Shown here piece by piece: positions 1 through 64,000 of a stretch of DNA of 64,000 nt; position 1 is the stretch's first letter, and each line of letters begins with the position of its first letter. The notes below the pieces were generated by a model. That model ran no database searches and had not been told where the DNA came from. It worked only from the letters and a program-made list of their open reading frames with translations. This stretch comes from Pedobacter zeae (GTDB taxonomy: Bacteria > Bacteroidota > Bacteroidia > Sphingobacteriales > Sphingobacteriaceae), in the NCBI RefSeq assembly GCF_014196715.1, contig NZ_JACIEF010000005.1:62001-126000 (forward strand). The letters are read 5' to 3'. A program made the position numbers and the translations under genes.

Positions 1-353
1 CTCGCCACCTTTTGGGGTTCGGATAAGGCAATTTTTTTGGCAATTCTACTTTGCAGGTTATCAAAGTAATTTTCGGGTACGCTAAAAGCATGTTCAGCCT
101 TAGGTATTCCCTCCAAAGCAACCCGCGTTTGTATACGCTCAGTTAAATTTTCAAAATAATTTTGAGGAACTTCAAAATTATTGCTACTGGTTTTCTGTTT
201 CAATCCATCTAAAAAGACTACAGAAAAAATGGCCTCTTCACAATCTTCAAAATACCCTTCAGGCACTGAGAAAGGATTACGTTTTCCGATTGCCCTAAGG
301 GCAGGAGTTTCGTTCATCCAGTCGTTATTTTCTATATTTTCGCTCATCACCAT
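1..353 (-). CDS. ECF-linked repeat protein, N-terminal part (cut by window edge)
   Basis: The reading frame is open from the ATG at 353 (alternative ATG at 347) to the window edge, so the C-terminus is missing. It starts 27 bases behind the stop of the sigma factor gene and is probably co-transcribed with it. The visible 117 residues contain three spaced copies of a motif F-x-V-P-x-x-Y-F-(D/E), at about residues 27-34, 61-67 and 92-98, separated by acidic, helical-looking stretches. There is no signal peptide or membrane segment in the visible part. Proteins of this layout are often found beside ECF sigma factors in Bacteroidota, so a role as anti-sigma or regulatory partner is inferred from context only. 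No catalytic motif was recognised. Confidence 0.6.
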   Translation of the reverse strand, partial: MVMSENIENNDWMNETPALRAIGKRNPFSVPEGYFEDCEEAIFSVVFLDGLKQKTSSNNFEVPQNYFENLTERIQTRVALEGIPKAEHAFSVPENYFDNLQSRIAKKIALSEPQKVA

Positions 354-380
354 TATATGATACAATTAAAGTGAAAAGGT

Positions 381-941
381 TTAATAGTCTATTTGATCAT
401 TTGTGATAAAAGCTTCAATTTTTTTTGCTGCGATATGAAATGATGCCTTTAATGCGCCTACAGAAGTTCCTAGCACTTCCGAAATCTCCTCGTATTTCAT
501 ATCGTCAAAATACTTCATATTGAATATAATCCGTTGTTTTTCAGGTAAGGTGAGGATGGCTTTTTGCAGCTTGAGCTCAAGTTTATCGCCGTTAAAATAG
601 GACGATGATACCAGGTTATCGGCGAGTTCTGATGATACTTCATCCAAAGGAGTATTATTGCGCTGCTTTTGCTTATTCAGGAACGTGATCGATTCATTAG
701 TGGCAATACGGTAGATCCATGTGTAAAGCTGAGAGTCGCTTCTAAATTTATCGAGGTTTTTCCAGACTTTAACAAATACTTCCTGCAAAAGATCATCACA
801 ATCATCGTGGTTTAAAACCAGTCTGCGGATGTGCCAGTATATTTTTTGCTGATATTTTTTTAACAACAGGTTAAAGGCTTCATTACGCGTACGCTCTACA
901 GCAAACAGTGCCAGGATTTCTGAATCTTCAACTTGTTTCAT
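381..941 (-). CDS. RNA polymerase ECF-type sigma-70 factor
   Basis: This 186-residue protein has the two-domain layout of ECF sigma factors. Region 2 is seen at about residues 20-90, with an acidic D-D-L-L-Q-E-V-F helix near 50 (core polymerase and -10 contacts) and the Y-T-W-I-Y-R-I-A-T-N-E segment near 73-84. Region 4 is at about 130-180, with L-P-E-K-Q-R followed by Y-E-E-I-S-E-V-L-G and a helix-turn-helix. An upstream in-frame ATG at 992 would add 17 residues, but those codons are made of the intergenic repeat at 951-1024, so the ATG at 941 (MKQVEDSE) is preferred. The gene downstream probably encodes its regulatory partner. The regulon cannot be read from the sequence. Confidence 0.9.
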   Translation of the reverse strand: MKQVEDSEILALFAVERTRNEAFNLLLKKYQQKIYWHIRRLVLNHDDCDDLLQEVFVKVWKNLDKFRSDSQLYTWIYRIATNESITFLNKQKQRNNTPLDEVSSELADNLVSSSYFNGDKLELKLQKAILTLPEKQRIIFNMKYFDDMKYEEISEVLGTSVGALKASFHIAAKKIEAFITNDQIDY

Positions 942-950
942 GCTATCTCT

Positions 951-1024
951 AGATTTGAGATGTGAGAATTGAGATATGAGATTCGACTTCATGCCCCGAA
1001 TCTCATATCTAATCGCTCAAATCT
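951..1024. repeat. Intergenic word repeat (GAGATnTGAG type) with inverted pair
   Basis: The gap between the sigma factor and the transketolase subunit is built from degenerate copies of GAGATATGAG and its complement. A perfect 14-base inverted repeat lies at 972-985 and 997-1010 with an 11-base loop. It has no T-run typical of a terminator. The same words recur at 2037-2077, 41764-41806 and 61307-61360. Confidence 0.7.
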
Positions 1025-1979
1025 ATTTTTTTCTGCCGATTACTTTTTGTGCAGCCTCAACAATGTTTACAGCATCCAAGCCATATTTAGACATCAATTG
1101 ATCTGGTGTTCCGCTTTCGCCAAAAGTATCGTTAGTTGCTACAAATTCTTGTGGAGTTGGCAGTTCGGTAGTGAGTAAACGTGCTACACTTTCACCTAAA
1201 CCACCAAATTTATTGTGCTCTTCGCAAGTTACTACACAACCGGTTTTCTTAACCGATTTTAAGATTGCCTCCTCATCCAAAGGTTTAATCGTATGGATAT
1301 TGATAATTTCAGCATCAATGCCCAATTCGGCTAATTTTTCGCCGGCTTCAATTGCTTTCCAAACCATGTGACCTGTAGCGATAATGGTTACATCCGTACC
1401 TTCGTTAACCATCCAGGCTTTTCCAATCTCGAATTTTTGGTCCGGATCGGTAAATACAGGAATTACAGGGCGGCCGAAACGTAAATACACCGGACCTTCG
1501 TATTCAGCAATGGCAATGGTTGCTGCTTTGGTCTGGTTGTAATCGCAAGGATTAATCACCACCATTCCTGGCAACATTTTCATTAAGCCGATATCTTCTA
1601 AGATTTGGTGTGTTGCACCGTCTTCGCCAAGGGTTAAACCCGCGTGAGATGCGCAAATTTTAACATTTTTATTGGAATAAGCCACTGATTGACGGATCTG
1701 GTCGTAAACACGGCCTGTAGAAAAGTTGGCAAAGGTACCGGTGAAAGGAATTTTACCACCGATAGTCATACCTGCTGCAATACCAATCATATTGGCTTCT
1801 GCGATACCAACCTGTGTAAAACGCTCAGGAAAATCCTTTATAAAGGCGTCCATTTTAAGCGATCCAACTAAATCGGCACACAAGGCAACCACATTTTCGT
1901 TTCTCTTTCCGGCTTCATGTAAGCCAGCTCCAAAACCCGAACGTGTATCTTTTTTTTCTGTATATGTATATTTTTTCAC
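1023..1979 (-). CDS. Transketolase, C-terminal subunit
   Basis: This 318-residue protein is the pyrimidine-binding and C-terminal half of a split transketolase, which moves two-carbon ketol units between sugar phosphates in the non-oxidative pentose phosphate pathway. The motif G-I-A-E-A-N-M near residue 58 carries the glutamate that activates thiamine diphosphate, and the C-terminal transketolase domain follows from about residue 185 to the end. The start is a GTG at 1979 (MKKYTYTEK); no better ATG exists upstream. The partner subunit lies 95 bases upstream on the same strand, and the gap holds a word repeat. Split transketolases with N- and C-halves as neighbours are common in Bacteroidota and archaea. 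The alternative, a 1-deoxyxylulose-5-phosphate synthase fragment, is unlikely because both halves match transketolase length. Confidence 0.93.
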   Translation of the reverse strand: MKKYTYTEKKDTRSGFGAGLHEAGKRNENVVALCADLVGSLKMDAFIKDFPERFTQVGIAEANMIGIAAGMTIGGKIPFTGTFANFSTGRVYDQIRQSVAYSNKNVKICASHAGLTLGEDGATHQILEDIGLMKMLPGMVVINPCDYNQTKAATIAIAEYEGPVYLRFGRPVIPVFTDPDQKFEIGKAWMVNEGTDVTIIATGHMVWKAIEAGEKLAELGIDAEIINIHTIKPLDEEAILKSVKKTGCVVTCEEHNKFGGLGESVARLLTTELPTPQEFVATNDTFGESGTPDQLMSKYGLDAVNIVEAAQKVIGRKK

Positions 1980-2036
1980 GTTTTTATATTTTTAATTAGC
2001 TGCGTTCAAGCTTGCTTCGCAGGTTTTCATTGTTTT

Positions 2037-2077
2037 TTAGATATTAGATATGAGACTCACATCTCTAATCTAATTTA
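2037..2077. repeat. Intergenic word repeat (TTAGATATGAGA type), imperfect inverted
   Basis: The gap between the two transketolase subunit genes holds TTAGATATTAGATATGAGA followed by its approximate complement CTCACATCTCTAATCTAA, so the two arms can pair. It reaches the stop codon of the N-terminal subunit. It belongs to the same word family as 951-1024. Confidence 0.65.
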
Positions 2078-2920
2078 GTAATCCCCTAAAGTTTCTGGTA
2101 ATTGTGCTAAGGCTGCAGCCAATTGTTCATCGTTAGGTGCTGTACCGTGCCATTTATGCGTACCCATCATATAATCTACACCAGCACCCATTTGTGTGCT
2201 CATCAGATTTAAGATTGGTTTACCTTTTCCTGTTAAAGTTTTAGCATAATGTAAACCTTCTACAATTGCCTGCATATCGTTACCATCGGTATTGATTACG
2301 TGCCATCCGAAAGCTTCAAATTTTGCCTGTAAATCATCCAAAGCTAAAACTTTGCTGGTAGGACCATCGATCTGCTGCCCGTTGTAATCAACTGTGGCAA
2401 TTAAGTGATCGACCTTATTAAATGGTGCAAACATGGCTGCTTCCCAGTTTTGGCCTTCCTGCAATTCTCCATCCCCCATTAAGACAAACACATAAGATTT
2501 ATCGCCGTTTAATTTTTTAGCAAGTGCGGCTCCGATAGCAACCGATAAGCCCTGACCTAAAGAACCTGATGCAATACGGACACCCGGTAAGTGTTCGTGG
2601 GTTGTAGGGTGTCCCTGCAATCTTGAATCCAATTTACGGAAAGTGGCCAATTCACTTTTATCGAAATAACCGGCATGAGCAAGTGTACTGTACCATACCG
2701 GAGAAATGTGTCCATTCGAAAGGAAGAATAAATCTTCGCCAGCACCTTCCATGGTGAAGTCTGTTTTGTGATTCATTACTTCAAAATATAAAGCAGTAAA
2801 AAAATCTGTACAGCCAAGCGAAGCGCCCGGGTGACCGGATTGACATCCGTGAACCATTCTTACGATATCTCTTCTGATTTGAGAGGCAATATCTTCTAGC
2901 TCTTTAATTGTATGTTTCAT
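2075..2920 (-). CDS. Transketolase, N-terminal subunit
   Basis: This 281-residue protein is the thiamine-diphosphate (pyrophosphate-binding) half of a split transketolase. Seen in the sequence: a G-H-P-G-A-S-L-G segment near residue 30 containing the conserved His, a G-S-L-G-Q-G-L-S segment near 117, and the TPP motif G-D-G-E-L-Q-E-G-Q-N-W-E near 149 with the Asp and Asn that bind magnesium. It ends before the pyrimidine-binding domain, which is encoded by the next gene downstream (1023-1979). The two products should form the cytosolic enzyme that feeds ribose 5-phosphate and erythrose 4-phosphate pathways. A TAnnTTTG element at 2947-2954 lies 26 bases upstream of the ATG. Nothing appears broken. 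Confidence 0.94.
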   Translation of the reverse strand: MKHTIKELEDIASQIRRDIVRMVHGCQSGHPGASLGCTDFFTALYFEVMNHKTDFTMEGAGEDLFFLSNGHISPVWYSTLAHAGYFDKSELATFRKLDSRLQGHPTTHEHLPGVRIASGSLGQGLSVAIGAALAKKLNGDKSYVFVLMGDGELQEGQNWEAAMFAPFNKVDHLIATVDYNGQQIDGPTSKVLALDDLQAKFEAFGWHVINTDGNDMQAIVEGLHYAKTLTGKGKPILNLMSTQMGAGVDYMMGTHKWHGTAPNDEQLAAALAQLPETLGDY

Positions 2921-2946
2921 TAAAATAAGAGGTTGTTGTTATATAA

Positions 2947-2954
2947 CAAAGGTA
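2947..2954 (-). promoter_or_regulatory. Candidate -7 promoter element for split transketolase
   Basis: The minus strand reads TACCTTTG here, a match to the Bacteroidota -7 consensus TAnnTTTG, 26 bases before the transketolase N-subunit ATG. No clear TTG -33 element is seen. Confidence 0.55.
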
Positions 2955-2977
2955 ATATTTTACCTGCTATATCATAA

Positions 2978-3442
2978 TTAGTTATTGATTAAATTGAGTA
3001 CTTGTTGTGTTGGGTTTTTGGTATCAACTTTTTTGATGATGTGGATAATTTTTCCTTCACCGTCAATAATGAAAGTGGTACGAACCGTACCCATGTATTT
3101 TTTGCCGTACATATTTTTTTCTCCCCAAACACCGTAGTCGTTAACAATTTTCTGGTCGGTATCGGCCAATAGTGTAAAAGGTAAATTATGTTTGGTTATA
3201 AATTTCTGATGCGATTTTTCGTCATCAACACTAACACCTAAAACGATAATGCCTTTAGCCAGTAAACCTTGGTAGTTATCCCTGAAATCGCAAGCCTCGG
3301 CTGTACAACCCGGGGTATCGTCTTTTGGATAAAAGTAAAGCACAACTGTTTTTCCTTTATAGTCGCTTAACGACACTTCATTGCCGTTTTGATCTTTCGA
3401 TGTGATTGCCGGTGCCTGATCGCCTTCTTTTAACGTTGCCAT
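2978..3442 (-). CDS. bcp: Thioredoxin-dependent thiol peroxidase (Bcp/PrxQ family)
   Basis: This 154-residue cytosolic peroxiredoxin reduces hydrogen peroxide and organic peroxides using thioredoxin. The active-site segment T-P-G-C-T-A-E-A-C gives a peroxidatic Cys46 and a resolving Cys51 five residues later, the arrangement of the Bcp/PrxQ class. The conserved Arg of the peroxiredoxin active site is visible in the T-V-R-T-T-F-I-I segment near residue 120. Length is normal for the family. It lies upstream of the split transketolase genes with its own gap of 57 bases, in which a promoter for the next genes is seen, so it is probably separately transcribed. Confidence 0.95.
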   Translation of the reverse strand: MATLKEGDQAPAITSKDQNGNEVSLSDYKGKTVVLYFYPKDDTPGCTAEACDFRDNYQGLLAKGIIVLGVSVDDEKSHQKFITKHNLPFTLLADTDQKIVNDYGVWGEKNMYGKKYMGTVRTTFIIDGEGKIIHIIKKVDTKNPTQQVLNLINN

Positions 3443-3592
3443 ATCTGTATGATTGAATTTTGAATAGTTTAATAATAGAAATTAAAACAGTTTACTATAA
3501 TATACGGTTTAAGATAATCTTAAAGATGACATTTCTGCGTATTAACATAAATTAATCCAACTGATCATGCACCTTATCTGAAAAACTTAATC

Positions 3593-5326
3593 CTACCTGG
3601 AGAAATTCACGGTATAGTTCCGTGTATTTTCCTTCATATCCACAACAGTCAGTTCCAAAGTATGCCTGCCCGCCGCCGTTCTTTCGTCGAAACTGTGCCA
3701 AAGTGTTGCAGTTTTGGCATCAAACTCCATTAAGGCCCACTTCCCATCAATATAACCGTTAAAACTTTTAATGCCTGATAAATTATCACTGATCTTAAAA
3801 AAGATTTTGGACAAGCCTGACATATTCTTGCCCTCAGAAATATTTACAGGAAAGATTCTCGGCGCAATGGTATCAACGGCTATATAAAAACTACCGAAAT
3901 TTTTTGGAGTAGCTTTTACATAGCCATTATCGAAACTACCTCCTTGCGATGAGCCGTTTAAATTGACGATCAATGCCTTGCCCCGCAGGTTTTCGGGAAG
4001 GTTATCACCTTTAATCCAAAGATCGAAACCAATATGCAGCGGCACGTAGCGGTTGTGGATCTGGTGTACCGCCGACCAGGCATTACCAGCTGGCCTTGGT
4101 AGTTTTTTATAGGTGAAATTTAAATCGTTATATAAAGTGCCCTTTGGCAGAATCACTTTTACCTCTTCGGCATTAAATTCGTTTACCTTATTGTATGGGT
4201 AAATTATTCCGGCAGCAACCGTTGGGGCTGCAATTGGTGCTGAACCTGCATGTACAGTAAAAGGCAGCAAAGAAGAGTTTCCTTTCGAATCGGTAATGAT
4301 ATAGCGTAGCTGATGCTGTGCACCATCGTTGAAGTTGATGCGGCCGTTATTTACCAGATTGCTGTAAATCTTCAATGGATTGCCCGGATCAACAAAACTT
4401 TTCTGAATACTTCTTTTTGTATTTAAATAAGTTGGGTAATCAATGTGCGAATTGATAGCCTTACTGTCTTCAAATGCAAAACGCTCCAAAGCTGAAGTAT
4501 ATACCATTTTGCCATCAAGTTCTAATTGAATGGAATATACACCGTTTGTGCCCGATAAACCATTGTGCCTATCGGTTACTACAATACCAAAACCCACTTC
4601 GCCGGTTAAACTTATCGGGGCAGTAGCTTTATAACTGCCATTTGCACCGCTAATCGTTATGGCCTGTTTCGGCGTAGATTCGTTAAAAGTTTTGCCATTT
4701 AGGCGGTAAACATATAAACCATGGATCACAGGAGGAATGTTGTCAGGAATTACAATTCCAAAAAACTGTGGATTGATGGTTTCTTCTGTTTTGGTATCCC
4801 TGATCTCGAAATGCAAATGCGGCCCGCCTGAGCTGCCACGGTTACCAGACCAGGCAATAATTTCACCCTTATGTACGGGGATCAGGGAAGCATCAGGAAA
4901 TTCGTCGATCTCGAAAGTTTTCTTTTCGTATTCGAGGTTTTTAACAATGGTTGCGATCTTTGGTGCAAAACGTTGCAAATGACCATACACCGTAGTAAAG
5001 CCATTTGCATGATTAATGTATAATGCCTGTCCAAAACCACTGTTCTGAACCCTTAGCCTCGATATATATCCATCTGCCACCGCATAAACAGGATAACCTT
5101 CTCGCTGATTGGTTCTGAAATCAATTCCTGAATGAAAGTGGTTGCTCCGGATTTCGCCGAAAGAGCCTGCAAGCGCAGGTGGACTAATGTCTAAAGGCTG
5201 TCTGAAATCTGTTATCGGGTACTTATTGGTACTGAAAATCTGTTGCGCCTGTACAAAAGTGATCATGCATAGCAGGCAGATTGAAAAGGAAAATTTTAAC
5301 TTGTACCGGATTGGGTTTTTAATCAT
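3593..5326 (-). CDS. M23 family metallopeptidase with C-terminal beta domains
   Basis: This 577-residue secreted protein has an N-terminal signal peptide ending near Ala-Gln at residues 27-28, followed by a LytM/M23 zinc peptidase domain at about 55-185. The zinc and catalytic motifs are H65-x-x-x-D69, a Y-G-H near 114-116 and H170-L-H172. The remaining 390 residues are beta-rich with Ig-like character, ending in a segment typical of a fibronectin-like fold. The family cleaves peptidoglycan cross-links or stem peptides, or acts as an adaptor when inactive; here all zinc ligands are present. The FAA-hydrolase gene ends 3 bases before its ATG, so the two are co-transcribed. The substrate is not evident. 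Confidence 0.85.
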   Translation of the reverse strand: MIKNPIRYKLKFSFSICLLCMITFVQAQQIFSTNKYPITDFRQPLDISPPALAGSFGEIRSNHFHSGIDFRTNQREGYPVYAVADGYISRLRVQNSGFGQALYINHANGFTTVYGHLQRFAPKIATIVKNLEYEKKTFEIDEFPDASLIPVHKGEIIAWSGNRGSSGGPHLHFEIRDTKTEETINPQFFGIVIPDNIPPVIHGLYVYRLNGKTFNESTPKQAITISGANGSYKATAPISLTGEVGFGIVVTDRHNGLSGTNGVYSIQLELDGKMVYTSALERFAFEDSKAINSHIDYPTYLNTKRSIQKSFVDPGNPLKIYSNLVNNGRINFNDGAQHQLRYIITDSKGNSSLLPFTVHAGSAPIAAPTVAAGIIYPYNKVNEFNAEEVKVILPKGTLYNDLNFTYKKLPRPAGNAWSAVHQIHNRYVPLHIGFDLWIKGDNLPENLRGKALIVNLNGSSQGGSFDNGYVKATPKNFGSFYIAVDTIAPRIFPVNISEGKNMSGLSKIFFKISDNLSGIKSFNGYIDGKWALMEFDAKTATLWHSFDERTAAGRHTLELTVVDMKENTRNYTVNFSR

Positions 5327-5329
5327 TCG

Positions 5330-5941
5330 TTACTTCACATCAAAATTTAAAAGTTGCTTTCCTTCCAGCCAGGCTTCGATTTTATCGCCCTTATTTATTT
5401 TCCCAACACCCTGAGGGGTTCCGGTAAAAATTAAATCGCCTTTTTTTAAGGTGATGTATTGAGAAACAAAGCTGATTATCTTCTCGAACGGGAATAACAA
5501 ATCTTTAGTATGGCCAACCTGGCGGCTTTCTCCGTTTATCTTTAATTCAAAATTTATATCATAAAGATCTTCAAAATCACTTTTCGGCAAGAAAATGCTA
5601 ATGGGCGCTGAATGATCAAAAGCTTTGGCAAGCTCCCAGGGGAGCCCTTTTTCTTTATGCCTGCTCTGGATATCACGTGCGGTAAAATCAATGCCTAAAC
5701 CCACTTCATCGTAATAGTTTGATGCGAATTTTTCGGCAATGTGTTTGCCTTCTTTGCAAACTTTTAAAACAATTTCTAATTCGTAGTGAACATCGTCAGA
5801 AAAATCGGGGAGGTAAAAAGGCTTATTATCTTTTAAAACGGCCGTATCCGGTTTCAGAAAAATTACAGGTGTTGTAGGAACAGGATTGTTCAGTTCTTTT
5901 GCATGTTCGGCATAATTTCGGCCAATGGCGATGATTTTCAT
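5330..5941 (-). CDS. Fumarylacetoacetate hydrolase family protein
   Basis: This 203-residue protein is a single FAH domain. The metal ligands of the family are visible as E54-L-E56 and D85 in G-I-D-F-T-A-R-D, and the glycine-rich T-G-T-P-Q-G-V-G segment near residue 176 closes the site. Members cleave C-C bonds in acylpyruvates or decarboxylate oxaloacetate; the short YcgM/FAHD1-like form seen here is usually an acylpyruvase or oxaloacetate decarboxylase. I start at the ATG at 5941 (MKIIAIGRNY), the usual start for the family, rather than an upstream codon that adds 17 hydrophobic residues. It is coupled to the M23 peptidase gene 3 bases downstream. The true substrate is unknown. Confidence 0.87.
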   Translation of the reverse strand: MKIIAIGRNYAEHAKELNNPVPTTPVIFLKPDTAVLKDNKPFYLPDFSDDVHYELEIVLKVCKEGKHIAEKFASNYYDEVGLGIDFTARDIQSRHKEKGLPWELAKAFDHSAPISIFLPKSDFEDLYDINFELKINGESRQVGHTKDLLFPFEKIISFVSQYITLKKGDLIFTGTPQGVGKINKGDKIEAWLEGKQLLNFDVK

Positions 5942-6016
5942 TCTTAAGAATATGAAAGATGATAAAATAGACGGGTATTTAATCCCCGTCAATCAAAAAT
6001 ATAAAAGAAAATGGGG

Positions 6017-6547
6017 TTATAAAACTGAGATTCGCTTTACCTGGCTTTCTGACCCTGCAATAACCCTTAAAAAGTAAATACCAGGATTTATCCTGCTCGG
6101 AATAACGAAGCTTTTCGTCTGTTCGCCCGCGTTTAAACGTTCGTTTGCCAGTGTTGCTACCTCATTACCCAATAAATCGATGATTTTGATGGTTGTTTGG
6201 GTACCATCTTTCCCGATGGATAAGATCATGTTTAATTGATCTTCAACCGGGTTAGGATATATTTTTACGATAGTCAGCAATTTGTCTTTGGCTGCCGGAA
6301 TTGTATTTTTTGGAGTGGTGGAGTATGTATTAAACATTCCTGAACCGCCGATCCACGTATAAAGTGGTTTATAAGGCGTAATGTTTGCTTTAATTTCAGG
6401 TATTCTGTTTACTTTTTTGGTTCTGTTTTTTAAGCTAATGTGAATGCTGTCAGCTTGTTGCGCCCAAGAATTTACGCCGCAAAGGAACACAATGCACAAT
6501 GTGCATATGAGTTTGGTGAGGAACGTTATCTTAGCGTAGAGTTTCAT
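6017..6547 (-). CDS. T9SS type A sorting domain-containing protein, small
   Basis: The 176-residue protein has an N-terminal signal peptide (hydrophobic segment at about 9-30, cleavage near Ser-Trp-Ala-Gln) and a C-terminal domain of about 75 residues beginning K-I-Y-P-N-P-V-E-D and ending with a G-x-Y-F-L-R-V and K-R-I-S-V-L strand. That C-terminal domain is the type A signal for export through the outer membrane by the type IX secretion system, after which it is usually removed. The middle 60 residues have no recognised domain, so the cargo is very small. The ATG at 6547 is chosen; a TAnnTTTG promoter lies 13 bases upstream. PorT at 17478 shows that this organism has T9SS parts. Confidence 0.85.
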   Translation of the reverse strand: MKLYAKITFLTKLICTLCIVFLCGVNSWAQQADSIHISLKNRTKKVNRIPEIKANITPYKPLYTWIGGSGMFNTYSTTPKNTIPAAKDKLLTIVKIYPNPVEDQLNMILSIGKDGTQTTIKIIDLLGNEVATLANERLNAGEQTKSFVIPSRINPGIYFLRVIAGSESQVKRISVL

Positions 6548-6560
6548 CAAATTGGTATAA

Positions 6561-6568
6561 CAAATGTA
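6561..6568 (-). promoter_or_regulatory. Candidate -7 promoter element for T9SS cargo gene
   Basis: The minus strand reads TACATTTG, matching TAnnTTTG, 13 bases upstream of the ATG at 6547. This would give a very short 5-prime leader. Confidence 0.5.
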
Positions 6569-6674
6569 TTAATTTAAAACAAAGAAATTAAACATTTTGT
6601 TTAAAAGCCATAATTTAACACAATTTAACAATAATATTTAAATTTCATAGTGTTAAAAATACACAATAATTTGG

Positions 6675-6705
6675 TTGTTAAATTGTTATAGTTAGTTTAC
6701 TTTTG
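6675..6705 (+). promoter_or_regulatory. Promoter of kup
   Basis: TTG at 6675-6677 and TACTTTTG at 6698-6705 are separated by 20 bases, a good match to the Bacteroidota TTG / TAnnTTTG promoter. The GTG start of kup follows 21 bases later. Confidence 0.6.
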
Positions 6706-6726
6706 CCGCACTAAAATATCAACGAA

Positions 6727-8706
6727 GTGTCAAATCATAAAAATGTCAACGCGTTAACCGCCGGCGGTGTTCTAATTAGTTTAGGGATTGTGTTCGGTGA
6801 CATTGGTACATCGCCTTTATATACACTTAACGCAATTTTCACCAGCATTCTGGGCGTAAAGGACGGGATTGTTGGAAATCCGGGATCAATAACAACCGAT
6901 GTTGTCCTGGGTGTTCTTTCCTGCATCATCTGGACACTTACCTTGCAAACAACCATTAAATATGTCATCATCACGCTAAGAGCAGATAATAAAGGTGAGG
7001 GTGGAATTTTCTCGTTGTTTTCTCTCGTAAGAAAAAAGGCAAAATGGTTAATTGTACCAGCAGTTGTTGGGGGCTGTGCATTGCTTGCCGATGGTGTAAT
7101 TACACCCAGCATTACCGTAACATCGGCTATAGAAGGATTAACCAGCAGGTTCGATATCCCCGTAGTTCCGGTAGTAATTGCAATTTTAACAGTGCTTTTC
7201 GTTATCCAGCAGTTTGGAACCAATTTGGTCGGGAAATTATTCGGCCCCGTAATGTTCGTCTGGTTTACAGTTTTGGGGGTTGCCGGTCTGTTATTTATCG
7301 TTAAAGACTTTAGTATTTTAAAAGCCCTTAATCCATATTATGCAGTACATTTATTAGCTACCAATAGTAAGGCCTTTATTATCTTGGGTGGGGTGTTTCT
7401 TTGTACCACCGGGGCAGAGGCGCTTTATTCTGATCTAGGACATTGTGGACGGAATAATATCCGTATCAGCTGGATTTTTGTGAAAATAACCCTGATATTA
7501 AATTACTTGGGGCAAGGAGTTTGGATTTTGCAGAACGAAAGCACTTTTATTCCGAGTTCTAAAGTGAATCCTTTCTTTCAGATCATTTCTAGCCATTTCC
7601 AGGTGCCGATGGTTATTTTAGCTACCATGGCAGCGGTTATTGCAAGCCAGGCATTAATAAGTGGTTCTTTTACCTTAATATCAGAAGCCGTTCGTTTAAA
7701 TCTTTGGCCAAAAATCAAAATTGTATATCCATCGGTTCAAAAAGGTCAGCTGTATGTGCCATCCATTAACTGGATGCTTTGGGTAGGCTGTTGCAGCATA
7801 GTGTTTTTCTGGGAAGAGTCTTCTAAAATGGATGCCGCGTATGGCCTTTCCATCACAATTGCGATGTTAATGACTACGATTTTGGTAAGTGTTTATTTAA
7901 AGAGTAAGCGTTTCCCGAAATACCTTATTGCCATTTTTATTTCCGTGTATGTAATTATTGAAGGTACATTCCTTTTCAGTAACCTGCACAAGTTTTCTGA
8001 TGGAGGCTGGTTAACGGTACTTATTGGTTCGGCACTGTTTACCGTGATGTGGAGCTGGTTTGTTGCCCGTAAAATCAAAAACAGGTTTGTTAAGTACGTG
8101 GAAATTGAAGATTATTACGAGATTTTAAGCGAATTGAGTAATGATGAATCTGTTCCGAAATATTCTTCTCAATTGGTGTATTTAACCAGCGCAAATTTTA
8201 AGACAGAAATTGAATCGAAAATTATTTATTCGATTATACAAAAAGAACCCAAACGGGCAGATGTATACTGGTTAGTGCACGTTGATGTGATGGATGAGCC
8301 ATATACCTTGGATTACAAGGTCGAATTCTTAATTCCGGGTAAACTCATCAGGATCGATTTCAGGTTAGGTTTCAGGGTTGAGCAGCGTGTTAACCTGCTT
8401 TACCGTAAAGTAGTAGAGGAGTTGGTTAAAAATGGTGAAATCGATATTACAAGTCAATATACTTCGTTAAACAAGCATAAAATTGCCGGCGATTTCAGGT
8501 TTGTACTTTTAGAAAAACACTTATCTAAATTTGCCAAACTGAGTTTCTATGAACGGACGATTATGGATTATTATTTTATCCTGAAGCGGTTAAGTTTATC
8601 AGAAGAGCGCAGTTTTGGCTTAGATAGCAGTTATGTAGACGTAGAGAAAGTACCGCTTATTTTTGTGACGCCGGATGATATTGAACTGAACAGATTACCG
8701 GTTTAA
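6727..8706 (+). CDS. kup: Kup-family potassium uptake transporter
   Basis: This 659-residue inner-membrane protein is a K+/H+ symporter of the KUP/HAK/KT family. The N-terminal G-G-V-L-I-S-L-G-I-V-F-G-D-I-G-T-S-P-L-Y region is the family signature in TM1, and about 12 membrane segments extend to residue 450. A soluble C-terminal domain of about 200 residues follows, with the expected mixed alpha/beta character. The start is a GTG at 6727, preceded by a well-formed promoter. A 50-codon membrane protein gene starts 3 bases after the stop, so both are likely in one transcript, closed by the terminator at 8866-8900. Length is normal for the family. Confidence 0.96.
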   Translation: MSNHKNVNALTAGGVLISLGIVFGDIGTSPLYTLNAIFTSILGVKDGIVGNPGSITTDVVLGVLSCIIWTLTLQTTIKYVIITLRADNKGEGGIFSLFSLVRKKAKWLIVPAVVGGCALLADGVITPSITVTSAIEGLTSRFDIPVVPVVIAILTVLFVIQQFGTNLVGKLFGPVMFVWFTVLGVAGLLFIVKDFSILKALNPYYAVHLLATNSKAFIILGGVFLCTTGAEALYSDLGHCGRNNIRISWIFVKITLILNYLGQGVWILQNESTFIPSSKVNPFFQIISSHFQVPMVILATMAAVIASQALISGSFTLISEAVRLNLWPKIKIVYPSVQKGQLYVPSINWMLWVGCCSIVFFWEESSKMDAAYGLSITIAMLMTTILVSVYLKSKRFPKYLIAIFISVYVIIEGTFLFSNLHKFSDGGWLTVLIGSALFTVMWSWFVARKIKNRFVKYVEIEDYYEILSELSNDESVPKYSSQLVYLTSANFKTEIESKIIYSIIQKEPKRADVYWLVHVDVMDEPYTLDYKVEFLIPGKLIRIDFRLGFRVEQRVNLLYRKVVEELVKNGEIDITSQYTSLNKHKIAGDFRFVLLEKHLSKFAKLSFYERTIMDYYFILKRLSLSEERSFGLDSSYVDVEKVPLIFVTPDDIELNRLPV

Positions 8707-8709
8707 CGA

Positions 8710-8862
8710 ATGAGAGCTGCACTTTTAATTTTAGGTATTGTCCTCTTTATAGCAGGGCCGGCCGCAAAGATATACCATCTTGATCATGCTAATCATTATA
8801 TGATCGCCTCCGGGTTGGGGCTGGTTATGATTACAGTAATGGCTTTTATCAAAAAGAAATAA
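8710..8862 (+). CDS. Small membrane protein directly downstream of kup
   Basis: A 50-codon frame starts with ATG 3 bases after the kup stop and ends at 8862, just before a strong terminator. The product has two hydrophobic segments, about residues 2-17 and 30-45, joined by a short charged hairpin (K-I-Y-H-L-D-H) and ends in a lysine run (F-I-K-K-K), consistent with a two-span inner-membrane protein with cytosolic C-terminus. The frame has no low-complexity origin and the tight spacing suggests translational coupling. The K-I-Y-H-L-D-H hairpin recalls small GldL-like membrane proteins of Bacteroidota, but I cannot assign a function. A helper or regulator of Kup is an inference from position. 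Confidence 0.6.
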   Translation: MRAALLILGIVLFIAGPAAKIYHLDHANHYMIASGLGLVMITVMAFIKKK

Positions 8863-8865
8863 ATC

Positions 8866-8900
8866 AAATCCTCTTTCAGTTTAAGAAAGGGGATTTTTTT
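8866..8900 (+). terminator. Rho-independent terminator after kup operon
   Basis: A 12-base stem (8866-8877 with 8885-8896, one G-T pair) with a 7-base loop is followed by a T-run. It closes the kup and small membrane protein transcript. Confidence 0.8.
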
Positions 8901-9438
8901 ATAGATGGAATTTATCTTTATCCCATTTGCTGGGATTATTGATAATATAGTTAGAGATATTCTGATATGCTCTTTGATTGCGAATAATGTGTTCGTAATA
9001 ATTGCGCTGCCAAAGCTTTCCCATTATTTTATTGTGCGATTTGAATAATTGCAAACATGCATTTGAAACAATTGATTTATATGCTCCAATGATATTTGCA
9101 ATTGTCGGGGCGACCCTTGCGGTCGCCCGGTTATCTTCTTCTTTGGCGACCGCAAGGGTCGCCCCGACATCAGATAAGATTATAATGCCGTGCATGTGAT
9201 TCGGCATAATCTGAAAAACATCGAGTTCGAAATTTGAAAATCTATCAGATAAACTAATCCATTCATTGTAAGCGATTTTTCCTGATTCATTTAAAATCAT
9301 CTTATCGTCTACTATCTTTCCAAATCTATGAAGCCTATCTTCACAGCAGATGGTGATAAAATAGGCACCCGCTTTTGAATAATCATAACCCTTTAACCTG
9401 ATCGATCTTCTGTTGTGTATTAAAGGATTGTACTTCAT
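8899..9438 (-). CDS. REP-associated tyrosine transposase (RAYT, Y1_Tnp family)
   Basis: This 179-residue protein is a single Y1/HUH transposase domain of the RAYT group. It begins with the typical N-R-R-S-I-R-L-K-G-Y-D-Y and A-G-A-Y-F-I-T-I-C segments, has the metal-binding H-M-H motif at residues 81-83 in I-M-P-N-H-M-H-G-I, and a candidate catalytic Tyr120 in A-Y-K-S. RAYTs are usually single-copy, domesticated relatives of IS200/IS605 that nick and spread REP palindromes. Residues about 90-112 (V-G-A-T-L-A-V-A ... R-A-T-A-R-V-A-P-T) are encoded by a REP-like palindrome at 9103-9169 that keeps the frame. The gene ends beneath the kup terminator and is not part of a neighbour operon. Confidence 0.9.
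   Translation of the reverse strand: MKYNPLIHNRRSIRLKGYDYSKAGAYFITICCEDRLHRFGKIVDDKMILNESGKIAYNEWISLSDRFSNFELDVFQIMPNHMHGIIILSDVGATLAVAKEEDNRATARVAPTIANIIGAYKSIVSNACLQLFKSHNKIMGKLWQRNYYEHIIRNQRAYQNISNYIINNPSKWDKDKFHL
9103..9169. repeat. REP-like palindrome inside the RAYT gene
   Basis: Two perfect 25-base arms (9103-9127 and 9145-9169) of GC-rich sequence starting TGTCGGGGCGACCCTTGCGG flank a 17-base spacer. The GC content of the arms is far above the surrounding gene. The palindrome is in frame and codes for an inserted peptide between the HUH motif and the catalytic tyrosine. Confidence 0.85.
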
Positions 9439-9443
9439 GATAT

Positions 9444-11393
9444 CTAAACCTCGGTTTGTGCCAGCTTACTGTGCCGGTAACCGTAAGCAAAGTAAACCAC
9501 AAGCCCCACAACCAGCCATATACCAAAACCGATCCAGTTGGAGATGCCGAGTTCGCACATCATATACAAGCAGCTGATCAATCCCAAAACGGGGATTAAC
9601 GATAGGTTTTTAGTGATGCAATAATAATTGATTACCACGCAGATGATCAAAAAGATCCACATTGGAATTTTGTGTTTAAACAGGCCCCAGCCACTTTCAT
9701 ATTTCTTCTCTGCCGGTACTTTTGAAGCAGAGATAAACTGCTCGTAACGATCGGCCGGTAATGCACTCAAGTAAGATTCTGCATCAACTTTATCTTCATT
9801 GATGATCTGCGGAGCTGCATGTTTAACAATTTCCTCTTTTACAATTTTCAGTTCATCACCGTTTAAAGAAGTAACAAAAGTTACCGTTTGGATGGTTTTA
9901 GGCGAATTGAAAAAGAATGCTTTGGTTTCTTTACCATATTGTGTAAAAGCAAAAGCAATGGCTGCGGCAAAAGCAACCGGAACGATAAACTTGCTGTTGA
10001 TGTAAGGGATTTTAAACTTTCCACGCTGCACATCAGGCCTGTTCTGCAGCACTAAAACACCTGCGCAAACCAAAACAAAAGCGAATAAGGTACCAATAGA
10101 GCAAAGATCGGTAACAATGGTGAGGTTCATAAACAAAGACGGAACGGCTACTACAAAGCCAACCACGATGGTGGCAAATGAAGGTGTTTTGTATTTTGGG
10201 TGGATTTTCGAAAAGGATTTTGGTAATAATCCGTCTCTGCTCATGCTCATCCAGATGCGTGGCTGACCCATCTGGAAAACCAAAAGCACACTTGCCATGG
10301 CAAAAACAGCACTCACGGCAATTATACCGCTCATCAGTTTTAAATCAATCTGATCGAAAACAAAGGCCAGTGGATCGCCAACCGCCAAGGTATCAGATTT
10401 AACAATACCTGTTAAAACCAGGGCGATGGCTACATATAACAAGGTACAGATGATAATGGCCCACATCATGCCTCGGGGGAGATCGCGCTGCGGATTTTTA
10501 CATTCTTCAGCAGTTGTAGAAATGGCATCGAAGCCGATATAGGCAAAGAATACTGCTGAAACACCTTTTAATATCCCTGAAACACCGTTAGGAGCAAATG
10601 GATTCCAATTTTTGGTGTCGACATAAAATATACCAACCGCCAAAACCAACAGGATTACGGCCAGTTTTACCACTACCATGGCGTTGCTGGCGTTACGGCT
10701 TTCCTTCATGCCGCGGTAAATCAACCAGGTGATTAAAATGATAATGCCCAAAGCCGGGATATCTGCAACAAGGTGAAAACCACCTATTTGTGGTGCCGTA
10801 AGCCAGGCGTTATTGGCCAGCGCAGTGGCAGGATCTAAAGCCGAAAGACTTTTTCCTGCGGCTAATAATGCTTCAGCATGTTTGTGCCCGTTATAGGCAC
10901 TTAAGTAATCCATGGTCATCCAATCGGGCACATGGATGCCATCTATGCCGAGGAAAGGTATTTTTATAGTGGAGAGTAGTCCCGTAAAATAATCAGACCA
11001 GGATATGGCTACGGTAATGTTCCCGATGGAGTATTCCATAATGAGCGACCAGCCGATAATCCAGGCAACCAGTTCTCCAAAGGCAACATAAGAATAGGTA
11101 TAGGCACTGCCCGAAACAGGAACCATCGAAGCGAATTCTGCATAGGCAAAAGCGGCAAAACTACAGGCCACTGCTGTAAAAATAAACAAAAAGATTACGG
11201 CCGGACCGCCATCGGCACTTGCTTTACCTATCGTACTAAAAATACCAGCACCAATAATTGCTGCAATACCAAAAGCTGTTAAGTCGCGAACACCTAGTGT
11301 TTTATGTAACGTATTTTCATGGTCGCCATAGCCTTTTGCTGCATCTTGTAATATTTTGGAAATGGATTTCTTTCTGAATAGTTTTTCGAACAT
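9444..11393 (-). CDS. APC-family amino acid permease (CAT-like)
   Basis: This 649-residue inner-membrane protein belongs to the APC superfamily, near the cationic amino acid transporter group. The TM1 signature G-I-A-A-I-I-G-A-G-I-F-S-T-I-G is at about residues 42-56 and a further 11-13 membrane segments follow. Two soluble insertions are unusual for bacterial members: about residues 130-185, between early membrane segments, and about 490-565, a charged stretch with E-E-I-V-K-H and Y-L-S-A-L-P-A-D-R-Y-E-Q-F before the last three spans. The substrate is not readable. A second CAT-like paralogue lies at 48341-49849 and lacks the second insert. A TAnnTTTG element sits 20 bases upstream. Confidence 0.9.
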   Translation of the reverse strand: MFEKLFRKKSISKILQDAAKGYGDHENTLHKTLGVRDLTAFGIAAIIGAGIFSTIGKASADGGPAVIFLFIFTAVACSFAAFAYAEFASMVPVSGSAYTYSYVAFGELVAWIIGWSLIMEYSIGNITVAISWSDYFTGLLSTIKIPFLGIDGIHVPDWMTMDYLSAYNGHKHAEALLAAGKSLSALDPATALANNAWLTAPQIGGFHLVADIPALGIIILITWLIYRGMKESRNASNAMVVVKLAVILLVLAVGIFYVDTKNWNPFAPNGVSGILKGVSAVFFAYIGFDAISTTAEECKNPQRDLPRGMMWAIIICTLLYVAIALVLTGIVKSDTLAVGDPLAFVFDQIDLKLMSGIIAVSAVFAMASVLLVFQMGQPRIWMSMSRDGLLPKSFSKIHPKYKTPSFATIVVGFVVAVPSLFMNLTIVTDLCSIGTLFAFVLVCAGVLVLQNRPDVQRGKFKIPYINSKFIVPVAFAAAIAFAFTQYGKETKAFFFNSPKTIQTVTFVTSLNGDELKIVKEEIVKHAAPQIINEDKVDAESYLSALPADRYEQFISASKVPAEKKYESGWGLFKHKIPMWIFLIICVVINYYCITKNLSLIPVLGLISCLYMMCELGISNWIGFGIWLVVGLVVYFAYGYRHSKLAQTEV

Positions 11394-11413
11394 CTTTTAT
11401 TTGATTGTTTCTT

Positions 11414-11421
11414 CAAACTTA
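11414..11421 (-). promoter_or_regulatory. Candidate -7 promoter element for permease gene
   Basis: The minus strand reads TAAGTTTG, 20 bases upstream of the permease ATG. No convincing -33 element was identified. Confidence 0.4.
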
Positions 11422-11594
11422 TAAAAAGTTTGGCTAAAAACGTTTAAAGCCACATATAATTTTCGTTGCAGGTTATTCAGAGTTCCAAATCCATTCAAGA
11501 TCGGATAATTATCGATTTAAAGTCAAAAACCGCAATTATTTGGCTTGAATAAGCCTTTGTTTGATTCGCATAATTTTAACTTTTCTGATAGTGT

Positions 11595-11602
11595 TAATTT
11601 TG
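11595..11602 (+). promoter_or_regulatory. Candidate -7 promoter element for MFS gene
   Basis: TAATTTTG matches TAnnTTTG and lies 80 bases upstream of the MFS transporter ATG, which would leave a leader of roughly 75 bases. The intergenic gap of 289 bases between the divergent permease and MFS genes is otherwise AT-rich without clear features. Confidence 0.4.
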
Positions 11603-11682
11603 CCTTAATTAATTAACAGGTTGATGCGGAGTGTTTAAAAACCTGTTTGATTGGAATATTAAATTATAATTAACATATCATT

Positions 11683-12903
11683 ATGAATACGAGCACTGTA
11701 CCAATAAAATACATTAAAGAGCGTAACCAGGGCATTGCCACTATACTGGCTTTTGCACTGCTCCCGATTTCCGGTTTTGCCACTGATATTTATATCCCTT
11801 CCTTACCCGATATGGCGGGAGCTATACAGGTATCCAATGTTCAGGTTCAGCTTACGTTAAGCATCTTTCTCATCAGTTACGGCGTTTCGCAGCTTTTTAT
11901 CGGGAGTGTGCTCGATAGTTTCGGACGTTACAAAATCTGTCTTTATGCCCTGTTGGTTTTTGCAGCTGCCAGTATTGTTATTGCCACCAGTCATAACATT
12001 TATCTCATATATTTCATGCGTGTAATCCATGGGATTACCGTAGCAGCTATCGTAGTGGCGAAAAGGGCATACTTTGTGGATCTTTTTGAAGGCGACCGGT
12101 TAAAAAATTACCTGAGTCTGTTTTCTATCATCTGGAGTACCGGACCAATTGTTGCACCGTTTATAGGCGGTTACCTGCAGACTGCTTTTGGATGGGAATC
12201 GAATTTTTATTTTTTGGCCGGTTTTGCGCTTGTTTTTGCTTTATTGGAGACGATATTCAGCGGAGAAACCTTAAAGCATTTTACCGATTTTCAATTGAAA
12301 AAAATTGCAAGGATCTATGTCCAAATGATCAGAACCACCAGTTTTACACTGGGTATTGTGATGTTGGGTTTAGCGTATTGTATGGTAATGGTCTACAATA
12401 TGACGGGTCCTTTTATCATCGAACACCATTTGAATTTCTCCCCGATTGTGACTGGTTACAGCTCCCTGTTTTTGGGTTTCGCCTGGATGGTTGGTGGTTT
12501 TATTGGTAAAGCAACAATTAACAGGCCCTTCTTTAAAAGGTTAATGATCAATTCAGTATTACAGCTGGCGTTTGTCGTTTTAATGATCCTGAGCTTAAAC
12601 TTCGTATCCAACCTTTGGTCGTTAATTTTCTTTGCTTTTATTATCCATGTTGGTGCAGGCTATACCTTTAACAATTACTTTACTTTTTGCTTAGGTAAAT
12701 TTCCTAAAAATGCGGGGATTGCAGGTGGCTTAACAGGTGGGTTTACCTATGTGATCGTTTCTGTGTTGAGTTATGGTATTGTAAACCTGATCCCTGCAAA
12801 AGACGAGCGTAATTTAAGCTACAGTTACCTGGTTATGATCATTATATCGCTGGTGGTAATGTTTATGATTTTGAAGTTGAGAAAAAAAGATGCGGTAAAT
12901 TAA
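11683..12903 (+). CDS. MFS transporter, Bcr/CflA-like drug exporter
   Basis: This 406-residue protein has 12 predicted membrane segments and the features of the DHA1 Bcr/CflA group: an early S-G-F-A-T-D-I-Y-I-P-S-L-P-D-M loop at about residues 30-45, a motif A-like G-S-V-L-D-S-F-G-R-Y-K loop after TM2 near 75-86, and the W-S-T-G-P-I-V-A-P-F-I-G-G-Y segment in TM5 near 150-163. The family exports drugs, dipeptides or metabolites in exchange for protons. It is a single-gene unit, divergent from the permease gene and convergent with the M3 peptidase gene. The substrate is not evident. Confidence 0.88.
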   Translation: MNTSTVPIKYIKERNQGIATILAFALLPISGFATDIYIPSLPDMAGAIQVSNVQVQLTLSIFLISYGVSQLFIGSVLDSFGRYKICLYALLVFAAASIVIATSHNIYLIYFMRVIHGITVAAIVVAKRAYFVDLFEGDRLKNYLSLFSIIWSTGPIVAPFIGGYLQTAFGWESNFYFLAGFALVFALLETIFSGETLKHFTDFQLKKIARIYVQMIRTTSFTLGIVMLGLAYCMVMVYNMTGPFIIEHHLNFSPIVTGYSSLFLGFAWMVGGFIGKATINRPFFKRLMINSVLQLAFVVLMILSLNFVSNLWSLIFFAFIIHVGAGYTFNNYFTFCLGKFPKNAGIAGGLTGGFTYVIVSVLSYGIVNLIPAKDERNLSYSYLVMIIISLVVMFMILKLRKKDAVN

Positions 12904-13034
12904 AACAGCTGGATTTCAGGCTTAAATCAAAGTTGTATCATCAAAACAATTGCCGTCTTGAGGGATGATTTATGGTATAAAATCAATAGGGGTGGCAGGG
13001 GAGCCCTACGGTATTGGTCTTCTCGAAAAATCGC

Positions 13035-13070
13035 CATTGCGAGAAGGAAAGACGAAGCCCTATCGCAATG
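13035..13070. repeat. REP-like element with CATTGCGA / TCGCAATG ends
   Basis: An 8-base inverted repeat CATTGCGA (13035-13042) and TCGCAATG (13063-13070) encloses GAAGG...GACGAAGC sequence. It resembles the dispersed CATTGCGAG...GACGAAGC elements seen in many bacterial genomes. The flanks (about 12955-13080) look like decayed parts of the same element. Confidence 0.6.
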
Positions 13071-13099
13071 ACTCAACGATATGGCCTTTTTGTTTTTTG

Positions 13100-13124
13100 A
13101 GGGGAAAACCTTCGGTCTTCCCCT
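13100..13124. terminator. Hairpin between convergent MFS and M3 genes
   Basis: An 11-base stem (13100-13110 with 13114-13124, one mismatch) with a 3-base loop lies between the two converging genes. It lacks a long T-run on either strand, so its role as terminator is likely but not certain. Confidence 0.45.
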
Positions 13125-13137
13125 TTAAAGCTGTTAA

Positions 13138-14844
13138 TTATCCCAGTTTCTCCAGCTCCGATTTCACAAAACCTGCAAGTTCTTTTACGTAATCTGCACT
13201 GAAATCAAATTTGATACCTGCGGTTTCGTATATTTCATTCATAGGCCTGGTGTAACCCAAAGAAAGTGCAGCAAGGTATTGTTCCAGGGCTTTTTCAGGA
13301 TTTTCTTTATAATTTTTCCAAACGGCAATGGCGCCTAATTGTGCAATGGCATATTCGATGTAATAAAAAGGTACTTCAAACAAATGAAGTTGTTTCTGCC
13401 ACACGTTACCAAATTGCTGTTCTAAATCCGTCCAATCGGCAAAGCCTGCACCAAAACGCTTATAAATCTGCTTGAAGGTTTCCTCTCTGTCTGCAGCAGT
13501 ATGGTTTGGGTTGGTATAAATCCAGTGCTGGAACTGATCAATTACCGCTACCCATGGCAACGTTTTTAACACATCGGCCAATTGTTCTTTTTTTGCGCGG
13601 ATTAAGTCTTCTTCATTATCAAAGTAAACCTCCCATTTGTCCATAGAGATCAGCTCCATACTCATTGAGGCGAGTTCGGCCACTTCTGACGGGCAGTGTT
13701 TAAAATCGTTCAATTCTAAATTGGCCGTTAAGAACGTATGCACGGCATGACCACCCTCATGTACCATTGTGGTTAAATCGCGTAGTGAGTTTGCCGAGTT
13801 CATAAAAATAAACGGTGCACCGGTTTCGGCCAAAGGATAGTTGTAACCACCCGGGGCTTTACCTTTTCTGCTCTCTACATCAAAAAGGTTGTTGGCTTTC
13901 ATGGTTGCCAGTTTTTCGCCCAGTTTTTTGTCTATTGCATTAAAGCAGGCAATACTTTTATCAATCAGTTCTTCACCATTGTTAAAAGGTTTTAAAGCTG
14001 GTTTACCACTTATGCTAACCTCCATATCCCAGGGCTTTAATACCTTTAAACCCAATGCTTCGCGACGTTTTTCGGCCTGTTCTTTTAAAATCGGAACAAT
14101 TTCTTTCTCAATTGCATTCGCAAAGTCATAACAGTCCTGCGGAGTATAATCGAAACGGCCCAAAGCCTGGAACATGTAATCGCGATAGTTTTCAAAACCT
14201 GCGTTTAAGGCAACCTGGTTACGCAATTTAATCAGTTCATCAAAAAGAATGTTTAAATCATCTTTATCAACCAAACGGCGTTGTTGGATAGTTCTCCATG
14301 CGTTTTCGCGTACCTCACGGTTTAAATCTTTAATAAAGATCGAAGCCTGTTCCAAAGTGTATTCCTGCCCGTTAATCTGGACGCTCATGGCTCCGGTTGT
14401 ACTTTGGTATTTTTGTTGTTTTACCTGCAGCTCAGTGAAAAGCTCAATGTTTTCCTCGCGGTAAAGCTCAAGTGCTTTTTTAATTGCACGGCTGTAAACA
14501 AAATATTTTTCTTTATCCAGGTCATCCATAAACGGACTTTCTGCAAACTTTTTATTCAGCTCGTTGGCTAAAGGGGAAATTTTAGGTTCTATTTCTGTTG
14601 CAAAGTATTGGAAATTTTTAACCAGTTCTTCATTGGCCGTATCGCAGCTCATTTTAATGTATCTCCAGGCAAAATCTTCTTCCAAAGCTGCTTCCAGTTC
14701 AGAACGGTCTTTAAGCCATTGCTCCAACTTGGCAGTACTGTTTAGTTCGCGGTGCTGCAGTTCGGTAAAAAGGGGCTCTAAATTTTCCCAGGTAATGGTT
14801 AATTCCTGCGGAATATATTTTCTCGGTTTCTTGGTGATGATCAT
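13138..14844 (-). CDS. M3 family oligoendopeptidase (PepF-like)
   Basis: This 568-residue cytosolic zinc peptidase has the thermolysin-type motif H-E-G-G-H at residues 362-366 (H-E-x-x-H with both zinc His and the catalytic Glu), followed about 25 residues later by the E-V-A-E-L-A-S-M-S-M-E segment that supplies the third zinc ligand. The helical N-terminal region of about 200 residues is that of the M3 oligoendopeptidase F group, which cleaves peptides of roughly 5-20 residues during peptide turnover. Length matches the family. There is no signal peptide. It is transcribed toward the MFS gene and stands alone, although the UbiA gene follows upstream on the same strand. Confidence 0.93.
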   Translation of the reverse strand: MIITKKPRKYIPQELTITWENLEPLFTELQHRELNSTAKLEQWLKDRSELEAALEEDFAWRYIKMSCDTANEELVKNFQYFATEIEPKISPLANELNKKFAESPFMDDLDKEKYFVYSRAIKKALELYREENIELFTELQVKQQKYQSTTGAMSVQINGQEYTLEQASIFIKDLNREVRENAWRTIQQRRLVDKDDLNILFDELIKLRNQVALNAGFENYRDYMFQALGRFDYTPQDCYDFANAIEKEIVPILKEQAEKRREALGLKVLKPWDMEVSISGKPALKPFNNGEELIDKSIACFNAIDKKLGEKLATMKANNLFDVESRKGKAPGGYNYPLAETGAPFIFMNSANSLRDLTTMVHEGGHAVHTFLTANLELNDFKHCPSEVAELASMSMELISMDKWEVYFDNEEDLIRAKKEQLADVLKTLPWVAVIDQFQHWIYTNPNHTAADREETFKQIYKRFGAGFADWTDLEQQFGNVWQKQLHLFEVPFYYIEYAIAQLGAIAVWKNYKENPEKALEQYLAALSLGYTRPMNEIYETAGIKFDFSADYVKELAGFVKSELEKLG

Positions 14845-14881
14845 GTTTAATTTAAATTGTTGAATGATAGAATTAGGGATT

Positions 14882-14918
14882 GATTGAATGTTTCAGGTTA
14901 AACACCAAACATTCAATC
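14882..14918. repeat. Perfect 12-base inverted repeat, word type
   Basis: GATTGAATGTTT (14882-14893) and AAACATTCAATC (14907-14918) flank a 13-base loop in the gap between the M3 and UbiA genes. Related words (TTGAATGATAG, CAATCATCC) surround it. On the minus strand it would follow the UbiA gene, but there is no T-run. Confidence 0.6.
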
Positions 14919-14943
14919 ATCCAAAACTCAAAATCCATTCATT

Positions 14944-15801
14944 TTATTTATGTCTCAAATACGCGTCTATTAAAAAGCAAATGGCAAATACCACCGAAGC
15001 ATAGCCGTTTAAGGTTTGAAATGCCCGGTTTACCTTGCTGATATCGTTTGGTTTTACCAGCAGGTGCTGATAAATCAGCATCGAACAGAAAAATACTATA
15101 CCTACATAATAAACCCAGCTAAATTCGGTAAAGAATACAGGTAAAATTACGCAGGCTGCCGATAATACATGCAATAAAACCGAAACGTTCAGAGCATTTT
15201 TTATGCCAAGAGCCGATGGAATAGAATGTAAATTTTCTTCGCGGTCGAAATCTTCATCCTGCAAGGCATAAATGATATCGAAACCGCTTACCCAGAACAA
15301 TACGGTTAAGGAATATAAAACCGGCACTAAAGCAAACTGACCGGTTACGGCAATGTACGCACCTATTGGTGCCAACGATAAGCCTAGCCCTAACACCAGG
15401 TGGCAAAGTGCTGTAAACCTTTTGGTATAGCTGTAAAATAATATCACAAACAGGGCTACTGGCGATAGATAGAAACAAAGCGGGTTAATGAAATAAGTGG
15501 CAACGGCAAACAATATGCAATTGATAATAACAAAAGTAAGCGCTTCTTTTGCCGAAACTTTCCCTGCCGGGATATCGCGCATTTTGGTGCGCGGGTTTTT
15601 GGCATCGATATTCCGGTCGAGGTAGCGGTTAAAAGCCATGGCCGAGTTACGGGCAAAAACCATGCACAGCAAAACTAAAATCAATTTATACCATGAAAAT
15701 GGATTTTCGGTAGTGGTTACACCCAGAAAAAAACCAATCATGGCAAAAGGCAATGCAAAAACCGAATGTGCAAATAATACGAGTGAAAAATATTTTTTCA
15801 T
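14944..15801 (-). CDS. UbiA-family prenyltransferase (4-hydroxybenzoate polyprenyltransferase-like)
   Basis: This 285-residue integral membrane protein has the two Asp-rich motifs of UbiA prenyltransferases: N-R-Y-L-D-R-N-I-D at about residues 58-66 and Y-A-L-Q-D-E-D-F-D at about 178-186, each binding the diphosphate of the prenyl donor through magnesium. Eight to nine membrane segments are visible. It is a UbiA-like 4-hydroxybenzoate polyprenyltransferase-type sequence; because Bacteroidota use menaquinone, this type is often assigned to the futalosine-type menaquinone pathway (MqnP), which I cannot confirm here. ubiE, the menaquinone methyltransferase, lies 950 bases away on the other strand. 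EngB is upstream on the same strand. Confidence 0.85.
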   Translation of the reverse strand: MKKYFSLVLFAHSVFALPFAMIGFFLGVTTTENPFSWYKLILVLLCMVFARNSAMAFNRYLDRNIDAKNPRTKMRDIPAGKVSAKEALTFVIINCILFAVATYFINPLCFYLSPVALFVILFYSYTKRFTALCHLVLGLGLSLAPIGAYIAVTGQFALVPVLYSLTVLFWVSGFDIIYALQDEDFDREENLHSIPSALGIKNALNVSVLLHVLSAACVILPVFFTEFSWVYYVGIVFFCSMLIYQHLLVKPNDISKVNRAFQTLNGYASVVFAICFLIDAYLRHK

Positions 15802-15810
15802 TTATTGATA

Positions 15811-15895
15811 ATGATTAACTATTCTTATTGATTAGTGGTTAATAGGCGGTGGTTAATGGCAGATTGCAAAATACCAATGAACCAATGACCATTAA
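15811..15895. repeat. Intergenic word repeat (GATTAGTGGTTAATxGG type)
   Basis: The gap between UbiA and EngB genes is composed of repeated words such as GATTAACTATT, GATTAGTGGTTAATAG, GGTGGTTAATGG and ACCAATGAACCAATGACCATT. The last words are the approximate complement of the first, giving arms that could pair. Related words occur at 19121-19248, 28860-28920, 41600-41695 and 52250-52300. Confidence 0.55.
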
Positions 15896-15898
15896 GTT

Positions 15899-16522
15899 TT
15901 AAAACCGTTTATAATCTGTAGGAACTACAAAATCTTTATTTACTTCATAAATAAAATTCAGTACCTCGTCTTTACCAATACCTTTTTCGGCCGAAGTAAT
16001 GAAAGTTGCCGGAATTTCTTCAAAAAACTCACCTAATTTGCGCTTAAAGCCAACCACATTTTTTTGTGTGGTGGTCATACCCTGTTTGTCGGCTTTGGTA
16101 AAAATCAACGAAAAGGGGATTTGCCTTTCGCCCAGCCAGTAGCAAAATTCAATGTCAATCTGTTGCGGTTCCAAGCGGCTATCGATCAATACAAAAACGC
16201 ATTGCAAACTTTCCCTTTTCGTAATATAGGCACGGATAAATTTTTCCCATTTTTCTCTGCTGGTTTTTGAAACCCTGGCATAACCATAACCCGGCAGATC
16301 GACAATATACCAGGCTTCGTTAATCAAAAAGTGATTAATGAGCTGTGTTTTTCCCGGCCGTTGCGAGGTTTTGGCCAAACCATGCTGATTAACCAACATA
16401 TTAATTAAAGAGGATTTACCTACATTAGAACGACCAATAAAAGCATACTCAGGCAATATAGGCGGCGGCAGGGCCGAAACCTGGGTGTTGCTGCATACAA
16501 ATGCTGCTGTTTTGATAACCAT
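15899..16522 (-). CDS. engB: Ribosome biogenesis GTPase EngB (YihA/YsxC)
   Basis: This 207-residue GTPase helps assemble the large ribosomal subunit. The P-loop G-R-S-N-V-G-K-S at residues 30-37, the G2 region with the conserved Thr near K-T-S-Q-R-P-G-K-T-Q, the G3 motif D-L-P-G-Y-G-Y-A at 75-82 and the G4 motif T-K-A-D near 141 are all present, followed by the G5-like T-S-A segment. Length matches the family. A TAnnTTTG element ends only 4 bases before the ATG, so the mRNA may have no 5-prime leader. It is divergent from ubiE across a repeat-filled gap. Confidence 0.96.
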   Translation of the reverse strand: MVIKTAAFVCSNTQVSALPPPILPEYAFIGRSNVGKSSLINMLVNQHGLAKTSQRPGKTQLINHFLINEAWYIVDLPGYGYARVSKTSREKWEKFIRAYITKRESLQCVFVLIDSRLEPQQIDIEFCYWLGERQIPFSLIFTKADKQGMTTTQKNVVGFKRKLGEFFEEIPATFITSAEKGIGKDEVLNFIYEVNKDFVVPTDYKRF

Positions 16523-16526
16523 AGTG

Positions 16527-16534
16527 CAAAGGTA
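16527..16534 (-). promoter_or_regulatory. -7 promoter element overlapping the engB start region
   Basis: The minus strand reads TACCTTTG and ends 4 bases before the engB ATG. Transcription would begin at or next to the start codon, giving a leaderless mRNA. The upstream side is the AGTCCGAAGT word repeat. Confidence 0.6.
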
Positions 16535-16541
16535 GGGTTTT

Positions 16542-16730
16542 GAGTCCGAAGTCCGAAGTGCTTAGTCCGAAGTTCAAAATGCCAAATGCATAGTGGCGTA
16601 AAAATTAAAAACAAATCTTTAATTTGATTATAGGTTTCTTTCCTAGCATGCAAAATGTTAAGTTTCTTCTTAAACGTGTAAACTTTGAAATTAGACTTCT
16701 GACTCCGGACTAAAGACTCCCGACTTTTTA
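16542..16730. repeat. Divergent gap flanked by inverted AGTCCG word repeats
   Basis: The engB-ubiE divergent gap has at its left end GAGTCCGAAGTCCGAAGTG and a further AGTCCGAAGT (16542-16573), and at its right end GACTTCTGACTCCGGACT and GACTCCCGACT (16693-16727), the complement of the left words. Each arm touches the -7 promoter element of the gene next to it. The middle is AT-rich and without visible structure. Confidence 0.7.
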
Positions 16731-16732
16731 CC

Positions 16733-16740
16733 TATCTTTG
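16733..16740 (+). promoter_or_regulatory. -7 promoter element of ubiE-porT
   Basis: TATCTTTG matches TAnnTTTG and lies 9 bases upstream of the ubiE ATG at 16750. The region upstream is occupied by the GACTCCGGACT word repeat and no TTG -33 element is seen. Confidence 0.6.
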
Positions 16741-16749
16741 CCATATATC

Positions 16750-17481
16750 ATGAATCAGAATATCACTCCATACCAAGTAGAAGACGCAACTAAAAAAGAG
16801 CAGGTTGCAACCATGTTTAACAACATTTCGGGTACCTACGATTTTTTAAACCATTTTCTTTCTTTAGGCATTGATGTATTATGGCGTAAGAAAGCAATTA
16901 AAGAACTGGTTTCCATTCAGCCCAGAATTATGCTTGATGTAGCTACTGGAACAGGCGATTTTGCTTTTGAAGCGATAAAAAAACTTCGTCCAGAAAAGGT
17001 AATCGGTGTAGATATTTCTGAAGGCATGCTCGAGGTGGCCAAAAAGAAGATCGACGAGCGTAATCTGAACGAAATTTTTACCGTTCAGGTAGGTGATTCG
17101 GAAGGACTGCATTTTAACGATAATACTTTTGATGCCATTACCTGTGCTTATGGTGTACGTAACTTTGAAAACCTCGAAAAAGGTTTAACCGATATGTACC
17201 GTGTACTGAAACCAAATGGTAAAATGGTGATATTGGAATTTTCTAAACCGAGGGTATTTCCGGTAAAGCAACTGTACAGCTTCTATTTTAAACAGGTAAC
17301 CCCGTTTTTTGGTAAGCTGTTTTCTAAAGACCACAGGGCCTATACTTATCTGCCCGAATCGGTAGCCGCTTTTCCTGATGGCGAAGACTTTACTGGCCTG
17401 ATGGAAAAAATAGGTTTCAAAAGTACCAAACAGCGGATTTTAACGTTTGGAATAAGTTCGATATATATAGGAACCAAATGA
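16750..17481 (+). CDS. ubiE: Demethylmenaquinone methyltransferase UbiE/MenG
   Basis: This 243-residue S-adenosylmethionine-dependent methyltransferase performs the last step of menaquinone synthesis, C-methylation of demethylmenaquinone. The Ubie-type start V-A-T-M-F-N-N-I-S-G-T-Y-D-F-L-N-H, the SAM motif D-V-A-T-G-T-G-D-F-A near residue 64, and the L-E-F-S-K-P segment near 164 are typical. The ATG at 16750 is chosen; a TTG at 16738 lies inside the promoter element. The stop overlaps the porT ATG by 4 bases (ATGA), so the two are translationally coupled, a gene order familiar in Bacteroidota. Confidence 0.95.
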   Translation: MNQNITPYQVEDATKKEQVATMFNNISGTYDFLNHFLSLGIDVLWRKKAIKELVSIQPRIMLDVATGTGDFAFEAIKKLRPEKVIGVDISEGMLEVAKKKIDERNLNEIFTVQVGDSEGLHFNDNTFDAITCAYGVRNFENLEKGLTDMYRVLKPNGKMVILEFSKPRVFPVKQLYSFYFKQVTPFFGKLFSKDHRAYTYLPESVAAFPDGEDFTGLMEKIGFKSTKQRILTFGISSIYIGTK

Positions 17482-18275
17482 TCAGAAAATTAAGCCTCAT
17501 TCTTTCTCTCTTCGCCGTATCTGCAACTTCCTTTGCGCAAAACTGGGGTGGTGGTATAGATGATGAAGATTGGAGTTTTGGCTTTAATTTCCAGTATATT
17601 TCAGCTGAATATAAAATCCTTAAAAAGGGAAACTGGCGCGCGCCTTTTTACGAGGTGCCAAATTCACTGGATCCCTCTTACGATCCAAATTCGGGCATTC
17701 CGGTTACCTCAACGTTAAATTCTATTTCCAGTCCGCCATCCCAGGGTTTTGGCTTGGGTTTCGTAATCAACAGGATGATTTCTGATAACTTCGATATCAG
17801 GGCCACGCCTTCACTTATTTTTAGCGATAGGATCGTCACTTATGAGTATGAACCCATGGCACCGATTAACCTGGGCAATGGGCAAATGAAAAACTTTCAA
17901 ACCGTGGTTGAAAGAAAAGTTCAGGCTACGATGTTTGAATTTCCGTTGGGACTGAAAGTAAAATCGAACCGGATGAACAACTTTAGGGCATACTGGTTGG
18001 GCGGTGCAAAATATTCGATAGATATCGCTTCAAAAAAGAAAACCTTCGATGATGGGGAAACTGCCGTAAATAAATTTTTAAAGAATCGACGAAATTACCT
18101 GTCGTACGAAACAGGTATCGGTTTCGATATTTACTTCGAGTATTTTAAAATGTCGCCCGAAATAAAACTATCATATTCCACAAATGATTTGCTTCAGCAC
18201 GACAATACTGTTTACGCCAATCCGATAGATAAGTTGAAATTACGTCAATTAACATTCAGTTTGATTTTTCAATAG
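17478..18275 (+). CDS. porT: PorT-family outer membrane protein of type IX secretion
   Basis: This 265-residue protein has a signal peptide ending near S-F-A-Q at residues 18-21 and then a beta-barrel-like sequence with alternating hydrophobic strands and an aromatic C-terminal residue pattern (L-T-F-S-L-I-F-Q). Length, the conserved W-G-G-G-I-D-D start of the mature protein and its coupling to ubiE match PorT/SprT, an outer-membrane component needed for type IX secretion and gliding in Bacteroidota. It overlaps ubiE by 4 bases. Function in T9SS is family knowledge; the T9SS sorting tail at 6017-6547 shows that cargo exists in this genome. Confidence 0.85.
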   Translation: MIRKLSLILSLFAVSATSFAQNWGGGIDDEDWSFGFNFQYISAEYKILKKGNWRAPFYEVPNSLDPSYDPNSGIPVTSTLNSISSPPSQGFGLGFVINRMISDNFDIRATPSLIFSDRIVTYEYEPMAPINLGNGQMKNFQTVVERKVQATMFEFPLGLKVKSNRMNNFRAYWLGGAKYSIDIASKKKTFDDGETAVNKFLKNRRNYLSYETGIGFDIYFEYFKMSPEIKLSYSTNDLLQHDNTVYANPIDKLKLRQLTFSLIFQ

Positions 18276-18295
18276 TCCTGCAATCCAAAAAAACT

Positions 18296-18303
18296 TACCT
18301 TTG
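18296..18303 (+). promoter_or_regulatory. Candidate -7 promoter element for SDR gene
   Basis: TACCTTTG matches TAnnTTTG, 60 bases upstream of the ATG at 18364 and directly behind the porT stop. Confidence 0.5.
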
Positions 18304-18363
18304 TGTGGGTTGGTAAATCAGAGGTGCTATCTTCGTGATTACCCATACTTAAAATTCATAAAA

Positions 18364-19122
18364 ATGTCTAAAATCGCATTAATTACGGGCGCAACTTCTG
18401 GTATTGGCGAAAGTTGTGCGCATACATTTGCCCAACAGGGTTACAATTTGGTGCTTGTAGCCCGCAGAGAAGACCGTTTAGTTAAGATTGCCCATCACTT
18501 GGAAGATAAATATGCCATCAGTATTAAAAAGGTATTGGCAGATGTTCGCGAAAAGGATAACCTTACGGCCGCTTTGGAAGCTTTGCCCGCTGAATGGAAA
18601 AAGGTAGATGTGCTGGTGAATAATGCAGGTTTAAGCCAGGGTTTAGATCCTATTGATCGAGGCGATACCAATGATTGGGATACCATGTTGGATACCAATG
18701 TAAAAGGCTTGCTTTATGTAACCAAAATTGTTTCCAACTGGATGATTCCGAACCAATCCGGCCATATCATCAATATTGGTTCAATAGCCGGTAAAGAAGT
18801 TTATCCGAACGGAAACGTATATTGTGCCAGTAAACACGCGGTAGATGCGTTAACCAAAGGCATGCGTATCGACCTGCTTACCCATGGAATAAAAGTTACT
18901 GCCATTAATCCGGGCATGGTAGAAACCGAATTTTCGGTAGTGCGTTTTAAAGGCGACGAAGACCGTGCAAAAAAAGTGTATGAAAACTTTGAGCCGCTCA
19001 TTGCCGATGATATTGCTGATGCCATCTGGTATGTGGTCAGCAGACCAAAACACGTAAACATTAACGATATGCTGATTATGCCTACAGCGCAGGCTACAGC
19101 AACGATAGTAAATAGAGGTTAA
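18364..19122 (+). CDS. Short-chain dehydrogenase/reductase, YdfG-like
   Basis: This 252-residue NAD(P)-dependent oxidoreductase has the SDR cofactor motif T-G-A-T-S-G-I-G at about residues 7-14, the N-N-A-G motif near 90, the catalytic Ser in N-I-G-S-I-A-G near 139-145, and the Y-x-x-x-K pair in Y-C-A-S-K near 155-159. An Arg-rich A-R-R-E-D-R segment after strand 2 favours NADP over NAD. The set fits the YdfG group, which reduces 3-hydroxy acids such as serine or malonic semialdehyde; the true substrate is unknown. The ATG at 18364 is used; the longer frame from 18301 starts inside the promoter element. Confidence 0.9.
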   Translation: MSKIALITGATSGIGESCAHTFAQQGYNLVLVARREDRLVKIAHHLEDKYAISIKKVLADVREKDNLTAALEALPAEWKKVDVLVNNAGLSQGLDPIDRGDTNDWDTMLDTNVKGLLYVTKIVSNWMIPNQSGHIINIGSIAGKEVYPNGNVYCASKHAVDALTKGMRIDLLTHGIKVTAINPGMVETEFSVVRFKGDEDRAKKVYENFEPLIADDIADAIWYVVSRPKHVNINDMLIMPTAQATATIVNRG

Positions 19123-19248
19123 TTCAGTTAACTGTATAAACGGTTTAAACCGGTTAATTGAAAGATTAAATGATTAATAAAAATTGAAAATAATAACTGG
19201 TGATCGGGATTTACATTTAACCGGTTAACCAATTCAAACGATTAAACA
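19121..19248. repeat. Intergenic word repeat (ACCGGTTAA type)
   Basis: The 126-base gap between the SDR and YqeY genes contains repeated words TTAACTG, AAACGGTTTAAACCGGTTAATTG, AAGATTAAATGATTAAT, and then AACCGGTTAACCAATT and CGATTAAACAATG. The first and last arms are near complements. No promoter consensus was recognised in it. Confidence 0.55.
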
Positions 19249-19695
19249 ATGATATCAAACACAATAGATCAGGAAATAAAGAAAGCTATGCTGGCTAAAA
19301 ACAATGCACAGTTAAGGGGATTAAGGGCAATAAAGGCGGCTTTACTTTTAGCCAAAACAGAGAAAGGATCTTCAGAAGAAATTACTGAAGAAGCTGAACT
19401 TAAAATTCTTCAGAAACTGATTAAGCAACGCCGCGAGTCTGCTGATATTTACAAGCAGCAAAATCGAGAGGATTTATACCAGGTAGAGAAAGAAGAAATT
19501 GAAGTAATTAATCAGTTCTTGCCAAAACAGTTAGATAGGGAAGAGGTTGCTGCAATTATCGAAACGGTAATCAAACAATCTGGCGCTACATCGGTTAAGG
19601 ATATGGGGAAGGTAATGGGGATGGCAAATGCGGCACTTGCAGGTAAAGCCGATGGTAAATTAATTGCTGAGATTGTTAAAGAAAAGTTAGCTTAA
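19249..19695 (+). CDS. GatB/YqeY domain-containing protein
   Basis: This 148-residue cytosolic protein is a full-length YqeY family member. The helical N-terminal half (I-D-Q-E-I-K-K-A-M-L-A-K ... L-R-A-I-K-A-A-L-L) and the C-terminal half with Q-F-L-P-K-Q-L and M-G-K-V-M-G are the conserved blocks. The C-terminal part is related to the tail domain of GatB, the tRNA-amidotransferase subunit, so tRNA binding is suspected, but the cellular role of stand-alone YqeY proteins is not well known. It begins directly after the ACCGGTTAA repeat and is followed by a 161-base gap without clear features. Confidence 0.92.
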   Translation: MISNTIDQEIKKAMLAKNNAQLRGLRAIKAALLLAKTEKGSSEEITEEAELKILQKLIKQRRESADIYKQQNREDLYQVEKEEIEVINQFLPKQLDREEVAAIIETVIKQSGATSVKDMGKVMGMANAALAGKADGKLIAEIVKEKLA

Positions 19696-19856
19696 TTTAA
19701 GTCCGAAGCGCATTTATTGCTGGCGGCTTGTTGCCATACGTAATGCAAACAGCGTTTTTATACCGTTTTCGATTTTATTTCAGAAAAATGGCATAGAAAT
19801 GCATAATTTTAATTTTACTCTACTAACTTAGTAGCACAATACCATCTAAAATAGAT

Positions 19857-20621
19857 ATGACTTACCCGATAATAGAAGAAGACGGATTTAAATACATAGA
19901 AGCTGGAACAGGCGAGACACTGGTATTGCTACACGGCCTAATGGGCGAACTAAGCAATTGGGAACTCGTTATAGAATACTTTAAAGACCGCTATCGCGTA
20001 ATTATTCCAATTTTGCCAATTTACGACCTGCCTATTTTAACCTTAGGTGTAAAAGCATTATCGAGATACCTTCATCGCTTTTTAAAATATAAAAATTTAA
20101 ACCAGGTGGTGCTTATTGGTAATTCGCTTGGTGGCCACGTTGGTTTGGTATTTACTGTAGCCCACCAGGAGTTTGTTAAAGCTTTGGTGTTAACAGGTAG
20201 TTCAGGTTTATACGAAAATGCTTTCGGAGGATCTTTCCCACGCAGGGAGAGCTACGATTACATTAAGGAGAAGGTTGAATTTACTTTTTACGATCCTGCT
20301 ACTGCAACCAAAGAGCTGGTTGATGATGTTTTTAAAACAGTTAACGATAGGTCGAGGGTTATTCGCATTTTAACCATGGCAAAATCGGCAATACGCCACA
20401 ATATGGCCAAAGATCTTTCAAAAATTACCATACCGGTTTCCTTAATATGGGGTAAAAATGATAAGGTTACCCCACCGGAAGTGGCAGAAGAATTTCATGA
20501 ATTGTTGCCGAATTCGGAGTTAAACTGGGTTGATAAATGCGGGCATGCGCCTATGATGGAACATCCCGAAATATTTAATGCATTTTTAGAGAAATTTTTA
20601 GATAGAATATTGTTAAAATAA
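19857..20621 (+). CDS. Alpha/beta hydrolase
   Basis: This 254-residue cytosolic enzyme has the alpha/beta-hydrolase fold. The oxyanion segment L-L-H-G-L-M-G is at about residues 24-30, the nucleophile elbow G-N-S-L-G-G is at about 88-93 (catalytic Ser90), an acid in the W-G-K-N-D-K segment near 199-203, and the catalytic His in K-C-G-H-A-P-M near 227. Length is typical. Its stop is followed at once by the ATG of the CBS protein (TAA-ATG with no gap), so the two are translationally coupled, which suggests but does not prove a shared role. The substrate is not identifiable. Confidence 0.88.
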   Translation: MTYPIIEEDGFKYIEAGTGETLVLLHGLMGELSNWELVIEYFKDRYRVIIPILPIYDLPILTLGVKALSRYLHRFLKYKNLNQVVLIGNSLGGHVGLVFTVAHQEFVKALVLTGSSGLYENAFGGSFPRRESYDYIKEKVEFTFYDPATATKELVDDVFKTVNDRSRVIRILTMAKSAIRHNMAKDLSKITIPVSLIWGKNDKVTPPEVAEEFHELLPNSELNWVDKCGHAPMMEHPEIFNAFLEKFLDRILLK

Positions 20622-21284
20622 ATGTTTGCCGCAGAAATCATATCAGATACAGTTCCATCACTGATGACCAATGATACGGTGCAAAAAGCTTTAGACCGGA
20701 TGAACGATTTTAAGCTAAAGCATTTGCCTGTTGTAAATGGGGTAACTTTATTGGGCCTGGTGTCTGAAGATGATTTACTGAATATTGATAACCACGATAC
20801 GCTGTTAAGCGATAGTACAGTAAACATTCTCCATGTTTTTGTATGGAGCAATGTACATACTTATGATGTGATCAGGTTATTGAGCCAGTTAAAATTAACG
20901 GCAGTGCCGGTTTTAGATCAACATAAAAATTATGTGGGTTTAATTCCGATCAATAACTTGGTAAATGCAGTGGCCGAACAGTATGCGGTAAACGAACCTG
21001 GGGGAATTATCGTTCTGGAAATCAGTAACCGCGATAATTCGCTTGCACATATTGCTCAGATTGTGGAGGCTGATAATGCACAGGTGCTCTCTTCTTATGT
21101 GAATTCTTTCGAGGATTCTACGCGTTTAGAAGTTACGCTGAAAGTAAACAAAACAGAAATTACCTCATTGGTGGCCTCTTTCGAAAGGTATGATTACCTG
21201 GTAAAAGAAGTCTACAATAACACCCAGGTTGATAATGGATCGCAAGAGCGTTACGATTCTTTCATGAACTATTTAAACGTATAA
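20622..21284 (+). CDS. CBS-domain protein with C-terminal ACT-like region
   Basis: This 220-residue protein starts with a pair of CBS motifs at about residues 1-125 (an L-P-V-V-N segment near 36 and V-P-V-L-D-Q near 97 mark the two repeats), which usually bind adenine nucleotides. Residues about 130-205 read as an ACT-like beta-alpha-beta unit (I-I-V-L-E-I-S-N-R-D-N-S-L-A-H-I-A near 130-146). This architecture suggests a ligand-sensing regulator without enzymatic domain. It is coupled to the hydrolase gene upstream and lies 9 bases before nadK, so it could report nucleotide status to one of them; that is inference. Confidence 0.85.
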   Translation: MFAAEIISDTVPSLMTNDTVQKALDRMNDFKLKHLPVVNGVTLLGLVSEDDLLNIDNHDTLLSDSTVNILHVFVWSNVHTYDVIRLLSQLKLTAVPVLDQHKNYVGLIPINNLVNAVAEQYAVNEPGGIIVLEISNRDNSLAHIAQIVEADNAQVLSSYVNSFEDSTRLEVTLKVNKTEITSLVASFERYDYLVKEVYNNTQVDNGSQERYDSFMNYLNV

Positions 21285-21293
21285 ACCGCTCTT

Positions 21294-22175
21294 ATGAGGA
21301 TTGCAATTTACGGCAGAGATTTTAATGATACAGTTTTACCTTATGTACAGGTGGTTTTCGATCATCTGGCCGAGCACCGGATCCAGCCTGTGGTATATTC
21401 TAAATTTAAAACTTCTCTGCACGGTAAAATAAAATTGCCAGCCAGTACCATTGTATTCCATAACCATGCCGAACTTAAAGACCATGCCGATGTATTATTG
21501 AGCCTGGGCGGAGATGGAACTTTGTTGGATACTTTGTCGCTGATCCGTAACTCAGGCATTCCTGTAATCGGGATTAATTTTGGCCGCCTGGGTTTCCTGG
21601 CCAGTATCAATAAAAACGAAATTGCATCGGCACTCAAAGCCCTGATCAATAAAGAATATACCTTAGATTCCCGTTCACTGTTAACATTAGAATCTGATAA
21701 CGGTTTATTTGGTGAAGAAAATTTTGCACTGAACGATATTACGATTCACCGCCGCGATAATTCGGCCATGATGATCATCCATGCTTCAATGAACAATGAG
21801 TTTATCAACTCTTATTGGGCAGATGGGCTGATTATCGCTACCCCTACAGGCTCTACAGCATATTCGTTAAGCTGTGGCGGCCCGATTATTTATCCCGATT
21901 CTAAAAATTTTGTAATTACCCCCATTGCGCCACATAATCTGAATGTGCGGCCAGTGGTGGTGCCAGATCATAATAAGCTCTCTTTCGAGGTAGAAGCAAG
22001 GGAATCTAAATTTTTGGTTTCGTGCGATAGCCGGACCGTTACGGTAGAGCGTTCGGTAAAAATTAGTATTAAAAAGGCAGATTTTTGCGTAAATCTTATC
22101 AGGCTTAACAATGAAACGTACTTAAACACGTTAAGGAATAAATTATTATGGGGCATCGATACCCGTAACTACTAA
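21294..22175 (+). CDS. nadK: NAD kinase
   Basis: This 293-residue enzyme phosphorylates NAD to NADP. The nucleotide-binding G-G-D-G motif is at residues 72-75, the N-D-I-T-I-H segment near 146 is the conserved N-E/D motif, and the glycine-rich A-T-P-T-G-S-T-A-Y-S segment lies near 183-192. Length matches the family. It is part of the plus-strand run CBS protein - nadK - barrel - uppS with gaps of 9, 2 and 19 bases, so probably one operon. Confidence 0.95.
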   Translation: MRIAIYGRDFNDTVLPYVQVVFDHLAEHRIQPVVYSKFKTSLHGKIKLPASTIVFHNHAELKDHADVLLSLGGDGTLLDTLSLIRNSGIPVIGINFGRLGFLASINKNEIASALKALINKEYTLDSRSLLTLESDNGLFGEENFALNDITIHRRDNSAMMIIHASMNNEFINSYWADGLIIATPTGSTAYSLSCGGPIIYPDSKNFVITPIAPHNLNVRPVVVPDHNKLSFEVEARESKFLVSCDSRTVTVERSVKISIKKADFCVNLIRLNNETYLNTLRNKLLWGIDTRNY

Positions 22176-22177
22176 GT

Positions 22178-22990
22178 ATGACGCCAAACAAAAAACTATT
22201 GATTATCCTCTTCATCATCGTGAGCGGGCAGCTGGTCCGTGCACAGCGTGAGCCAATAGGTGAGCCCTCTTGGGAGGTTGGCGTTATGGCTGGTGGAGCC
22301 GGTTATATGGGCGATCTTAATCAGAACAATCCTCTGCAGATCAGCGGTTTTTCGGGCGGTGTTTATATCAAGCGGAATTTTAACCAATATGTGGGTATTC
22401 GTTTAAATTATACCTACGGACAGGTAAAAGCAGATGATTCCTATTCCAGCAATGAGCAGTTTCGTGAACGAAACCTGCGTTTTAGAACCTCACTGAACGA
22501 GATTAGCGGATTGGTGGATTTTAATTTTTTTAATTTTAACCTGGGCGGCGGAACGCGCCAGTTTACACCATACCTCTTTACCGGGGCAGGTTTCCTTATT
22601 TTTAAACCAACTGTAAAAGTAAACGGCGAAAGATACCGGTTAGATAGACTGGCAACTGAAGGCCAGGAAAATGGCTACAACAACGCTGTTTTAACCATTC
22701 CGTATGGGGTAGGGCTAAGGTATAATTACAAAGATACCTGGAGTGTTTTTACCGAAATAGGCTACAGAACGCCATTTACCGATTATATCGACGATGTGAG
22801 TGGCCGTTATCCGGTTAACCAGGTGATTGTTGGAAATGGCCAGAATCAGGTTAATTTATCTGATCCTTCGCGCTTCCAGATCGGGCAGCCGGGTACGCAA
22901 AGAGGGGATTTTCGAAAAAGGGACACTTATCTATTTGTTAGTGTTGGCATATCTTTTACCTTTGTATCCTCAAAATGCTATTCCTTTTAA
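22178..22990 (+). CDS. DUF6089-type outer membrane beta-barrel protein
   Basis: This 270-residue protein has a signal peptide (I-I-L-F-I-I-V-S-G-Q-L-V-R-A-Q, cleavage near residue 22) and a mature part starting W-E-V-G-V-M-A-G-G-A-G-Y-M-G-D-L, followed by alternating amphipathic strands typical of an 8-stranded porin-like barrel. It matches the DUF6089 proteins found in Bacteroidota between nadK and uppS. The start is 2 bases after nadK. Function is unknown; position just before uppS and bamA points to envelope biogenesis. Confidence 0.78.
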   Translation: MTPNKKLLIILFIIVSGQLVRAQREPIGEPSWEVGVMAGGAGYMGDLNQNNPLQISGFSGGVYIKRNFNQYVGIRLNYTYGQVKADDSYSSNEQFRERNLRFRTSLNEISGLVDFNFFNFNLGGGTRQFTPYLFTGAGFLIFKPTVKVNGERYRLDRLATEGQENGYNNAVLTIPYGVGLRYNYKDTWSVFTEIGYRTPFTDYIDDVSGRYPVNQVIVGNGQNQVNLSDPSRFQIGQPGTQRGDFRKRDTYLFVSVGISFTFVSSKCYSF

Positions 22991-23009
22991 GCTGATTTTG
23001 ACATAATTA

Positions 23010-23750
23010 ATGGGATTTAAAGAACAAATTGACTATAACCGCCTGCCAAAGCACATTGCCGTTATCATGGATGGCAATGGAAGATGGGCAAAAGGCCGGG
23101 GTGAAGTGCGGGTTTTCGGCCACGAACAAGGGGTGCTGTCGGTAAAAGACATTGTAGAAGGCTGTGTGGAAATAGGTATCCAATATTTAACCTTATATGC
23201 TTTTTCTACCGAAAACTGGAACAGACCAAAGGAAGAGGTAGATGCTTTGATGCAGATCCTCATTTCTACCATCAACAAAGAAACCGAAACGCTTAATAAA
23301 AATAATATTAAGCTTAATGCCATCGGCAATATCGCATCCCTGCCTCAGGAGTGTATTGATGATTTAAAAGAAGCCATGGCAAAAACAGCCCATAACGAGA
23401 AATGCACATTAACACTGGCTTTGAGTTATAGCGCAAAATGGGAAATTCTGGAGGCTGCCAAAAAAATTGCATCAGCGGTAAAAGACAATGCCATTTCTAT
23501 AGATGACATTAACGAAGACCTTTTTTCATCAAAACTAACCACGGTAAATATACCCGATCCGGAACTCATGATCAGGACCAGTGGCGAACACCGCATCAGC
23601 AATTACCTGCTTTGGCAAATGGCTTATACGGAGTTCTATTTTACCGATGTTTTGTGGCCGGATTTCAGGCGTGAAGATCTTTTCGAAGCCATTGTAGACT
23701 ATCAAAAACGCGAACGCCGTTTTGGTAAAATTAGTGAGCAATTAAACTAA
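23010..23750 (+). CDS. uppS: Isoprenyl transferase (undecaprenyl diphosphate synthase)
   Basis: This 246-residue cis-prenyltransferase builds undecaprenyl diphosphate, the lipid carrier for peptidoglycan and O-antigen. The catalytic motif M-D-G-N-G-R-W-A at residues 20-27 supplies the magnesium-binding Asp21, S-T-E-N-W-x-R-P lies near 67-74, and the C-terminal R-T-S-G-E-x-R-I-S-N segment near 192-201 binds the diphosphate. Length is typical. It is followed by a 149-base gap and bamA. Confidence 0.96.
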   Translation: MGFKEQIDYNRLPKHIAVIMDGNGRWAKGRGEVRVFGHEQGVLSVKDIVEGCVEIGIQYLTLYAFSTENWNRPKEEVDALMQILISTINKETETLNKNNIKLNAIGNIASLPQECIDDLKEAMAKTAHNEKCTLTLALSYSAKWEILEAAKKIASAVKDNAISIDDINEDLFSSKLTTVNIPDPELMIRTSGEHRISNYLLWQMAYTEFYFTDVLWPDFRREDLFEAIVDYQKRERRFGKISEQLN

Positions 23751-23899
23751 TTTTTCTTTTAACACTTTTTAACAAGCGTTTAAACTAACTTAGCACCACT
23801 TTTACACTATAAATGAAACCATGATAAGGGAACAACGTAAAGAAAATTTGCTTTATAAAATACCGTTACCTTTTGGCCATTACTGAACAACTAATTTTA

Positions 23900-26443
23900 A
23901 TGAAAAGAATATTTCAAGTTTTAATCCTACTAGTTTTAGCCGCTCCGGCCTTCGCTCAAGTACGTCCACAAGGTCAGGCTCCGGTAACCCCTTCTTTAAA
24001 GGTTGGTGGCTTAGATCTCGATTATTTTAGTCCAAAAGAATATATCATTGGGGGTACCACAGTAACCGGCACCCAGTACCTGGATAAGGAAGTGTTAATC
24101 ACCTTATCTAAGCTAAATAAAGGCGATAAAATCGTTCTGCCTGGCGAGGCCACTTCTGATGCGATTAAAACACTTTGGGCCCAGGGATTATTTGATGATG
24201 TTAAACTTAATATCGAAAAATTTGTTCAGGATTCTGTTTATTTTGAAATTGAAGTAGTTGAGCGCCCCCGTTTAAGCTCAATCGACCTAAAAGGTATCCG
24301 TAAATCTGAAAGAACTGCAATTCAGGAAAAATTAAATGATAAAACCGGTAAAATCGTAAACGATAACCTCTACAATACCACCTCGGCTATAGTTAAAAAA
24401 TACTTGTTGGATAAAGGTTTTTTCTTTACCAAGATCGATTACAATACGCGTAAAGACCCAAATGCAGAGAACAGCGTAGTATTGGAAGCAAATATTGATA
24501 AAGGTCACCGTGTTAAAGTACGGCATATCGATTTTACCGGGAACAAAGATTTTAAATCGGCCAAACTTAGAAAATACCTTAAAAACCCTAAGCAATTTGC
24601 CTGGTGGCGCTTTTGGGGATCCGGAAAATTCTCAAAAGAGAAATACGAAGAGAACAAGGTAAAAATGATTGCCAAAATGCATGAGAAAGGCTATCGTGAT
24701 GCCGAATTACTAAAAGATACCATTTACCAATATAACGATAAAAAGGTTAATATTAGAATGGACCTTTACGAAGGTAAAAAGTATTATTTTGGTAATATTA
24801 CCTGGGCTGGTAATGCCATTTATCCGGATAGCATATTACAAAAAGTATTGACCATCGAAAAAGGGGATGTTTTTAGCGAGGAGAAATTAAATAAAAAATT
24901 AAACGGTGGTGGCGAAAACGGTGGCGACATCAACAGTATGTATACTGATAACGGATACTTAACTTTTAATATCGATCCGGTACAGACCAAAATTTATGGA
25001 GACACGGTTGATGTGGAATTACGGATGTATGAAGGGCCACAATATACCAACAACCGTATCACCTTAAAAGGAAATACCATCACAAACGATAAAGTGGTGT
25101 TGCGTGAGATCCGTACCAAACCGGGACAAAAATTTAACAAAAGTGATTTAATCCGTACCATCCGTGAAATTGGTCAATTAGGAAACTTCGACGAATCTAA
25201 AACAGTTCCGACACCCCGCCCTAATCCGGCAGATGGTACGGTAGATATCGAATATGCAGTAGAAGAAAAACCATCAGATCAGATCGAATTATCGGGTGGT
25301 TTTGGCGGTGGCCGTATTATCGGAACCCTGGGTTTAACCTTCAATAACTTCTCGTTGCGTAACCTGTTCAATTTAAAAGCATACAAGCCATTACCAAAAG
25401 GAGATGGACAGAAATTAAGTTTGCGTGGACAAACCAACGGTAAATATTACCAATCGTACAGTTTCTCGTTCTCTCAACCTTGGTTTGGTGGCGAGAAACC
25501 GGTAAGTTTTGGGGTAAGTGCATTCACCTCTTTACAATCTAACGGTTTAAGCAGCGGCGATGCCCAGTTTCAGAAAATCCGTTTAAATGGTGTAACCGTT
25601 AGTTTAGGCAGAAGGTTAAACTGGCCGGATAACTACTTCCAGTTATCGCACGCAATTAGCTTGCAACAGTATATCCTGAATAACTATACAGGATATTTAT
25701 TTAGCACCGGTACTTCTTATAACCTGAGTTTATCGCAAGAGATTAGCCGCGATTCAAGAGATTCGCCAATTTTCCCTAAATCCGGATCGTTTATACGTTT
25801 CACTATTCAGGCTACACCACCATTTTCACTGTTTAACAAAGTGAATTATGCAACGGCGCCTGATAAAGAAAAATATCGTTTTACCGAATATCATAAATGG
25901 AAATTCGATTCGCAATGGTACCAGCGTGTGGTAGGGAATTTAGTCGTTAAAGCGCAGGCACAATTTGGTTTCTTGGGCTCATACAACAAGGCAGTGGGGC
26001 AATCCGCATTCGAGCGTTTTAAATTGGGTGGCGACGGGATGCAGGGCTTCGATTTTTTACAGGGGTCTGAGCTGATCGCGATGCGTGGTTATGCAAATAA
26101 TACGGTGATACCAAATGGTTCTGATCCGAGAATTGCACAACAATCGGGTAGCCCAATTTATACCAAATATGTGCTCGAGGCACGTTATCCGGTAATTGCG
26201 AGCCAGCAGGCAACAGCATTTGTTTTGGCCTTTGCCGAGGCAGGTAACACCTGGAACAGGTTTGGCGATTTTAATCCTTTTAACGTGCGGAGATCAGTTG
26301 GTGTTGGTGCACGTATCTTCTTGCCGATCTTCGGTTTATTGGGTATCGATTACGGACATGCATTCGATAGAATTCCGGGAGTTGCAGATGGAGGTAAACA
26401 AAACTTTACTTTCAGTATCGCACAACAATTAGGTGGATTTTAA
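23900..26443 (+). CDS. bamA: Outer membrane assembly factor BamA
   Basis: This 847-residue outer-membrane protein is the core of the machinery that folds beta-barrel proteins. After a signal peptide (L-V-L-A-A-P-A-F-A-Q), a string of POTRA domains runs to about residue 455, and the 16-strand barrel follows to a C-terminal aromatic-type ending (A-Q-Q-L-G-G-F). The lid-loop motif is seen as M-R-G-Y near residue 730, equivalent to V-R-G-F/Y. The ATG at 23900 is chosen because it begins the signal peptide; the upstream TTG at 23873 adds nine unlikely residues. Two Skp-type chaperone genes follow, so the cluster is an outer-membrane biogenesis unit. Confidence 0.95.
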   Translation: MKRIFQVLILLVLAAPAFAQVRPQGQAPVTPSLKVGGLDLDYFSPKEYIIGGTTVTGTQYLDKEVLITLSKLNKGDKIVLPGEATSDAIKTLWAQGLFDDVKLNIEKFVQDSVYFEIEVVERPRLSSIDLKGIRKSERTAIQEKLNDKTGKIVNDNLYNTTSAIVKKYLLDKGFFFTKIDYNTRKDPNAENSVVLEANIDKGHRVKVRHIDFTGNKDFKSAKLRKYLKNPKQFAWWRFWGSGKFSKEKYEENKVKMIAKMHEKGYRDAELLKDTIYQYNDKKVNIRMDLYEGKKYYFGNITWAGNAIYPDSILQKVLTIEKGDVFSEEKLNKKLNGGGENGGDINSMYTDNGYLTFNIDPVQTKIYGDTVDVELRMYEGPQYTNNRITLKGNTITNDKVVLREIRTKPGQKFNKSDLIRTIREIGQLGNFDESKTVPTPRPNPADGTVDIEYAVEEKPSDQIELSGGFGGGRIIGTLGLTFNNFSLRNLFNLKAYKPLPKGDGQKLSLRGQTNGKYYQSYSFSFSQPWFGGEKPVSFGVSAFTSLQSNGLSSGDAQFQKIRLNGVTVSLGRRLNWPDNYFQLSHAISLQQYILNNYTGYLFSTGTSYNLSLSQEISRDSRDSPIFPKSGSFIRFTIQATPPFSLFNKVNYATAPDKEKYRFTEYHKWKFDSQWYQRVVGNLVVKAQAQFGFLGSYNKAVGQSAFERFKLGGDGMQGFDFLQGSELIAMRGYANNTVIPNGSDPRIAQQSGSPIYTKYVLEARYPVIASQQATAFVLAFAEAGNTWNRFGDFNPFNVRRSVGVGARIFLPIFGLLGIDYGHAFDRIPGVADGGKQNFTFSIAQQLGGF

Positions 26444-26625
26444 TTGATAAAGAACAAAAAAATAAGTAATTATGCAATAAATCATTGCAAGTGGAGTTTA
26501 AAAAAAGCTTAGGTTATTAATATATCAGTTAACACACACAAAAATGAAACCATCAGATTTTGCTTACTTGGAAATAAACAAGATAAAATCATGATTGCTT
26601 CATCACTTTAAAACAATTATACAGG

Positions 26626-27156
26626 ATGAAAAAATATCTTTTTATCGCATTCCTACTTTGCACATCTTTCGGTGCCTTTGCGCAGAAATTTGCTTATGTA
26701 GACACGGAGTATATCTTAAAACATTTACCAGAATATAAATCGGCATTAAGTCAGTTAGATGTGGCTTCAAAACAATGGCAACAGCAGGTTGATCAGAATT
26801 TTTCTGAAATAGACCGGATGTACAAAGCGTATCAGGCTGATCAGGTTTTATTAACAGATGATATGCGCAAACGCCGTGAAAATGAAATTATTGAAAAAGA
26901 AAAACAGGCAAAAGAATTTCAGCGGTCTAAATTTGGTCCCGATGGAGATCTTTTCCAAAGCAGGGTAAAATTAATTAAACCGATTCAGGATAAAGTAGCC
27001 GAGGCTATTAAACAGATTGCAAAATCTAAATACCTAGACTTCATTTTCGACAAGAGCAGTGAAGCAACGATGATGATTTATGCAAGCAGCAGTTACGATG
27101 TTAGTAATGATGTTATTGTAAAATTAGGTTATAAACCAGGGACAGTAAATAATTAG
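26626..27156 (+). CDS. OmpH/Skp family periplasmic chaperone (first copy)
   Basis: This 176-residue protein has a signal peptide ending F-G-A-F-A-Q-K near residue 20 and then the Skp layout: a short beta segment F-A-Y-V-D-T-E-Y-I, a long coiled-coil tentacle (about residues 45-110, with R-K-R-R-E-N-E-I-I-E-K-E-K) and a return helix leading to Y-L-D-F-I-F-D-K. Skp carries unfolded outer-membrane proteins to BamA. It lies between bamA and a paralogue, as is usual in Bacteroidota. The 182-base gap in front contains only a 16-codon frame that I do not accept as a gene. Confidence 0.9.
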   Translation: MKKYLFIAFLLCTSFGAFAQKFAYVDTEYILKHLPEYKSALSQLDVASKQWQQQVDQNFSEIDRMYKAYQADQVLLTDDMRKRRENEIIEKEKQAKEFQRSKFGPDGDLFQSRVKLIKPIQDKVAEAIKQIAKSKYLDFIFDKSSEATMMIYASSSYDVSNDVIVKLGYKPGTVNN

Positions 27157-27218
27157 TATATTCGTCACTCATTTTAGAAAAAACAAACGAAAAAAATAAA
27201 AAAAAGTAAAATAGAAAG

Positions 27219-27797
27219 ATGAGAAAGTTAATTAACGTATTCTTTGTAGCAGCAGGGTTATTGTTTACAGCGAATATGGCAAGTGCACAACAAAAATTGG
27301 GTCACATTAATTCTGAAGAGGTATTCGCAAACTTACCAGAGGCTAAAACAGCTCAAACTACTTTAGAAACCTTAGGTAAACAAAAGCAGGCTGATATTGA
27401 TGCAATGATCAAAGAATATCAAACCAAAATGGCCGCTGCAGAAGCCAAGCAAAAAACGTTAAGCGAGGCAAACAAAGAAACAGTGGGTAAAGAATTGCAG
27501 GCTGCGGGCCAGGAATTACAGGATTTAGAAAAACGCATTACAGATGCACGTACAAAAGCTTCACAAGATATAGGTACTAAGCAAGGCGAATTGTTCCAGC
27601 CAATCCAGGCTAAAGTGGCCAATGCAATTTCGGCTATCGCTAAAGAAAAAGGTTTAGCTTACGTTTTCGATATTGCAAACGGACAAGGTGGTAACAACTT
27701 AGTTTTTTGGGATGGCGGTGACGACATTACGGCAGCAGTTAAAACCAAATTAGGTATTTCAGCAACTACGGCAAAACCAGCTGCACCTAAAAAGTAA
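27219..27797 (+). CDS. OmpH/Skp family periplasmic chaperone (second copy)
   Basis: This 192-residue paralogue of the preceding gene has a signal peptide ending N-M-A-S-A-Q-Q and the Skp core beginning K-L-G-H-I-N-S-E-E-V. The tentacle region at about residues 50-115 is Ala-, Lys- and Gln-rich. An alanine-, lysine- and proline-rich tail (T-T-A-K-P-A-A-P-K-K) extends beyond the usual end. It is probably co-transcribed with the first copy and is followed by a terminator at 27848-27882. The two copies may differ in clients; the sequence does not say. Confidence 0.92.
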   Translation: MRKLINVFFVAAGLLFTANMASAQQKLGHINSEEVFANLPEAKTAQTTLETLGKQKQADIDAMIKEYQTKMAAAEAKQKTLSEANKETVGKELQAAGQELQDLEKRITDARTKASQDIGTKQGELFQPIQAKVANAISAIAKEKGLAYVFDIANGQGGNNLVFWDGGDDITAAVKTKLGISATTAKPAAPKK

Positions 27798-27800
27798 TCT

Positions 27801-27830
27801 TGAGTCAGGAGTTCGGAGTCAAAAGTCTCC
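27801..27830. repeat. Intergenic word repeat (GAGTCAGGAGTTCGGAGTC type)
   Basis: GAGTCAGGAGTTCGGAGTC followed by AAAAGTCTCC lies just after the second ompH stop, before its terminator. It belongs to the AGTCCG/GACTCC word family of 16542-16730 and 41711-41762. Confidence 0.55.
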
Positions 27831-27847
27831 TTTCCAGTTCAAAATAT

Positions 27848-27882
27848 AAAGCGGAATTAAGTTTAACTTGGTTCCGCTTTTT
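27848..27882 (+). terminator. Rho-independent terminator after ompH pair
   Basis: AAAGCGGAA (27848-27856) pairs with TTCCGCTTT (27872-27880), with a 15-base loop and a T-run. It closes the bamA/ompH unit. Confidence 0.75.
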
Positions 27883-27902
27883 GGTTTAAGAGAAGTTTTA
27901 TT

Positions 27903-28010
27903 GTTGTAAAGTTTAAACGTTGGAAGGTTCTGTTCGGGGCTTTAAAACATTCCAGCGTTCCAATATTTCAACCTTCAAACATTTCAACTAACTTTACAAC
28001 TTTCCAACAT
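27903..28010. repeat. Word repeat with inverted ends before murI
   Basis: GTTGTAAAGTT (27903-27913) and AACTTTACAAC (27990-28000) are perfect inverted ends. Between and around them are repeated words (GTTCCAA, TTTCAACCTTC, ACATTTCAAC, CTTTCCAAC) and their complement TTGGAAGGTT. The element runs to 9 bases before the murI ATG. Confidence 0.65.
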
Positions 28011-28018
28011 CAAAAGGC

Positions 28019-28837
28019 ATGCAAAACTCTTCGCCCATAGGTATTTTCGATTCGGGTTACGGTGGTTTAACGGTTTTCCGTTCTATTGTAAATAAATTGC
28101 CAGATTATAATTATATCTATCTGGGCGATAATGCCCGCTCACCCTATGGCGATCATTCTTTCGATACCATTTATAAATATACGCTGGAATGTGTAGAATG
28201 GCTTTTTGCAAAAGGATGCCAACTGGTAATCCTGGCCTGTAATACCGCTTCTGCGAAAGCACTGAGAACCATTCAGCAAAAAGATTTACCAGTTAAATAT
28301 CCTGGCAGAAGGGTGCTGGGGGTAATAAGGCCTACAGCAGAAGTAATTGATACCTATACCCAAACCAAACAGGTTGGTGTAATGGGGACAAGGGGAACGG
28401 TTAACTCACAATCGTACCTGTTGGAAATCAATAAATTTTTCCCCGATATACAAGTTTATCAGCAAAGCTGCCCGATGTGGGTACCGCTTATTGAAAACAA
28501 CGAGCATTTAGAGCCAGGAGCAGATTTCTTTATTAAAGAATACTGTGATCAGCTGTTGCACCAGTCGGCCGGTATAGATTGCGTATTGCTGGCCTGTACG
28601 CACTACCCTTTATTAATGCCCAAACTAAAGAAAGTTTTTCCGGATCACATCACGGTTTTAACACAGGGCGAGATCGTAGCCAACAGTTTGGTCGATTATT
28701 TAGCAAGGCATCCTGAAATCGAAGAAAAATTGGCTAAAAATGGCGAAAGGTATTTTTACACGAGTGGCGATCCGGCTGCATTCGATGAGCATGCTTCTAT
28801 CTTTTTCGGTGAGGCATTGGAATCGGGTAAGATGTAA
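28019..28837 (+). CDS. murI: Glutamate racemase
   Basis: This 272-residue cytosolic enzyme makes D-glutamate for peptidoglycan. The substrate-binding G-I-F-D-S-G-Y-G-G start (D11, S12) and both catalytic cysteines are visible: Cys74 in A-C-N-T-A-S-A and Cys193 in A-C-T-H-Y-P. Length is normal. It ends the envelope gene run. The gap before it is the word repeat at 27903-28010, which must carry its promoter if it has one; TAACTTTA near 27988 is only a near match to TAnnTTTG. Confidence 0.95.
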   Translation: MQNSSPIGIFDSGYGGLTVFRSIVNKLPDYNYIYLGDNARSPYGDHSFDTIYKYTLECVEWLFAKGCQLVILACNTASAKALRTIQQKDLPVKYPGRRVLGVIRPTAEVIDTYTQTKQVGVMGTRGTVNSQSYLLEINKFFPDIQVYQQSCPMWVPLIENNEHLEPGADFFIKEYCDQLLHQSAGIDCVLLACTHYPLLMPKLKKVFPDHITVLTQGEIVANSLVDYLARHPEIEEKLAKNGERYFYTSGDPAAFDEHASIFFGEALESGKM

Positions 28838-28924
28838 TTTTGTAGCTCATTGAGAATTGATCATTAGTCATTTGGTTACGGGTTATTATTATGAATAAAC
28901 TGTAAACTGCCCACTCCTAACTAC

Positions 28925-30064
28925 CTACTGCGGTAACTGTTCAACCCTCACCAATACCGTTGGCGATGATAAGGCATCTAAAAAGGCAACAACAGCGTCT
29001 TTTTCTGCTTTGCTTAGCTTCAAACCCTTCAATAACTTGTCATTTTTAGGCAAAAGCGGATCGTTTACCTGCTCGGGCTTTACCCGCTGTACAGGCATGC
29101 CCACATTGTACATGTTCATTACGCCGTCCATATCCGGAAATAAACCATTGTGAAACCAGGGAGCGGTTTTCATCACATTTCTTAAACCTGGGGTTTTAAA
29201 CTTGCCCACATCTTCAGCCTTTTTGGTTACGTTGTATAAGCCTAAATCTTCATATTTACGGCCATAATAAGTTAAACCATCGTTGTGGAACTCGTTATCG
29301 GTAAAAAACGGACCATTGTGGCAATTGATACAACGCGCTTTGGTGCGGAACAAATGCAAACCCACCAACTGCTGATCGGTCAACGCTTTTTTATCTTTTC
29401 CTAAAAAACGATCAAAAGGCGTTCTGCGGCTTACAATACTGCGTTGAAAAGTAGCTAAACTTTCAAAAATTCTTTTATTGGTAATTTTATCCGAGCCAAA
29501 TGCGGCTGTAAAGTAAGGTTGGTAACCTTTAATCTTGCTTAGTTTTTTAGGTAAAACTTTCATGTCCTGGTGCATTTCGTTATGCGCGGCCACCGGACTA
29601 CCAGCTTGTTCTTCGAGGCTATTGGCCCGGCCATCCCAAAACAGGCGCTTGTAAAACCAAACATTTTCCAAAGATGGGGCATTGCGGATATTGGCCAAAT
29701 GATCATGACCAATGGAAACCTGGCGGCCATCGGTCCAGTGCAAATCTGGAGCATGGCAGCTCGAGCACGAAATCTGGTTAGAGCCTGATAAACGCGGATC
29801 GAAAAATAAAATCTTACCCAACTCAACCACCTTTTTAACTGAATCATTTTTTAAATCAACCGGAGCGGGAGGGAGCTCTCCCAGTTCCTGAAATACAGCT
29901 CCCGGATCTACCGTTGGTTTCGGCCACTGGCTGGTAGGTTTCGAATAAACTTTGCGCAAACTGTCAATACTCAACTCATCATCATCGTTAAAATTGGCCG
30001 ATTGAAATGAAAATAAGATTAATCCGGTGAATGCAAGAGCAAGAAGGGCAAAAAATTTATTCAT
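28925..30064 (-). CDS. Di-haem cytochrome c peroxidase (MauG/CcpA family)
   Basis: This 379-residue periplasmic protein has an N-terminal membrane-targeting signal (residues 5-20) and two c-type haem sites, C100-S-S-C103-H104 and C245-I-N-C248-H249. The F-W-D-G-R-A-N-S-L-E-E-Q-A segment near 142-154 and the R-N-A-P-S-L-x-N-V segment near 127-135 are family signatures. His305 in A-P-W-F-H-N-G is a likely distal ligand of the second haem. The family either reduces hydrogen peroxide or, in MauG- and MbnH-like members, oxidises partner proteins. It is the last gene of a four-gene unit, 3 bases after the DUF6850-type barrel gene, which favours a specialised partner over general peroxide defence; that is inference. 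Confidence 0.9.
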   Translation of the reverse strand: MNKFFALLALAFTGLILFSFQSANFNDDDELSIDSLRKVYSKPTSQWPKPTVDPGAVFQELGELPPAPVDLKNDSVKKVVELGKILFFDPRLSGSNQISCSSCHAPDLHWTDGRQVSIGHDHLANIRNAPSLENVWFYKRLFWDGRANSLEEQAGSPVAAHNEMHQDMKVLPKKLSKIKGYQPYFTAAFGSDKITNKRIFESLATFQRSIVSRRTPFDRFLGKDKKALTDQQLVGLHLFRTKARCINCHNGPFFTDNEFHNDGLTYYGRKYEDLGLYNVTKKAEDVGKFKTPGLRNVMKTAPWFHNGLFPDMDGVMNMYNVGMPVQRVKPEQVNDPLLPKNDKLLKGLKLSKAEKDAVVAFLDALSSPTVLVRVEQLPQ

Positions 30065-30067
30065 GGG

Positions 30068-31624
30068 TTAAAAATACAGGTTTAAGCTAATATTGGAAGA
30101 AAAACGGTCTTTACCGGGGGCACTTGTCAATGTTCTGCCAAAATCTTTTAGATCTTCCCTTCGCCAGTAAGTAAGGGCAACTTTGATACCAGCCTGAACT
30201 TGTTTAAACATCGGGATGCTATAATCACCGGTCAGGTTAGCGCCAAATTTTGAGGTGGTGTGGTAAGCATAGTCGTAGTAAATTACATTTCTGGTAAATA
30301 CACCTTCATTAGCCAATAATACATTAAAATCAGAATCAAGATATTGATTATATAAGCCGGTTAAACTGAAGCCCCAATTATGGTTATTTTTATTCTGGCG
30401 GTTTATACCATAACTAAGCGAGTAATTTAACTGGTTGAATCTGATATCATTTCCGGCAATACCGTCTTGCTTACGTTCTCCGTATTTACTTAAGCCTAAG
30501 CCAAAATTATGGGTGATTTGATTATTAATTAACGAGAAAAGGCCTCTGGCTGCGATAGTATTGTCTTTATACAGATAACTATTGGCCAGATAAACATGTA
30601 AATAGTTATGGCCGTTATTTCTGTAATAGGATAAATCTGCGCTAAATTTGTTATTCCTTCCTTTTTTCAACCAATACAGCCGGTACTTTTCGTTAATTAA
30701 GTTGAAACTGATGTATTTTGTAATTCCTGATGAAGTTCGATAATCAAATTTCTGCTTTTCTTTTGATGTTTGGAATGTGAAATTGAAGCTTCCCATTGTT
30801 TCATTATCAAAAGTTAAATAGGCATCGAGTCCATCTCTTGTTTGGTTATTCTGAAAGGTCCTTCTTTCATTATATTCTTCTCCCTCCCCATAACCATTTA
30901 TCAAATAATTGGTAAACTCGGGGATTACTTTGCCTTGAGAGAGGCTGTTATTTTTATAGGCAACATTTACTTTTTCTAAGCCATAACCATACCTGTAAGC
31001 CGCTCCTATGGTTAATTCTTTGGCAATATTATAACCAATTGATGCAACCAGATTTAATTGATAATCGCTAATTTCTCCGCGCGGATCGTTAGTAGAATAA
31101 TGGTTGCCTATCCTGTAATCTGCACCTAAGCCGACAGGTAAATTATCGTTTAGTAAATTTTTACTGGCTAAAGCCTTTAGGTTGTAAACTGTTCTTTGAT
31201 AATTAAGATTTTTAACTGAACCAAAATAGTATGGATTTACCAGGTTGTTTCGGGTTTGATGTGAAAATGAGGTACTATCTTCTACCGATCTGTTATATGA
31301 AAACAAACCCCATAATGTGACAGATTTGAGCTGCGAAATTCCTTCTGTACTCAAAGCTGTTGTGTTAATCTGTGTTGCATCCTGGGCTTTCATCAGATGC
31401 CCCTTCTCGAAAATTTGATTAATCTTTAAGCTGTTAAAAGTTAGAGGCATTAACTTTTTAATAAAAAAAGGACTTGTTTTTGCAAAGTCATAGGCGCTAA
31501 ATTGAGCTGAATCTGCAGAAAACCGTTTGTTATTTGTTGCTGTATTTGAAGCATCATTCACCTGAGCTGATGCCGTAAATGCAGTGCCGAAAATTAAAAT
31601 TGTATATAAAATATTATGCTTCAT
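30068..31624 (-). CDS. DUF6850-type outer membrane beta-barrel protein
   Basis: This 518-residue protein starts with a signal peptide (L-Y-T-I-L-I-F-G-T-A-F-T-A-S-A-Q, cleavage near residue 21) and continues as a string of amphipathic strands rich in Asn and Tyr, ending in S-N-I-S-L-N-L-Y-F with the C-terminal Phe expected of a barrel inserted by BamA. The ATG at 31624 begins the signal peptide; the frame is open further upstream but overlaps the next gene. It resembles the DUF6850 family found beside DUF4876 lipoproteins and TonB receptors. No enzymatic motif is visible. It lies between the lipoprotein and the di-haem protein in one transcript. Confidence 0.75.
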   Translation of the reverse strand: MKHNILYTILIFGTAFTASAQVNDASNTATNNKRFSADSAQFSAYDFAKTSPFFIKKLMPLTFNSLKINQIFEKGHLMKAQDATQINTTALSTEGISQLKSVTLWGLFSYNRSVEDSTSFSHQTRNNLVNPYYFGSVKNLNYQRTVYNLKALASKNLLNDNLPVGLGADYRIGNHYSTNDPRGEISDYQLNLVASIGYNIAKELTIGAAYRYGYGLEKVNVAYKNNSLSQGKVIPEFTNYLINGYGEGEEYNERRTFQNNQTRDGLDAYLTFDNETMGSFNFTFQTSKEKQKFDYRTSSGITKYISFNLINEKYRLYWLKKGRNNKFSADLSYYRNNGHNYLHVYLANSYLYKDNTIAARGLFSLINNQITHNFGLGLSKYGERKQDGIAGNDIRFNQLNYSLSYGINRQNKNNHNWGFSLTGLYNQYLDSDFNVLLANEGVFTRNVIYYDYAYHTTSKFGANLTGDYSIPMFKQVQAGIKVALTYWRREDLKDFGRTLTSAPGKDRFSSNISLNLYF

Positions 31625-31658
31625 TTTTATGATGTGAAGTATTTTCGCCATGTAATAA

Positions 31659-32993
31659 TTATTTAAACCCCCTTGGATTGGCAAGTGGCAGGTAGTCAAA
31701 ATCTTCGGCTGAGTTATTGGTATCTTTTAAAATTATCCTTCCATTTACGATAGCTTCCGTTTTTCTGATTACTGATTGCGAAGAATATATCCCGTTGGGA
31801 ACATAGGTGTATAAGGCATCCAGGCTTGCAACAAGCTTTTTAGGTACTCGTGATGTCGCTACGTTGGTTTGAGTCTCCACCGCATCAATAATGAAAGAGC
31901 GTGGAATCTGATAATATTTATCAGCACTTGAACTTGGTGGAGCAATGGTTGGATATGGATATTTAGGTAAATCTTTGATAGGCGTTTTGCCATTATTTTT
32001 AAAAATTACATAGCCCATTCTGCCGCTGGTTTCTAAAATCAGATCAGTTCCATTGTAAGATAAGACGTCAATATTGGGTACTAAGGGGTTGTCTATATCG
32101 GAAGCGAGAGGGCGGGGTAGGAAAGGGGCATAATAGGCTTCAAAATCTGCGCCACTCAAATCAATTGTTAAAGATGGGTCGCGTGCAGTAATTACTTTCC
32201 CATCAGAACCGGTAAAGGGTGCTTTATGGTTTACGGCAGTTTGCGCCAATACAATACTTTTACCCGGTAACACCGGATATTGCTTTCCGGTTCCAGGGAT
32301 CATCAATAACGCCCTCATATAAACATAATCGTTATTGGCATCAATATCCGAAGGCATTCCCTGAGCTTTACTCCAATCATACTGGCTGTTCGTTTGTCTG
32401 TAAATGTTCACAGCAGTAAAGTTTTGGATGCCTAAAGCCTCGCCAATGTACAAACTATCGGCATACAATACAGAATCTGAGTTGTTGTAAATCTCAATAA
32501 ACTGATCTCTAAAACTAGCACCTGTTGTGGTATTAGACCCTGCAAAATAGATTTGCTTAATTACCCATGGGCCAGTAGGGCCAGCAATAAGTTTTAAATT
32601 AAGACTCTGGCCATTTTCAATAGTGATGATTCTTGCTTTTTCTGATGCATTAAAGACCACATTTTTAGTCACGCTTTCTCCGGTAAGTGCAGAATATTCA
32701 GCGGCTGATATTTCTACCGAAGCAGAAATATCATAGCTTCCTGGTGAGATAGAATCCAGCGAAAAAGTACCATCATCTTTAGCAGTATAAATGTTTTCCT
32801 TATTATTCTTGTTGTTCTTAAATGTAAGTTTAACTTTTGCAATGGGTAAAATCTTTGCAAGATCAGCAGAAGCATATGATGCGATAACTTTGAATTGTAC
32901 CGGATGAATTTCTGGTGTATCCCCCTGGTATTTTTTGCAAGCAGTGAATAGCAGCACAATTGCAGTTACTACAAATATTATTTTTTTCATCAT
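31659..32993 (-). CDS. DUF4876-type surface lipoprotein
   Basis: This 444-residue protein has a lipoprotein signal with lipobox L-F-T-A-C (lipidated Cys near residue 19) followed by K-K-Y. Residues about 40-130 look like a carboxypeptidase-regulatory-like or Ig-like beta domain (G-T-F-S-L-D-S-I-S-P-G-S-Y), and the segment F-I-E-I-Y-N-N-S-D-S-V-L-Y-A near 170 resembles a lamin-tail-like fold. The C-terminal 250 residues fit DUF4876. The ATG pair at 32993 and 32990 follows the TonB receptor stop by 1 base, so the genes are coupled. Such lipoproteins beside TonB receptors often capture ligand at the cell surface; the ligand here is unknown. Confidence 0.78.
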   Translation of the reverse strand: MMKKIIFVVTAIVLLFTACKKYQGDTPEIHPVQFKVIASYASADLAKILPIAKVKLTFKNNKNNKENIYTAKDDGTFSLDSISPGSYDISASVEISAAEYSALTGESVTKNVVFNASEKARIITIENGQSLNLKLIAGPTGPWVIKQIYFAGSNTTTGASFRDQFIEIYNNSDSVLYADSLYIGEALGIQNFTAVNIYRQTNSQYDWSKAQGMPSDIDANNDYVYMRALLMIPGTGKQYPVLPGKSIVLAQTAVNHKAPFTGSDGKVITARDPSLTIDLSGADFEAYYAPFLPRPLASDIDNPLVPNIDVLSYNGTDLILETSGRMGYVIFKNNGKTPIKDLPKYPYPTIAPPSSSADKYYQIPRSFIIDAVETQTNVATSRVPKKLVASLDALYTYVPNGIYSSQSVIRKTEAIVNGRIILKDTNNSAEDFDYLPLANPRGFK

Positions 32994-32994
32994 C

Positions 32995-35778
32995 TTATAG
33001 TTTAATCGATAATTCGGCACCAAATGTTGGGCTGGTATTTGGATATTTATACGTACCCGCAGGGGTAACATAATAAGGCTGGTAATTAAAAACATTGTAT
33101 ACATTAAAAGCGAATTTGAAACGCTTCTTAATCTCCTTTGCAATGCTCATGTGGTAATTTGAGAATATGCGGGGAAGATTTTCTTCGGCCTGTTGTTCTG
33201 GGCTTTTGTATAAATGACCATAGGAAGTATTATTCTTATCGAAATTAGTAATAGCTATATATTGATTAGTGCTTGTATAATAACCCAGCGGAATTCTTGA
33301 ACTTTCCGGACTGATAATTTTATCTAATAATTGGAATTCTGCAATAAAAGAAACTACAAGACTTAGCTTAGGGATATGGGTTACACTGGTAAGTCTTCCT
33401 GTACTGAAATATGCTCTGGTATTTTTTGGTTCATAAACACCAATGTACGCGTAGTTTGGGTCTGTAGGAACAGTGTTTGGGATTTCGTTGCTCAATGAAT
33501 TATAGCGCGAGCGCGATTTAGTTTTGAAAAGCCCGCCACTAATGTTAAATGAAGTTTTGATCTGTTTAATCTCTGGGGTGTTTAAGATCAGCTCAAAGCC
33601 TTGGTTATCAGATAAAAGGTCATTTTTAAATGCTGAATAATTAATGGCGTAAGCTTTGGTACCTGTTTGGTTTATTGTTGGTTTTGCACCGGGATTGATA
33701 GTTGCAGTGTAAGTGGGCAGAAAAATGCTCTGTAAATTTTGAACGGTAGATATCCCATCCCGCGATTTTTTGTTAAAAGCAGTTAAAGAAAGATTAAATT
33801 TATCAATTTTTAATTGTGCAGATAATTCGATGCTTTCGCTCTTTGATGGTTTTAAACCTGTGCTAGTAGGTTCGTAACGCTCTACATAAACCAGATAAGT
33901 ACTTTCATTTACCTTACCATTATAGGCATTTAACAATGGCACTTCAAAAAACGTTGGCCCTGGGAAACGTTGTGCCAGGCCTGGCGATTTATATGATAAA
34001 CCATAAGCCACGCCAAACCTAAGGTTTTTATTTGCTTCATAATTGATATTTGTTCTGGGTGATATTGAAGTATACCCATTTTGTATATCAGATCTTATAC
34101 CGGCACGAATATTCAAGGGTCTACCCATTACAGTTGCGGTAAAGAGGTCTTCAACATAAAAACCAAGGTCTTTTTGGGCAAGTGCCAACCTGAAGTCGTA
34201 ATAACGTTCTGAACTTTTTGTGCCCAAAGAAGTACTTGCAATTCTTGTTGTAGCCCTCGGCTCGTTCGGATCAATGGTTTGGCCCAACCCTTTGTTTATG
34301 CTATAGCTAAAGCTGGTACCAAAAGACAGGTTGTGCACTAAATTTCCTGTTGCAAACCCTCCCGTGAAATCTAAATTAGCTGATGCGGTAATCGGACGGC
34401 CATCTATCAATGATTTTGCAGTGTAAACTCCAGAATCATAATATCCTTCATGTATTCCTGTAGTAGTTGCTGTACTATATAATACATAAGCATCATTTAC
34501 TAATTCTTCCTTGTAACTAACCTGGTGTCCTTCTGCATATCTTAAATTTAGACCAACATTTTTTAGGAAGCCGTTGTTGAAACGATAATTGCTTCTGTTT
34601 GCAATGCTAAAATTCCAGCTGTCAAATTTCGTTCTTGTACTCTTTTCATCGTCCGGGTCAAATTTGATTCCATCTAGATTCCGGCCATAATCTAAACTAA
34701 AAGTATTCTTTAGCTGTTTACTTTTTCCAAAAGAATTTGTCCACATGGCATTGGTGGTTAGCCTTTTGTAAGCTTTTAATTTGTCGCGGTTGTCCTGGAA
34801 AGAATTAACATAATTAATTCCAATATTTACAGCTCCATATTTTGGACTGATTTCAAAGCCTTTTGAAAAACCATAAGATGTAGCATTATCTCTTAATTGC
34901 ATACGTACGTAAGCAGGAGACTTACCTGCCTGACGTTCAATAACAACAGCACCATCTGTTAAATCGCCATATTTTACCGGGGCCACACCTGGAATAACCT
35001 CAATACTTTCAATATTATCAGCGGGGATTTGGCGCAGGTCTGTTCCTCCAAAAGTATAATCTCCGGTGTAGCCTGTTCTGTCCTGCTCGCCAGTTCCTCT
35101 TATTCCGTATGATCCGCTTTTTACAAATGACGAACCTACCCCGCCTGCTCTGCCAGCATTAAAACTTTGCATGTTGGCATTATTACTAATGGTGTTTCCG
35201 TCCATAATAATGGCAATACCAAATGCATTATTTAACTCGAAAGCCCCTTTTCCATCAGTAGTGGGGGCATAAGCAGCCCTTAGGTTAATATTCTGTACGT
35301 TTTGTAAGGATGGCGGCTGGATTTTTCTATTCGGTATCTGATTCAATAGATCATTTACACTCAAGGCAGGCGTTTGCTCAATTAAATCTCTGGTAATGAT
35401 TAATGAAGAGTTGGTTTGGCCGGTATAATTCCGCTTGGCATTGATCTCGATGTTTTCCAAGCTTAAGTCCAAAACTTTTAAGGTGATATTACCGAGATTA
35501 GTTTCGCCAGCTTTAATGGTTACGGGTAAGTTTAACTTCTGATAACCGATATAGGAAAATTCGAGGGTCAGTATATTATTCGTTTCAGAGCCATTAATCC
35601 TGAATAAACCATTTTTGTCTGTGATGGCATATTGATTGGTTTCTACAATTTTGATATTAACAAGTTCTAAAGGCTTGTCCTGTGGATCGGTTACTTTTCC
35701 GACCACAACATTTCTAATTTGCGCTATCGCAGTGAAGCAAATAAAAAAGAATAAGGCGAATGTGTAAAGTTTTTTCAA
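32995..35778 (-). CDS. TonB-dependent receptor with carboxypeptidase-like N-terminal domain
   Basis: This 927-residue outer-membrane receptor has a signal peptide (A-L-F-F-F-I-C-F-T-A-I-A-Q), a carboxypeptidase-like regulatory domain at about residues 22-110 (V-V-G-K-V-T-D-P-Q-D-K-P-L), a plug domain at about 125-285 with I-E-V-I-P-G-V-A-P-V-K-Y-G, and a 22-strand barrel ending G-A-E-L-S-I-K-L. It is not a SusC: there is no SusD partner. The start is a TTG at 35778; an in-frame stop lies just upstream, and no ATG fits the signal peptide. An inverted repeat at 35840-35854 in the promoter region suggests control by a metalloregulator. Energised transport of a siderophore, haem or metal complex is the likely role. 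Confidence 0.88.
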   Translation of the reverse strand: MKKLYTFALFFFICFTAIAQIRNVVVGKVTDPQDKPLELVNIKIVETNQYAITDKNGLFRINGSETNNILTLEFSYIGYQKLNLPVTIKAGETNLGNITLKVLDLSLENIEINAKRNYTGQTNSSLIITRDLIEQTPALSVNDLLNQIPNRKIQPPSLQNVQNINLRAAYAPTTDGKGAFELNNAFGIAIIMDGNTISNNANMQSFNAGRAGGVGSSFVKSGSYGIRGTGEQDRTGYTGDYTFGGTDLRQIPADNIESIEVIPGVAPVKYGDLTDGAVVIERQAGKSPAYVRMQLRDNATSYGFSKGFEISPKYGAVNIGINYVNSFQDNRDKLKAYKRLTTNAMWTNSFGKSKQLKNTFSLDYGRNLDGIKFDPDDEKSTRTKFDSWNFSIANRSNYRFNNGFLKNVGLNLRYAEGHQVSYKEELVNDAYVLYSTATTTGIHEGYYDSGVYTAKSLIDGRPITASANLDFTGGFATGNLVHNLSFGTSFSYSINKGLGQTIDPNEPRATTRIASTSLGTKSSERYYDFRLALAQKDLGFYVEDLFTATVMGRPLNIRAGIRSDIQNGYTSISPRTNINYEANKNLRFGVAYGLSYKSPGLAQRFPGPTFFEVPLLNAYNGKVNESTYLVYVERYEPTSTGLKPSKSESIELSAQLKIDKFNLSLTAFNKKSRDGISTVQNLQSIFLPTYTATINPGAKPTINQTGTKAYAINYSAFKNDLLSDNQGFELILNTPEIKQIKTSFNISGGLFKTKSRSRYNSLSNEIPNTVPTDPNYAYIGVYEPKNTRAYFSTGRLTSVTHIPKLSLVVSFIAEFQLLDKIISPESSRIPLGYYTSTNQYIAITNFDKNNTSYGHLYKSPEQQAEENLPRIFSNYHMSIAKEIKKRFKFAFNVYNVFNYQPYYVTPAGTYKYPNTSPTFGAELSIKL

Positions 35779-35839
35779 TTTAGACTAAATCTTAATAATG
35801 ATGCAAATGTGAGAATTCCACATTAACTATGCAAATTAT

Positions 35840-35854
35840 TTAGAACGATTCTAA
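35840..35854. promoter_or_regulatory. Operator-like inverted repeat upstream of TonB receptor unit
   Basis: TTAGAA-CGA-TTCTAA is a perfect 6-base inverted repeat with 3-base spacer, in an AT-rich context that extends the dyad weakly. It is 61 bases upstream of the receptor start. The form is similar to Fur- or DtxR-type boxes, so iron or manganese control is an inference. Confidence 0.5.
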
Positions 35855-35915
35855 TTAATAATACAGGTATTTAATTAACACAGGCAGCCCAACGAGCATT
35901 TTAGAAGTGTGTCAG

Positions 35916-35973
35916 CTTAAACTCATCATCTTAAAAGAAAGCATTTTTCTTTAGGTTGTAATGAGTTAAAAGG
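35916..35973. repeat. Nested inverted repeat in the purF promoter
   Basis: CTTAAACTCAT at 35916-35926 pairs imperfectly with ATGAGTTAAAAG at about 35961-35972, and inside this AAAGAAA and TTTCTTT pair across GCATT. The dyad ends at the -7 element, so it lies in DNA upstream of the transcript and would work as operator or cruciform, not as an RNA hairpin. Confidence 0.4.
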
Positions 35974-35974
35974 A

Positions 35975-35982
35975 TAACTTTG
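35975..35982 (+). promoter_or_regulatory. -7 promoter element of the amidophosphoribosyltransferase gene
   Basis: TAACTTTG matches TAnnTTTG, 18 bases upstream of the ATG at 36001. A TTG at 35956-35958 could be the -33 element with a 16-base spacer. Confidence 0.6.
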
Positions 35983-36000
35983 CGGCTTCAAATCCACACA

Positions 36001-37902
36001 ATGAGTGATCAGATAAAACACGAATGCGGAATCGCTTTTATTCGACTGTTAAAACCACTTTCTTACTACCAGCAAAAGTACGGTACAGCACTTTACGGCC
36101 TTAACAAATTATACCTCTTAATGGAGAAACAGCATAACCGGGGCCAGGATGGCGCGGGTATTGCCACCATTAAGCTGGATATGAAACCGGGAAGCAGGTA
36201 TATCAGCCGATACCGGAGCATGGCATCAAATGCGGTAGCAGATATTTTCGAATATGTGCAGAACAAATTTGTTGATATCCAGGAAAATACGCCTGAACTA
36301 ATGCAGGATACAGAATGGCTCAAAAACAACGTAAGCTTTATTGGCGAGGTGTTATTGGGCCATTTGCGTTATGGTACACATGGGAAAAACAGCATTGAAA
36401 ATTGTCACCCCTTTTTAAGGCAAAACAACTGGATGACCCGTAACCTGGTAATTGCAGGGAACTTTAACATGACCAATGTGGATGAATTATTGGAGCAATT
36501 ATACGAATTGGGCCAGCATCCTAAAGAAAAAGCCGATACAGTTACCGTATTGGAAAAAATTGGTCACTTTCTGGATGATGAGAACCAGGAACTTTTTGAC
36601 CAGTACAAAAAAGAAGGGCATGATAATATTGCAATTACACATAAAATTTCCGAACATTTAGATATTGCCAATATCCTTCGCCGCTCGGCCAAAACCTGGG
36701 ATGGCGGTTATTCGATCTGTGGTATGGTTGGTAATGGCGATTCGTTCATTATGCGCGATCCGGCAGGTATCCGCCCGGCTTACTACTATTACGATGATGA
36801 GATTGTAGTTGCAGCTTCTGAACGCCCCGCTTTACAAACCGCATTCAATATTCAGTATAAGGATGTTAAAGAGATCGATCCGGGTCATGCTTTAATTATC
36901 AAGAAAAACGGCCAGGTAAGTATGGAACAGTTCCGCGAGCCTACCGAAAGATTATCATGCTCATTTGAGCGCATCTATTTCTCGAAGGGAAGCGATGTTG
37001 AAATTTACCGCGAACGTAAACAGCTGGGCCGCTTATTAAGCGATAAAATTTTAAAAGCCGTTAACTACGACCTGAAAAACACTGTATTTTCGTTTATCCC
37101 GAATACAGCTGAGGTGGCCTTTTTCGGTATGGTTGATGGCGTACAGCGTTATGTGCGTAACCTCCAAAAAGAAACCCTTTTACATAAAAAGGAACAACTG
37201 AACGACGAGCAGTTAGACGAGTTATTGTCGCTGGCTCCCAGGGTAGAAAAACTGGCGGTTAAAGATGTAAAACTACGCACCTTTATTACACAGGACGCAG
37301 ACCGGAGTGAAATGGTTGCCCATGTTTACGATACTACTTATGGGATTATCAACAACCATCAGGATACGCTGGTAGCGTTAGACGATTCGATTGTTCGTGG
37401 TACTACGCTTAAGCAAAGTATCATTAAAATTGTAGACCGTTTACACCCTAAGAAAATCATTATTGTTTCTTCAGCTCCTCAAATCCGTTATCCTGATTGT
37501 TATGGTATCGATATGAGCCGTATGGGCCAGTTTGTTGCTTTTGATGCGGCAATACAACTCCTTACCGAGCGTGGCATGTGGCAGGTAATTGAAGATGTTT
37601 ATACCAAATGCAAAGCGTCGTTATTATTGCCTAAAGAGGAAATTGTAAACCACGTTAAAGAAATTTATAAACCATTTACCCCGGAAGAAATTTCGGCCAA
37701 AATTGCGCAGATTATCACGCCAAAGGGTACCGTTGCCGAGGTTGAAGTAATTTACCAAAGTTTGGAAAACCTGCACGAAGCCTGCCCGAAAAACAAAGGC
37801 GATTGGTATTTCTCCGGAAATTACCCTACACCAGGTGGTAACAAGGTGGTAAATAAAGCTTTTGTTAACTGGAAAGAAGGAAATAACCAAAGGGCTTACT
37901 AG
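36001..37902 (+). CDS. Amidophosphoribosyltransferase-like protein (long Bacteroidota form)
   Basis: This 633-residue protein has the two domains of glutamine PRPP amidotransferase, the first step of purine synthesis. The N-terminal nucleophile domain has Cys9 in H-E-C-G-I-A-F, which would become Cys1 after propeptide removal, with H-N-R-G-Q-D-G-A-G near 47-55 and H-L-R-Y-G-T-H-G near 121. The phosphoribosyltransferase domain carries the PRPP loop V-A-L-D-D-S-I-V-R-G-T-T near 459-470. It is about 130 residues longer than classical PurF (about 500), with inserted helical segments. The ATG at 36001 is used; an upstream TTG at 35980 sits inside the promoter element. A second, classical PurF elsewhere is possible and would decide the role of this one. 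Confidence 0.85.
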   Translation: MSDQIKHECGIAFIRLLKPLSYYQQKYGTALYGLNKLYLLMEKQHNRGQDGAGIATIKLDMKPGSRYISRYRSMASNAVADIFEYVQNKFVDIQENTPELMQDTEWLKNNVSFIGEVLLGHLRYGTHGKNSIENCHPFLRQNNWMTRNLVIAGNFNMTNVDELLEQLYELGQHPKEKADTVTVLEKIGHFLDDENQELFDQYKKEGHDNIAITHKISEHLDIANILRRSAKTWDGGYSICGMVGNGDSFIMRDPAGIRPAYYYYDDEIVVAASERPALQTAFNIQYKDVKEIDPGHALIIKKNGQVSMEQFREPTERLSCSFERIYFSKGSDVEIYRERKQLGRLLSDKILKAVNYDLKNTVFSFIPNTAEVAFFGMVDGVQRYVRNLQKETLLHKKEQLNDEQLDELLSLAPRVEKLAVKDVKLRTFITQDADRSEMVAHVYDTTYGIINNHQDTLVALDDSIVRGTTLKQSIIKIVDRLHPKKIIIVSSAPQIRYPDCYGIDMSRMGQFVAFDAAIQLLTERGMWQVIEDVYTKCKASLLLPKEEIVNHVKEIYKPFTPEEISAKIAQIITPKGTVAEVEVIYQSLENLHEACPKNKGDWYFSGNYPTPGGNKVVNKAFVNWKEGNNQRAY

Positions 37903-37933
37903 CCTCAAAATCCCTGAGGGGAATAAAATAATG

Positions 37934-37967
37934 AATAGCCCATATCACTGATATGGGCTATTTTTTA
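37934..37967 (+). terminator. Rho-independent terminator after the amidophosphoribosyltransferase gene
   Basis: A perfect 14-base stem (37934-37947 with 37949-37962) followed by a T-run closes the gene 32 bases after its stop. The very tight 1-base loop would open to a longer loop in RNA. Confidence 0.85.
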
Positions 37968-38091
37968 TCACCGAGTGCACCAAGTTTGCACAGCGAAAGG
38001 GAAAGTGGTACTCTGCCATCAATGACGATCCTGTAGACAATTTTTATCACTAAGGAACAAAGACCCAAAGCAGATTTCAAACACTTGTTCT

Positions 38092-38690
38092 GGTCTTGGT
38101 TAATGTTACTGCCTTTTCATCCCTAAACCTGACATTCGCGGAAAGCCCGGAGGCCGGTTTTTCACCGGGCGAGGACTTGCAGCATTGGCAGGACTGACGC
38201 TTAACCGGAGTACAGGCATTGCTTTTCAATAAAAATAATATGAACCACTGAGGCACAGGGATACCAGACGATTTTGTATAATTACTCGGTCTCATGAGTT
38301 AATGTTACTGTCTTTTCATCCCTAAACCTGACATTCTCGGAAACCCCGGAGGCCGGTTTTTCACAGGGTGAGGACTTGCAGCATTGGCAGGACTGACGCT
38401 TAACCGGAGTACAGGCATTGCTTTTCAATAAAAATAATATGAACCACTGAGGCACAGTGATACCAGACGATTTTGTATAATTACTCGGTCTTGGTTAATG
38501 TTACTGCCTTTTCATCCCTAAACCTGACATTCGCGGAAAGCCCGGAGGCCGGTTTTTCACCGGGCGAGGACTTGCAGCATTGGCAGGACTAACACTTAAT
38601 GCCAGCACTAACATTGCTTTTCGAAAAAATAATATTAAGCACGAAGATACAAAGGGCAACAGGCCATATTAGTATGCCGGTACTGCTAAG
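38092..38690. repeat. Tandem array of three ~196-199 base repeat units
   Basis: Units begin at about 38101, 38300 and 38496 (TAATGTTACTG...). Each has a GC-rich core with CCCGGAGGCCGG...CCGGG that can form a hairpin, followed by a block ending in ...ACCACTGAGGCACAG. Units 1 and 3 share the first half exactly in the core region, units 1 and 2 share the second half, and unit 3 diverges after about 38588. The 790-base gap from 37903 holds this array, the terminator, and two short CACCGAG/CACTAAGG-type words (about 37970 and 38048). A 72-codon minus-strand frame in unit 1 is not accepted as a gene. Confidence 0.8.
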
Positions 38691-38693
38691 TTG

Positions 38694-39320
38694 TTATGCG
38701 TAAAACTTCAGGTAGGTTTTAATAATGAGCCAGAAGGCGAAAAAGATGATCACGACGCCCGCAATTTTATTCAGCTTTTTAAGTGCATCTTCTTTTATTT
38801 TGTAACGGAGTTTGCTGGAGTAAAAACTCTTGACGGCATCTATTGACAATTGAGTGGTCATGGCAATAAAAAAGCAGACCAATTTCTCATTTAGCATGTT
38901 GTTGAGCTTAACAGAGATGATTCCGCTGACGATAATCCAAAACATAAGGGTAGAAGGGGTGAGGATACACATCAGAAACCCTTTTAAAACATAACCTCTC
39001 TTACTTACTTTTCGTAAGGTCGAGCTATCATAATGTACGGTTATTTTAGAAACCAGGTAGTAGATGCCTACCGCCAACAGGAATAGGCCGCCAATAGCGC
39101 CTACGTATTTGTCGAATTCGGCTTTATAATCGAAAAACTGACTGCCGAAAAGTACAAGGCCAATCAGAATAATATCACTGAGGATTACGCCTACTGCTAA
39201 AGAAAAACCTGCTTTGAAGCCTCTTTCTATGCTGGTTTTAATCATTGCAAAAAATACCGGCCCTGTTAAAAACGACGAAATAATCCCTGCTCCTATTCCT
39301 AGTAATATGGCTTCAAACAT
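38694..39320 (-). CDS. LysE family translocator
   Basis: This 208-residue inner-membrane protein has about six hydrophobic segments and the LysE/RhtB layout: the N-terminal G-P-V-F-F-A-M-I-K-T-S-I-E-R-G-F-K-A-G segment at about residues 21-39 is the conserved G-P loop. The family exports amino acids or their derivatives to the periplasm. The substrate cannot be read. It is divergent from the sugar MFS gene across a 148-base gap in which I saw no clear promoter match, and it ends 4 bases from the repeat array. Confidence 0.88.
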   Translation of the reverse strand: MFEAILLGIGAGIISSFLTGPVFFAMIKTSIERGFKAGFSLAVGVILSDIILIGLVLFGSQFFDYKAEFDKYVGAIGGLFLLAVGIYYLVSKITVHYDSSTLRKVSKRGYVLKGFLMCILTPSTLMFWIIVSGIISVKLNNMLNEKLVCFFIAMTTQLSIDAVKSFYSSKLRYKIKEDALKKLNKIAGVVIIFFAFWLIIKTYLKFYA

Positions 39321-39468
39321 GCATTGTATTGTTTATAATGCGAATATGCAATTTTATACCTAAACATATAACATTTATTTTTGTTGCACAGGTTGCATAA
39401 AATTTGCTGGTTCTCATTTTTTTTATTTATGTTTAGCGCCACTAAAACAATTTACCAACTCATAAGCA

Positions 39469-41076
39469 ATGACAAAAGAAACAACTAAAAATTATGGTAC
39501 AGCGCTATATACAATTATAACTGTATTCTTTTTTTGGGGATTCGTTGCCGCTTCAAATGGCATCTTTATTCCTTTTTGTAAAACGCATTTTAAATTAACT
39601 CAATTCGAATCTCAATTAATAGATTTTACCTTTTATGGCGGGTATTTTATCGGATCATTAATATTATACTTTGCCTCGCAGGCGTCGAAGGTTGATATTT
39701 TAAATAAAATAGGTTACAAAAAAGGAATCATTGCCGGGCTTGTGATTTCTGCAGGGGGGGCTCTTTTAATGATTCCGGCGGTACATTCGGGATCGTTTTT
39801 GTTTATCCTGTTCGCTTTTTTTGTCATTGCCCTGGGCTTTTCTCTACAACAAACAGCAGCAAACCCCTTTGTGGTTGCATTAGGGGAGCCGGAAAGCGGT
39901 GCGCATCGTTTAAATCTTGCCGGAGGTGTTAATAACTTTGGCGGGTTAATGGGGCCCGTTATCGTTAGTGTGGTACTTTTCGGAACAGCAAACGATGCAG
40001 TAGCCAAAGCTGTAGAAATTTCTTCTATTAATAATCTATATTATATCCTGGCAGGATTGTTTCTGGCCGTTGCTATATTTTTTGGTGTTTCCAAGCTCCC
40101 TGATGTTACCAGCACGGAAAAGATCGAAGCCAGTAGCAAACCAACCGGACCATTGGTTGTCATGATCTTGGGTTTCTTAATGGTGGCAGCAGCTGGTCCT
40201 TTGGCTAATTTGACCGGTATCAGTGCATCCATTTTTGTTTACTCTTCGTTTGTAATCATTTTAGGCGCTTTATTATTCGGTTACTTTGCTAAGAAGGAAA
40301 ATTCTTCTAGCTGGGGGGCAATGCAATATCCTCAGTTGGTGTTGGGCATGCTGGCTATTTTTATGTATGTGGGTACAGAGGTAACCATTCAAAGTAATTT
40401 GGGTGCTTTGCTCAAATTGCCTGATTTTGGCGGTTTAGCGGATGCAGATATCAAACCTTATATCTCGTTGTATTGGGGGAGTATGATGATTGGCAGGTGG
40501 GCTGGAGCGGTTAGTGCTTTCAACCTATCCAAACTGACAAAAAATGTTCTGACCATTATAGTGCCTTTCGTGGCTTTCGCAATTATTTTGGGCGTTAATC
40601 ATGCAACTGGTACAAATGTGGGTAATTTATATGTTTATGGATTGTGTATTGCGGTAATGGTTTTAGCTGTTTTTATCGGACAGGAAAAACCTGCTAAGAC
40701 CCTAGCTATTTTTGGTACTTTGGGCGCTATTGCCATGATAATTGGCTTATTGACAACCGGGCATGTGGCTATTTTTGCTTTTGTGAGCGGAGGTTTATGC
40801 TGCTCAATTATGTGGCCTTCGATATTCTCATTGGCCATTACAGGTTTAGGTAAATATACCTCGCAAGGTTCTTCATTCCTGATCATGATGATCCTGGGAG
40901 GATCTATTATTCCACCGATACAAGGTGAATTAGCTGATAGTGCCGGTATTCACCATTCATATATTATTCCGGTTATCGGTTTTGCATATTTAATTTTCTT
41001 TGCATGGAAAGTTAGCGGCGAACTTAAGAAACAAGGTATAGATGTTGAAAATATCAGTGCCGAAGGCGGACATTAA
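39469..41076 (+). CDS. Sugar MFS transporter (FucP/GluP-like)
   Basis: This 535-residue inner-membrane transporter belongs to the FHS group of MFS proton symporters that includes L-fucose and glucose/galactose permeases. Seen: [17 protein letters not shown] in TM1 at about 19-35, [13 protein letters not shown] near 126-138, [11 protein letters not shown] near 147-157, and [12 protein letters not shown] near 444-455. It is about 100 residues longer than E. coli FucP, the extra length being spread over the central loops. It stands alone with a terminator at 41098-41130. No sugar catabolism genes adjoin it, so the sugar is unknown. Confidence 0.9.
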
Positions 41077-41097
41077 GTTTTAATGCAGTAATTTAGC

Positions 41098-41130
41098 AGC
41101 CACAAAGACGCATTTCTTTGTGGCTTTTTA
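41098..41130 (+). terminator. Rho-independent terminator after sugar transporter
   Basis: AGCCACAAAGA (41098-41108) and TCTTTGTGGCT (41115-41125) form a perfect 11-base stem with a 6-base loop and a T-rich tail. It ends 9 bases before the next ATG. Confidence 0.85.
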
Positions 41131-41139
41131 TTTTAACAA

Positions 41140-41598
41140 ATGACAGATAAACCAAGTTTCGATACAATATTTATGAACCTCGCCACCGACCTGGCAGCCC
41201 GCTCACATTGTGTGCGTGCCCATGTTGGTGCAGTGTTAACCAAAGATACCCGCATTATTTCTATAGGCTATAATGGTCCGCCGGCTGGTACACATAACTG
41301 CGACGAAGAATGGCCTGAACATGGCTGTGCCCGCGATAGTAAGGGAAGTTGCTCTTTGGCCTTACATGCCGAAGAAAATGCCATTCTTTATGCCTCAAAA
41401 AATGGAGCCAGGATTGAAGGTTGTACCTTATATACCACTTTATCGCCTTGTATTGCCTGTGCCCGCCTTATTTTATCATCAGGTATTAAACTGGTATATT
41501 ATTCCAAATCTTATGCGGCTTACAAAGGTTTACCAAGCGATGAAGGGGTTGACTTTTTGAGGAAATTTGGCGTGGATGTGATTTTGATGGAATCTTAA
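41140..41598 (+). CDS. dCMP deaminase family protein
   Basis: This 152-residue cytidine/deoxycytidylate deaminase-type enzyme has the catalytic H76-A-E78 motif in L-H-A-E-E-N-A-I and the zinc-binding P-C104-I-A-C107. Upstream the N-G-P-P-A-G-T-H segment near 45-52 is typical of dCMP deaminases, which make dUMP for thymidylate synthesis, and two further Cys/His residues (C54, H61, C63, C71) could form a structural zinc site. Length is right for the family. Related ComE-like members exist, so the substrate assignment is likely but not proven. A repeat-rich gap follows before guaA. Confidence 0.9.
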   Translation: MTDKPSFDTIFMNLATDLAARSHCVRAHVGAVLTKDTRIISIGYNGPPAGTHNCDEEWPEHGCARDSKGSCSLALHAEENAILYASKNGARIEGCTLYTTLSPCIACARLILSSGIKLVYYSKSYAAYKGLPSDEGVDFLRKFGVDVILMES

Positions 41599-41599
41599 A

Positions 41600-41806
41600 G
41601 GTTCAGTGGTTTATTTGTTATTGGGCCGTTAGTAACTGTAAATTGAAAACTGTTATTAGGGTTAATCAGTTAATTGTTTAAATCGGTTAATTGAGGCCGA
41701 ATGTCAAACACTCGATTCCGAAGCGCCTTCCGGACTCCTGGCTGCAGACTCCTGACTTTTTCCTTCAAAAATCTCAAATCTACCTCCCCAAATCTCATAT
41801 CTAATC
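41600..41806. repeat. Composite word-repeat gap upstream of guaA
   Basis: Three word families sit side by side. At 41620-41695: TTAGTAACTGTAAATTG, GGTTAATCAGTTAATTG and CGGTTAATTG. At 41711-41762: CGATTCCGAAG, CCGGACTCCTGG, GACTCCTGACT. At 41764-41806: AAATCTCAAATCTACC and AAATCTCATATCTAATC. The last ends 2 bases before the guaA -7 element. Confidence 0.7.
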
Positions 41807-41808
41807 AC

Positions 41809-41816
41809 TACCTTTG
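41809..41816 (+). promoter_or_regulatory. -7 promoter element abutting the guaA start codon
   Basis: TACCTTTG ends 3 bases before the guaA ATG at 41820. Transcription should start at or within the start codon, so the mRNA is probably leaderless. The upstream sequence is word repeat with no TTG at the usual distance. Confidence 0.6.
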
Positions 41817-41819
41817 CGG

Positions 41820-43349
41820 ATGCAAGAAAAAATCATTATCGTCGATTTTGGTTCGCAATTTACACAACTCATTGCCCGCAGGGTTCGCGAACTAAATATT
41901 TACTGTGAAATATATCCATACAACAATCTTCCTGAGATTACACCTGATGTAAAAGGAGTTATTTTCTCAGGCAGTCCTTATTCTGTCCGTCAGGAAGATG
42001 CCCCTCAAATCGATCTATCGAAGTACCATTTAAAATATCCGCTATTGGCGGTTTGCTATGGTGCACAATACATTGCCCAACACTCAGGAGGTTCGGTTCA
42101 GCCTTCGTCTACACGCGAATATGGCCGCGCTAACCTAAACTTTGTAAACCAGGAGAATAAATTATTCAAAGGTATCAATTTAGGTTCGCAGGTTTGGATG
42201 AGCCATGGCGATACCATTACTGATATTCCTGAAAATTTTGAGCTGATTGCCAGCACAGATAGTGTTAAAGTTGCAGCCTACCACATCAAAAATTCTGACA
42301 CTTATGCCATCCAGTTCCATCCGGAGGTAACGCACAGTATTGACGGAAAAATCCTTTTAGAAAATTTCCTGGTTGATATCTGCGGTTGCAGTCAGGATTG
42401 GACTTCTTCAGCTTTCGTTGAAACAACCATTGCTGATCTTAAAGCTACTTTAGGAGATGATAAAGTAGTTTTGGCACTTTCGGGCGGTGTTGACAGTAGT
42501 GTAGCGGCTGTACTTTTACATAAAGCTATTGGCACGAACCTGCACTGTATATTTGTGGATAATGGTTTATTGCGTAAAAATGAATATGAAAGTGTTTTAG
42601 AGCAATACAAAGATTTCGGGTTAAACATTAAAGGTGTTGATGCAAAAGCTAAATTCTTGGGCGAATTGGCTGGAGTAGAAGATCCGGAGCAAAAGCGTAA
42701 AATCATTGGTCGCGTATTCATCGAAGTTTTCGACGAAGAATCGCATTTAATACAAGATGTAAAATGGCTGGCTCAAGGTACTATTTATCCTGATATCATT
42801 GAATCGGTATCGGTAAAAGGTCCGTCGGCTACCATTAAGTCGCACCATAATGTAGGCGGTTTGCCAGATTTCATGAAACTTAAAGTAGTGGAACCACTTA
42901 AAACTTTGTTTAAAGACGAAGTGAGAAGAGTAGGTACGGCATTGGGTCTGGAATCATTTATCTTAGGCCGTCACCCGTTCCCCGGACCAGGTTTGGGTAT
43001 CCGGATTATTGGTGAGGTTACGGCTGAAAAAGTAGCCATTTTACAGGATGCAGATAAGATTTATATCGATAACCTGAAAGAAGCAGGATTATACGACCAG
43101 GTATGGCAGGCAGGAGCCATCTTTTTGCCGGTTAGATCTGTTGGTGTAATGGGCGATGAACGTACCTACGAAAATGTAATTGCACTAAGGGCTGTTGAAT
43201 CATTAGATGGTATGACGGCAGATTGGTGCCATTTGCCTTACCCGGTATTGGCTAAAATCTCGAACGAAATCATCAATAAAGTTAAAGGCATCAACAGGGT
43301 GGTATATGATATCAGCTCTAAGCCACCTGCAACTATTGAATGGGAATAG
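41820..43349 (+). CDS. guaA: GMP synthase (glutamine-hydrolysing)
   Basis: This 509-residue cytosolic enzyme converts XMP to GMP. The N-terminal class I amidotransferase domain (about 1-190) has the nucleophile in L-A-V-C-Y-G-A-Q near residue 79 and the His-Glu pair in F-H-P-E-V near 165. The ATP pyrophosphatase domain has the P-loop L-S-G-G-V-D-S-S near 220, and the C-terminal dimerisation domain carries R-H-P-F-P-G-P-G-L near 379 and the final K-P-P-A-T-I-E-W-E. The ATG at 41820 is used because the TTG at 41814 is part of the promoter. Length is normal. Confidence 0.97.
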
Positions 43350-43408
43350 CGTTGAGTTAGGAGTTGAGAGTTTTTAGTTTGGAGTAACAAACTGCATAAA
43401 ATAAAAGT

Positions 43409-43447
43409 TATGCTAGCAAGGTGGAATAAACTTTGCTAGCATATTTT
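43409..43447 (+). terminator. Terminator-like hairpin after guaA
   Basis: TATGCTAGCAA (43409-43419) and TTGCTAGCATA (43433-43443) form a perfect 11-base stem with a 13-base loop followed by TTTTG. Just upstream, 43351-43380 holds a GTTGAGTTAGGAGTTGAGAG word repeat. Confidence 0.65.
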
Positions 43448-43464
43448 GTTAAAAAACGATAGGT

Positions 43465-44676
43465 ATGAATTTTAAGAAGGTTTATGGTTTGCCAGTTTTG
43501 CTGATGTTGGTTTTAGGTGCTTGTTCGCCAAAAGTGAGAACACCTAAGCCTGGTGCGGGTAAACCAACTGAAAAGGAAAAACCGGCAGATAAAAAGCCTA
43601 TCAAAAAGTTTACCCAGGCCAGTGTTTCTTTGCTTGTTCCTTTTAAGCTGGATGAACTGAACTTAAAAACGGCCACCAAGGCAGATATCGAGAAATACGC
43701 AATGCCCATCGATTTTTATCAGGGCTTTAAATTAGGATTGGATTCTGCTGCGGCCCAGGGTTTAAATTTTAAACTTAATGTTTTTGATACCCAGGATGAT
43801 AACGCACATATTTCTACATTGTATAAAAACGAACGTTTTAAACAGAGCAATTTAGTTATAGGCCCCGTTTTCCCTGAAGGTTTAAAATTTATAGCCAATT
43901 ATGCTGAAGAAAACAACGTAACCATTGTTTCTCCCTTAGCCGCTACCGATCCCGCTGAGTTTAATAACCCAAATCTCGTTTCTGTGGTCAACAATATTGG
44001 TTTGCACGGAAAAAAGATGGCTACCTATATTACTAAAAACTTTAACCCGGCCAGTACCATTGTAGTGCTCATTAATCCAAAGAAAACAGAGGACGAAGCT
44101 TTTGCGGCCCCGATCAGGAGTTATTTCCGAAACAATGGCAAGTTTACTGTACAGGAATATGCATCGGCTTATACCTTTGAAACCAAAATGATCAAAGGCA
44201 AGCAGTATGTGGTTCTGGTAACCTCATCCGACCGTAGTTTTGTACTGCCAACTATTGAAAAACTTTACCGGCTAAAGAATTTGCCAAAAGGAGGTTATGC
44301 CATTAACCTTTTTGGGCATCCAAACTGGGTAAAACAGAATTATCCTGCAGATAAGCTACAGGATCTTAACACAATTATCAGTTCTTCCTATAAAATAGAT
44401 TATAAGAGCGGTGCTGTAATTACTTTTATTAAAAAGTACCGTTATAAATATGGTTTCGAACCCGGAGAATATGCATTCAAAGGTTTTGATGTTGGTTATT
44501 ATTTCGGCAGGTTATTAGTCCTGTATGGCGAGGATTATAAAGACTATATTGTAAAAGACAGATATAAAGGGCTCCATAATAGTTTTTCATTTATACATGA
44601 TCCAAAATTAGGTTATATTAACACCAGTTTAATGTTGTTGAAATATAAAAACTTTGCATTAAACCCCGTTGAATAA
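43465..44676 (+). CDS. Periplasmic-binding-protein-like lipoprotein
   Basis: This 403-residue protein has a lipoprotein signal with lipobox V-L-G-A-C (Cys near residue 20), a Lys/Pro-rich linker (about 22-48), and a type I periplasmic binding protein-like fold from about residue 52 to 385: S-V-S-L-L-V-P-F-K, then D-F-Y-Q-G-F-K-L-G-L-D, N-L-V-I-G-P-V-F-P-E and V-T-I-V-S-P-L-A-A-T are the recurrent strands and loops of that fold. No ABC permease gene is nearby, so it may serve as an envelope sensor or an LpoA-like activator rather than a transport subunit. The same neighbour order after guaA occurs in related genomes as far as I recall. It is followed 26 bases later by the RsmB-like gene. Confidence 0.78.
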   Translation: MNFKKVYGLPVLLMLVLGACSPKVRTPKPGAGKPTEKEKPADKKPIKKFTQASVSLLVPFKLDELNLKTATKADIEKYAMPIDFYQGFKLGLDSAAAQGLNFKLNVFDTQDDNAHISTLYKNERFKQSNLVIGPVFPEGLKFIANYAEENNVTIVSPLAATDPAEFNNPNLVSVVNNIGLHGKKMATYITKNFNPASTIVVLINPKKTEDEAFAAPIRSYFRNNGKFTVQEYASAYTFETKMIKGKQYVVLVTSSDRSFVLPTIEKLYRLKNLPKGGYAINLFGHPNWVKQNYPADKLQDLNTIISSSYKIDYKSGAVITFIKKYRYKYGFEPGEYAFKGFDVGYYFGRLLVLYGEDYKDYIVKDRYKGLHNSFSFIHDPKLGYINTSLMLLKYKNFALNPVE

Positions 44677-44702
44677 ACATCATTCTTCAATTTAATTATT
44701 GC

Positions 44703-45872
44703 ATGAGAGCAGACCACCAGTTAAGGGCCTTTGAACAGATTTTAAGCAGTTATGATGGAAGTTTGCCCCTGCACCGCTTCTTACCCGCTTATTTTAAGCA
44801 GCACAAGCAAATGGGCTCTTCCGATAGAAGATGGGCTACACGCCATATATATAGTTTTTTTAGGTTAGGGAAAGCTTTACCCGAATTGCCACCTGAAGAA
44901 CGCTTAAGTATTGCCGATTTTTTATGCCATACTACTTTGAGCCAGGTGGTAGAGAAAAACCTGCCAGATTGGGTGAAATATATTGCTTCATCTTTTGAAG
45001 AGAAATTAAGTCTTGTTAAAGCCAAATATCCTCATTTTGATCTCAAAGCGGTATATCTTTTTCATACCGGGCTTTCTGCCAGTATTGATAAAGATGCATT
45101 TTTTGCTTCGTTTTTTAAGCAGCCCGATCTTTTCATCAGGGTTGCTGCCGCTGATGCCAAAGCTATCATCGCAAAACTGGAGAACGAAAACATTGCGGTT
45201 AAGGCAATTTCTGATACTGCGTTGGCACTACCCAACGGTACTAAACTCGAAACCATTTTAAAAGAAGGCAGTTATGAGGTCCAGGACTTATCTTCACAGT
45301 ACACCGGCAAATATTTTAAACCCAATAAATGGGATAAATGGTGGGATTGCTGTGCGGCATCGGGCGGAAAAACCCTTCTTTTACACAGTTTAGAGCCTGT
45401 TATAGAGCTTTTGGTTTCAGATCTGCGCGAAAGTGTACTGTTAAACCTTGATGAACGTTTCCGCCTGGCAGGCATTAAGAAATATCATAAAAAAGAGATG
45501 GATCTTTTACAAAATAACGATCAGATTTTGCACCATTATGCATTTGATGGAATTATTTTGGATGCACCCTGTACAGGCTCGGGTACCTGGGGAAGAACGC
45601 CGGAAATGCTTACTTTTTTCGAAGAACGCAAAATTAACCAGTTTGTAACCATCCAAAAAGGTATAGCACAGAATGTCGTGAAATACCTTAAACCTGGTCA
45701 ACCACTGGTATACATTACCTGCTCTGCCTTTGCACAGGAAAATGAAGAGGTTGTACAGCATATGGTTGATACGCTGCCTTTAGAACTGGAAAAGATGGAA
45801 CTGATAAAAGGATATAAAAATAATGCCGATACGATGTTTGTGGCAAGATTGATCAAGAAAAGCCGAGACTAG
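44703..45872 (+). CDS. RsmB/NOP family RNA cytosine-C5 methyltransferase
   Basis: This 389-residue SAM-dependent enzyme has an N-terminal RsmB-like (NusB-related) helical region at about 1-130 and a Rossmann methyltransferase domain after about 185. Both cysteines of the m5C mechanism are visible: the first in D-A-P-C-T-G-S-G near 288 and the second in Y-I-T-C-S-A-F near 340. The SAM-binding motif I reads W-D-C-C-A-A-S-G-G-K-T near 213-223. It probably methylates 16S rRNA, but other NOP-type RNA targets cannot be excluded. The gene overlaps nothing and is followed by a gap of 390 bases with a REP-like element and a 35-codon frame. Confidence 0.9.
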   Translation: MRADHQLRAFEQILSSYDGSLPLHRFLPAYFKQHKQMGSSDRRWATRHIYSFFRLGKALPELPPEERLSIADFLCHTTLSQVVEKNLPDWVKYIASSFEEKLSLVKAKYPHFDLKAVYLFHTGLSASIDKDAFFASFFKQPDLFIRVAAADAKAIIAKLENENIAVKAISDTALALPNGTKLETILKEGSYEVQDLSSQYTGKYFKPNKWDKWWDCCAASGGKTLLLHSLEPVIELLVSDLRESVLLNLDERFRLAGIKKYHKKEMDLLQNNDQILHHYAFDGIILDAPCTGSGTWGRTPEMLTFFEERKINQFVTIQKGIAQNVVKYLKPGQPLVYITCSAFAQENEEVVQHMVDTLPLELEKMELIKGYKNNADTMFVARLIKKSRD

Positions 45873-45905
45873 AGGATTTTAAGATCAGTGAATATTTTCC
45901 CAGGC

Positions 45906-45964
45906 CGTCATTCCCGCGAAGGCGGGAATCCTAATACTTTAAGATTTCCAAGTTGGAAATGACG
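45906..45964. repeat. REP/MITE-like double hairpin with CGTCATT ends
   Basis: The 59-base element is bounded by the inverted pair CGTCATT (45906-45912) and AATGACG (45958-45964). Inside are two hairpins: CCCGC-GAAG-GCGGG (45913-45926) and ATTTCCAA-G-TTGGAAAT (45944-45960). The GTCATTCCCGCGAAGGCGGG core resembles a widespread bacterial dispersed repeat. No transposase adjoins it. Confidence 0.75.
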
Positions 45965-46001
45965 AATCTATTTAAAAAAATAGAAATCGATTCATTACAC
46001 G

Positions 46002-46109
46002 TTAAGTATGCTCAAACCAGGATTTGAAATTCTTTTTAAAGTATTTCACTGCTTCTATAAGTACAGCGATGGCTCCGATAATTAAGGTATATTCTTCAAA
46101 GCTTTTCAT
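46002..46109 (-). CDS. Possible small membrane protein, 35 residues
   Basis: A 35-codon frame on the minus strand starts with ATG at 46109 and ends TAA at 46002. The product has one hydrophobic helix (Y-T-L-I-I-G-A-I-A-V-L-I near residues 7-18) flanked by charged residues and a basic tail (K-K-N-F-K-S-W-F), the usual shape of a small single-span protein. It lies alone in a gap otherwise containing the REP element and an unexplained CGGCTT-TT-AAGCCG hairpin near 46190. No family is recognised and chance cannot be ruled out at this length. Confidence 0.35.
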   Translation of the reverse strand: MKSFEEYTLIIGAIAVLIEAVKYFKKNFKSWFEHT

Positions 46110-46262
46110 GATTTGAGCTTTATGTTAAGATAAATATAACCAAATATTGTTACAGTTTCGTGTGTAGATTGTCATTTATATTATTGTCGGCTTTTAAGCC
46201 GCAGTAAAGAAATCTAATGGTGCGCGCACTAATTTTACATCATCCCTCTCACATATACCGTT

Positions 46263-46844
46263 TTATAGCCCTGTATTGTTCCTGAATAATTTAATGGCAA
46301 TGGCCAATAAAATTACGCCAAAAGCTTTACGCAAAATGTTTAACCCTGATTTTCCGAAAAGTTTTTCCAGCCTGTTGGTATTTTTCAGTACGAAATAAAC
46401 AAAAAGCATATTAAGGATGATTCCAACCAGTATATTCTGCGTATGGTATTCTGTTTTTAGCGAAAGGAGGGTGGTCATGGTGCCGGCGCCCGCAATCAAC
46501 GGAAATGCCAGTGGAACGATCGAAACCGTTTCAGGAGCTTCTTCTTTGAAGATGGTGAGCCCTAAAACCATTTCCATGGCGATGAAAAAAATCACAAAAG
46601 AGCCTGCAATGGCAAAAGATTCTACATCTAATCCGATTACTTTTAGCAGCGATTCACCTACAAATAAAAAGAGGATCATTAAACCTGCGGCCACCAGCGA
46701 TGCTTTTTCAGATTCGATATGGCCAGCTTTTCTGCGCAGTTCGATTACGACCGGAATAGCGCCTAAAATATCGATAATCGCAAAAAGAACCATCGTTGTA
46801 GATAGGATCTGGCTTAAGTTGAACTTCATAAAATCGAATTTCAT
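46263..46844 (-). CDS. MarC family integral membrane protein
   Basis: This 193-residue inner-membrane protein has six hydrophobic segments and the MarC family pattern: an early F-A-I-I-D-I-L-G-A-I-P-V-V-I segment near 21-34 and the P-L-A-F-P-L-I-A-G-A-G-T-M-T-T segment near 111-125. The family was once thought to give multiple antibiotic resistance, but its transport function remains uncertain. Length is typical. A TAnnTTTG element lies 17 bases upstream, with a TTG 21 bases before that. The porin gene upstream is on the same strand but has its own promoter. Confidence 0.9.
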   Translation of the reverse strand: MKFDFMKFNLSQILSTTMVLFAIIDILGAIPVVIELRRKAGHIESEKASLVAAGLMILFLFVGESLLKVIGLDVESFAIAGSFVIFFIAMEMVLGLTIFKEEAPETVSIVPLAFPLIAGAGTMTTLLSLKTEYHTQNILVGIILNMLFVYFVLKNTNRLEKLFGKSGLNILRKAFGVILLAIAIKLFRNNTGL

Positions 46845-46861
46845 AGCAGGACAATTTTAAG

Positions 46862-46869
46862 CAAAGGTA
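46862..46869 (-). promoter_or_regulatory. -7 promoter element of the marC-like gene
   Basis: The minus strand reads TACCTTTG, 17 bases before the ATG. A TTG lies 21 bases further upstream, so both parts of the Bacteroidota promoter are present. Confidence 0.6.
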
Positions 46870-46908
46870 GCGGAATTTGCATCAAATCCTCAATTGTACT
46901 GTTATTTA

Positions 46909-48240
46909 TTAAAAATAGAACTGCGTTCTTAAAGTAAGAACATTGTCCTTTCTGTCAGCGGTGTAACCCGGAATCTGGGTCGATTCATTTTTGATGATAT
47001 CGTAATAAAGTACAGCTTTAAAATGCGGATTAAAGTGATGTAAAAAGCCAAAACCAAACGTATCAAAACGAACGTCGGCAGCCGAAAGCCCTTTATCGGC
47101 CGAAATATCCATTCCTTTAACTTTAGCATTTGGGTCGTACCAATCGTATTTTAAAATGAGTTGGTTATCGGTACTGTTTAATGTTTGTACAAAGGTAAAG
47201 TAAGCGCCATTAAAAGTCCTGGTATAAAAAGGTAAAGCTATAGCCTTATTGTCTACAGGGTAAGAGCCTGGCGTTGTAGAATTGGTAGAGGTGCCTGTTT
47301 GCAGGCCCGATATTACCTCAGCCCTCAGTTCCGATTTCCAGCTTTTGGTTTTGGTGGCTAATTGTATATCGGCACCGTAATATCTTCTGGGGGCAACTTT
47401 ATTTACGGTGGCGGCAGAAGAATCTTTAACCATTTTCCATACCTTATTAACCTGCTCCATTTTGTAGCTCACCGGCAAACGATGATCTAAGCCCCCCTGA
47501 AGCGTGCTTATCCCGCCGGCAACCGTAAAATTTTTAAAGGCATACGTTTTATGGCTTAATCTGAAAATGTAGTCTTTACTATTATCGAACTCTCCGTTAC
47601 CTGCTAAGCCCTGGCCGTTGTAAATACCAAAATCGAATACAAAATTTTTAAGTTTGGCATCTTTCCAGCGTGGATTTAGAGTAAAAGTTACCCCCAGGTC
47701 GCGTTCTGTTTTCATTAAAATCTGCGACATCCTGCCACGTTCCGGCGCTTCTCTCACCGATGAGGAAAGCTGGAGTTCATTGCCAAACGGACGGCCCGAA
47801 AGACCAAGTGTTACGGCCAGTATCTTCCATTTGTTTTCGTAATAACGCCCCCAGAAATCGCGTATGGCAACTCCCTGTTCGGTACCATCAAACTGGAGTA
47901 CAAAATAGGTAGAAGGAGACCCATCTTCTGTTAACATCATATAATCGGCCCTTAAACGGCCCCTTCTCAGTCTAAAACGGTTGTTGGTAAAGTCGCCAAA
48001 GTTTCCGCCCTGAAATTCGGCCTGTGTGCCTTTCGATTCTGCAAGTTGGAATTGAGGCTGTAAATATCCACTAAATGATAATGAGCCATATTTCTTCGAT
48101 ATAATCAGCAAATGGTTTACTGTGGTAGAATCCATTACATCGTTAATTGTCCTTTGTGCATGCCCTGAAATAGAAATGAAAAGTAAAACAACGGTTAAAG
48201 AGAAATAAACGCTTTTAATTTTGGCAGAATTGCGGTGCAT
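46909..48240 (-). CDS. Porin of the OprO/OprP phosphate-selective type
   Basis: This 443-residue outer-membrane protein has a signal peptide (V-V-L-L-F-I-S-I-S-G-H-A-Q, cleavage near residue 28) and a 16-strand-like barrel ending L-R-T-Q-F-Y-F with a terminal Phe. Blocks such as F-S-G-Y-L-Q-P-Q-F-Q near 55 and R-L-R-R-G-R-L-R-A-D-Y near 88-98 are typical of the phosphate-selective porin O/P family. Basic ladders implied by these Arg runs suit anion passage, but selectivity is inferred. The ATG at 48240 begins the signal peptide; an upstream frame extension passes through the promoter. Confidence 0.87.
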   Translation of the reverse strand: MHRNSAKIKSVYFSLTVVLLFISISGHAQRTINDVMDSTTVNHLLIISKKYGSLSFSGYLQPQFQLAESKGTQAEFQGGNFGDFTNNRFRLRRGRLRADYMMLTEDGSPSTYFVLQFDGTEQGVAIRDFWGRYYENKWKILAVTLGLSGRPFGNELQLSSSVREAPERGRMSQILMKTERDLGVTFTLNPRWKDAKLKNFVFDFGIYNGQGLAGNGEFDNSKDYIFRLSHKTYAFKNFTVAGGISTLQGGLDHRLPVSYKMEQVNKVWKMVKDSSAATVNKVAPRRYYGADIQLATKTKSWKSELRAEVISGLQTGTSTNSTTPGSYPVDNKAIALPFYTRTFNGAYFTFVQTLNSTDNQLILKYDWYDPNAKVKGMDISADKGLSAADVRFDTFGFGFLHHFNPHFKAVLYYDIIKNESTQIPGYTADRKDNVLTLRTQFYF

Positions 48241-48255
48241 TTTATAATTTTTTTG

Positions 48256-48263
48256 CAAAGGTA
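48256..48263 (-). promoter_or_regulatory. -7 promoter element of the porin gene
   Basis: The minus strand reads TACCTTTG, ending 15 bases before the porin ATG at 48240. It lies between the terminator of the upstream permease and the porin gene. Confidence 0.55.
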
Positions 48264-48285
48264 CTTTTATTAACAATTATTTAAC

Positions 48286-48318
48286 ACAAAAAAAGCCCCG
48301 ACTTTTAAATCGGGGCTT
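48286..48318 (-). terminator. Rho-independent terminator of the amino acid permease gene
   Basis: AAGCCCCGA (48293-48301) pairs with TCGGGGCTT (48310-48318) and on the minus strand is followed by seven T residues. It ends the permease transcript 22 bases after its stop. Confidence 0.9.
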
Positions 48319-48340
48319 ATAAAGGATATTATTTTTTTGA

Positions 48341-49849
48341 TTACAACTCTGGTTTTGGAGGATCAACCGGATCTACTGTTTTGCCGGTATTACCTAAAAC
48401 GGAGTGTTTACGGCTGTAACCAAAGTAAATTACAAAGCCGATAGCCAACCATCCGAATAACCTTAACCAGTTGGTCCAGTGTAATCCCAATATCATTAAG
48501 CCGCAGGCAATTATACCAAGTATAGGCAATAATGGTACAAAAGGTGTTTTAAATTCCCGGTGCAAATTAGGATCTGTTTTTCTAAGTACGATTACTGCCG
48601 CGCAAACTAAAATAAAGGCGAATAAGGTACCTATAGAAGTCATATCACCCACAACATCACCCGGAACAAAAGCCGCAAACAATGCACAGATTACGAAAAT
48701 AATCATATTGGCTTTGTAAGGTGTTTTAAATTTAGGGTGAAGATCGCTGAAAATTCTTGGTAATAAACCATCTTTACTCATAGAGTAGAAAACGCGGCTT
48801 TGACCTAGCAACATCACCAGGATTACTGATGAGAACCCTGCCAAAATCGCCACGGTTACCAATTTGGCAAGCCAGCCATATCCAGGCATATAATCGATAA
48901 TAGCCGCTACAACTGATGCTTCACCACCTTTGGTTCTGAAGAACTCTACTGGTGCCATACCTGTTAAAACATGGGCAAACAGAATGTATAAAACGGTACA
49001 TACGGCTAACGAACCCAGGATACCGATAGGCATTGCTGTTTTAGGATTTTTGGTTTCCTGAGCAGCGGTACTCACGGCATCAAAGCCGATAAAAGCAAAG
49101 AACACTGTACCGGCAGCACCCACTATACCCCAAAAACCACCAAAATTATGGGTTAATCCTTCTTTATCAACATATTTTGTTGCTTCAGGGATATATGGTG
49201 TATGGTTAACCGGATTGATGAACGACCAGCCAAAAGCAATGATCAACAATACGATGGCCACTTTGGTAATTACAATCAGTCCGTTTACGAAAGCAGATTC
49301 CTGTGTACCTTTGATCAATAAAAGACTTAATAAAAAGATAATTAATAAGGCAGGCAGGTTCATGATACCATGCACGCCACCTTCACTCTGGAAAGGAGAG
49401 TGGCACCATTCGTAGGGTATGGGGCTCATGTGTAATACTTCGGTGAGCAATTTGTTAAGATACTCACTCCAGGCAATCCCAACTGTAGCGGCACCTACCG
49501 CATATTCCAAAACAAGATCCCAACCAATGATCCAGGCCATAAACTCACCCATGGTGGCATAGGTGTAGGTATAGGCACTACCCGAAATAGGAATGGATGA
49601 TGATAGTTCAGCATAACAAAGACCCGCAAGTGCACAACCGATGGCAGCCAGGATAAAGCCAAAAGTAACCGAAGGGCCGGCGCTCTGGGCAGCAGCATTG
49701 GCTGTACGGACAAAGAGGCCTGCGCCAATAATTGCTCCAATACCCAACGCCACTAACGAACCAGCTGAAAGGGTGCGTTTTAAGCTTTTCTCAGACTCTG
49801 ACGAATCTGCCAAAAGTTGAGTAATTGATTTCTTAAGAAATAAACTCAT
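48341..49849 (-). CDS. APC-family amino acid permease (CAT-like, second copy)
   Basis: This 502-residue inner-membrane transporter is a close relative of the permease at 9444-11393. It has the TM1 signature G-I-G-A-I-I-G-A-G-L-F-V-R-T near residues 36-49, P-I-S-G-S-A-Y-T-Y-T-Y near 92-102, and F-F-A-F-I-G-F-D-A-V-S-T-A-A-Q-E near 260-275. About 12-14 spans are visible, and it lacks the large C-terminal insert of the first copy. Cationic or neutral amino acid uptake is the family role; the substrate is not readable. It has its own promoter candidate (49899-49906) and terminator (48286-48318). Confidence 0.92.
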   Translation of the reverse strand: MSLFLKKSITQLLADSSESEKSLKRTLSAGSLVALGIGAIIGAGLFVRTANAAAQSAGPSVTFGFILAAIGCALAGLCYAELSSSIPISGSAYTYTYATMGEFMAWIIGWDLVLEYAVGAATVGIAWSEYLNKLLTEVLHMSPIPYEWCHSPFQSEGGVHGIMNLPALLIIFLLSLLLIKGTQESAFVNGLIVITKVAIVLLIIAFGWSFINPVNHTPYIPEATKYVDKEGLTHNFGGFWGIVGAAGTVFFAFIGFDAVSTAAQETKNPKTAMPIGILGSLAVCTVLYILFAHVLTGMAPVEFFRTKGGEASVVAAIIDYMPGYGWLAKLVTVAILAGFSSVILVMLLGQSRVFYSMSKDGLLPRIFSDLHPKFKTPYKANMIIFVICALFAAFVPGDVVGDMTSIGTLFAFILVCAAVIVLRKTDPNLHREFKTPFVPLLPILGIIACGLMILGLHWTNWLRLFGWLAIGFVIYFGYSRKHSVLGNTGKTVDPVDPPKPEL

Positions 49850-49898
49850 AAAAGTTAGTTAATGGTTTGATTTATTTGTTAAATATAAATTTCTGGCC

Positions 49899-49906
49899 CA
49901 AACCTA
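49899..49906 (-). promoter_or_regulatory. Candidate -7 promoter element of the second permease
   Basis: The minus strand reads TAGGTTTG, matching TAnnTTTG, 49 bases upstream of the ATG at 49849. Confidence 0.4.
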
Positions 49907-49924
49907 AATAAAAATTACCATAAT

Positions 49925-49957
49925 GTAAAAGGGATTTTGGTTAAAAATCCCTTTTAC
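49925..49957 (-). terminator. Terminator-like hairpin after the pyrophosphatase gene
   Basis: GTAAAAGGGATTTT (49925-49938) pairs with AAAATCCCTTTTAC (49944-49957), a perfect 14-base stem. The T-run is within the stem, so termination efficiency is uncertain. Confidence 0.6.
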
Positions 49958-49983
49958 ACGTTATTATATCAGCTACTTTACAA

Positions 49984-52230
49984 CTAATGGCTCAATGTAT
50001 CGACTTTATTGATCAAAGTATCGGTTTTTATGTTGCCCAAACCATCTGTTTTTTGCTCAATCCTGATTTCTTTCCGAACTTCCAGTTTATGTTCACCTGC
50101 AATTGCTTTAACTGCGATGTAAGGAGCAATAACCAGCGAAACAATCGACATTAATTTGATCAAAATGTTCATTGAAGGGCCTGAAGTATCTTTAAAAGGA
50201 TCTCCAACGGTATCTCCGGTAACCGAAGCCTTGTGTGGTTCTGATTTTTTGTAGTACATCTCTCCGTTGATCATCACACCCTGCTCAAAAGATTTTTTAG
50301 CATTATCCCAGGCACCGCCGGCATTACTCTGGAATATCCCCATCAATACTCCGGTAACCGTTACACCAGCCAATAAACCGCCCAAAACTTCCGGTCCAAA
50401 AGTAAAGCCCACAATTACCGGGGTAATTAAGGCAATAGCTCCCGGCATCATCATTTCGCGGATAGAGGCTTTGGTTGAAATGGCTACACATTTTTCATAT
50501 TCGGGTTTAGCTTTATATTCCATAATACCTGCAATTTCCCTGAACTGGCGGCGTACTTCCTGCACCATATCCATTGCAGCTTTACCAACCGCCTGGATAC
50601 ATAAAGCAGAGAAAATAAAAGGAATCATTCCGCCGACAAACAAACCCGCTAAAACGGGTGCTTTATAAATATCAATGGCTGTAATGCCTGCAATGCCAAC
50701 AAAAGCAGCAAATAATGCTAAAGAGGTTAAAGCAGCTGAGGCAATGGCAAAACCTTTACCTGTTGCTGCGGTTGTGTTACCCACGGCATCTAAATTGTCG
50801 GTGCGCTCACGTACTTCTGGCGGTAATTGGCTCATTTCGGCAATGCCGCCCGCATTATCGGCAATCGGTCCGAATGCATCAATGGCCAATTGCATAGCTG
50901 TGGTGGCCATCATTCCGGCGGCGGCAATGGCTACACCATACAAACCCGCGAAATGATAGGAAGCCATAATCCCACCGGCCAGAACCAAAATCGGGATTAC
51001 GGTAGATTTCATACCCACAGATAAACCTGCGATAATATTGGTGGCATGACCGGTTGAAGATTGTTGAATGATTGAATTTACAGGTCCTTTGCCCATTGCA
51101 GTAAAATACTCGGTTATAATACTCATAATGGTACCGACTACTAAACCAACAATAATCGCATAAAATACATTAATGCTCGAGAATTCATAGCCGCGGAGGT
51201 TAAGGGTTTCAGGGAGCATCCATTTCACAATAAAGAATGAAGCCACGGCCGTGATCACGATAGACGACCAGTTTCCGAGGTTCAGTGCATTTTGAACATT
51301 CGATTTTTCATCTTTAATGGTTACAAACCAGGTACCTATAATCGAAAAGATAATACCCAGTCCGCAGATTACCATGGGCAGAAGGATGGGAGACATCCCT
51401 CCAAAATTATCTTTCACATCAATTTCCTGTCCTAAAACCATGGTAGCCAAAATGGTGGCCACGTACGAACCAAATAAATCGGCTCCCATACCGGCAACAT
51501 CACCCACGTTGTCGCCTACGTTATCGGCAATGGTTGCAGGGTTACGCACATCGTCTTCAGGTATTCCGGCTTCTACCTTACCCACTAAATCGGCACCAAC
51601 ATCGGCAGCTTTAGTGTAAATACCGCCGCCAACACGGGCAAATAAGGCGATAGATTCGGCACCTAAAGAAAAGCCGGTTAAAACTTCTATTGCGGTTTTC
51701 ATTTCAACGCTGTTAACCGAAACCACGTTGAAATGCTTAAGAAATACAATAAATAAGCCCCCTAAGCCTAAAACGGCCAGTCCGGCAACGCCCAAACCCA
51801 TTACAGAACCCCCGGTAAATGATACTTTTAATGCTTGCTTTAAGCTGGTTCTGGCCGCTTGTGTGGTTCTAACATTGGCTTTCGTGGCCGATTTCATGCC
51901 GATATAGCCTGCAGTTGCCGAAAATACCGCTCCGATAATGAAGGAAATGGAGATAATCCAGCTCGAATGCATCGGCACGCCTTTAATTTCGGTAACGGTG
52001 CCTGAGTAGGCCAGTAGCGCAGCCGTAAAAACGGCAAAAATGCTTAATACCCTCCATTCTGCTTTTAAAAAGGCCATGGCACCATCTGCAATGTAGCCCG
52101 CAAGTTCCTGCATGTTTTTATCACCCGCATCCTGCTTGTTTATCCAGGCGCTTTTAATCATCATAACGATTATTCCAACAAGGCCTAGCGCCGGGATACA
52201 GTAAATTAAATTGTTTTGTAAAAAATCCAT
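49984..52230 (-). CDS. hppA: Membrane-bound ion-pumping pyrophosphatase
   Basis: This 748-residue inner-membrane protein hydrolyses pyrophosphate and pumps Na+ and/or H+. About 16 spans are visible, with the substrate motifs [11 protein letters not shown] near 208-218 and D-N-V-G-D-N-V-G-D near 233-241. The segment [10 protein letters not shown] near 480 has Ala at the position that is Lys in potassium-independent enzymes, so it should be the potassium-dependent type, the group that includes the Na+ pumps. The C-terminal 40 residues are charged and extend past the usual end. The upstream gap contains GGTTAATTG words. Confidence 0.95.
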
Positions 52231-52249
52231 AGTGAATAATTGGTTTATA

Positions 52250-52300
52250 TTTGGTTAGTTGTTATTAGTTAACTGTTAAATCGGTTAATTTGTTTAAACC
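52250..52300. repeat. Intergenic word repeat (AGTTAACTG / GGTTAATTTG type)
   Basis: TTTGGTTAGTTG, TTATTAGTTAACTGTTAAATCGGTTAATTTGTTTAAACC is a run of the same words as at 19121-19248 and 41640-41695. It lies upstream of the pyrophosphatase gene in a 251-base divergent gap; the rest of the gap is AT-rich without clear features. Confidence 0.5.
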
Positions 52301-52481
52301 ATGCTAGGCACCCCGCTCCAAATGCCTGCTTATATCTAGCAAGATAATAAATATTCTTCTTGTGATTAAAAATTTCGCCATCGCGGCCAATAAAATTTTG
52401 CTCAACTAAAATAATACAGGCGAAGCACACCTATTTTCTTTTTTTTAAATAAATTAGCCACAAACTAAACCAAACCAAAAA

Positions 52482-53918
52482 ATGAAAATTGAAAAAGAAG
52501 AAGGATCTTCTAAGAGAAAATTAAGCCTTTTTGATGCCACAATGTTGGTAATGGGCTCAATGATCGGAAGCGGTATCTTTATTGTAAGTGCCGATATCAT
52601 GAGAAATTTAGGCTCTGGTTACTGGTTGATTGTGGTATGGTTAATAACCGGGGTAATGACCGTTGCCGCTGCAATTTCTTATGGAGAGCTTTCTTCTATG
52701 TTTCCTAAAGCAGGTGGACAATACACTTACCTGAAAGAGATTTTTGGTAAAATGATGGGTTTTCTTTATGGCTGGGGACTGTTCACAGTAATTCAAACAG
52801 GTACGATCGCGGCTGTTGCTGTTGCATTTGGTAAATTTACAGCCTATTTGGTACCGGCTTTAAATGATGCTGCCCCGATTTTTCAGAGTGGCAGTTATAA
52901 AATCACCTGGATACAGATTTTAGCTATCGCTGTTATCCTGCTTTTAACCTATATTAATACCAAAGGGGTTGAAGGCGGAAAAATTTTGCAGAATATTTTT
53001 ACAGGATCCAAAATTGTTGCTTTAATCGGATTAATTGTATTAGGCTTTCTTCTGGTTAAAAACAGTTTCTGGACTGAAAATATGGGCTTTGGATGGCACG
53101 CTTTCAATAACCTGAAAACAGATCCCAGCGGAAATTTCCTTAAATCGGGATGGGAATCCATCTCAGGAATGACCATAGTTGGCGGCATAGCAGCGGCAAT
53201 GGTAGGCTCCGTATTTTCAAGTGTGGCCTGGGAGAACGTAACCTTTGTTTCGGGAGAGATCGAAAACCCGAGGAAAAATGTAGTCCGCTCCATGGTTTTG
53301 GGTACCACTGCAGTAATGATCCTTTATTTATTGGTGAACTTTGTATACCTCAATACCCTAAGCCGTGATAGCATTGGCTTTGCCTTAAACGACCGGGTAG
53401 CCGTAGTAGCGTCAGAGCAGATTTTTGGAAGCGGAATCGGTACCATTGTAATTGCTGTGCTCGTGATGATTTCTACTTTTGGTTGCGTTAACGGAATCGT
53501 CCTGGCCGGCGCAAGGGTTTTTCAGAGTATGGCAGAAGACGGAATGTTTTTTAAAGCTGCGCTTAAAAACAATAAAAATGGAGTTCCTGAAAAATCACTC
53601 TGGATGCAGGGGATATGGGCTTCTGTTTTATGTTTAAGCGGACAGTATGGAAATCTTCTGGATATGATATCCTTTGTAATTGTACTCTTTTATATGATTA
53701 CCGTGTTTGGCGTTATTTATTTGCGGATAAAAAAACCTAATGCCGACAGGCCATATAGAACCTGGTTATATCCGGTTACTCCGATTATTTATTTATTAAT
53801 TGGCGCCGCATTTTGCGCTTTGTTGCTCGTTTACAAGCAGCAATATACCTGGCCGGGACTGGTGATTGTTTTGCTGGGAGTGCCGGTTTACTTTTTTATT
53901 AATAAAAAAGAACAGTAG
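52482..53918 (+). CDS. APC-family amino acid permease (LAT-like, third copy)
   Basis: This 478-residue inner-membrane transporter has the APC TM1 signature M-V-M-G-S-M-I-G-S-G-I-F-I-V near residues 22-35, Y-G-E-L-S-S-M-F-P-K-A-G-G-Q-Y-T-Y-L near 66-83, and the F-S-S-V-A-W-E-N-V-T-F-V-S-G-E-I block near 246-261 in TM6. These features place it with the LAT/SteT-type exchangers rather than with the two CAT-like copies in the window. The substrate is not readable. It is alone on the plus strand, divergent from the pyrophosphatase, and is followed by the 680-base gap that precedes the T6SS island. Confidence 0.9.
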   Translation: MKIEKEEGSSKRKLSLFDATMLVMGSMIGSGIFIVSADIMRNLGSGYWLIVVWLITGVMTVAAAISYGELSSMFPKAGGQYTYLKEIFGKMMGFLYGWGLFTVIQTGTIAAVAVAFGKFTAYLVPALNDAAPIFQSGSYKITWIQILAIAVILLLTYINTKGVEGGKILQNIFTGSKIVALIGLIVLGFLLVKNSFWTENMGFGWHAFNNLKTDPSGNFLKSGWESISGMTIVGGIAAAMVGSVFSSVAWENVTFVSGEIENPRKNVVRSMVLGTTAVMILYLLVNFVYLNTLSRDSIGFALNDRVAVVASEQIFGSGIGTIVIAVLVMISTFGCVNGIVLAGARVFQSMAEDGMFFKAALKNNKNGVPEKSLWMQGIWASVLCLSGQYGNLLDMISFVIVLFYMITVFGVIYLRIKKPNADRPYRTWLYPVTPIIYLLIGAAFCALLLVYKQQYTWPGLVIVLLGVPVYFFINKKEQ

Positions 53919-54599
53919 GATCAGGCGGATTTTAAATGGGGCTCCATGAGACCTTTAAATTAAGTCTGCGAGGCTTTTTTTATGGGCATAGCGTCTCAGG
54001 TCTGGCTCAGATCTTTTAGGTTTTATTTTGAAAAGCAGGGTTCTGTATCAATCGGTTCCGGAAGCCCCGCTGTCCGCTTTACTTCGTGCCCGCTGCCATC
54101 GGGTTTATTTTGGTTGGGTCTGTACAGTTAACCGCGTTCTTAAACCAGGAATAAGGGATACGGGCCTTTTGAAGGCCTGCATGCCCAGCTGAACGAACGG
54201 GTAGATATATGAGCTTGTGGCGGGCTAACGCTGCAATAAAATGCAGCACTTGCTTTCCTAAAAAAAAAGAATGTAGCATCCAAGCCTTTGGTAAAGAGAT
54301 GCATTGCCTCTAACCGCTCCCCAAACCTATTCAAAAACCGTATCATTTTTTAGACTTAATATGCCAAAGCTGGGCATGGGTATATGCTGTTGCAGAAAAC
54401 TTTTCAACAATTTTACATTATCCAATATGGGGGTTTAAATCCTTTCTCGAGCCGTTTAATGATGCATTTCCTTTTCTTTTGATTTCCAATTGGTATTTGT
54501 TGATGGGCCCGGGATGTTACAATTGGCCTAATATTTGGTTTAACAAGCCCGGTAGCAATAGCTGCACTAATCAAATTTTAACCTTTAAACTTTAAAACT
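53919..54599. other. 680-base boundary region before the T6SS island, mostly non-coding
   Basis: No credible gene is seen. The region holds a hairpin GGCCTT-TTG-AAGGCC at 54163-54177, blocks richer in GC than the neighbours (about 54055-54110 and 54160-54240) that look like decayed dispersed repeats, and an AT-rich leader before the tssD-like start. It probably marks an integration or deletion boundary of the island. Two overlapping minus-strand frames here are not accepted. Confidence 0.4.
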
Positions 54600-54749
54600 A
54601 TGGCTTCCAAAGCTAGATTAAATTTTTCAGGCAAAAAGTACAACGTACTTCAGTATGCCTACGCATTAAAGCGTGATATATGTGGAAATATCTTTTCCGG
54701 AACTCACGTTAACAGTACAATTATCAGATTTAACAAAAACCTGGGCTAA
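54600..54749 (+). pseudogene. Truncated tssD (Hcp-like tube protein) remnant
   Basis: A 49-codon frame starts MASKARLNFSGKKYNVLQY and continues A-Y-A-L-K-R-D, which matches the N-terminal strands of the Bacteroidota T6SS tube protein TssD (typical pattern M-A-x-K-A-x-L-x-F-x-G-K-x-Y-x-V-L). The next residues (N-I-F-S-G-T-H-V-N-S-T-I) resemble the S-S-G-V-Y-G-G-T-I strand loosely, and a stop follows at 54747. A full TssD is about 130 residues, so about two thirds is missing. It sits at the left end of the VgrG cluster, where an intact tssD often stands. A short, still expressed gene is an alternative. Confidence 0.65.
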
Positions 54750-54837
54750 TTACCCTAATGCTAATTTAATGTGTTGGGTTAAAAGGTGTTACCACTTAGC
54801 GCCTGCGATAGGCCCGGCATTGTTTTTAAATTTTAAC

Positions 54838-55410
54838 ATGCAGTTTATGCGCTCGTACTTCCGTTTTAATGTTTTTTTTGTTTTGTTATATGCCGTATCT
54901 ACCTGTTTTGCAGGTTGTAATGGTAATGGCAAGGAGGAAAATAAACCAGGCAATAATAAGGCCACAGCAAAAGCAAATGTTACCGATCTGTTTCTTTCTT
55001 ATACCGATTCGGCGGCAAAGCTTCCGCTAGACAGGTTTAATGAAGCGGGTATAACATCTTTGAACAAAACATTTGCAGGTAAATTACCACTAACCATATA
55101 TGACGGTAAAGAACATAGGGATGATAAAAGTATCGTCATTCAACCCTATAAAAATAATGATATTGCCACTATAAGTGCCGGCATGATATTGCTGGTTCCA
55201 AAATCGATTACCGAATCTTTACGTATAGGAGATTTTACCCGCCATTTTGGAGAAATTAAGAAAGAAAAACCGTTAATCGGCATCACAGAACAGCCACTTC
55301 CCGTTGAAATAAGTATAGATGCCCATACCTCGCTAAAATTGACTTTTAACAATAACGAAAAACTCGATCAGGCTCATGTGACCATGGTTGAAATTTTAAA
55401 ATATAGGTAA
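54838..55410 (+). CDS. Lipoprotein, candidate immunity protein
   Basis: This 190-residue protein has a lipoprotein signal with lipobox C-F-A-G-C (Cys near residue 26) followed by N-G-N-G and a Lys/Asn-rich linker. The rest is a compact alpha/beta sequence of about 140 residues with no recognised family. The ATG at 54838 begins the signal; the longer frame from 54673 runs through the tssD remnant in another phase. The stop is 6 bases before the YkuD-domain gene, so they are co-transcribed. A periplasm-facing lipoprotein next to a wall-active enzyme in a VgrG cluster fits an immunity protein; this is inference. Confidence 0.7.
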   Translation: MQFMRSYFRFNVFFVLLYAVSTCFAGCNGNGKEENKPGNNKATAKANVTDLFLSYTDSAAKLPLDRFNEAGITSLNKTFAGKLPLTIYDGKEHRDDKSIVIQPYKNNDIATISAGMILLVPKSITESLRIGDFTRHFGEIKKEKPLIGITEQPLPVEISIDAHTSLKLTFNNNEKLDQAHVTMVEILKYR

Positions 55411-55416
55411 ACAACA

Positions 55417-56133
55417 ATGAATACGCTCGTAAAAATTAAAGAATATGATGCTCACGGTGGCCCCTCAAATATTAAAATGGGAAGTGATGGCCATTCGCAA
55501 ACTTCTACAACAACCGGTAGGTTTATAATCAAAAGTATCGAAAAACACGTTAGCTATGGCCGTTATGCCATGTGGTCGGGCATTGCCTGGGGAACCGAAG
55601 TAAAAATAAGCGGCAACATCGTGATGGTGAAACAGCTTGGCAGCTGGAAAAAATTAACCGATGTAAATGCACAATGGGGTAAATATAAAAACGATCAGAA
55701 AGGGGTTACCGATGCTGTACTTAAATACCAGCGCGATCTTTACCCCAACTCACCAATACCCACCAAATGGCTGTTCAATGATTTCGGACACATCTCGGTT
55801 AAGTATTTCAAAGACCTGAATAACGACCGGAAAATGAACGGAAAGGAATACATCATGGGCGATTTTATCCATACCACACCGCCCGATGAAGCCGCAACCG
55901 CTGCGGGCAGGATTTTCCAGCTGGCCGAATCGCATGGTTGTATCCATGTGCGGCCAAACGATATCGATACCATGATCGGAAATGGGTACCTTAAAAAAGG
56001 CAATACCATAGAAGTGCATCCCTACACGAAGAAGGCTATCGAGGTCTCGCCTAAAAGAAATGCAGCAGGAACGCAATTTGAAGTGCATTTTTATCCCGGG
56101 CTTTATAAAATTGTGGTTTATAAAACAATGTAG
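55417..56133 (+). CDS. L,D-transpeptidase (YkuD) domain protein, candidate T6SS effector
   Basis: This 238-residue protein has the YkuD catalytic signature S172-H-G-C175-I-H-V-R-P-N-D, with the nucleophile Cys175, His173 and an upstream His152 in F-I-H-T-T that matches the conserved His of the fold. YkuD enzymes form or cleave L,D bonds in peptidoglycan and act in the periplasm, but no signal peptide or membrane segment is present here. The gene lies between a lipoprotein and vgrG, so delivery by T6SS into the periplasm of neighbouring cells is the best explanation. Residues 1-110 are a distinct beta-rich region that could bind VgrG or wall sugar. Not recognised as a described effector. Confidence 0.75.
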   Translation: MNTLVKIKEYDAHGGPSNIKMGSDGHSQTSTTTGRFIIKSIEKHVSYGRYAMWSGIAWGTEVKISGNIVMVKQLGSWKKLTDVNAQWGKYKNDQKGVTDAVLKYQRDLYPNSPIPTKWLFNDFGHISVKYFKDLNNDRKMNGKEYIMGDFIHTTPPDEAATAAGRIFQLAESHGCIHVRPNDIDTMIGNGYLKKGNTIEVHPYTKKAIEVSPKRNAAGTQFEVHFYPGLYKIVVYKTM

Positions 56134-56166
56134 CCCATAACGCTACCGGTAAATGAATACTACACT

Positions 56167-57972
56167 ATGGAAAACAAACTTATCGTAGAAATCAGTATTG
56201 AAGGTTCGGCAATAACTCATTTTGCGTCTTTTAATCTGCTACAGGCTTTTAACCAGCACCATTACTTCGAACTACATTTTAACCACGATCAATTGGGCGC
56301 TCCCGGTTTAATCAGCCTTGATGATAGCCGCGATTTCGTGGGCAAAACCTTAACCGCTTCTTTTGGCCATTCGCCAGAAAACCTGCAGCATTTTTCAGGA
56401 TTGGTTACAAAAGTAGAACTCTCTCAAAGCCATGGCTATCACGGCGTACTCGTGGTAAGTGGCTATAGTCCTACCATATTAATAGACCGTGGACCAGATT
56501 TAGGTTCTTATCTGGATAAGGATCTTGATACCATTGTTAAACTGGCTACTAAAGATACGCCCGCTAACGACCTCGCCATTGTAAGCAATGCATCAAGGAA
56601 AGCAGCGATCGATTATCTTATTCAATACCGTGAAAGCGATTTTGAATTTCTGAACCGGCTATCGGGCGAATATCACGAATGGTTTTATTATGATGGAAAG
56701 CAGCTTAATTTTGGTAAACCCGATAAGCAAAAAGAAGTATCGCTTTTTTATGGCCGTGATGTGTTCAACCTGCAATACGCCATGGAGGTTTCGCCCATCA
56801 AATACAAACGTTTTGCCTATAACCCCCGGCAGGATGAAATGCTGCAAAGCGAAAGTACGGGCAAAGCTGATGGAAATCCGGATCTGGCACACGCCATAAA
56901 GGCCTCGAACACCATGTATAGCAAAACATTTAATCAACCCTCTTTAATCAGGGTTGATAGTGGCAACGATATCAAAAGCCATGTAGAAAACGAAGAAAAG
57001 GCACATATCAGCGAACTGTTAAAAATTAATGCCAGCGGAGATAACGCTCAACTGAGTATTGGCAGCATTGCAGAAATCACCATGAGCATCAGAAAAGAGC
57101 TTGCCTTCGCAACTGAAAGTCTAGGTAAATTCCTAATTACCAATATTAACCATCAGATAGATGGAACGGGTAAATACAGTAATACTTTCGAAGGTTTGGT
57201 GGCAACTACCGAGCGTATCATGGTTAAGAATTACCAAAAACCACAATCGGACATGCAGCTGGCTGATGTGATCGATAATGACGATCCGCAGGGACAGGGT
57301 AGGGTGAAGGTTAAATTTAAATGGGAATGCCAGACGAACGATCCTACCGAATGGCTAAGGGTAGTGAGTCCGAATGCAGGTAGCGGCGATACAGGTAAAA
57401 ATAGGGGTTTTCATGTTATCCCCGAAAAAGGCGATCAGGTGGTAATCGCTTTCGAAGAAGGGAATGTAGCCAGGCCGGTGGTAATGGGCAGTGTATATCA
57501 TGGCAAAAGCGGAGATAGCAGTGGATTTAAAAACAGCAATACCAAAGGACTCACTTCAAGAAAGGGAAGCAGTTTAAGTTTTGATGACCTTAACCACGCA
57601 TTAAATCTTGGTACCAATGCGGCAAATTTTGTAAAAATCGAAAACGGTCCGGGGTTGATCACGGCTCAATCTGCCGAAACGATTGTGATTAAGACCGGGC
57701 AGAGCAGCATTACATTAAAGAAAGACGGAACGATTGATATTATCGGTAAGGTGGTTAATATTCAGGGCACCGAGGTAATTAACGCAAATGCAGGTGATAA
57801 GCCAGGCAATGCGGTAAATATTGGTAAAAATGCCACTACCGCAGTAACCATTGATACAAAAAATATCGATTCAAAAGCGAGTAATGGCATTACCGTTAAC
57901 TCTCAAACCACTATTTCGCAAACCTCAACAGGCGTACACACCATTACCGGTAGCCAGGTAGATATTAATTAA
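56167..57972 (+). CDS. Type VI secretion tip protein VgrG (TssI)
   Basis: This 601-residue protein is a full-length VgrG. Residues about 1-350 form the gp27/GPD-like domain (R-E-S-D-F-E-F-L-N-R-L near 158-168 is the signature), residues about 365-455 the gp5 OB-fold (D-D-P-Q-G-Q-G-R-V-K-V-K-F near 377-389 and G-F-H-V-I-P-E-K-G-D-Q-V-V-I near 415-428), and the rest a beta-helix spike with short repeats such as N-I-G-K-N-A-T-T. It forms the trimeric tip of the T6SS spear and carries effectors. The rest of the T6SS machine is not in the window, so it is an orphan vgrG cluster. Confidence 0.94.
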   Translation: MENKLIVEISIEGSAITHFASFNLLQAFNQHHYFELHFNHDQLGAPGLISLDDSRDFVGKTLTASFGHSPENLQHFSGLVTKVELSQSHGYHGVLVVSGYSPTILIDRGPDLGSYLDKDLDTIVKLATKDTPANDLAIVSNASRKAAIDYLIQYRESDFEFLNRLSGEYHEWFYYDGKQLNFGKPDKQKEVSLFYGRDVFNLQYAMEVSPIKYKRFAYNPRQDEMLQSESTGKADGNPDLAHAIKASNTMYSKTFNQPSLIRVDSGNDIKSHVENEEKAHISELLKINASGDNAQLSIGSIAEITMSIRKELAFATESLGKFLITNINHQIDGTGKYSNTFEGLVATTERIMVKNYQKPQSDMQLADVIDNDDPQGQGRVKVKFKWECQTNDPTEWLRVVSPNAGSGDTGKNRGFHVIPEKGDQVVIAFEEGNVARPVVMGSVYHGKSGDSSGFKNSNTKGLTSRKGSSLSFDDLNHALNLGTNAANFVKIENGPGLITAQSAETIVIKTGQSSITLKKDGTIDIIGKVVNIQGTEVINANAGDKPGNAVNIGKNATTAVTIDTKNIDSKASNGITVNSQTTISQTSTGVHTITGSQVDIN

Positions 57973-57974
57973 TT

Positions 57975-58883
57975 ATGAGCAGATTTAAATTTTTTGATGA
58001 AGAAATAAAACAAGAGGAAACCTTTAAGGACAAATTGGAATATTTGGGAGGACCAAATGATTTAAATTATGTCATTATGCAGCAACAGAAGACAGTTGCA
58101 AATGGACAGGCAATTTCTGATACTGAAACGAAAATGCTTTGGCAGCTTGAAAATATAAAAAACGATAAAGAAGGATATCAACTCTATCTGAATCAAAAAG
58201 AGCATGATGTTTTAAAAACAAATAGCCAGTTGCAGGAATTAGTGGGCTTTGCTAAATTATTTAATGCTCCAACATCAAGATTGCATTTAAGATTTAACAA
58301 AACAGGTAAAGTGATTTCGGTACTAAATCAATCAGAAATATTAGCCATCTGGCAAAATATGAAAGAAAATGAATTATTATCGCTTGTTAATGCGAATAGT
58401 AATGAAAGTAATCTTATTCTAAAAGCTGGAGATAAAGACTTTTCGGATAGTGTGCCGCTTGTTAACGACGGAATATTATACCAACTATTGTTTCCGTCGT
58501 TTTATGGGATAGCAAATCGAAATCATGTGACTAAAGTACAAAGGGATTTCAGATCTAATATATTTAACGAGAAAAGAATTGAACTTTCAGGAGAAAGAAT
58601 AGTTGAAGGAGGTGGGACCGATGAGTTGATGGTTAGAGAAAATTTTATCAACGGAAAAAGGGGAGATTATACTCAAGAAATATTAAAGACCTATAATACA
58701 CAATATAAGCCAATATTTATTGCTGATTTAGATTATATGTATCGGGTGAATATTGACTATAAATTTTTTAATCATTCTGGGATATTAAAAAATGTAGAAT
58801 GTGAAGTAGAAGAGCGGTTAAATAATAATTTTTATTTTAAATCGCATTATTCATTTAAATTAAAAAATGAACAGTATGGCTAA
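57975..58883 (+). CDS. Unknown protein of the VgrG cluster, 302 residues
   Basis: The gene starts 2 bases after vgrG and overlaps the next gene by 8-17 bases, so it belongs to the operon. The product has no signal peptide or membrane span. The N-terminal 100 residues are charged and helical (K-Q-E-E-T-F-K-D-K and N-Q-K-E-H-D-V-L-K), and the C-terminal half is mixed alpha/beta with a final F-K-S-H-Y-S-F-K-L-K strand. It is clearly AT-richer than vgrG, a sign of separate origin. Position between VgrG and the PAAR-like protein suits an effector loading chaperone (adaptor), but no DUF could be matched. Confidence 0.7.
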   Translation: MSRFKFFDEEIKQEETFKDKLEYLGGPNDLNYVIMQQQKTVANGQAISDTETKMLWQLENIKNDKEGYQLYLNQKEHDVLKTNSQLQELVGFAKLFNAPTSRLHLRFNKTGKVISVLNQSEILAIWQNMKENELLSLVNANSNESNLILKAGDKDFSDSVPLVNDGILYQLLFPSFYGIANRNHVTKVQRDFRSNIFNEKRIELSGERIVEGGGTDELMVRENFINGKRGDYTQEILKTYNTQYKPIFIADLDYMYRVNIDYKFFNHSGILKNVECEVEERLNNNFYFKSHYSFKLKNEQYG

Positions 58884-60192
58884 GATTTATGTACCTGATC
58901 AAACTTATCTGGTATGCTCTGATGGCATGTCTAAACAACAATTAAAAGTTGGAAGTCAGTCTACTATAAAAATTGTAGGTGGACGTCTGGCAGGGACGAT
59001 AGATGACCGTATGGGAGGGAATTTTAATTGTGCTAAGATGGTTGTAGCCGGTGCAATAATAGGAGCAATAGTCGCAGGGCTTATCGCTGCTGCAACGGTA
59101 GCAACCGGTGGTGTAGCAGGAGCACTTATCATTGGCGCGATAGCTGCTGGTGGAGCCGCTGGTGGAGCTGCCTTAGGACTTGGTGCAGGTTTTATGCCTT
59201 GCATTTGTGCATTATTAACTTCGGGGAGTGATTGGGCACCTGTTCATCCAAAAGTTTTAATTGAAAAGAAAAAAGCATTGATAGAAAGTTCTAAAGTAAG
59301 CTGTTTCTTCGGCGGCCAGGTAATGATATTTTATTCGGAAAAAGCTGCTGATGAGGCTATTGATTTAAAGAGAAAAAAAACTTTGGCAGACGTCGGACTT
59401 GTAATGGCCTCTGCTTTTGTTGCAGGAGGTGCTTTCCAGGGGATCGTAGGGGCATTTAGTACAGGATCGACAATTTTGGCAACTTTTGGTAAGGTTGCAC
59501 TAGGGGAATATGTTGGATTAACTTTATTAGGAGGTGCAGGGGCGTATGGTGCGGATTTTGTTTTGAGCAAAACAAAGGAGGGAGCGTATGAATATGCTGG
59601 TGTTAAAGACCAGATTGATGGCTATGAAACTGATATTACCGTTATAAATCAGCAAATTGCTAAACACGAGCCATACACAAGTGAAACTGCACTAGATCAG
59701 GGAACAAAAGGGATAGATGCTACAGGTAAAGGTCATGAAGTTAGTAAACAAAATATATCCGGATCTAATACTTATGTATCTCAAGATTATGCGAGATTAA
59801 ATGATATAGAGGAGTACGGGCAAACCAGGACTTATTCCAGTGTAGATCCGAATGCCATTCAGGGCAATAATCCACAACGTGAAACAAGTTATAACCAAAA
59901 TTCACACTTTTCTGATGAGACCGGTAGTTATTCCGACGGGCAGGTGCAGCACGTGACGACCAATAATCAATGGTCGAGGCTTTCGCGAAGTAATGCGATG
60001 AAAGGTATAGGGCAAGGTGCAACGAACACATTTAAAGATTATAAAGGTTTTTTACTTGGGCTTATACCAGATTTGTATAAATATATCACCAACCCATTTG
60101 TGAAAGACGAAATCCAGGATTATATTAAAGCGATGGTTAATGACGAAGCCAAAGCCAAAGCAGGAATAAATGTGATCGAGACAGATATATGA
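58876..60192 (+). CDS. PAAR-like DUF4280 protein with hydrophobic C-terminal extension
   Basis: This 438-residue protein begins with a DUF4280-like PAAR-type domain at about residues 1-160 (V-C-S-D-G-M-S-K-Q-Q-L-K-V-G near 11-24, N-C-A-K-M near 49-53, and F-M-P-C-I-C-A-L-L near 108-116), interrupted by a Gly/Ala-rich hydrophobic segment at about 54-108. It would sharpen the VgrG tip. Residues about 160-225 hold two further Gly/Ala-rich hydrophobic stretches, then a polar Gln/Ser/Asn-rich region, suggesting a C-terminal pore-forming effector. The ATG at 58876 (MAKIYV) or 58867 can start it; the gene overlaps its upstream neighbour. The next gene, a 3-span membrane protein, is a candidate immunity protein. 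Confidence 0.75.
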   Translation: MAKIYVPDQTYLVCSDGMSKQQLKVGSQSTIKIVGGRLAGTIDDRMGGNFNCAKMVVAGAIIGAIVAGLIAAATVATGGVAGALIIGAIAAGGAAGGAALGLGAGFMPCICALLTSGSDWAPVHPKVLIEKKKALIESSKVSCFFGGQVMIFYSEKAADEAIDLKRKKTLADVGLVMASAFVAGGAFQGIVGAFSTGSTILATFGKVALGEYVGLTLLGGAGAYGADFVLSKTKEGAYEYAGVKDQIDGYETDITVINQQIAKHEPYTSETALDQGTKGIDATGKGHEVSKQNISGSNTYVSQDYARLNDIEEYGQTRTYSSVDPNAIQGNNPQRETSYNQNSHFSDETGSYSDGQVQHVTTNNQWSRLSRSNAMKGIGQGATNTFKDYKGFLLGLIPDLYKYITNPFVKDEIQDYIKAMVNDEAKAKAGINVIETDI

Positions 60193-60752
60193 GTTGGTAT
60201 AAAATTTATAGATTCCCACTTCTGGCATCAATCACCTGGGCGGTTTTTATTCTATTTCTTGCTGTCAATTTTAAACAGGCAACCGTTATTTCTCTTGCAA
60301 GAAAAGATATTCTTCTCCAAAAAAAGAATAGTGGGGTTTATGGGAAATTTAGTTTTACACTAAATATATCTGACCATCAAACAAACAACTATTCAAGGTC
60401 ATTTAAAAATTATTGCATTTCAAATTTATTTCTCAATTTAAAAAAAATTGAAAATGCCGATTCAATCTATATAGCAGTATCAGCCAATCAGCTTGGTTCT
60501 AAGAATCAAAACAAGCATCTTTATTATGTGACAGATCATAGGCTAAATGTGCTTGAAAAAATATTTCATATGATTTCTTATACCATTAGTAACCAAATCT
60601 TATATTTAGTTATTCCGTTGATCCTGACATTTATACTTTGCACAGATGAGTACAAAAAAGACTACCGGTATATAAATAGTTTACATAAAAGGTTGTCAGA
60701 CATTGCCTATTCATTAATTGGAATTTTTATTTTGTTAGTTGCTATTTACTAA
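60189..60752 (+). CDS. Unknown membrane protein, candidate immunity to the PAAR-like effector
   Basis: The ATG overlaps the stop of the PAAR-like gene by 4 bases. The 187-residue product has three hydrophobic segments: about residues 11-28, 136-156 and 171-187, with a soluble loop of about 105 residues between the first two. It is AT-rich and Lys/Asn-rich and matches no family I know. A coupled small membrane protein behind a gene with hydrophobic effector-like tail is the usual place of an immunity protein against a membrane-acting toxin. That role is inference. Confidence 0.65.
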   Translation: MSWYKIYRFPLLASITWAVFILFLAVNFKQATVISLARKDILLQKKNSGVYGKFSFTLNISDHQTNNYSRSFKNYCISNLFLNLKKIENADSIYIAVSANQLGSKNQNKHLYYVTDHRLNVLEKIFHMISYTISNQILYLVIPLILTFILCTDEYKKDYRYINSLHKRLSDIAYSLIGIFILLVAIY

Positions 60753-60757
60753 ACGCT

Positions 60758-61261
60758 ATGGGAAAAAAACAACCTTTAAAGGGTACTAAGCTGATTGTAT
60801 TCGGTATTTTATTTACAGTATTCATGCTGTTTTTGGGTTATAAAATTCTTTTTAAGTCTAATGATGAAACAAATATTACTTCCATTAACCAAAAAATCGA
60901 AAAGGATAAAGGACTTCGCCAATTTGATAAAGGACTTGAGCTTTATGATCAGAAAAAATATGCTGCAGCCGGTAAATATTTTGAGGAATCAATAAATAAT
61001 GGCTTTCCTGTAGCCCATGCTTTATTGGGGGAGTGTAAATTACATCTCGGAGATCTAAAATCTGCCCAGTATCATTTAATGCAGGCTTTAGCTGTAGAAA
61101 ATGGTGAAAATGAATTGGCTGGATATTATTCGGGAGTAGAATTTAATTTAGGTGTGGTTTTTAACTTGCAGAAAGACACTAAAAACGCAATAGCACATTT
61201 AAAAAAGGCCAGTGAATTAGGAAATAAGGATGCCGCAATGTACCTGTCCAAAATAAAGTAA
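60758..61261 (+). CDS. Membrane-anchored TPR/Sel1-like protein
   Basis: The 167-residue protein has one N-terminal membrane anchor (L-I-V-F-G-I-L-F-T-V-F-M-L-F-L-G near residues 12-27) and about three TPR/Sel1-like helical repeats after residue 52 (G-L-E-L-Y-D-Q-K-K-Y-A-A-A-G-K-Y-F-E, then A-H-A-L-L-G-E-C-K-L-H-L-G, and F-N-L-G-V-V-F-N-L-Q). It begins 5 bases after the candidate immunity gene and ends the island. Sel1/TPR proteins in T6SS islands can be immunity or scaffolding proteins. It could be a second immunity protein. Confidence 0.75.
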   Translation: MGKKQPLKGTKLIVFGILFTVFMLFLGYKILFKSNDETNITSINQKIEKDKGLRQFDKGLELYDQKKYAAAGKYFEESINNGFPVAHALLGECKLHLGDLKSAQYHLMQALAVENGENELAGYYSGVEFNLGVVFNLQKDTKNAIAHLKKASELGNKDAAMYLSKIK

Positions 61262-61306
61262 GGTTTATTTAACAGCTCTCTGCAATATGTTAATCCCAAA
61301 TTGTAG

Positions 61307-61360
61307 GCTCAATCTCACATCTGCTATGTAATGTCTTAAATCTAACCCCACGTCTCGTTC
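61307..61360. repeat. Word repeat (CTCAATCTCACATCT type) upstream of radical SAM gene
   Basis: GGCTCAATCTCACATCTGC, AATGTCTTAAATCTAACC and CCACGTCTCG lie between the island and the radical SAM promoter. They belong to the CTCA-ATCT family of 951-1024 and 41764-41806. The repeat ends 8 bases before the -7 element. Confidence 0.55.
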
Positions 61361-61368
61361 AAAAACTG

Positions 61369-61376
61369 TATTTTTG
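61369..61376 (+). promoter_or_regulatory. -7 promoter element abutting the radical SAM start
   Basis: TATTTTTG matches TAnnTTTG and ends 6 bases before the ATG at 61383. The transcript should start at or very near the start codon. Confidence 0.55.
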
Positions 61377-61382
61377 CAAACA

Positions 61383-62330
61383 ATGGGAACACAGGTAGAT
61401 TCAGGTATAAAAGGATATAAAAATTACGGCACGTATCTGCGCGAAAAATATAAAGGACAACGTGTATTTAAAGTAATTGTTGATGGCGGTTTTACCTGCC
61501 CCAACCGCGATGGCAGCAAGGGGTATGGCGGTTGCACTTATTGCAATGTAGATTCTTTTACACCAGAGCCTTCACGGAAAAATCCCAACATTAAAGACCA
61601 GCTCGAAGAAGGTATGCTAAGGGCCAAAACCGCTTACAAAGCCGATAAGTATATCGTGTATTTTCAGCCCAACACCAATACATACGCACCTGCGCACTAT
61701 TTAAAGATGATGTATGATGAAGCCTTGTCTGTCAACACGGAAGATATTGTGGGATTTGCAGTGGGTACCCGTCCGGATTGTATCGATGCAGAAAAGGTAG
61801 CCTTATTGGAAAGTTATACCGATCGTTTTGATGTGGATCTTGAAATGGGTATGGAATCGATTTACGATGAAACGCTTAATCAGATCAACAGGGGCTGTAG
61901 TCATGCTGAGTTTGTTGCTGCGGTTGAGCTTTTAAAAGACAGCAAGCTCGATCTTTGTGTGCATACCATTTTTGGCTTTCCCTGGGAAACGAGGGAGCAA
62001 ATGCGGGGCTACATCCACGAGATTAACCGCTTTCCACAGATCAAATTTGTAAAATTCCACCACCTTCATGTGGTAGAGGGATCAATAATGGGGGCGAAAT
62101 ACAAAAAAGAACCATTTAAACTGTTTTCTTTAGAAGAATACACTGATCTGCTCTGCGAACTGATCCCATTGTTGCGGCCTGATATTGTAATACAACGGCT
62201 TTTTGGTATTTCAGACTGGGATTTATTAATTGCGCCTAACTGGGGGCTTAATAAATCGGCAATTCAGACCTATATGGATAAAGAAATCGAAAAAAGGGGT
62301 GTTATTCAGGGTTCTGAGTATTTTTATTGA
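61383..62330 (+). CDS. TIGR01212/YhcC-type radical SAM protein
   Basis: This 315-residue protein is a radical SAM enzyme. The [4Fe-4S] cluster ligands appear as C-P-N-R-D-G-S-K-G-Y-G-G-C-T-Y-C near residues 38-53, the C-x-x-x-x-x-x-x-x-x-x-x-C-x-x-C pattern used by the TIGR01212 group instead of the common CxxxCxxC. The SAM-binding and barrel segments F-Q-P-N-T-N-T-Y-A-P near 97-106, V-G-T-R-P-D-C near 129-135 and D-L-E-M-G-M-E-S near 155-162 follow. YhcC-type proteins are thought to modify tRNA or to act in stress responses; function is not established. The ATG at 61383 is used; the upstream TTG is in the promoter. Confidence 0.92.
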   Translation: MGTQVDSGIKGYKNYGTYLREKYKGQRVFKVIVDGGFTCPNRDGSKGYGGCTYCNVDSFTPEPSRKNPNIKDQLEEGMLRAKTAYKADKYIVYFQPNTNTYAPAHYLKMMYDEALSVNTEDIVGFAVGTRPDCIDAEKVALLESYTDRFDVDLEMGMESIYDETLNQINRGCSHAEFVAAVELLKDSKLDLCVHTIFGFPWETREQMRGYIHEINRFPQIKFVKFHHLHVVEGSIMGAKYKKEPFKLFSLEEYTDLLCELIPLLRPDIVIQRLFGISDWDLLIAPNWGLNKSAIQTYMDKEIEKRGVIQGSEYFY

Positions 62331-62357
62331 AAGAATAGAATTTTATATATTTTTTTG

Positions 62358-62387
62358 AAAAACCAGTGAATTTTCACTGGTTTTTCT
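62358..62387 (+). terminator. Rho-independent terminator after the radical SAM gene
   Basis: AAAAACCAGTGAA (62358-62370) and TTCACTGGTTTTT (62373-62385) form a perfect 13-base stem with T-rich tail. The rest of the 347-base gap to 62677 is very AT-rich, holds no other gene, and must contain the amtB promoter, which I could not pin down. Confidence 0.85.
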
Positions 62388-62677
62388 GTTTTTAGCGAGT
62401 TTTTTTTACTTATTGGCGGTGTATTTCATGTAAAATATTGTAAAATGCTTAAAATGTGATGTTTTATTTTTATTAAAAAGATGTATTAAAATCCGCTATT
62501 TTTTTCATTATTTTTATTTTTTAGGTAAATTTTTGTTGTGTTTTATAAAAATAACTGTTTTTTGTTAAAATATTTCAATTTAATGGTGTAAAAGTTACAA
62601 TATGTCGTATTTTTATGAAAAATAAATAACCAAAAATCACACTATTTAATCAATTCTAACAAATAAATCTAAAAACT

Positions 62678-64000
62678 ATGAGTAAATTCTCCTTTAAGCA
62701 GTTTGCGCCTTTCGTTATTTTGATGGTTGTCGCAATTTTCGCTCTATTTATTCCTCTTCTTCCAAATTTTGATGAAGGAAAGTACAGCGGTCCGGATATT
62801 GCCTTTATTTTAATCGCTGCCGCATTGGTATTTTTAATGACACCAGGCCTTGCATTCTTTTATGGTGGTATGGTTCATCGTAAAAATGTGTTGTCTACCA
62901 TGATCAAAAGTGTGGTAGCTGCAGGAGTAATCACTGTTTTATGGACAGTTGTAGGTTTTAGTTTAGCTTTTGGTGATACTATTGGCGGATTTATCGGAAA
63001 CCCATCAACGTTTTTGTTCTTTAAAGGGGTAAACTCTGGAGCACCTCACTTGCAGGGAGGGGCGGACTTAACTATCCCGCTTTCTTTATTTGCTGTGTTC
63101 CAGTTAATGTTCGCCATCATTACCCCAGGTTTAGTGGTTGGTGCTGTTGCAGAACGTATCCGTTTCACCTCTTACATTTTATTTATCGTATTATTTGCAA
63201 TCTTCGTTTATTCTCCTTTAGCACACTGGACCTGGCATCCGCAAGGCTTCCTGTTCAAAATGGGCGTGTTGGATTTTGCTGGGGGTACGGTAGTACACAT
63301 TTCGGCAGGTATGGCGGCTTTGGCAGGTGCATTGGTTTTAAAACGCAGAAAATCGCACTTAGAACATAAAGAAGTTCCACCAGCTAATATTCCCTATGTT
63401 TTAATCGGTACAGGTTTACTCTGGTTCGGTTGGTTCGGTTTCAATGCGGGTTCTGCATTAAGCGCTGGTAGTTTAGCGGTTTCTGCATTCTTAACCACCA
63501 ATACAGCTGCAGGTGCTGCCGGTTTATCATGGATGTTTTTCGATGTAGCCAGGGGTAAAAAACCTTCAGTATTGGGCTTCTGTATCGGTGCTGTAGTAGG
63601 TTTGGTAGCCATTACACCAGGCGCCGGTTTTGTAAGCATTTCATCAAGTATATTCATCGGCGCCATTGCTGCGGTTATTTCTAACCTGGTAGTTACTTGG
63701 AAACAAAAAACCAGCTTAGATGATACTTTGGATGTTTTCCCTTGTCACGGTGTAGGCGGTATCGTTGGTATGTTATTAACAGGCGTATTCGCTACAAAAA
63801 CAGTTAATGCAGCTGGTGCCGATGGATTGTTCTACGGTAATGCAGCATTCTTTATCACCCAGTTAAAAGGCGCTTTGATCGTAATCGTTTTTAGCTTCGT
63901 GGTATCCTTCATTATTTTCAAACTGGTAAACTTGATTAATCCAATCAGGGTTTCAGAAGAAGAAGAAGAATTAGGATTAGATGCATCTCAGCACGACGAA
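62678..64000 (+). CDS. amtB: Ammonium transporter, start to window edge
   Basis: The frame opens with ATG at 62678 and runs to the window edge (441 codons), so the C-terminus may be missing by a few residues. The 11-span Amt fold is visible, with an N-terminal hydrophobic segment. The twin-His pore residues appear in T-V-V-H-I-S-A-G (near residue 208) and D-V-F-P-C-H-G-V-G-G-I (near 356). F-M-T-P-G-L-A-F-F-Y-G-G-M near 52-65 is the family start of TM1. The charged C-terminal tail E-E-E-E-E-L-G-L-D is the region that binds GlnK. It is probably followed by glnK outside the window. Confidence 0.93.
   Translation, partial: MSKFSFKQFAPFVILMVVAIFALFIPLLPNFDEGKYSGPDIAFILIAAALVFLMTPGLAFFYGGMVHRKNVLSTMIKSVVAAGVITVLWTVVGFSLAFGDTIGGFIGNPSTFLFFKGVNSGAPHLQGGADLTIPLSLFAVFQLMFAIITPGLVVGAVAERIRFTSYILFIVLFAIFVYSPLAHWTWHPQGFLFKMGVLDFAGGTVVHISAGMAALAGALVLKRRKSHLEHKEVPPANIPYVLIGTGLLWFGWFGFNAGSALSAGSLAVSAFLTTNTAAGAAGLSWMFFDVARGKKPSVLGFCIGAVVGLVAITPGAGFVSISSSIFIGAIAAVISNLVVTWKQKTSLDDTLDVFPCHGVGGIVGMLLTGVFATKTVNAAGADGLFYGNAAFFITQLKGALIVIVFSFVVSFIIFKLVNLINPIRVSEEEEELGLDASQHDE

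Follow-up and report, generated by a model that had tools for sequence, protein, structure and literature searches.

Gene content of the operon

The window analysed here, a stretch of 64,000 nt of Pedobacter zeae DNA, carries on its minus strand four ORFs (35778-28925) which encode a TonB receptor followed by a DUF4876 lipoprotein, then a DUF6850 barrel and last a CCP_MauG di-haem protein, with intergenic gaps of 1, 34 and 3 bases. They are preceded by a palindromic operator, TTAGAA-CGA-TTCTAA (TTAGAACGATTCTAA; 35840-35854, not assigned to a strand), which is a perfect dyad lying 61 bp upstream of the receptor's start codon. The initial annotation had described this four-gene module with the same gaps behind the dyad, and all of it is confirmed by the ORF coordinates and the Pfam matches. 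The ORFs flanking the operon are, by eye, MurI-like and PurF-like.

The first product (32995-35778, minus strand), which has a TTG start, is a TonB-dependent outer-membrane receptor with a CarboxypepD_reg-like N-terminal domain and Pfam matches to Plug (1.3e-7) and the TonB barrel (1.2e-14). A score of 26.4 bits against the NCBIfam SusC model (cut-off 368.25) places it below the SusC class, and none of the four operon products matched the SusD family in Pfam/NCBIfam; in both respects the operon is unlike SusC/SusD systems. A sequence search of the solved structures returned no TonB receptor homologue, its one match being an antibody chain.

The DUF4876 lipoprotein (31659-32993, minus strand; Pfam 7.6e-33) has its lipoprotein Cys at position 19 of the ATG-start protein, and a transthyretin-like N-terminal domain. 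In its best aligned segment it is 95% identical to the DUF4876 protein of P. soli. Its C-terminal part is related to the solved structure of BT_1938 (PDB identifier 4q1z), with a sequence match of 1.4e-23 and a Z of 29.3 in the fold search, which also returned the lamin A/C tail domain with a Z of 8.0 over 112 residues, a similarity that may merely reflect a common arrangement. Neither fold match points to a ligand. The DUF6850 protein (30068-31624, minus strand; Pfam 2.8e-75) is a predicted outer-membrane β-barrel of about 18 long strands, and since the fold search found generic outer-membrane barrels only (CymA, Z 18.9, RMSD 5.0 over 299), its cargo is not readable from the fold. Both DUF4876 and DUF6850 are listed by Pfam as being of unknown function. 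The earlier suggestion that the receptor and a surface lipoprotein capture a ligand appears reasonable.

Conservation of the module

The receptor-DUF4876-DUF6850 order is kept in all 79 named loci, and the di-haem gene adjoins this trio in 75 of them, either directly downstream (68) or divergently beside the receptor (7). The distance from the trio to the di-haem gene has a median of 3 bp and is at most 30 bp in 107/124 cases (two samples pooled, repeats included). Across 198 related genomes, DUF4876 and the di-haem clade occur together in 59, DUF4876 alone in 7, the di-haem clade alone in 11 and neither in 121 (raw counts, kinship ignored). The four families are strongly linked, and the view that the four genes form one conserved functional unit is supported. 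That the trio strictly requires the di-haem enzyme is rejected, since 26 of the 129 non-redundant modules have the trio without the di-haem gene (103 have both); modules of this kind are common and the enzyme is thus non-essential to the trio. Neighbours of about 750 aminoacids beside some of the trios lacking the di-haem gene were at one stage considered gingipain-like, but this was dropped, as Pfam supports only HEAT_2 in the one tested.

The operator as a putative iron box

The dyad is the single perfect match in the whole window, and sites with up to two mismatches are not enriched there (4 observed vs 7.45 expected), so that a lone site proves nothing and conservation across modules is what counts. 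Of the 129 non-redundant modules, 51 have a dyad with at most one mismatch in the 300 bp that precede the receptor, as against 11 of 1290 dinucleotide shuffles (0.85%); in 78 modules it has at least two mismatches, and the box is far from universal. In the P. zeae genome, the dyad is also found ahead of nuoB, sdhC, acnB, gltB, hemA, a siderophore receptor and FecR. Seventeen of the 25 other genomic sites are intergenic and lie at most 250 bp 5' of an ORF, the figure for control sites being 3 of 20 (p 7e-4). Given that the dyad is not commoner genome-wide than its reversed control (26 vs 58 sites), site placement and the kinds of target genes constitute the sole genomic argument. As iron-metabolism genes of P. 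zeae also stand behind it, the dyad is best read as a putative iron box; the metal-type operator proposed initially is thereby supported, and narrowed to iron through its other genomic targets.

The operators recognised by metal regulators of the Fur and DtxR families resemble each other, and both a Fur-type and a DtxR-type regulator are encoded in the genome, either of which is a candidate for the dyad. On these grounds the box could be that of a different metalloregulator, and the cargo another metal (copper, manganese or zinc) or a nutrient without metal. We consider this very improbable, since iron-sulfur, haem and iron-uptake genes make up many of the box targets, iron responses are reported for related operons (PMC10434189), and MbnP-MbnH-type pairs, the copper-type genes, sit elsewhere in the P. 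zeae genome (locus L240). The copper reading by analogy to MbnP-MbnH was lowered because of this location and because many of the other box targets are iron genes.

PMC10434189 describes an iron-induced ‘outer membrane transport system locus’ in Bacteroidales (PG1019-21, BT_1938-9, PIN17_RS07775-90 of P. intermedia, and BT3625-33) which, like the present operon, has a DUF4876 protein and a TonB receptor in one locus. For two of these species there are induction figures, iron depletion being reported to raise P. gingivalis PG1019-22 by 20.8-214.5-fold and B. thetaiotaomicron BT3625-33 by 36.7-128-fold, and BT1933-39 by only 3.5-7.4-fold. BT_1938, the protein of structure 4q1z, belongs to this set. 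From the shared box and the induction of these relatives' loci, we infer that the operon is probably under iron control. The table rows and passages of PMC10434189 on these Bacteroidales loci list no di-haem protein, the BT3625-33 row having PepSY and ABC genes and the BT1933-39 row a HEAT-repeat protein; this raises a contrast between PepSY or HEAT partners there and a di-haem partner here. The initial annotation knew of no described system with this gene set. That does not hold for the DUF4876-receptor loci, already reported as iron-induced (PMC10434189); it stands for the di-haem partner, as no report of the di-haem protein combined with DUF4876, DUF6850 and a TonB receptor was present among the literature matches listed. 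In the literature search DUF6850 matched no paper, and DUF4876 matched three.

A separate clade of putative MauG-type enzymes

The di-haem CCP_MauG-family protein (379 aa; 28925-30064; Pfam 1.8e-51) has a hydrophobic N-terminus, taken as an export signal, and two CxxCH haem motifs, Cys100-His104 (29753-29767) and Cys245-His249 (29318-29332), all on the minus strand like the residues that follow. Alignment places Trp143 (29636-29638) at a site which we take to be that of MauG Trp93, between the haems, and Tyr319 (29108-29110) at what is presumably the site of the MauG axial ligand Tyr294. Tyr319 lines up with a Tyr of MbnH (PDB identifier 6e1c), whereas the peroxidases 6qkn and 6fu3 have Met there, and its site is occupied by Tyr in 101/101 aligned proteins.

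In a midpoint-rooted tree, which has long branches among the other sequences and includes no characterised MbnH, 78 rows form a clade apart from 23 others with 100/100 support, and both MbnP-neighbouring paralogues of the genome fall outside it. Tyr319, Trp143 and Glu163 are present in all 78 clade members, Gln153 in 77 and Pro157 in 75, a Trp, Gln, Pro, Glu and Tyr constellation like that of MauG. The protein reaches neither the MbnH model TIGR04039 (209.8 bits, cut-off 362.85) nor the MauG model TIGR03791 (219.3 bits, cut-off 443.85). It further differs from MauG in that no methylamine dehydrogenase could be seen, by eye, among the ORFs flanking the operon. With MbnP-MbnH it shares the CCP_MauG family, the Tyr at the same place and a gene position beside a lipoprotein, but apart from its low score it belongs to a separate clade, and MbnP (PF20243) has no match among the four operon products.

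In the bacterial di-haem cytochrome c peroxidases, the high-potential haem has Met on its distal side, where the alignments give Tyr319 for this enzyme; by sequence, Tyr319 thereby matches the distal Tyr at the C-terminal haem of MbnH. MauG and MbnH, which have Tyr instead of Met, are poor peroxidases. The initial assignment to a MauG/CcpA type that recalls MbnH is accordingly taken as a putative MauG/MbnH type, not a peroxidase type, judging from this substitution. A plain defence role, in which a periplasmic peroxidase is carried by co-regulation and removes peroxide during iron import, would suit the best-scoring solved relatives, which are peroxidases (1iqc, 5e-47; MbnH 6e1c is also among the relatives at 2e-34), the presence of His in 61/78 clade members at what we take to be the peroxidase distal His71 position, and the orphan copies described below, which befit a free-standing enzyme. 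This role is nevertheless unlikely, as all 78 clade members have Tyr in place of the peroxidase Met and the repeated linkage of the gene, in last position, to two different TonB operons exceeds the needs of a general scavenger.

Other genomic contexts of the di-haem clade

The same di-haem clade closes ECF sigma-FecR-SusC-SusD-lipoprotein operons in 14 of the 30 loci fetched for copies outside the trio, and these operons are without DUF4876 and DUF6850. The iron box, with at most one mismatch, precedes the sigma gene in 4 of the 13 testable SusC/SusD operons. Nine orphan di-haem genes lie behind a MATE gene and have no iron box (at least three mismatches), and three di-haem genes without the trio (L271-L273) have a box with one or two mismatches starting 67-76 bp before the start. 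That the enzyme strictly requires the trio is also rejected, given the nine MATE-linked orphans and three copies with matching downstream genes.

Possible targets of the enzyme

The initial annotation proposed that the enzyme, in the manner of MbnH, may oxidise a residue such as Trp or Tyr in the lipoprotein or barrel beside it and thereby build a metal or ligand site; the receptor could be a further substrate. MbnH is indeed among the solved relatives and has the Tyr in common, a lipoprotein gene adjoins the di-haem gene in both operon contexts, and in SusC/SusD operons one Trp is invariant in the lipoprotein encoded immediately ahead of the di-haem gene (LP204 12/12, LP492 2/2). However, no invariant Trp is present in DUF4876 or DUF6850 across the di-haem-positive modules (n=103). 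W207 of DUF4876 is the best candidate and does not vary among closer relatives (alignment of 44 sequences), but is absent in 12/103 di-haem-positive modules and present in 14/26 negative ones, three of which (G073, G399 and G306) are from genomes where no clade member was found; a single conserved Trp of DUF4876 or DUF6850 as the substrate is rejected on these counts. Likewise, DUF4876 Y137 (long-ORF numbering; 103/103) and DUF6850 Y172 (97%) are near-invariant in di-haem-positive modules, yet about equally conserved without the enzyme (100% and 92%, respectively). The two partner lipoprotein types could be aligned over the signal peptide only (4-row lipoprotein alignment), and their homology was not retained. 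With the clade also occurring in SusC/SusD operons and as orphans, oxidation of a lipoprotein or barrel residue is left unsupported, MbnH-like maturation appears rather doubtful, and neither DUF4876 nor DUF6850 is likely to contain a single fixed residue that serves as the target.

A proposed oxidant enzyme on probable iron-uptake operons

The explanation that we favour, with about even confidence, is that of a TonB uptake module under iron control which, in many environmental Bacteroidota, has acquired a periplasmic oxidant enzyme of the MauG type. An iron-sensing repressor bound at the dyad would shut the operon off when iron is plentiful. Going by the families and the regulation, the DUF4876 lipoprotein and TonB receptor would bind a ligand that contains iron and bring it in, the DUF6850 barrel perhaps serving as a companion channel. 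The di-haem protein, presumably exported to the periplasm, would react with peroxide or oxygen to reach a high-valent di-haem state, as its conserved residues suggest by likeness to MauG and MbnH. Its oxidising power may be spent on something common to several TonB systems, either the ligand being taken up or a protein of the uptake machinery, so as to free or hold iron.

The best known MauG-type enzymes either make the cofactor of methylamine dehydrogenase or generate kynurenine in MbnP, a copper protein. More tentatively, and as a possibility on which we would not rely, the separate family found here could be a general tool of TonB iron uptake, joined to two or more receptor types that are unrelated to each other (DUF4876/DUF6850, and SusC/SusD with FecI-FecR), in which long-range oxidation matures lipoproteins at Trp or Tyr or strips iron from the ligand. 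If so, a distinct clade on iron-boxed TonB operons would extend MauG-type chemistry to iron acquisition, to our knowledge for the first time, and DUF4876 and DUF6850 would gain a function. The iron-induced operon BT2473-2482 presumably contains a di-haem oxidoreductase as well. That operon (porin, thiol oxidoreductase, peptidase M75 and CcsA; PMC10434189) differs from the present one in its annotated families, and resembles it in having a barrel or porin and in being iron-regulated, as this operon would be.

Organization and conservation of the operon

The minus-strand operon at 35778-28925 is a genuine and conserved uptake module that carries an iron box and, unexpectedly, encodes a MauG-type enzyme. 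Reading of the ORFs in the window bears out the four genes, their order and their spacings of 1, 34 and 3 bases, as stated in the initial annotation, and all four products could be assigned to Pfam families (TonB plug and barrel, DUF4876, DUF6850 and CCP_MauG). The perfect dyad TTAGAA-N3-TTCTAA (the box) is located at 35840-35854, before the receptor gene. The closest named relative, as judged by DUF4876, is P. soli, with 95% of residues identical over the best segment. The predicted model of DUF4876 (pLDDT 87.9) matches BT_1938 and its first domain is transthyretin-like, while that of DUF6850 (pLDDT 90.4) forms a barrel with some 18 long strands, with generic matches only when compared to known structures.

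Using profiles made from the window's own proteins as gene labels, we analyzed two samples of loci. The first comprises 80 loci: 10 from outside the genus Pedobacter, which account for every such DUF4876 match among 295 genomes drawn across the class, and 70 of the 76 places within the genus with a DUF6850 match over the cut-off in 198 relatives (the six left out are mostly partial or second copies). The receptor, DUF4876 and DUF6850 genes (the trio) are contiguous and in the same order in 79 of the 80, the exception being L048, where additional DUF4876 genes alter the order; the enzyme gene lies directly downstream in 55, as it does in the window. The second sample consists of 79 named loci, the top ones by similarity to the window DUF4876 among 491 confirmed, and is hence biased to relatives. 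It has the trio throughout, with the receptor imperfect twice (truncated at a contig end in L159, split into two ORFs in L201). Here, the enzyme gene is directly downstream in 68 loci, divergent next to the receptor in seven (Sphingobacterium and Parapedobacter) and absent from four. Both samples together, upon retaining only full-length trios and removing identical DUF4876 rows, yield 129 modules, with the enzyme downstream in 96, elsewhere nearby in 7 and missing from 26. The taxa range over Sphingobacteriaceae, Chitinophagaceae, Cyclobacteriaceae and Hymenobacteraceae. Among the 198 relatives, 59 genomes have both DUF4876 and a di-haem protein of the operon-type clade, 7 only the former, 11 only the latter and 121 neither (Fisher 6e-31, phylogeny ignored). 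In the wider class both are rare, DUF4876 being found in 8 and the clade in 7 of 295 genomes, with 4 in common (clade threshold E at most 1e-90; the next matches begin at 3e-60).

The operator box and its other targets

Of the 129 modules, 51 (45/103 with the enzyme, 6/26 without) carry a box with at most one mismatch in the 300 bp preceding the receptor, versus 11 of 1290 shuffles. Two or more mismatches are seen in the other 78, and in some of these the promoter perhaps lies before sigma-FecR genes instead. Allowing up to one mismatch, the window's genome has 26 sites, and 58 of the reversed pattern, so that site number alone indicates no enrichment. Their placement differs: 17 of the 25 other sites fall between genes, no more than 250 bp 5' of an ORF, versus 3 of the 20 reversed-pattern sites examined out of the 58 (p 7e-4). 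The remaining three perfect sites lie before nuoB, acnB and sdhC, a cytochrome b558 gene, and one-mismatch sites precede gltB, mqo, hemA and genes for a TonB siderophore receptor, a cytochrome c, FecR, DUF4920 and an aldehyde-dehydrogenase-type iron-sulfur subunit (under the best model's cut-off). Not obviously iron-related among the 17 are a gluconate 2-dehydrogenase subunit 3 family protein, a thioredoxin-reductase-like flavoprotein, a short-chain dehydrogenase, a response regulator beside a kinase and a FUSC-like transporter (both by eye), and a small unknown protein. The target set as a whole resembles an iron response. Since both FUR-family (2) and DtxR-type (2 over cut-off) genes are present in this genome, the box is not ascribed to one regulator.

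Related loci respond to iron in other species. In an iron-depletion study (PMC10434189), PG1019-22 of P. gingivalis, annotated as a DUF4876 protein, a TonB receptor and hypothetical proteins, rose 20.8-214.5-fold and BT3625-33 (DUF4876 proteins and a TonB receptor) 36.7-128-fold, with BT1933-39, which also has DUF4876 and a TonB receptor, up only 3.5-7.4-fold. The same study treats PG1019-21, BT_1938-9 and a locus from P. intermedia as a single outer membrane transport system, and reports a decrease of succinate dehydrogenase/fumarate reductase genes, in agreement with the box before sdhC. In P. gingivalis, a DUF4876 gene is also reported to rank with the genes that respond most strongly to hemin (PMC10470040). 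From the gene order seen in other loci, DUF6850 is likely present in these published loci as well. We infer that the module is repressed by iron and that iron is its cargo.

The box sites at L221-L239 and L319-L321 (nuoB, sdhC, acnB, gltB, hemA and others) constitute a candidate Pedobacter iron regulon. The boxed DUF4920 gene of the window's genome is at L319:3103-3567, and in five loci (L168, L174, L184, L185 and L202) the gene directly after the di-haem gene is of the DUF4920 type.

The di-haem enzyme

The enzyme scores 219.3 against TIGR03791 (MauG) and 209.8 against TIGR04039 (MbnH), under the curated cut-offs of 443.85 and 362.85, respectively. Among solved structures, di-haem peroxidases are nearest by score (5e-47), with matches also to MbnH (6e1c, 2e-34) and MauG (about 1e-22). 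Tyr319, at the distal position of the second haem, corresponds to a Tyr in MbnH, whereas peroxidases have Met. This Tyr is present in 101/101 aligned proteins including 23 outside the clade, and thus marks the MauG/MbnH type rather than the clade. Trp143 and Glu163 (78/78 clade members each), Gln153 (77) and Pro157 (75) are likewise conserved, and these, along with Tyr319, have counterparts in MauG. The residues distinctive of the clade are Trp47 (78 of 78), Trp110 (70), His120 (61), His237 (77) and Trp303 (73), at positions where the 23 outsiders mostly differ, and the clade forms a single group in the tree (100/100) separate from them. The chemistry of the enzyme would presumably be high-valent.

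The outsiders include two paralogues from the window's genome, which adjoin MbnP-type genes in another operon (Pfam run on one pair). At L240:2032-7943 (G000:C3, same genome), two MbnP-MbnH-type pairs in tandem, one of them run against Pfam, stand with an outer-membrane-like protein and a SCO1-like gene (both by eye); this locus is copper-type.

The enzyme and the trio apart

We fetched 30 loci, a part of all non-trio copies of the enzyme. Fourteen (L276, L277, L279, L282, L283, L287-L291, L293-L296) are ECF sigma-FecR-SusC-SusD-lipoprotein-di-haem operons, one ending at a contig edge, with L283 and L276 as the references for labelling genes by similarity and Pfam run on a few; three lipoproteins tested had no Pfam match. 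Of 13 operons testable for the box, 4 have one with at most one mismatch before the sigma gene. In nine loci (L280, L281, L284-L286, L292, L298-L300) a MATE gene directly precedes the di-haem gene, and by gene sizes the site looks the same as the MATE-trio-di-haem site of other Pedobacter. The box is absent at these nine pairs; a MATE gene is reported as the most iron-induced gene of P. gingivalis in PMC10434189. In three others (L271-L273), the genes after the di-haem gene are the same three that come after the full operon in L061 and L062. The di-haem start lies 67-76 bp beyond the beginning of a box with 1-2 mismatches, as if the trio had been excised between box and enzyme. Four loci could not be placed. 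In the tree, orphan enzymes are nested among trio copies in several places, and trio copies with their own sigma-FecR pair form one 100/100 clade with the SusC/SusD copies.

Conversely, we searched 19 genomes with a di-haem-less trio for clade members (in a twentieth, G307, the trio comes with the enzyme). Twelve have one elsewhere and seven have none: G073, G032 and G226, from other families of the class, and G399, G306, G360 and G326 of Pedobacter, whose trios lie beside a HEAT-type protein. This distribution can be read as loss of the need for the enzyme or as the enzyme acting in trans.

A protein of ~730-770 aa adjoins several di-haem-less trios downstream (L046, L053, L057-L060) or upstream (L054-L056); three were read and the others recognized by size. 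Where tested (L053) it is HEAT-type, and its HG and C motifs are suggestive, by eye, of gingipain-type peptidases; a relative lies beside a trio possessing the di-haem gene (L201). A partial di-haem match (G347:C2:61233-61892; 86% identical, in-frame TAG), in a genome with no DUF4876 match, is apparently a decaying copy.

Candidate partners of the enzyme

It had been proposed in the initial annotation that the enzyme oxidises a residue of DUF4876 or DUF6850. A Trp so matured should be invariant alongside the enzyme. Neither protein has an invariant Trp among enzyme-positive modules: W207 of DUF4876 is absent from 12 of 103 positive modules and present in 14 of 26 negative ones. Several Tyr are near-invariant and about as conserved without the enzyme. 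DUF6850 Y158 (long-ORF numbering) is found in 88% of modules with the enzyme versus 31% without, a difference that phylogeny alone could explain. In the lipoprotein that precedes the enzyme in SusC/SusD operons, on the other hand, one Trp is invariant (12/12 and 2/2 in its two groups), and maturation is therefore retained as a rival explanation, with any target of the enzyme being putative.
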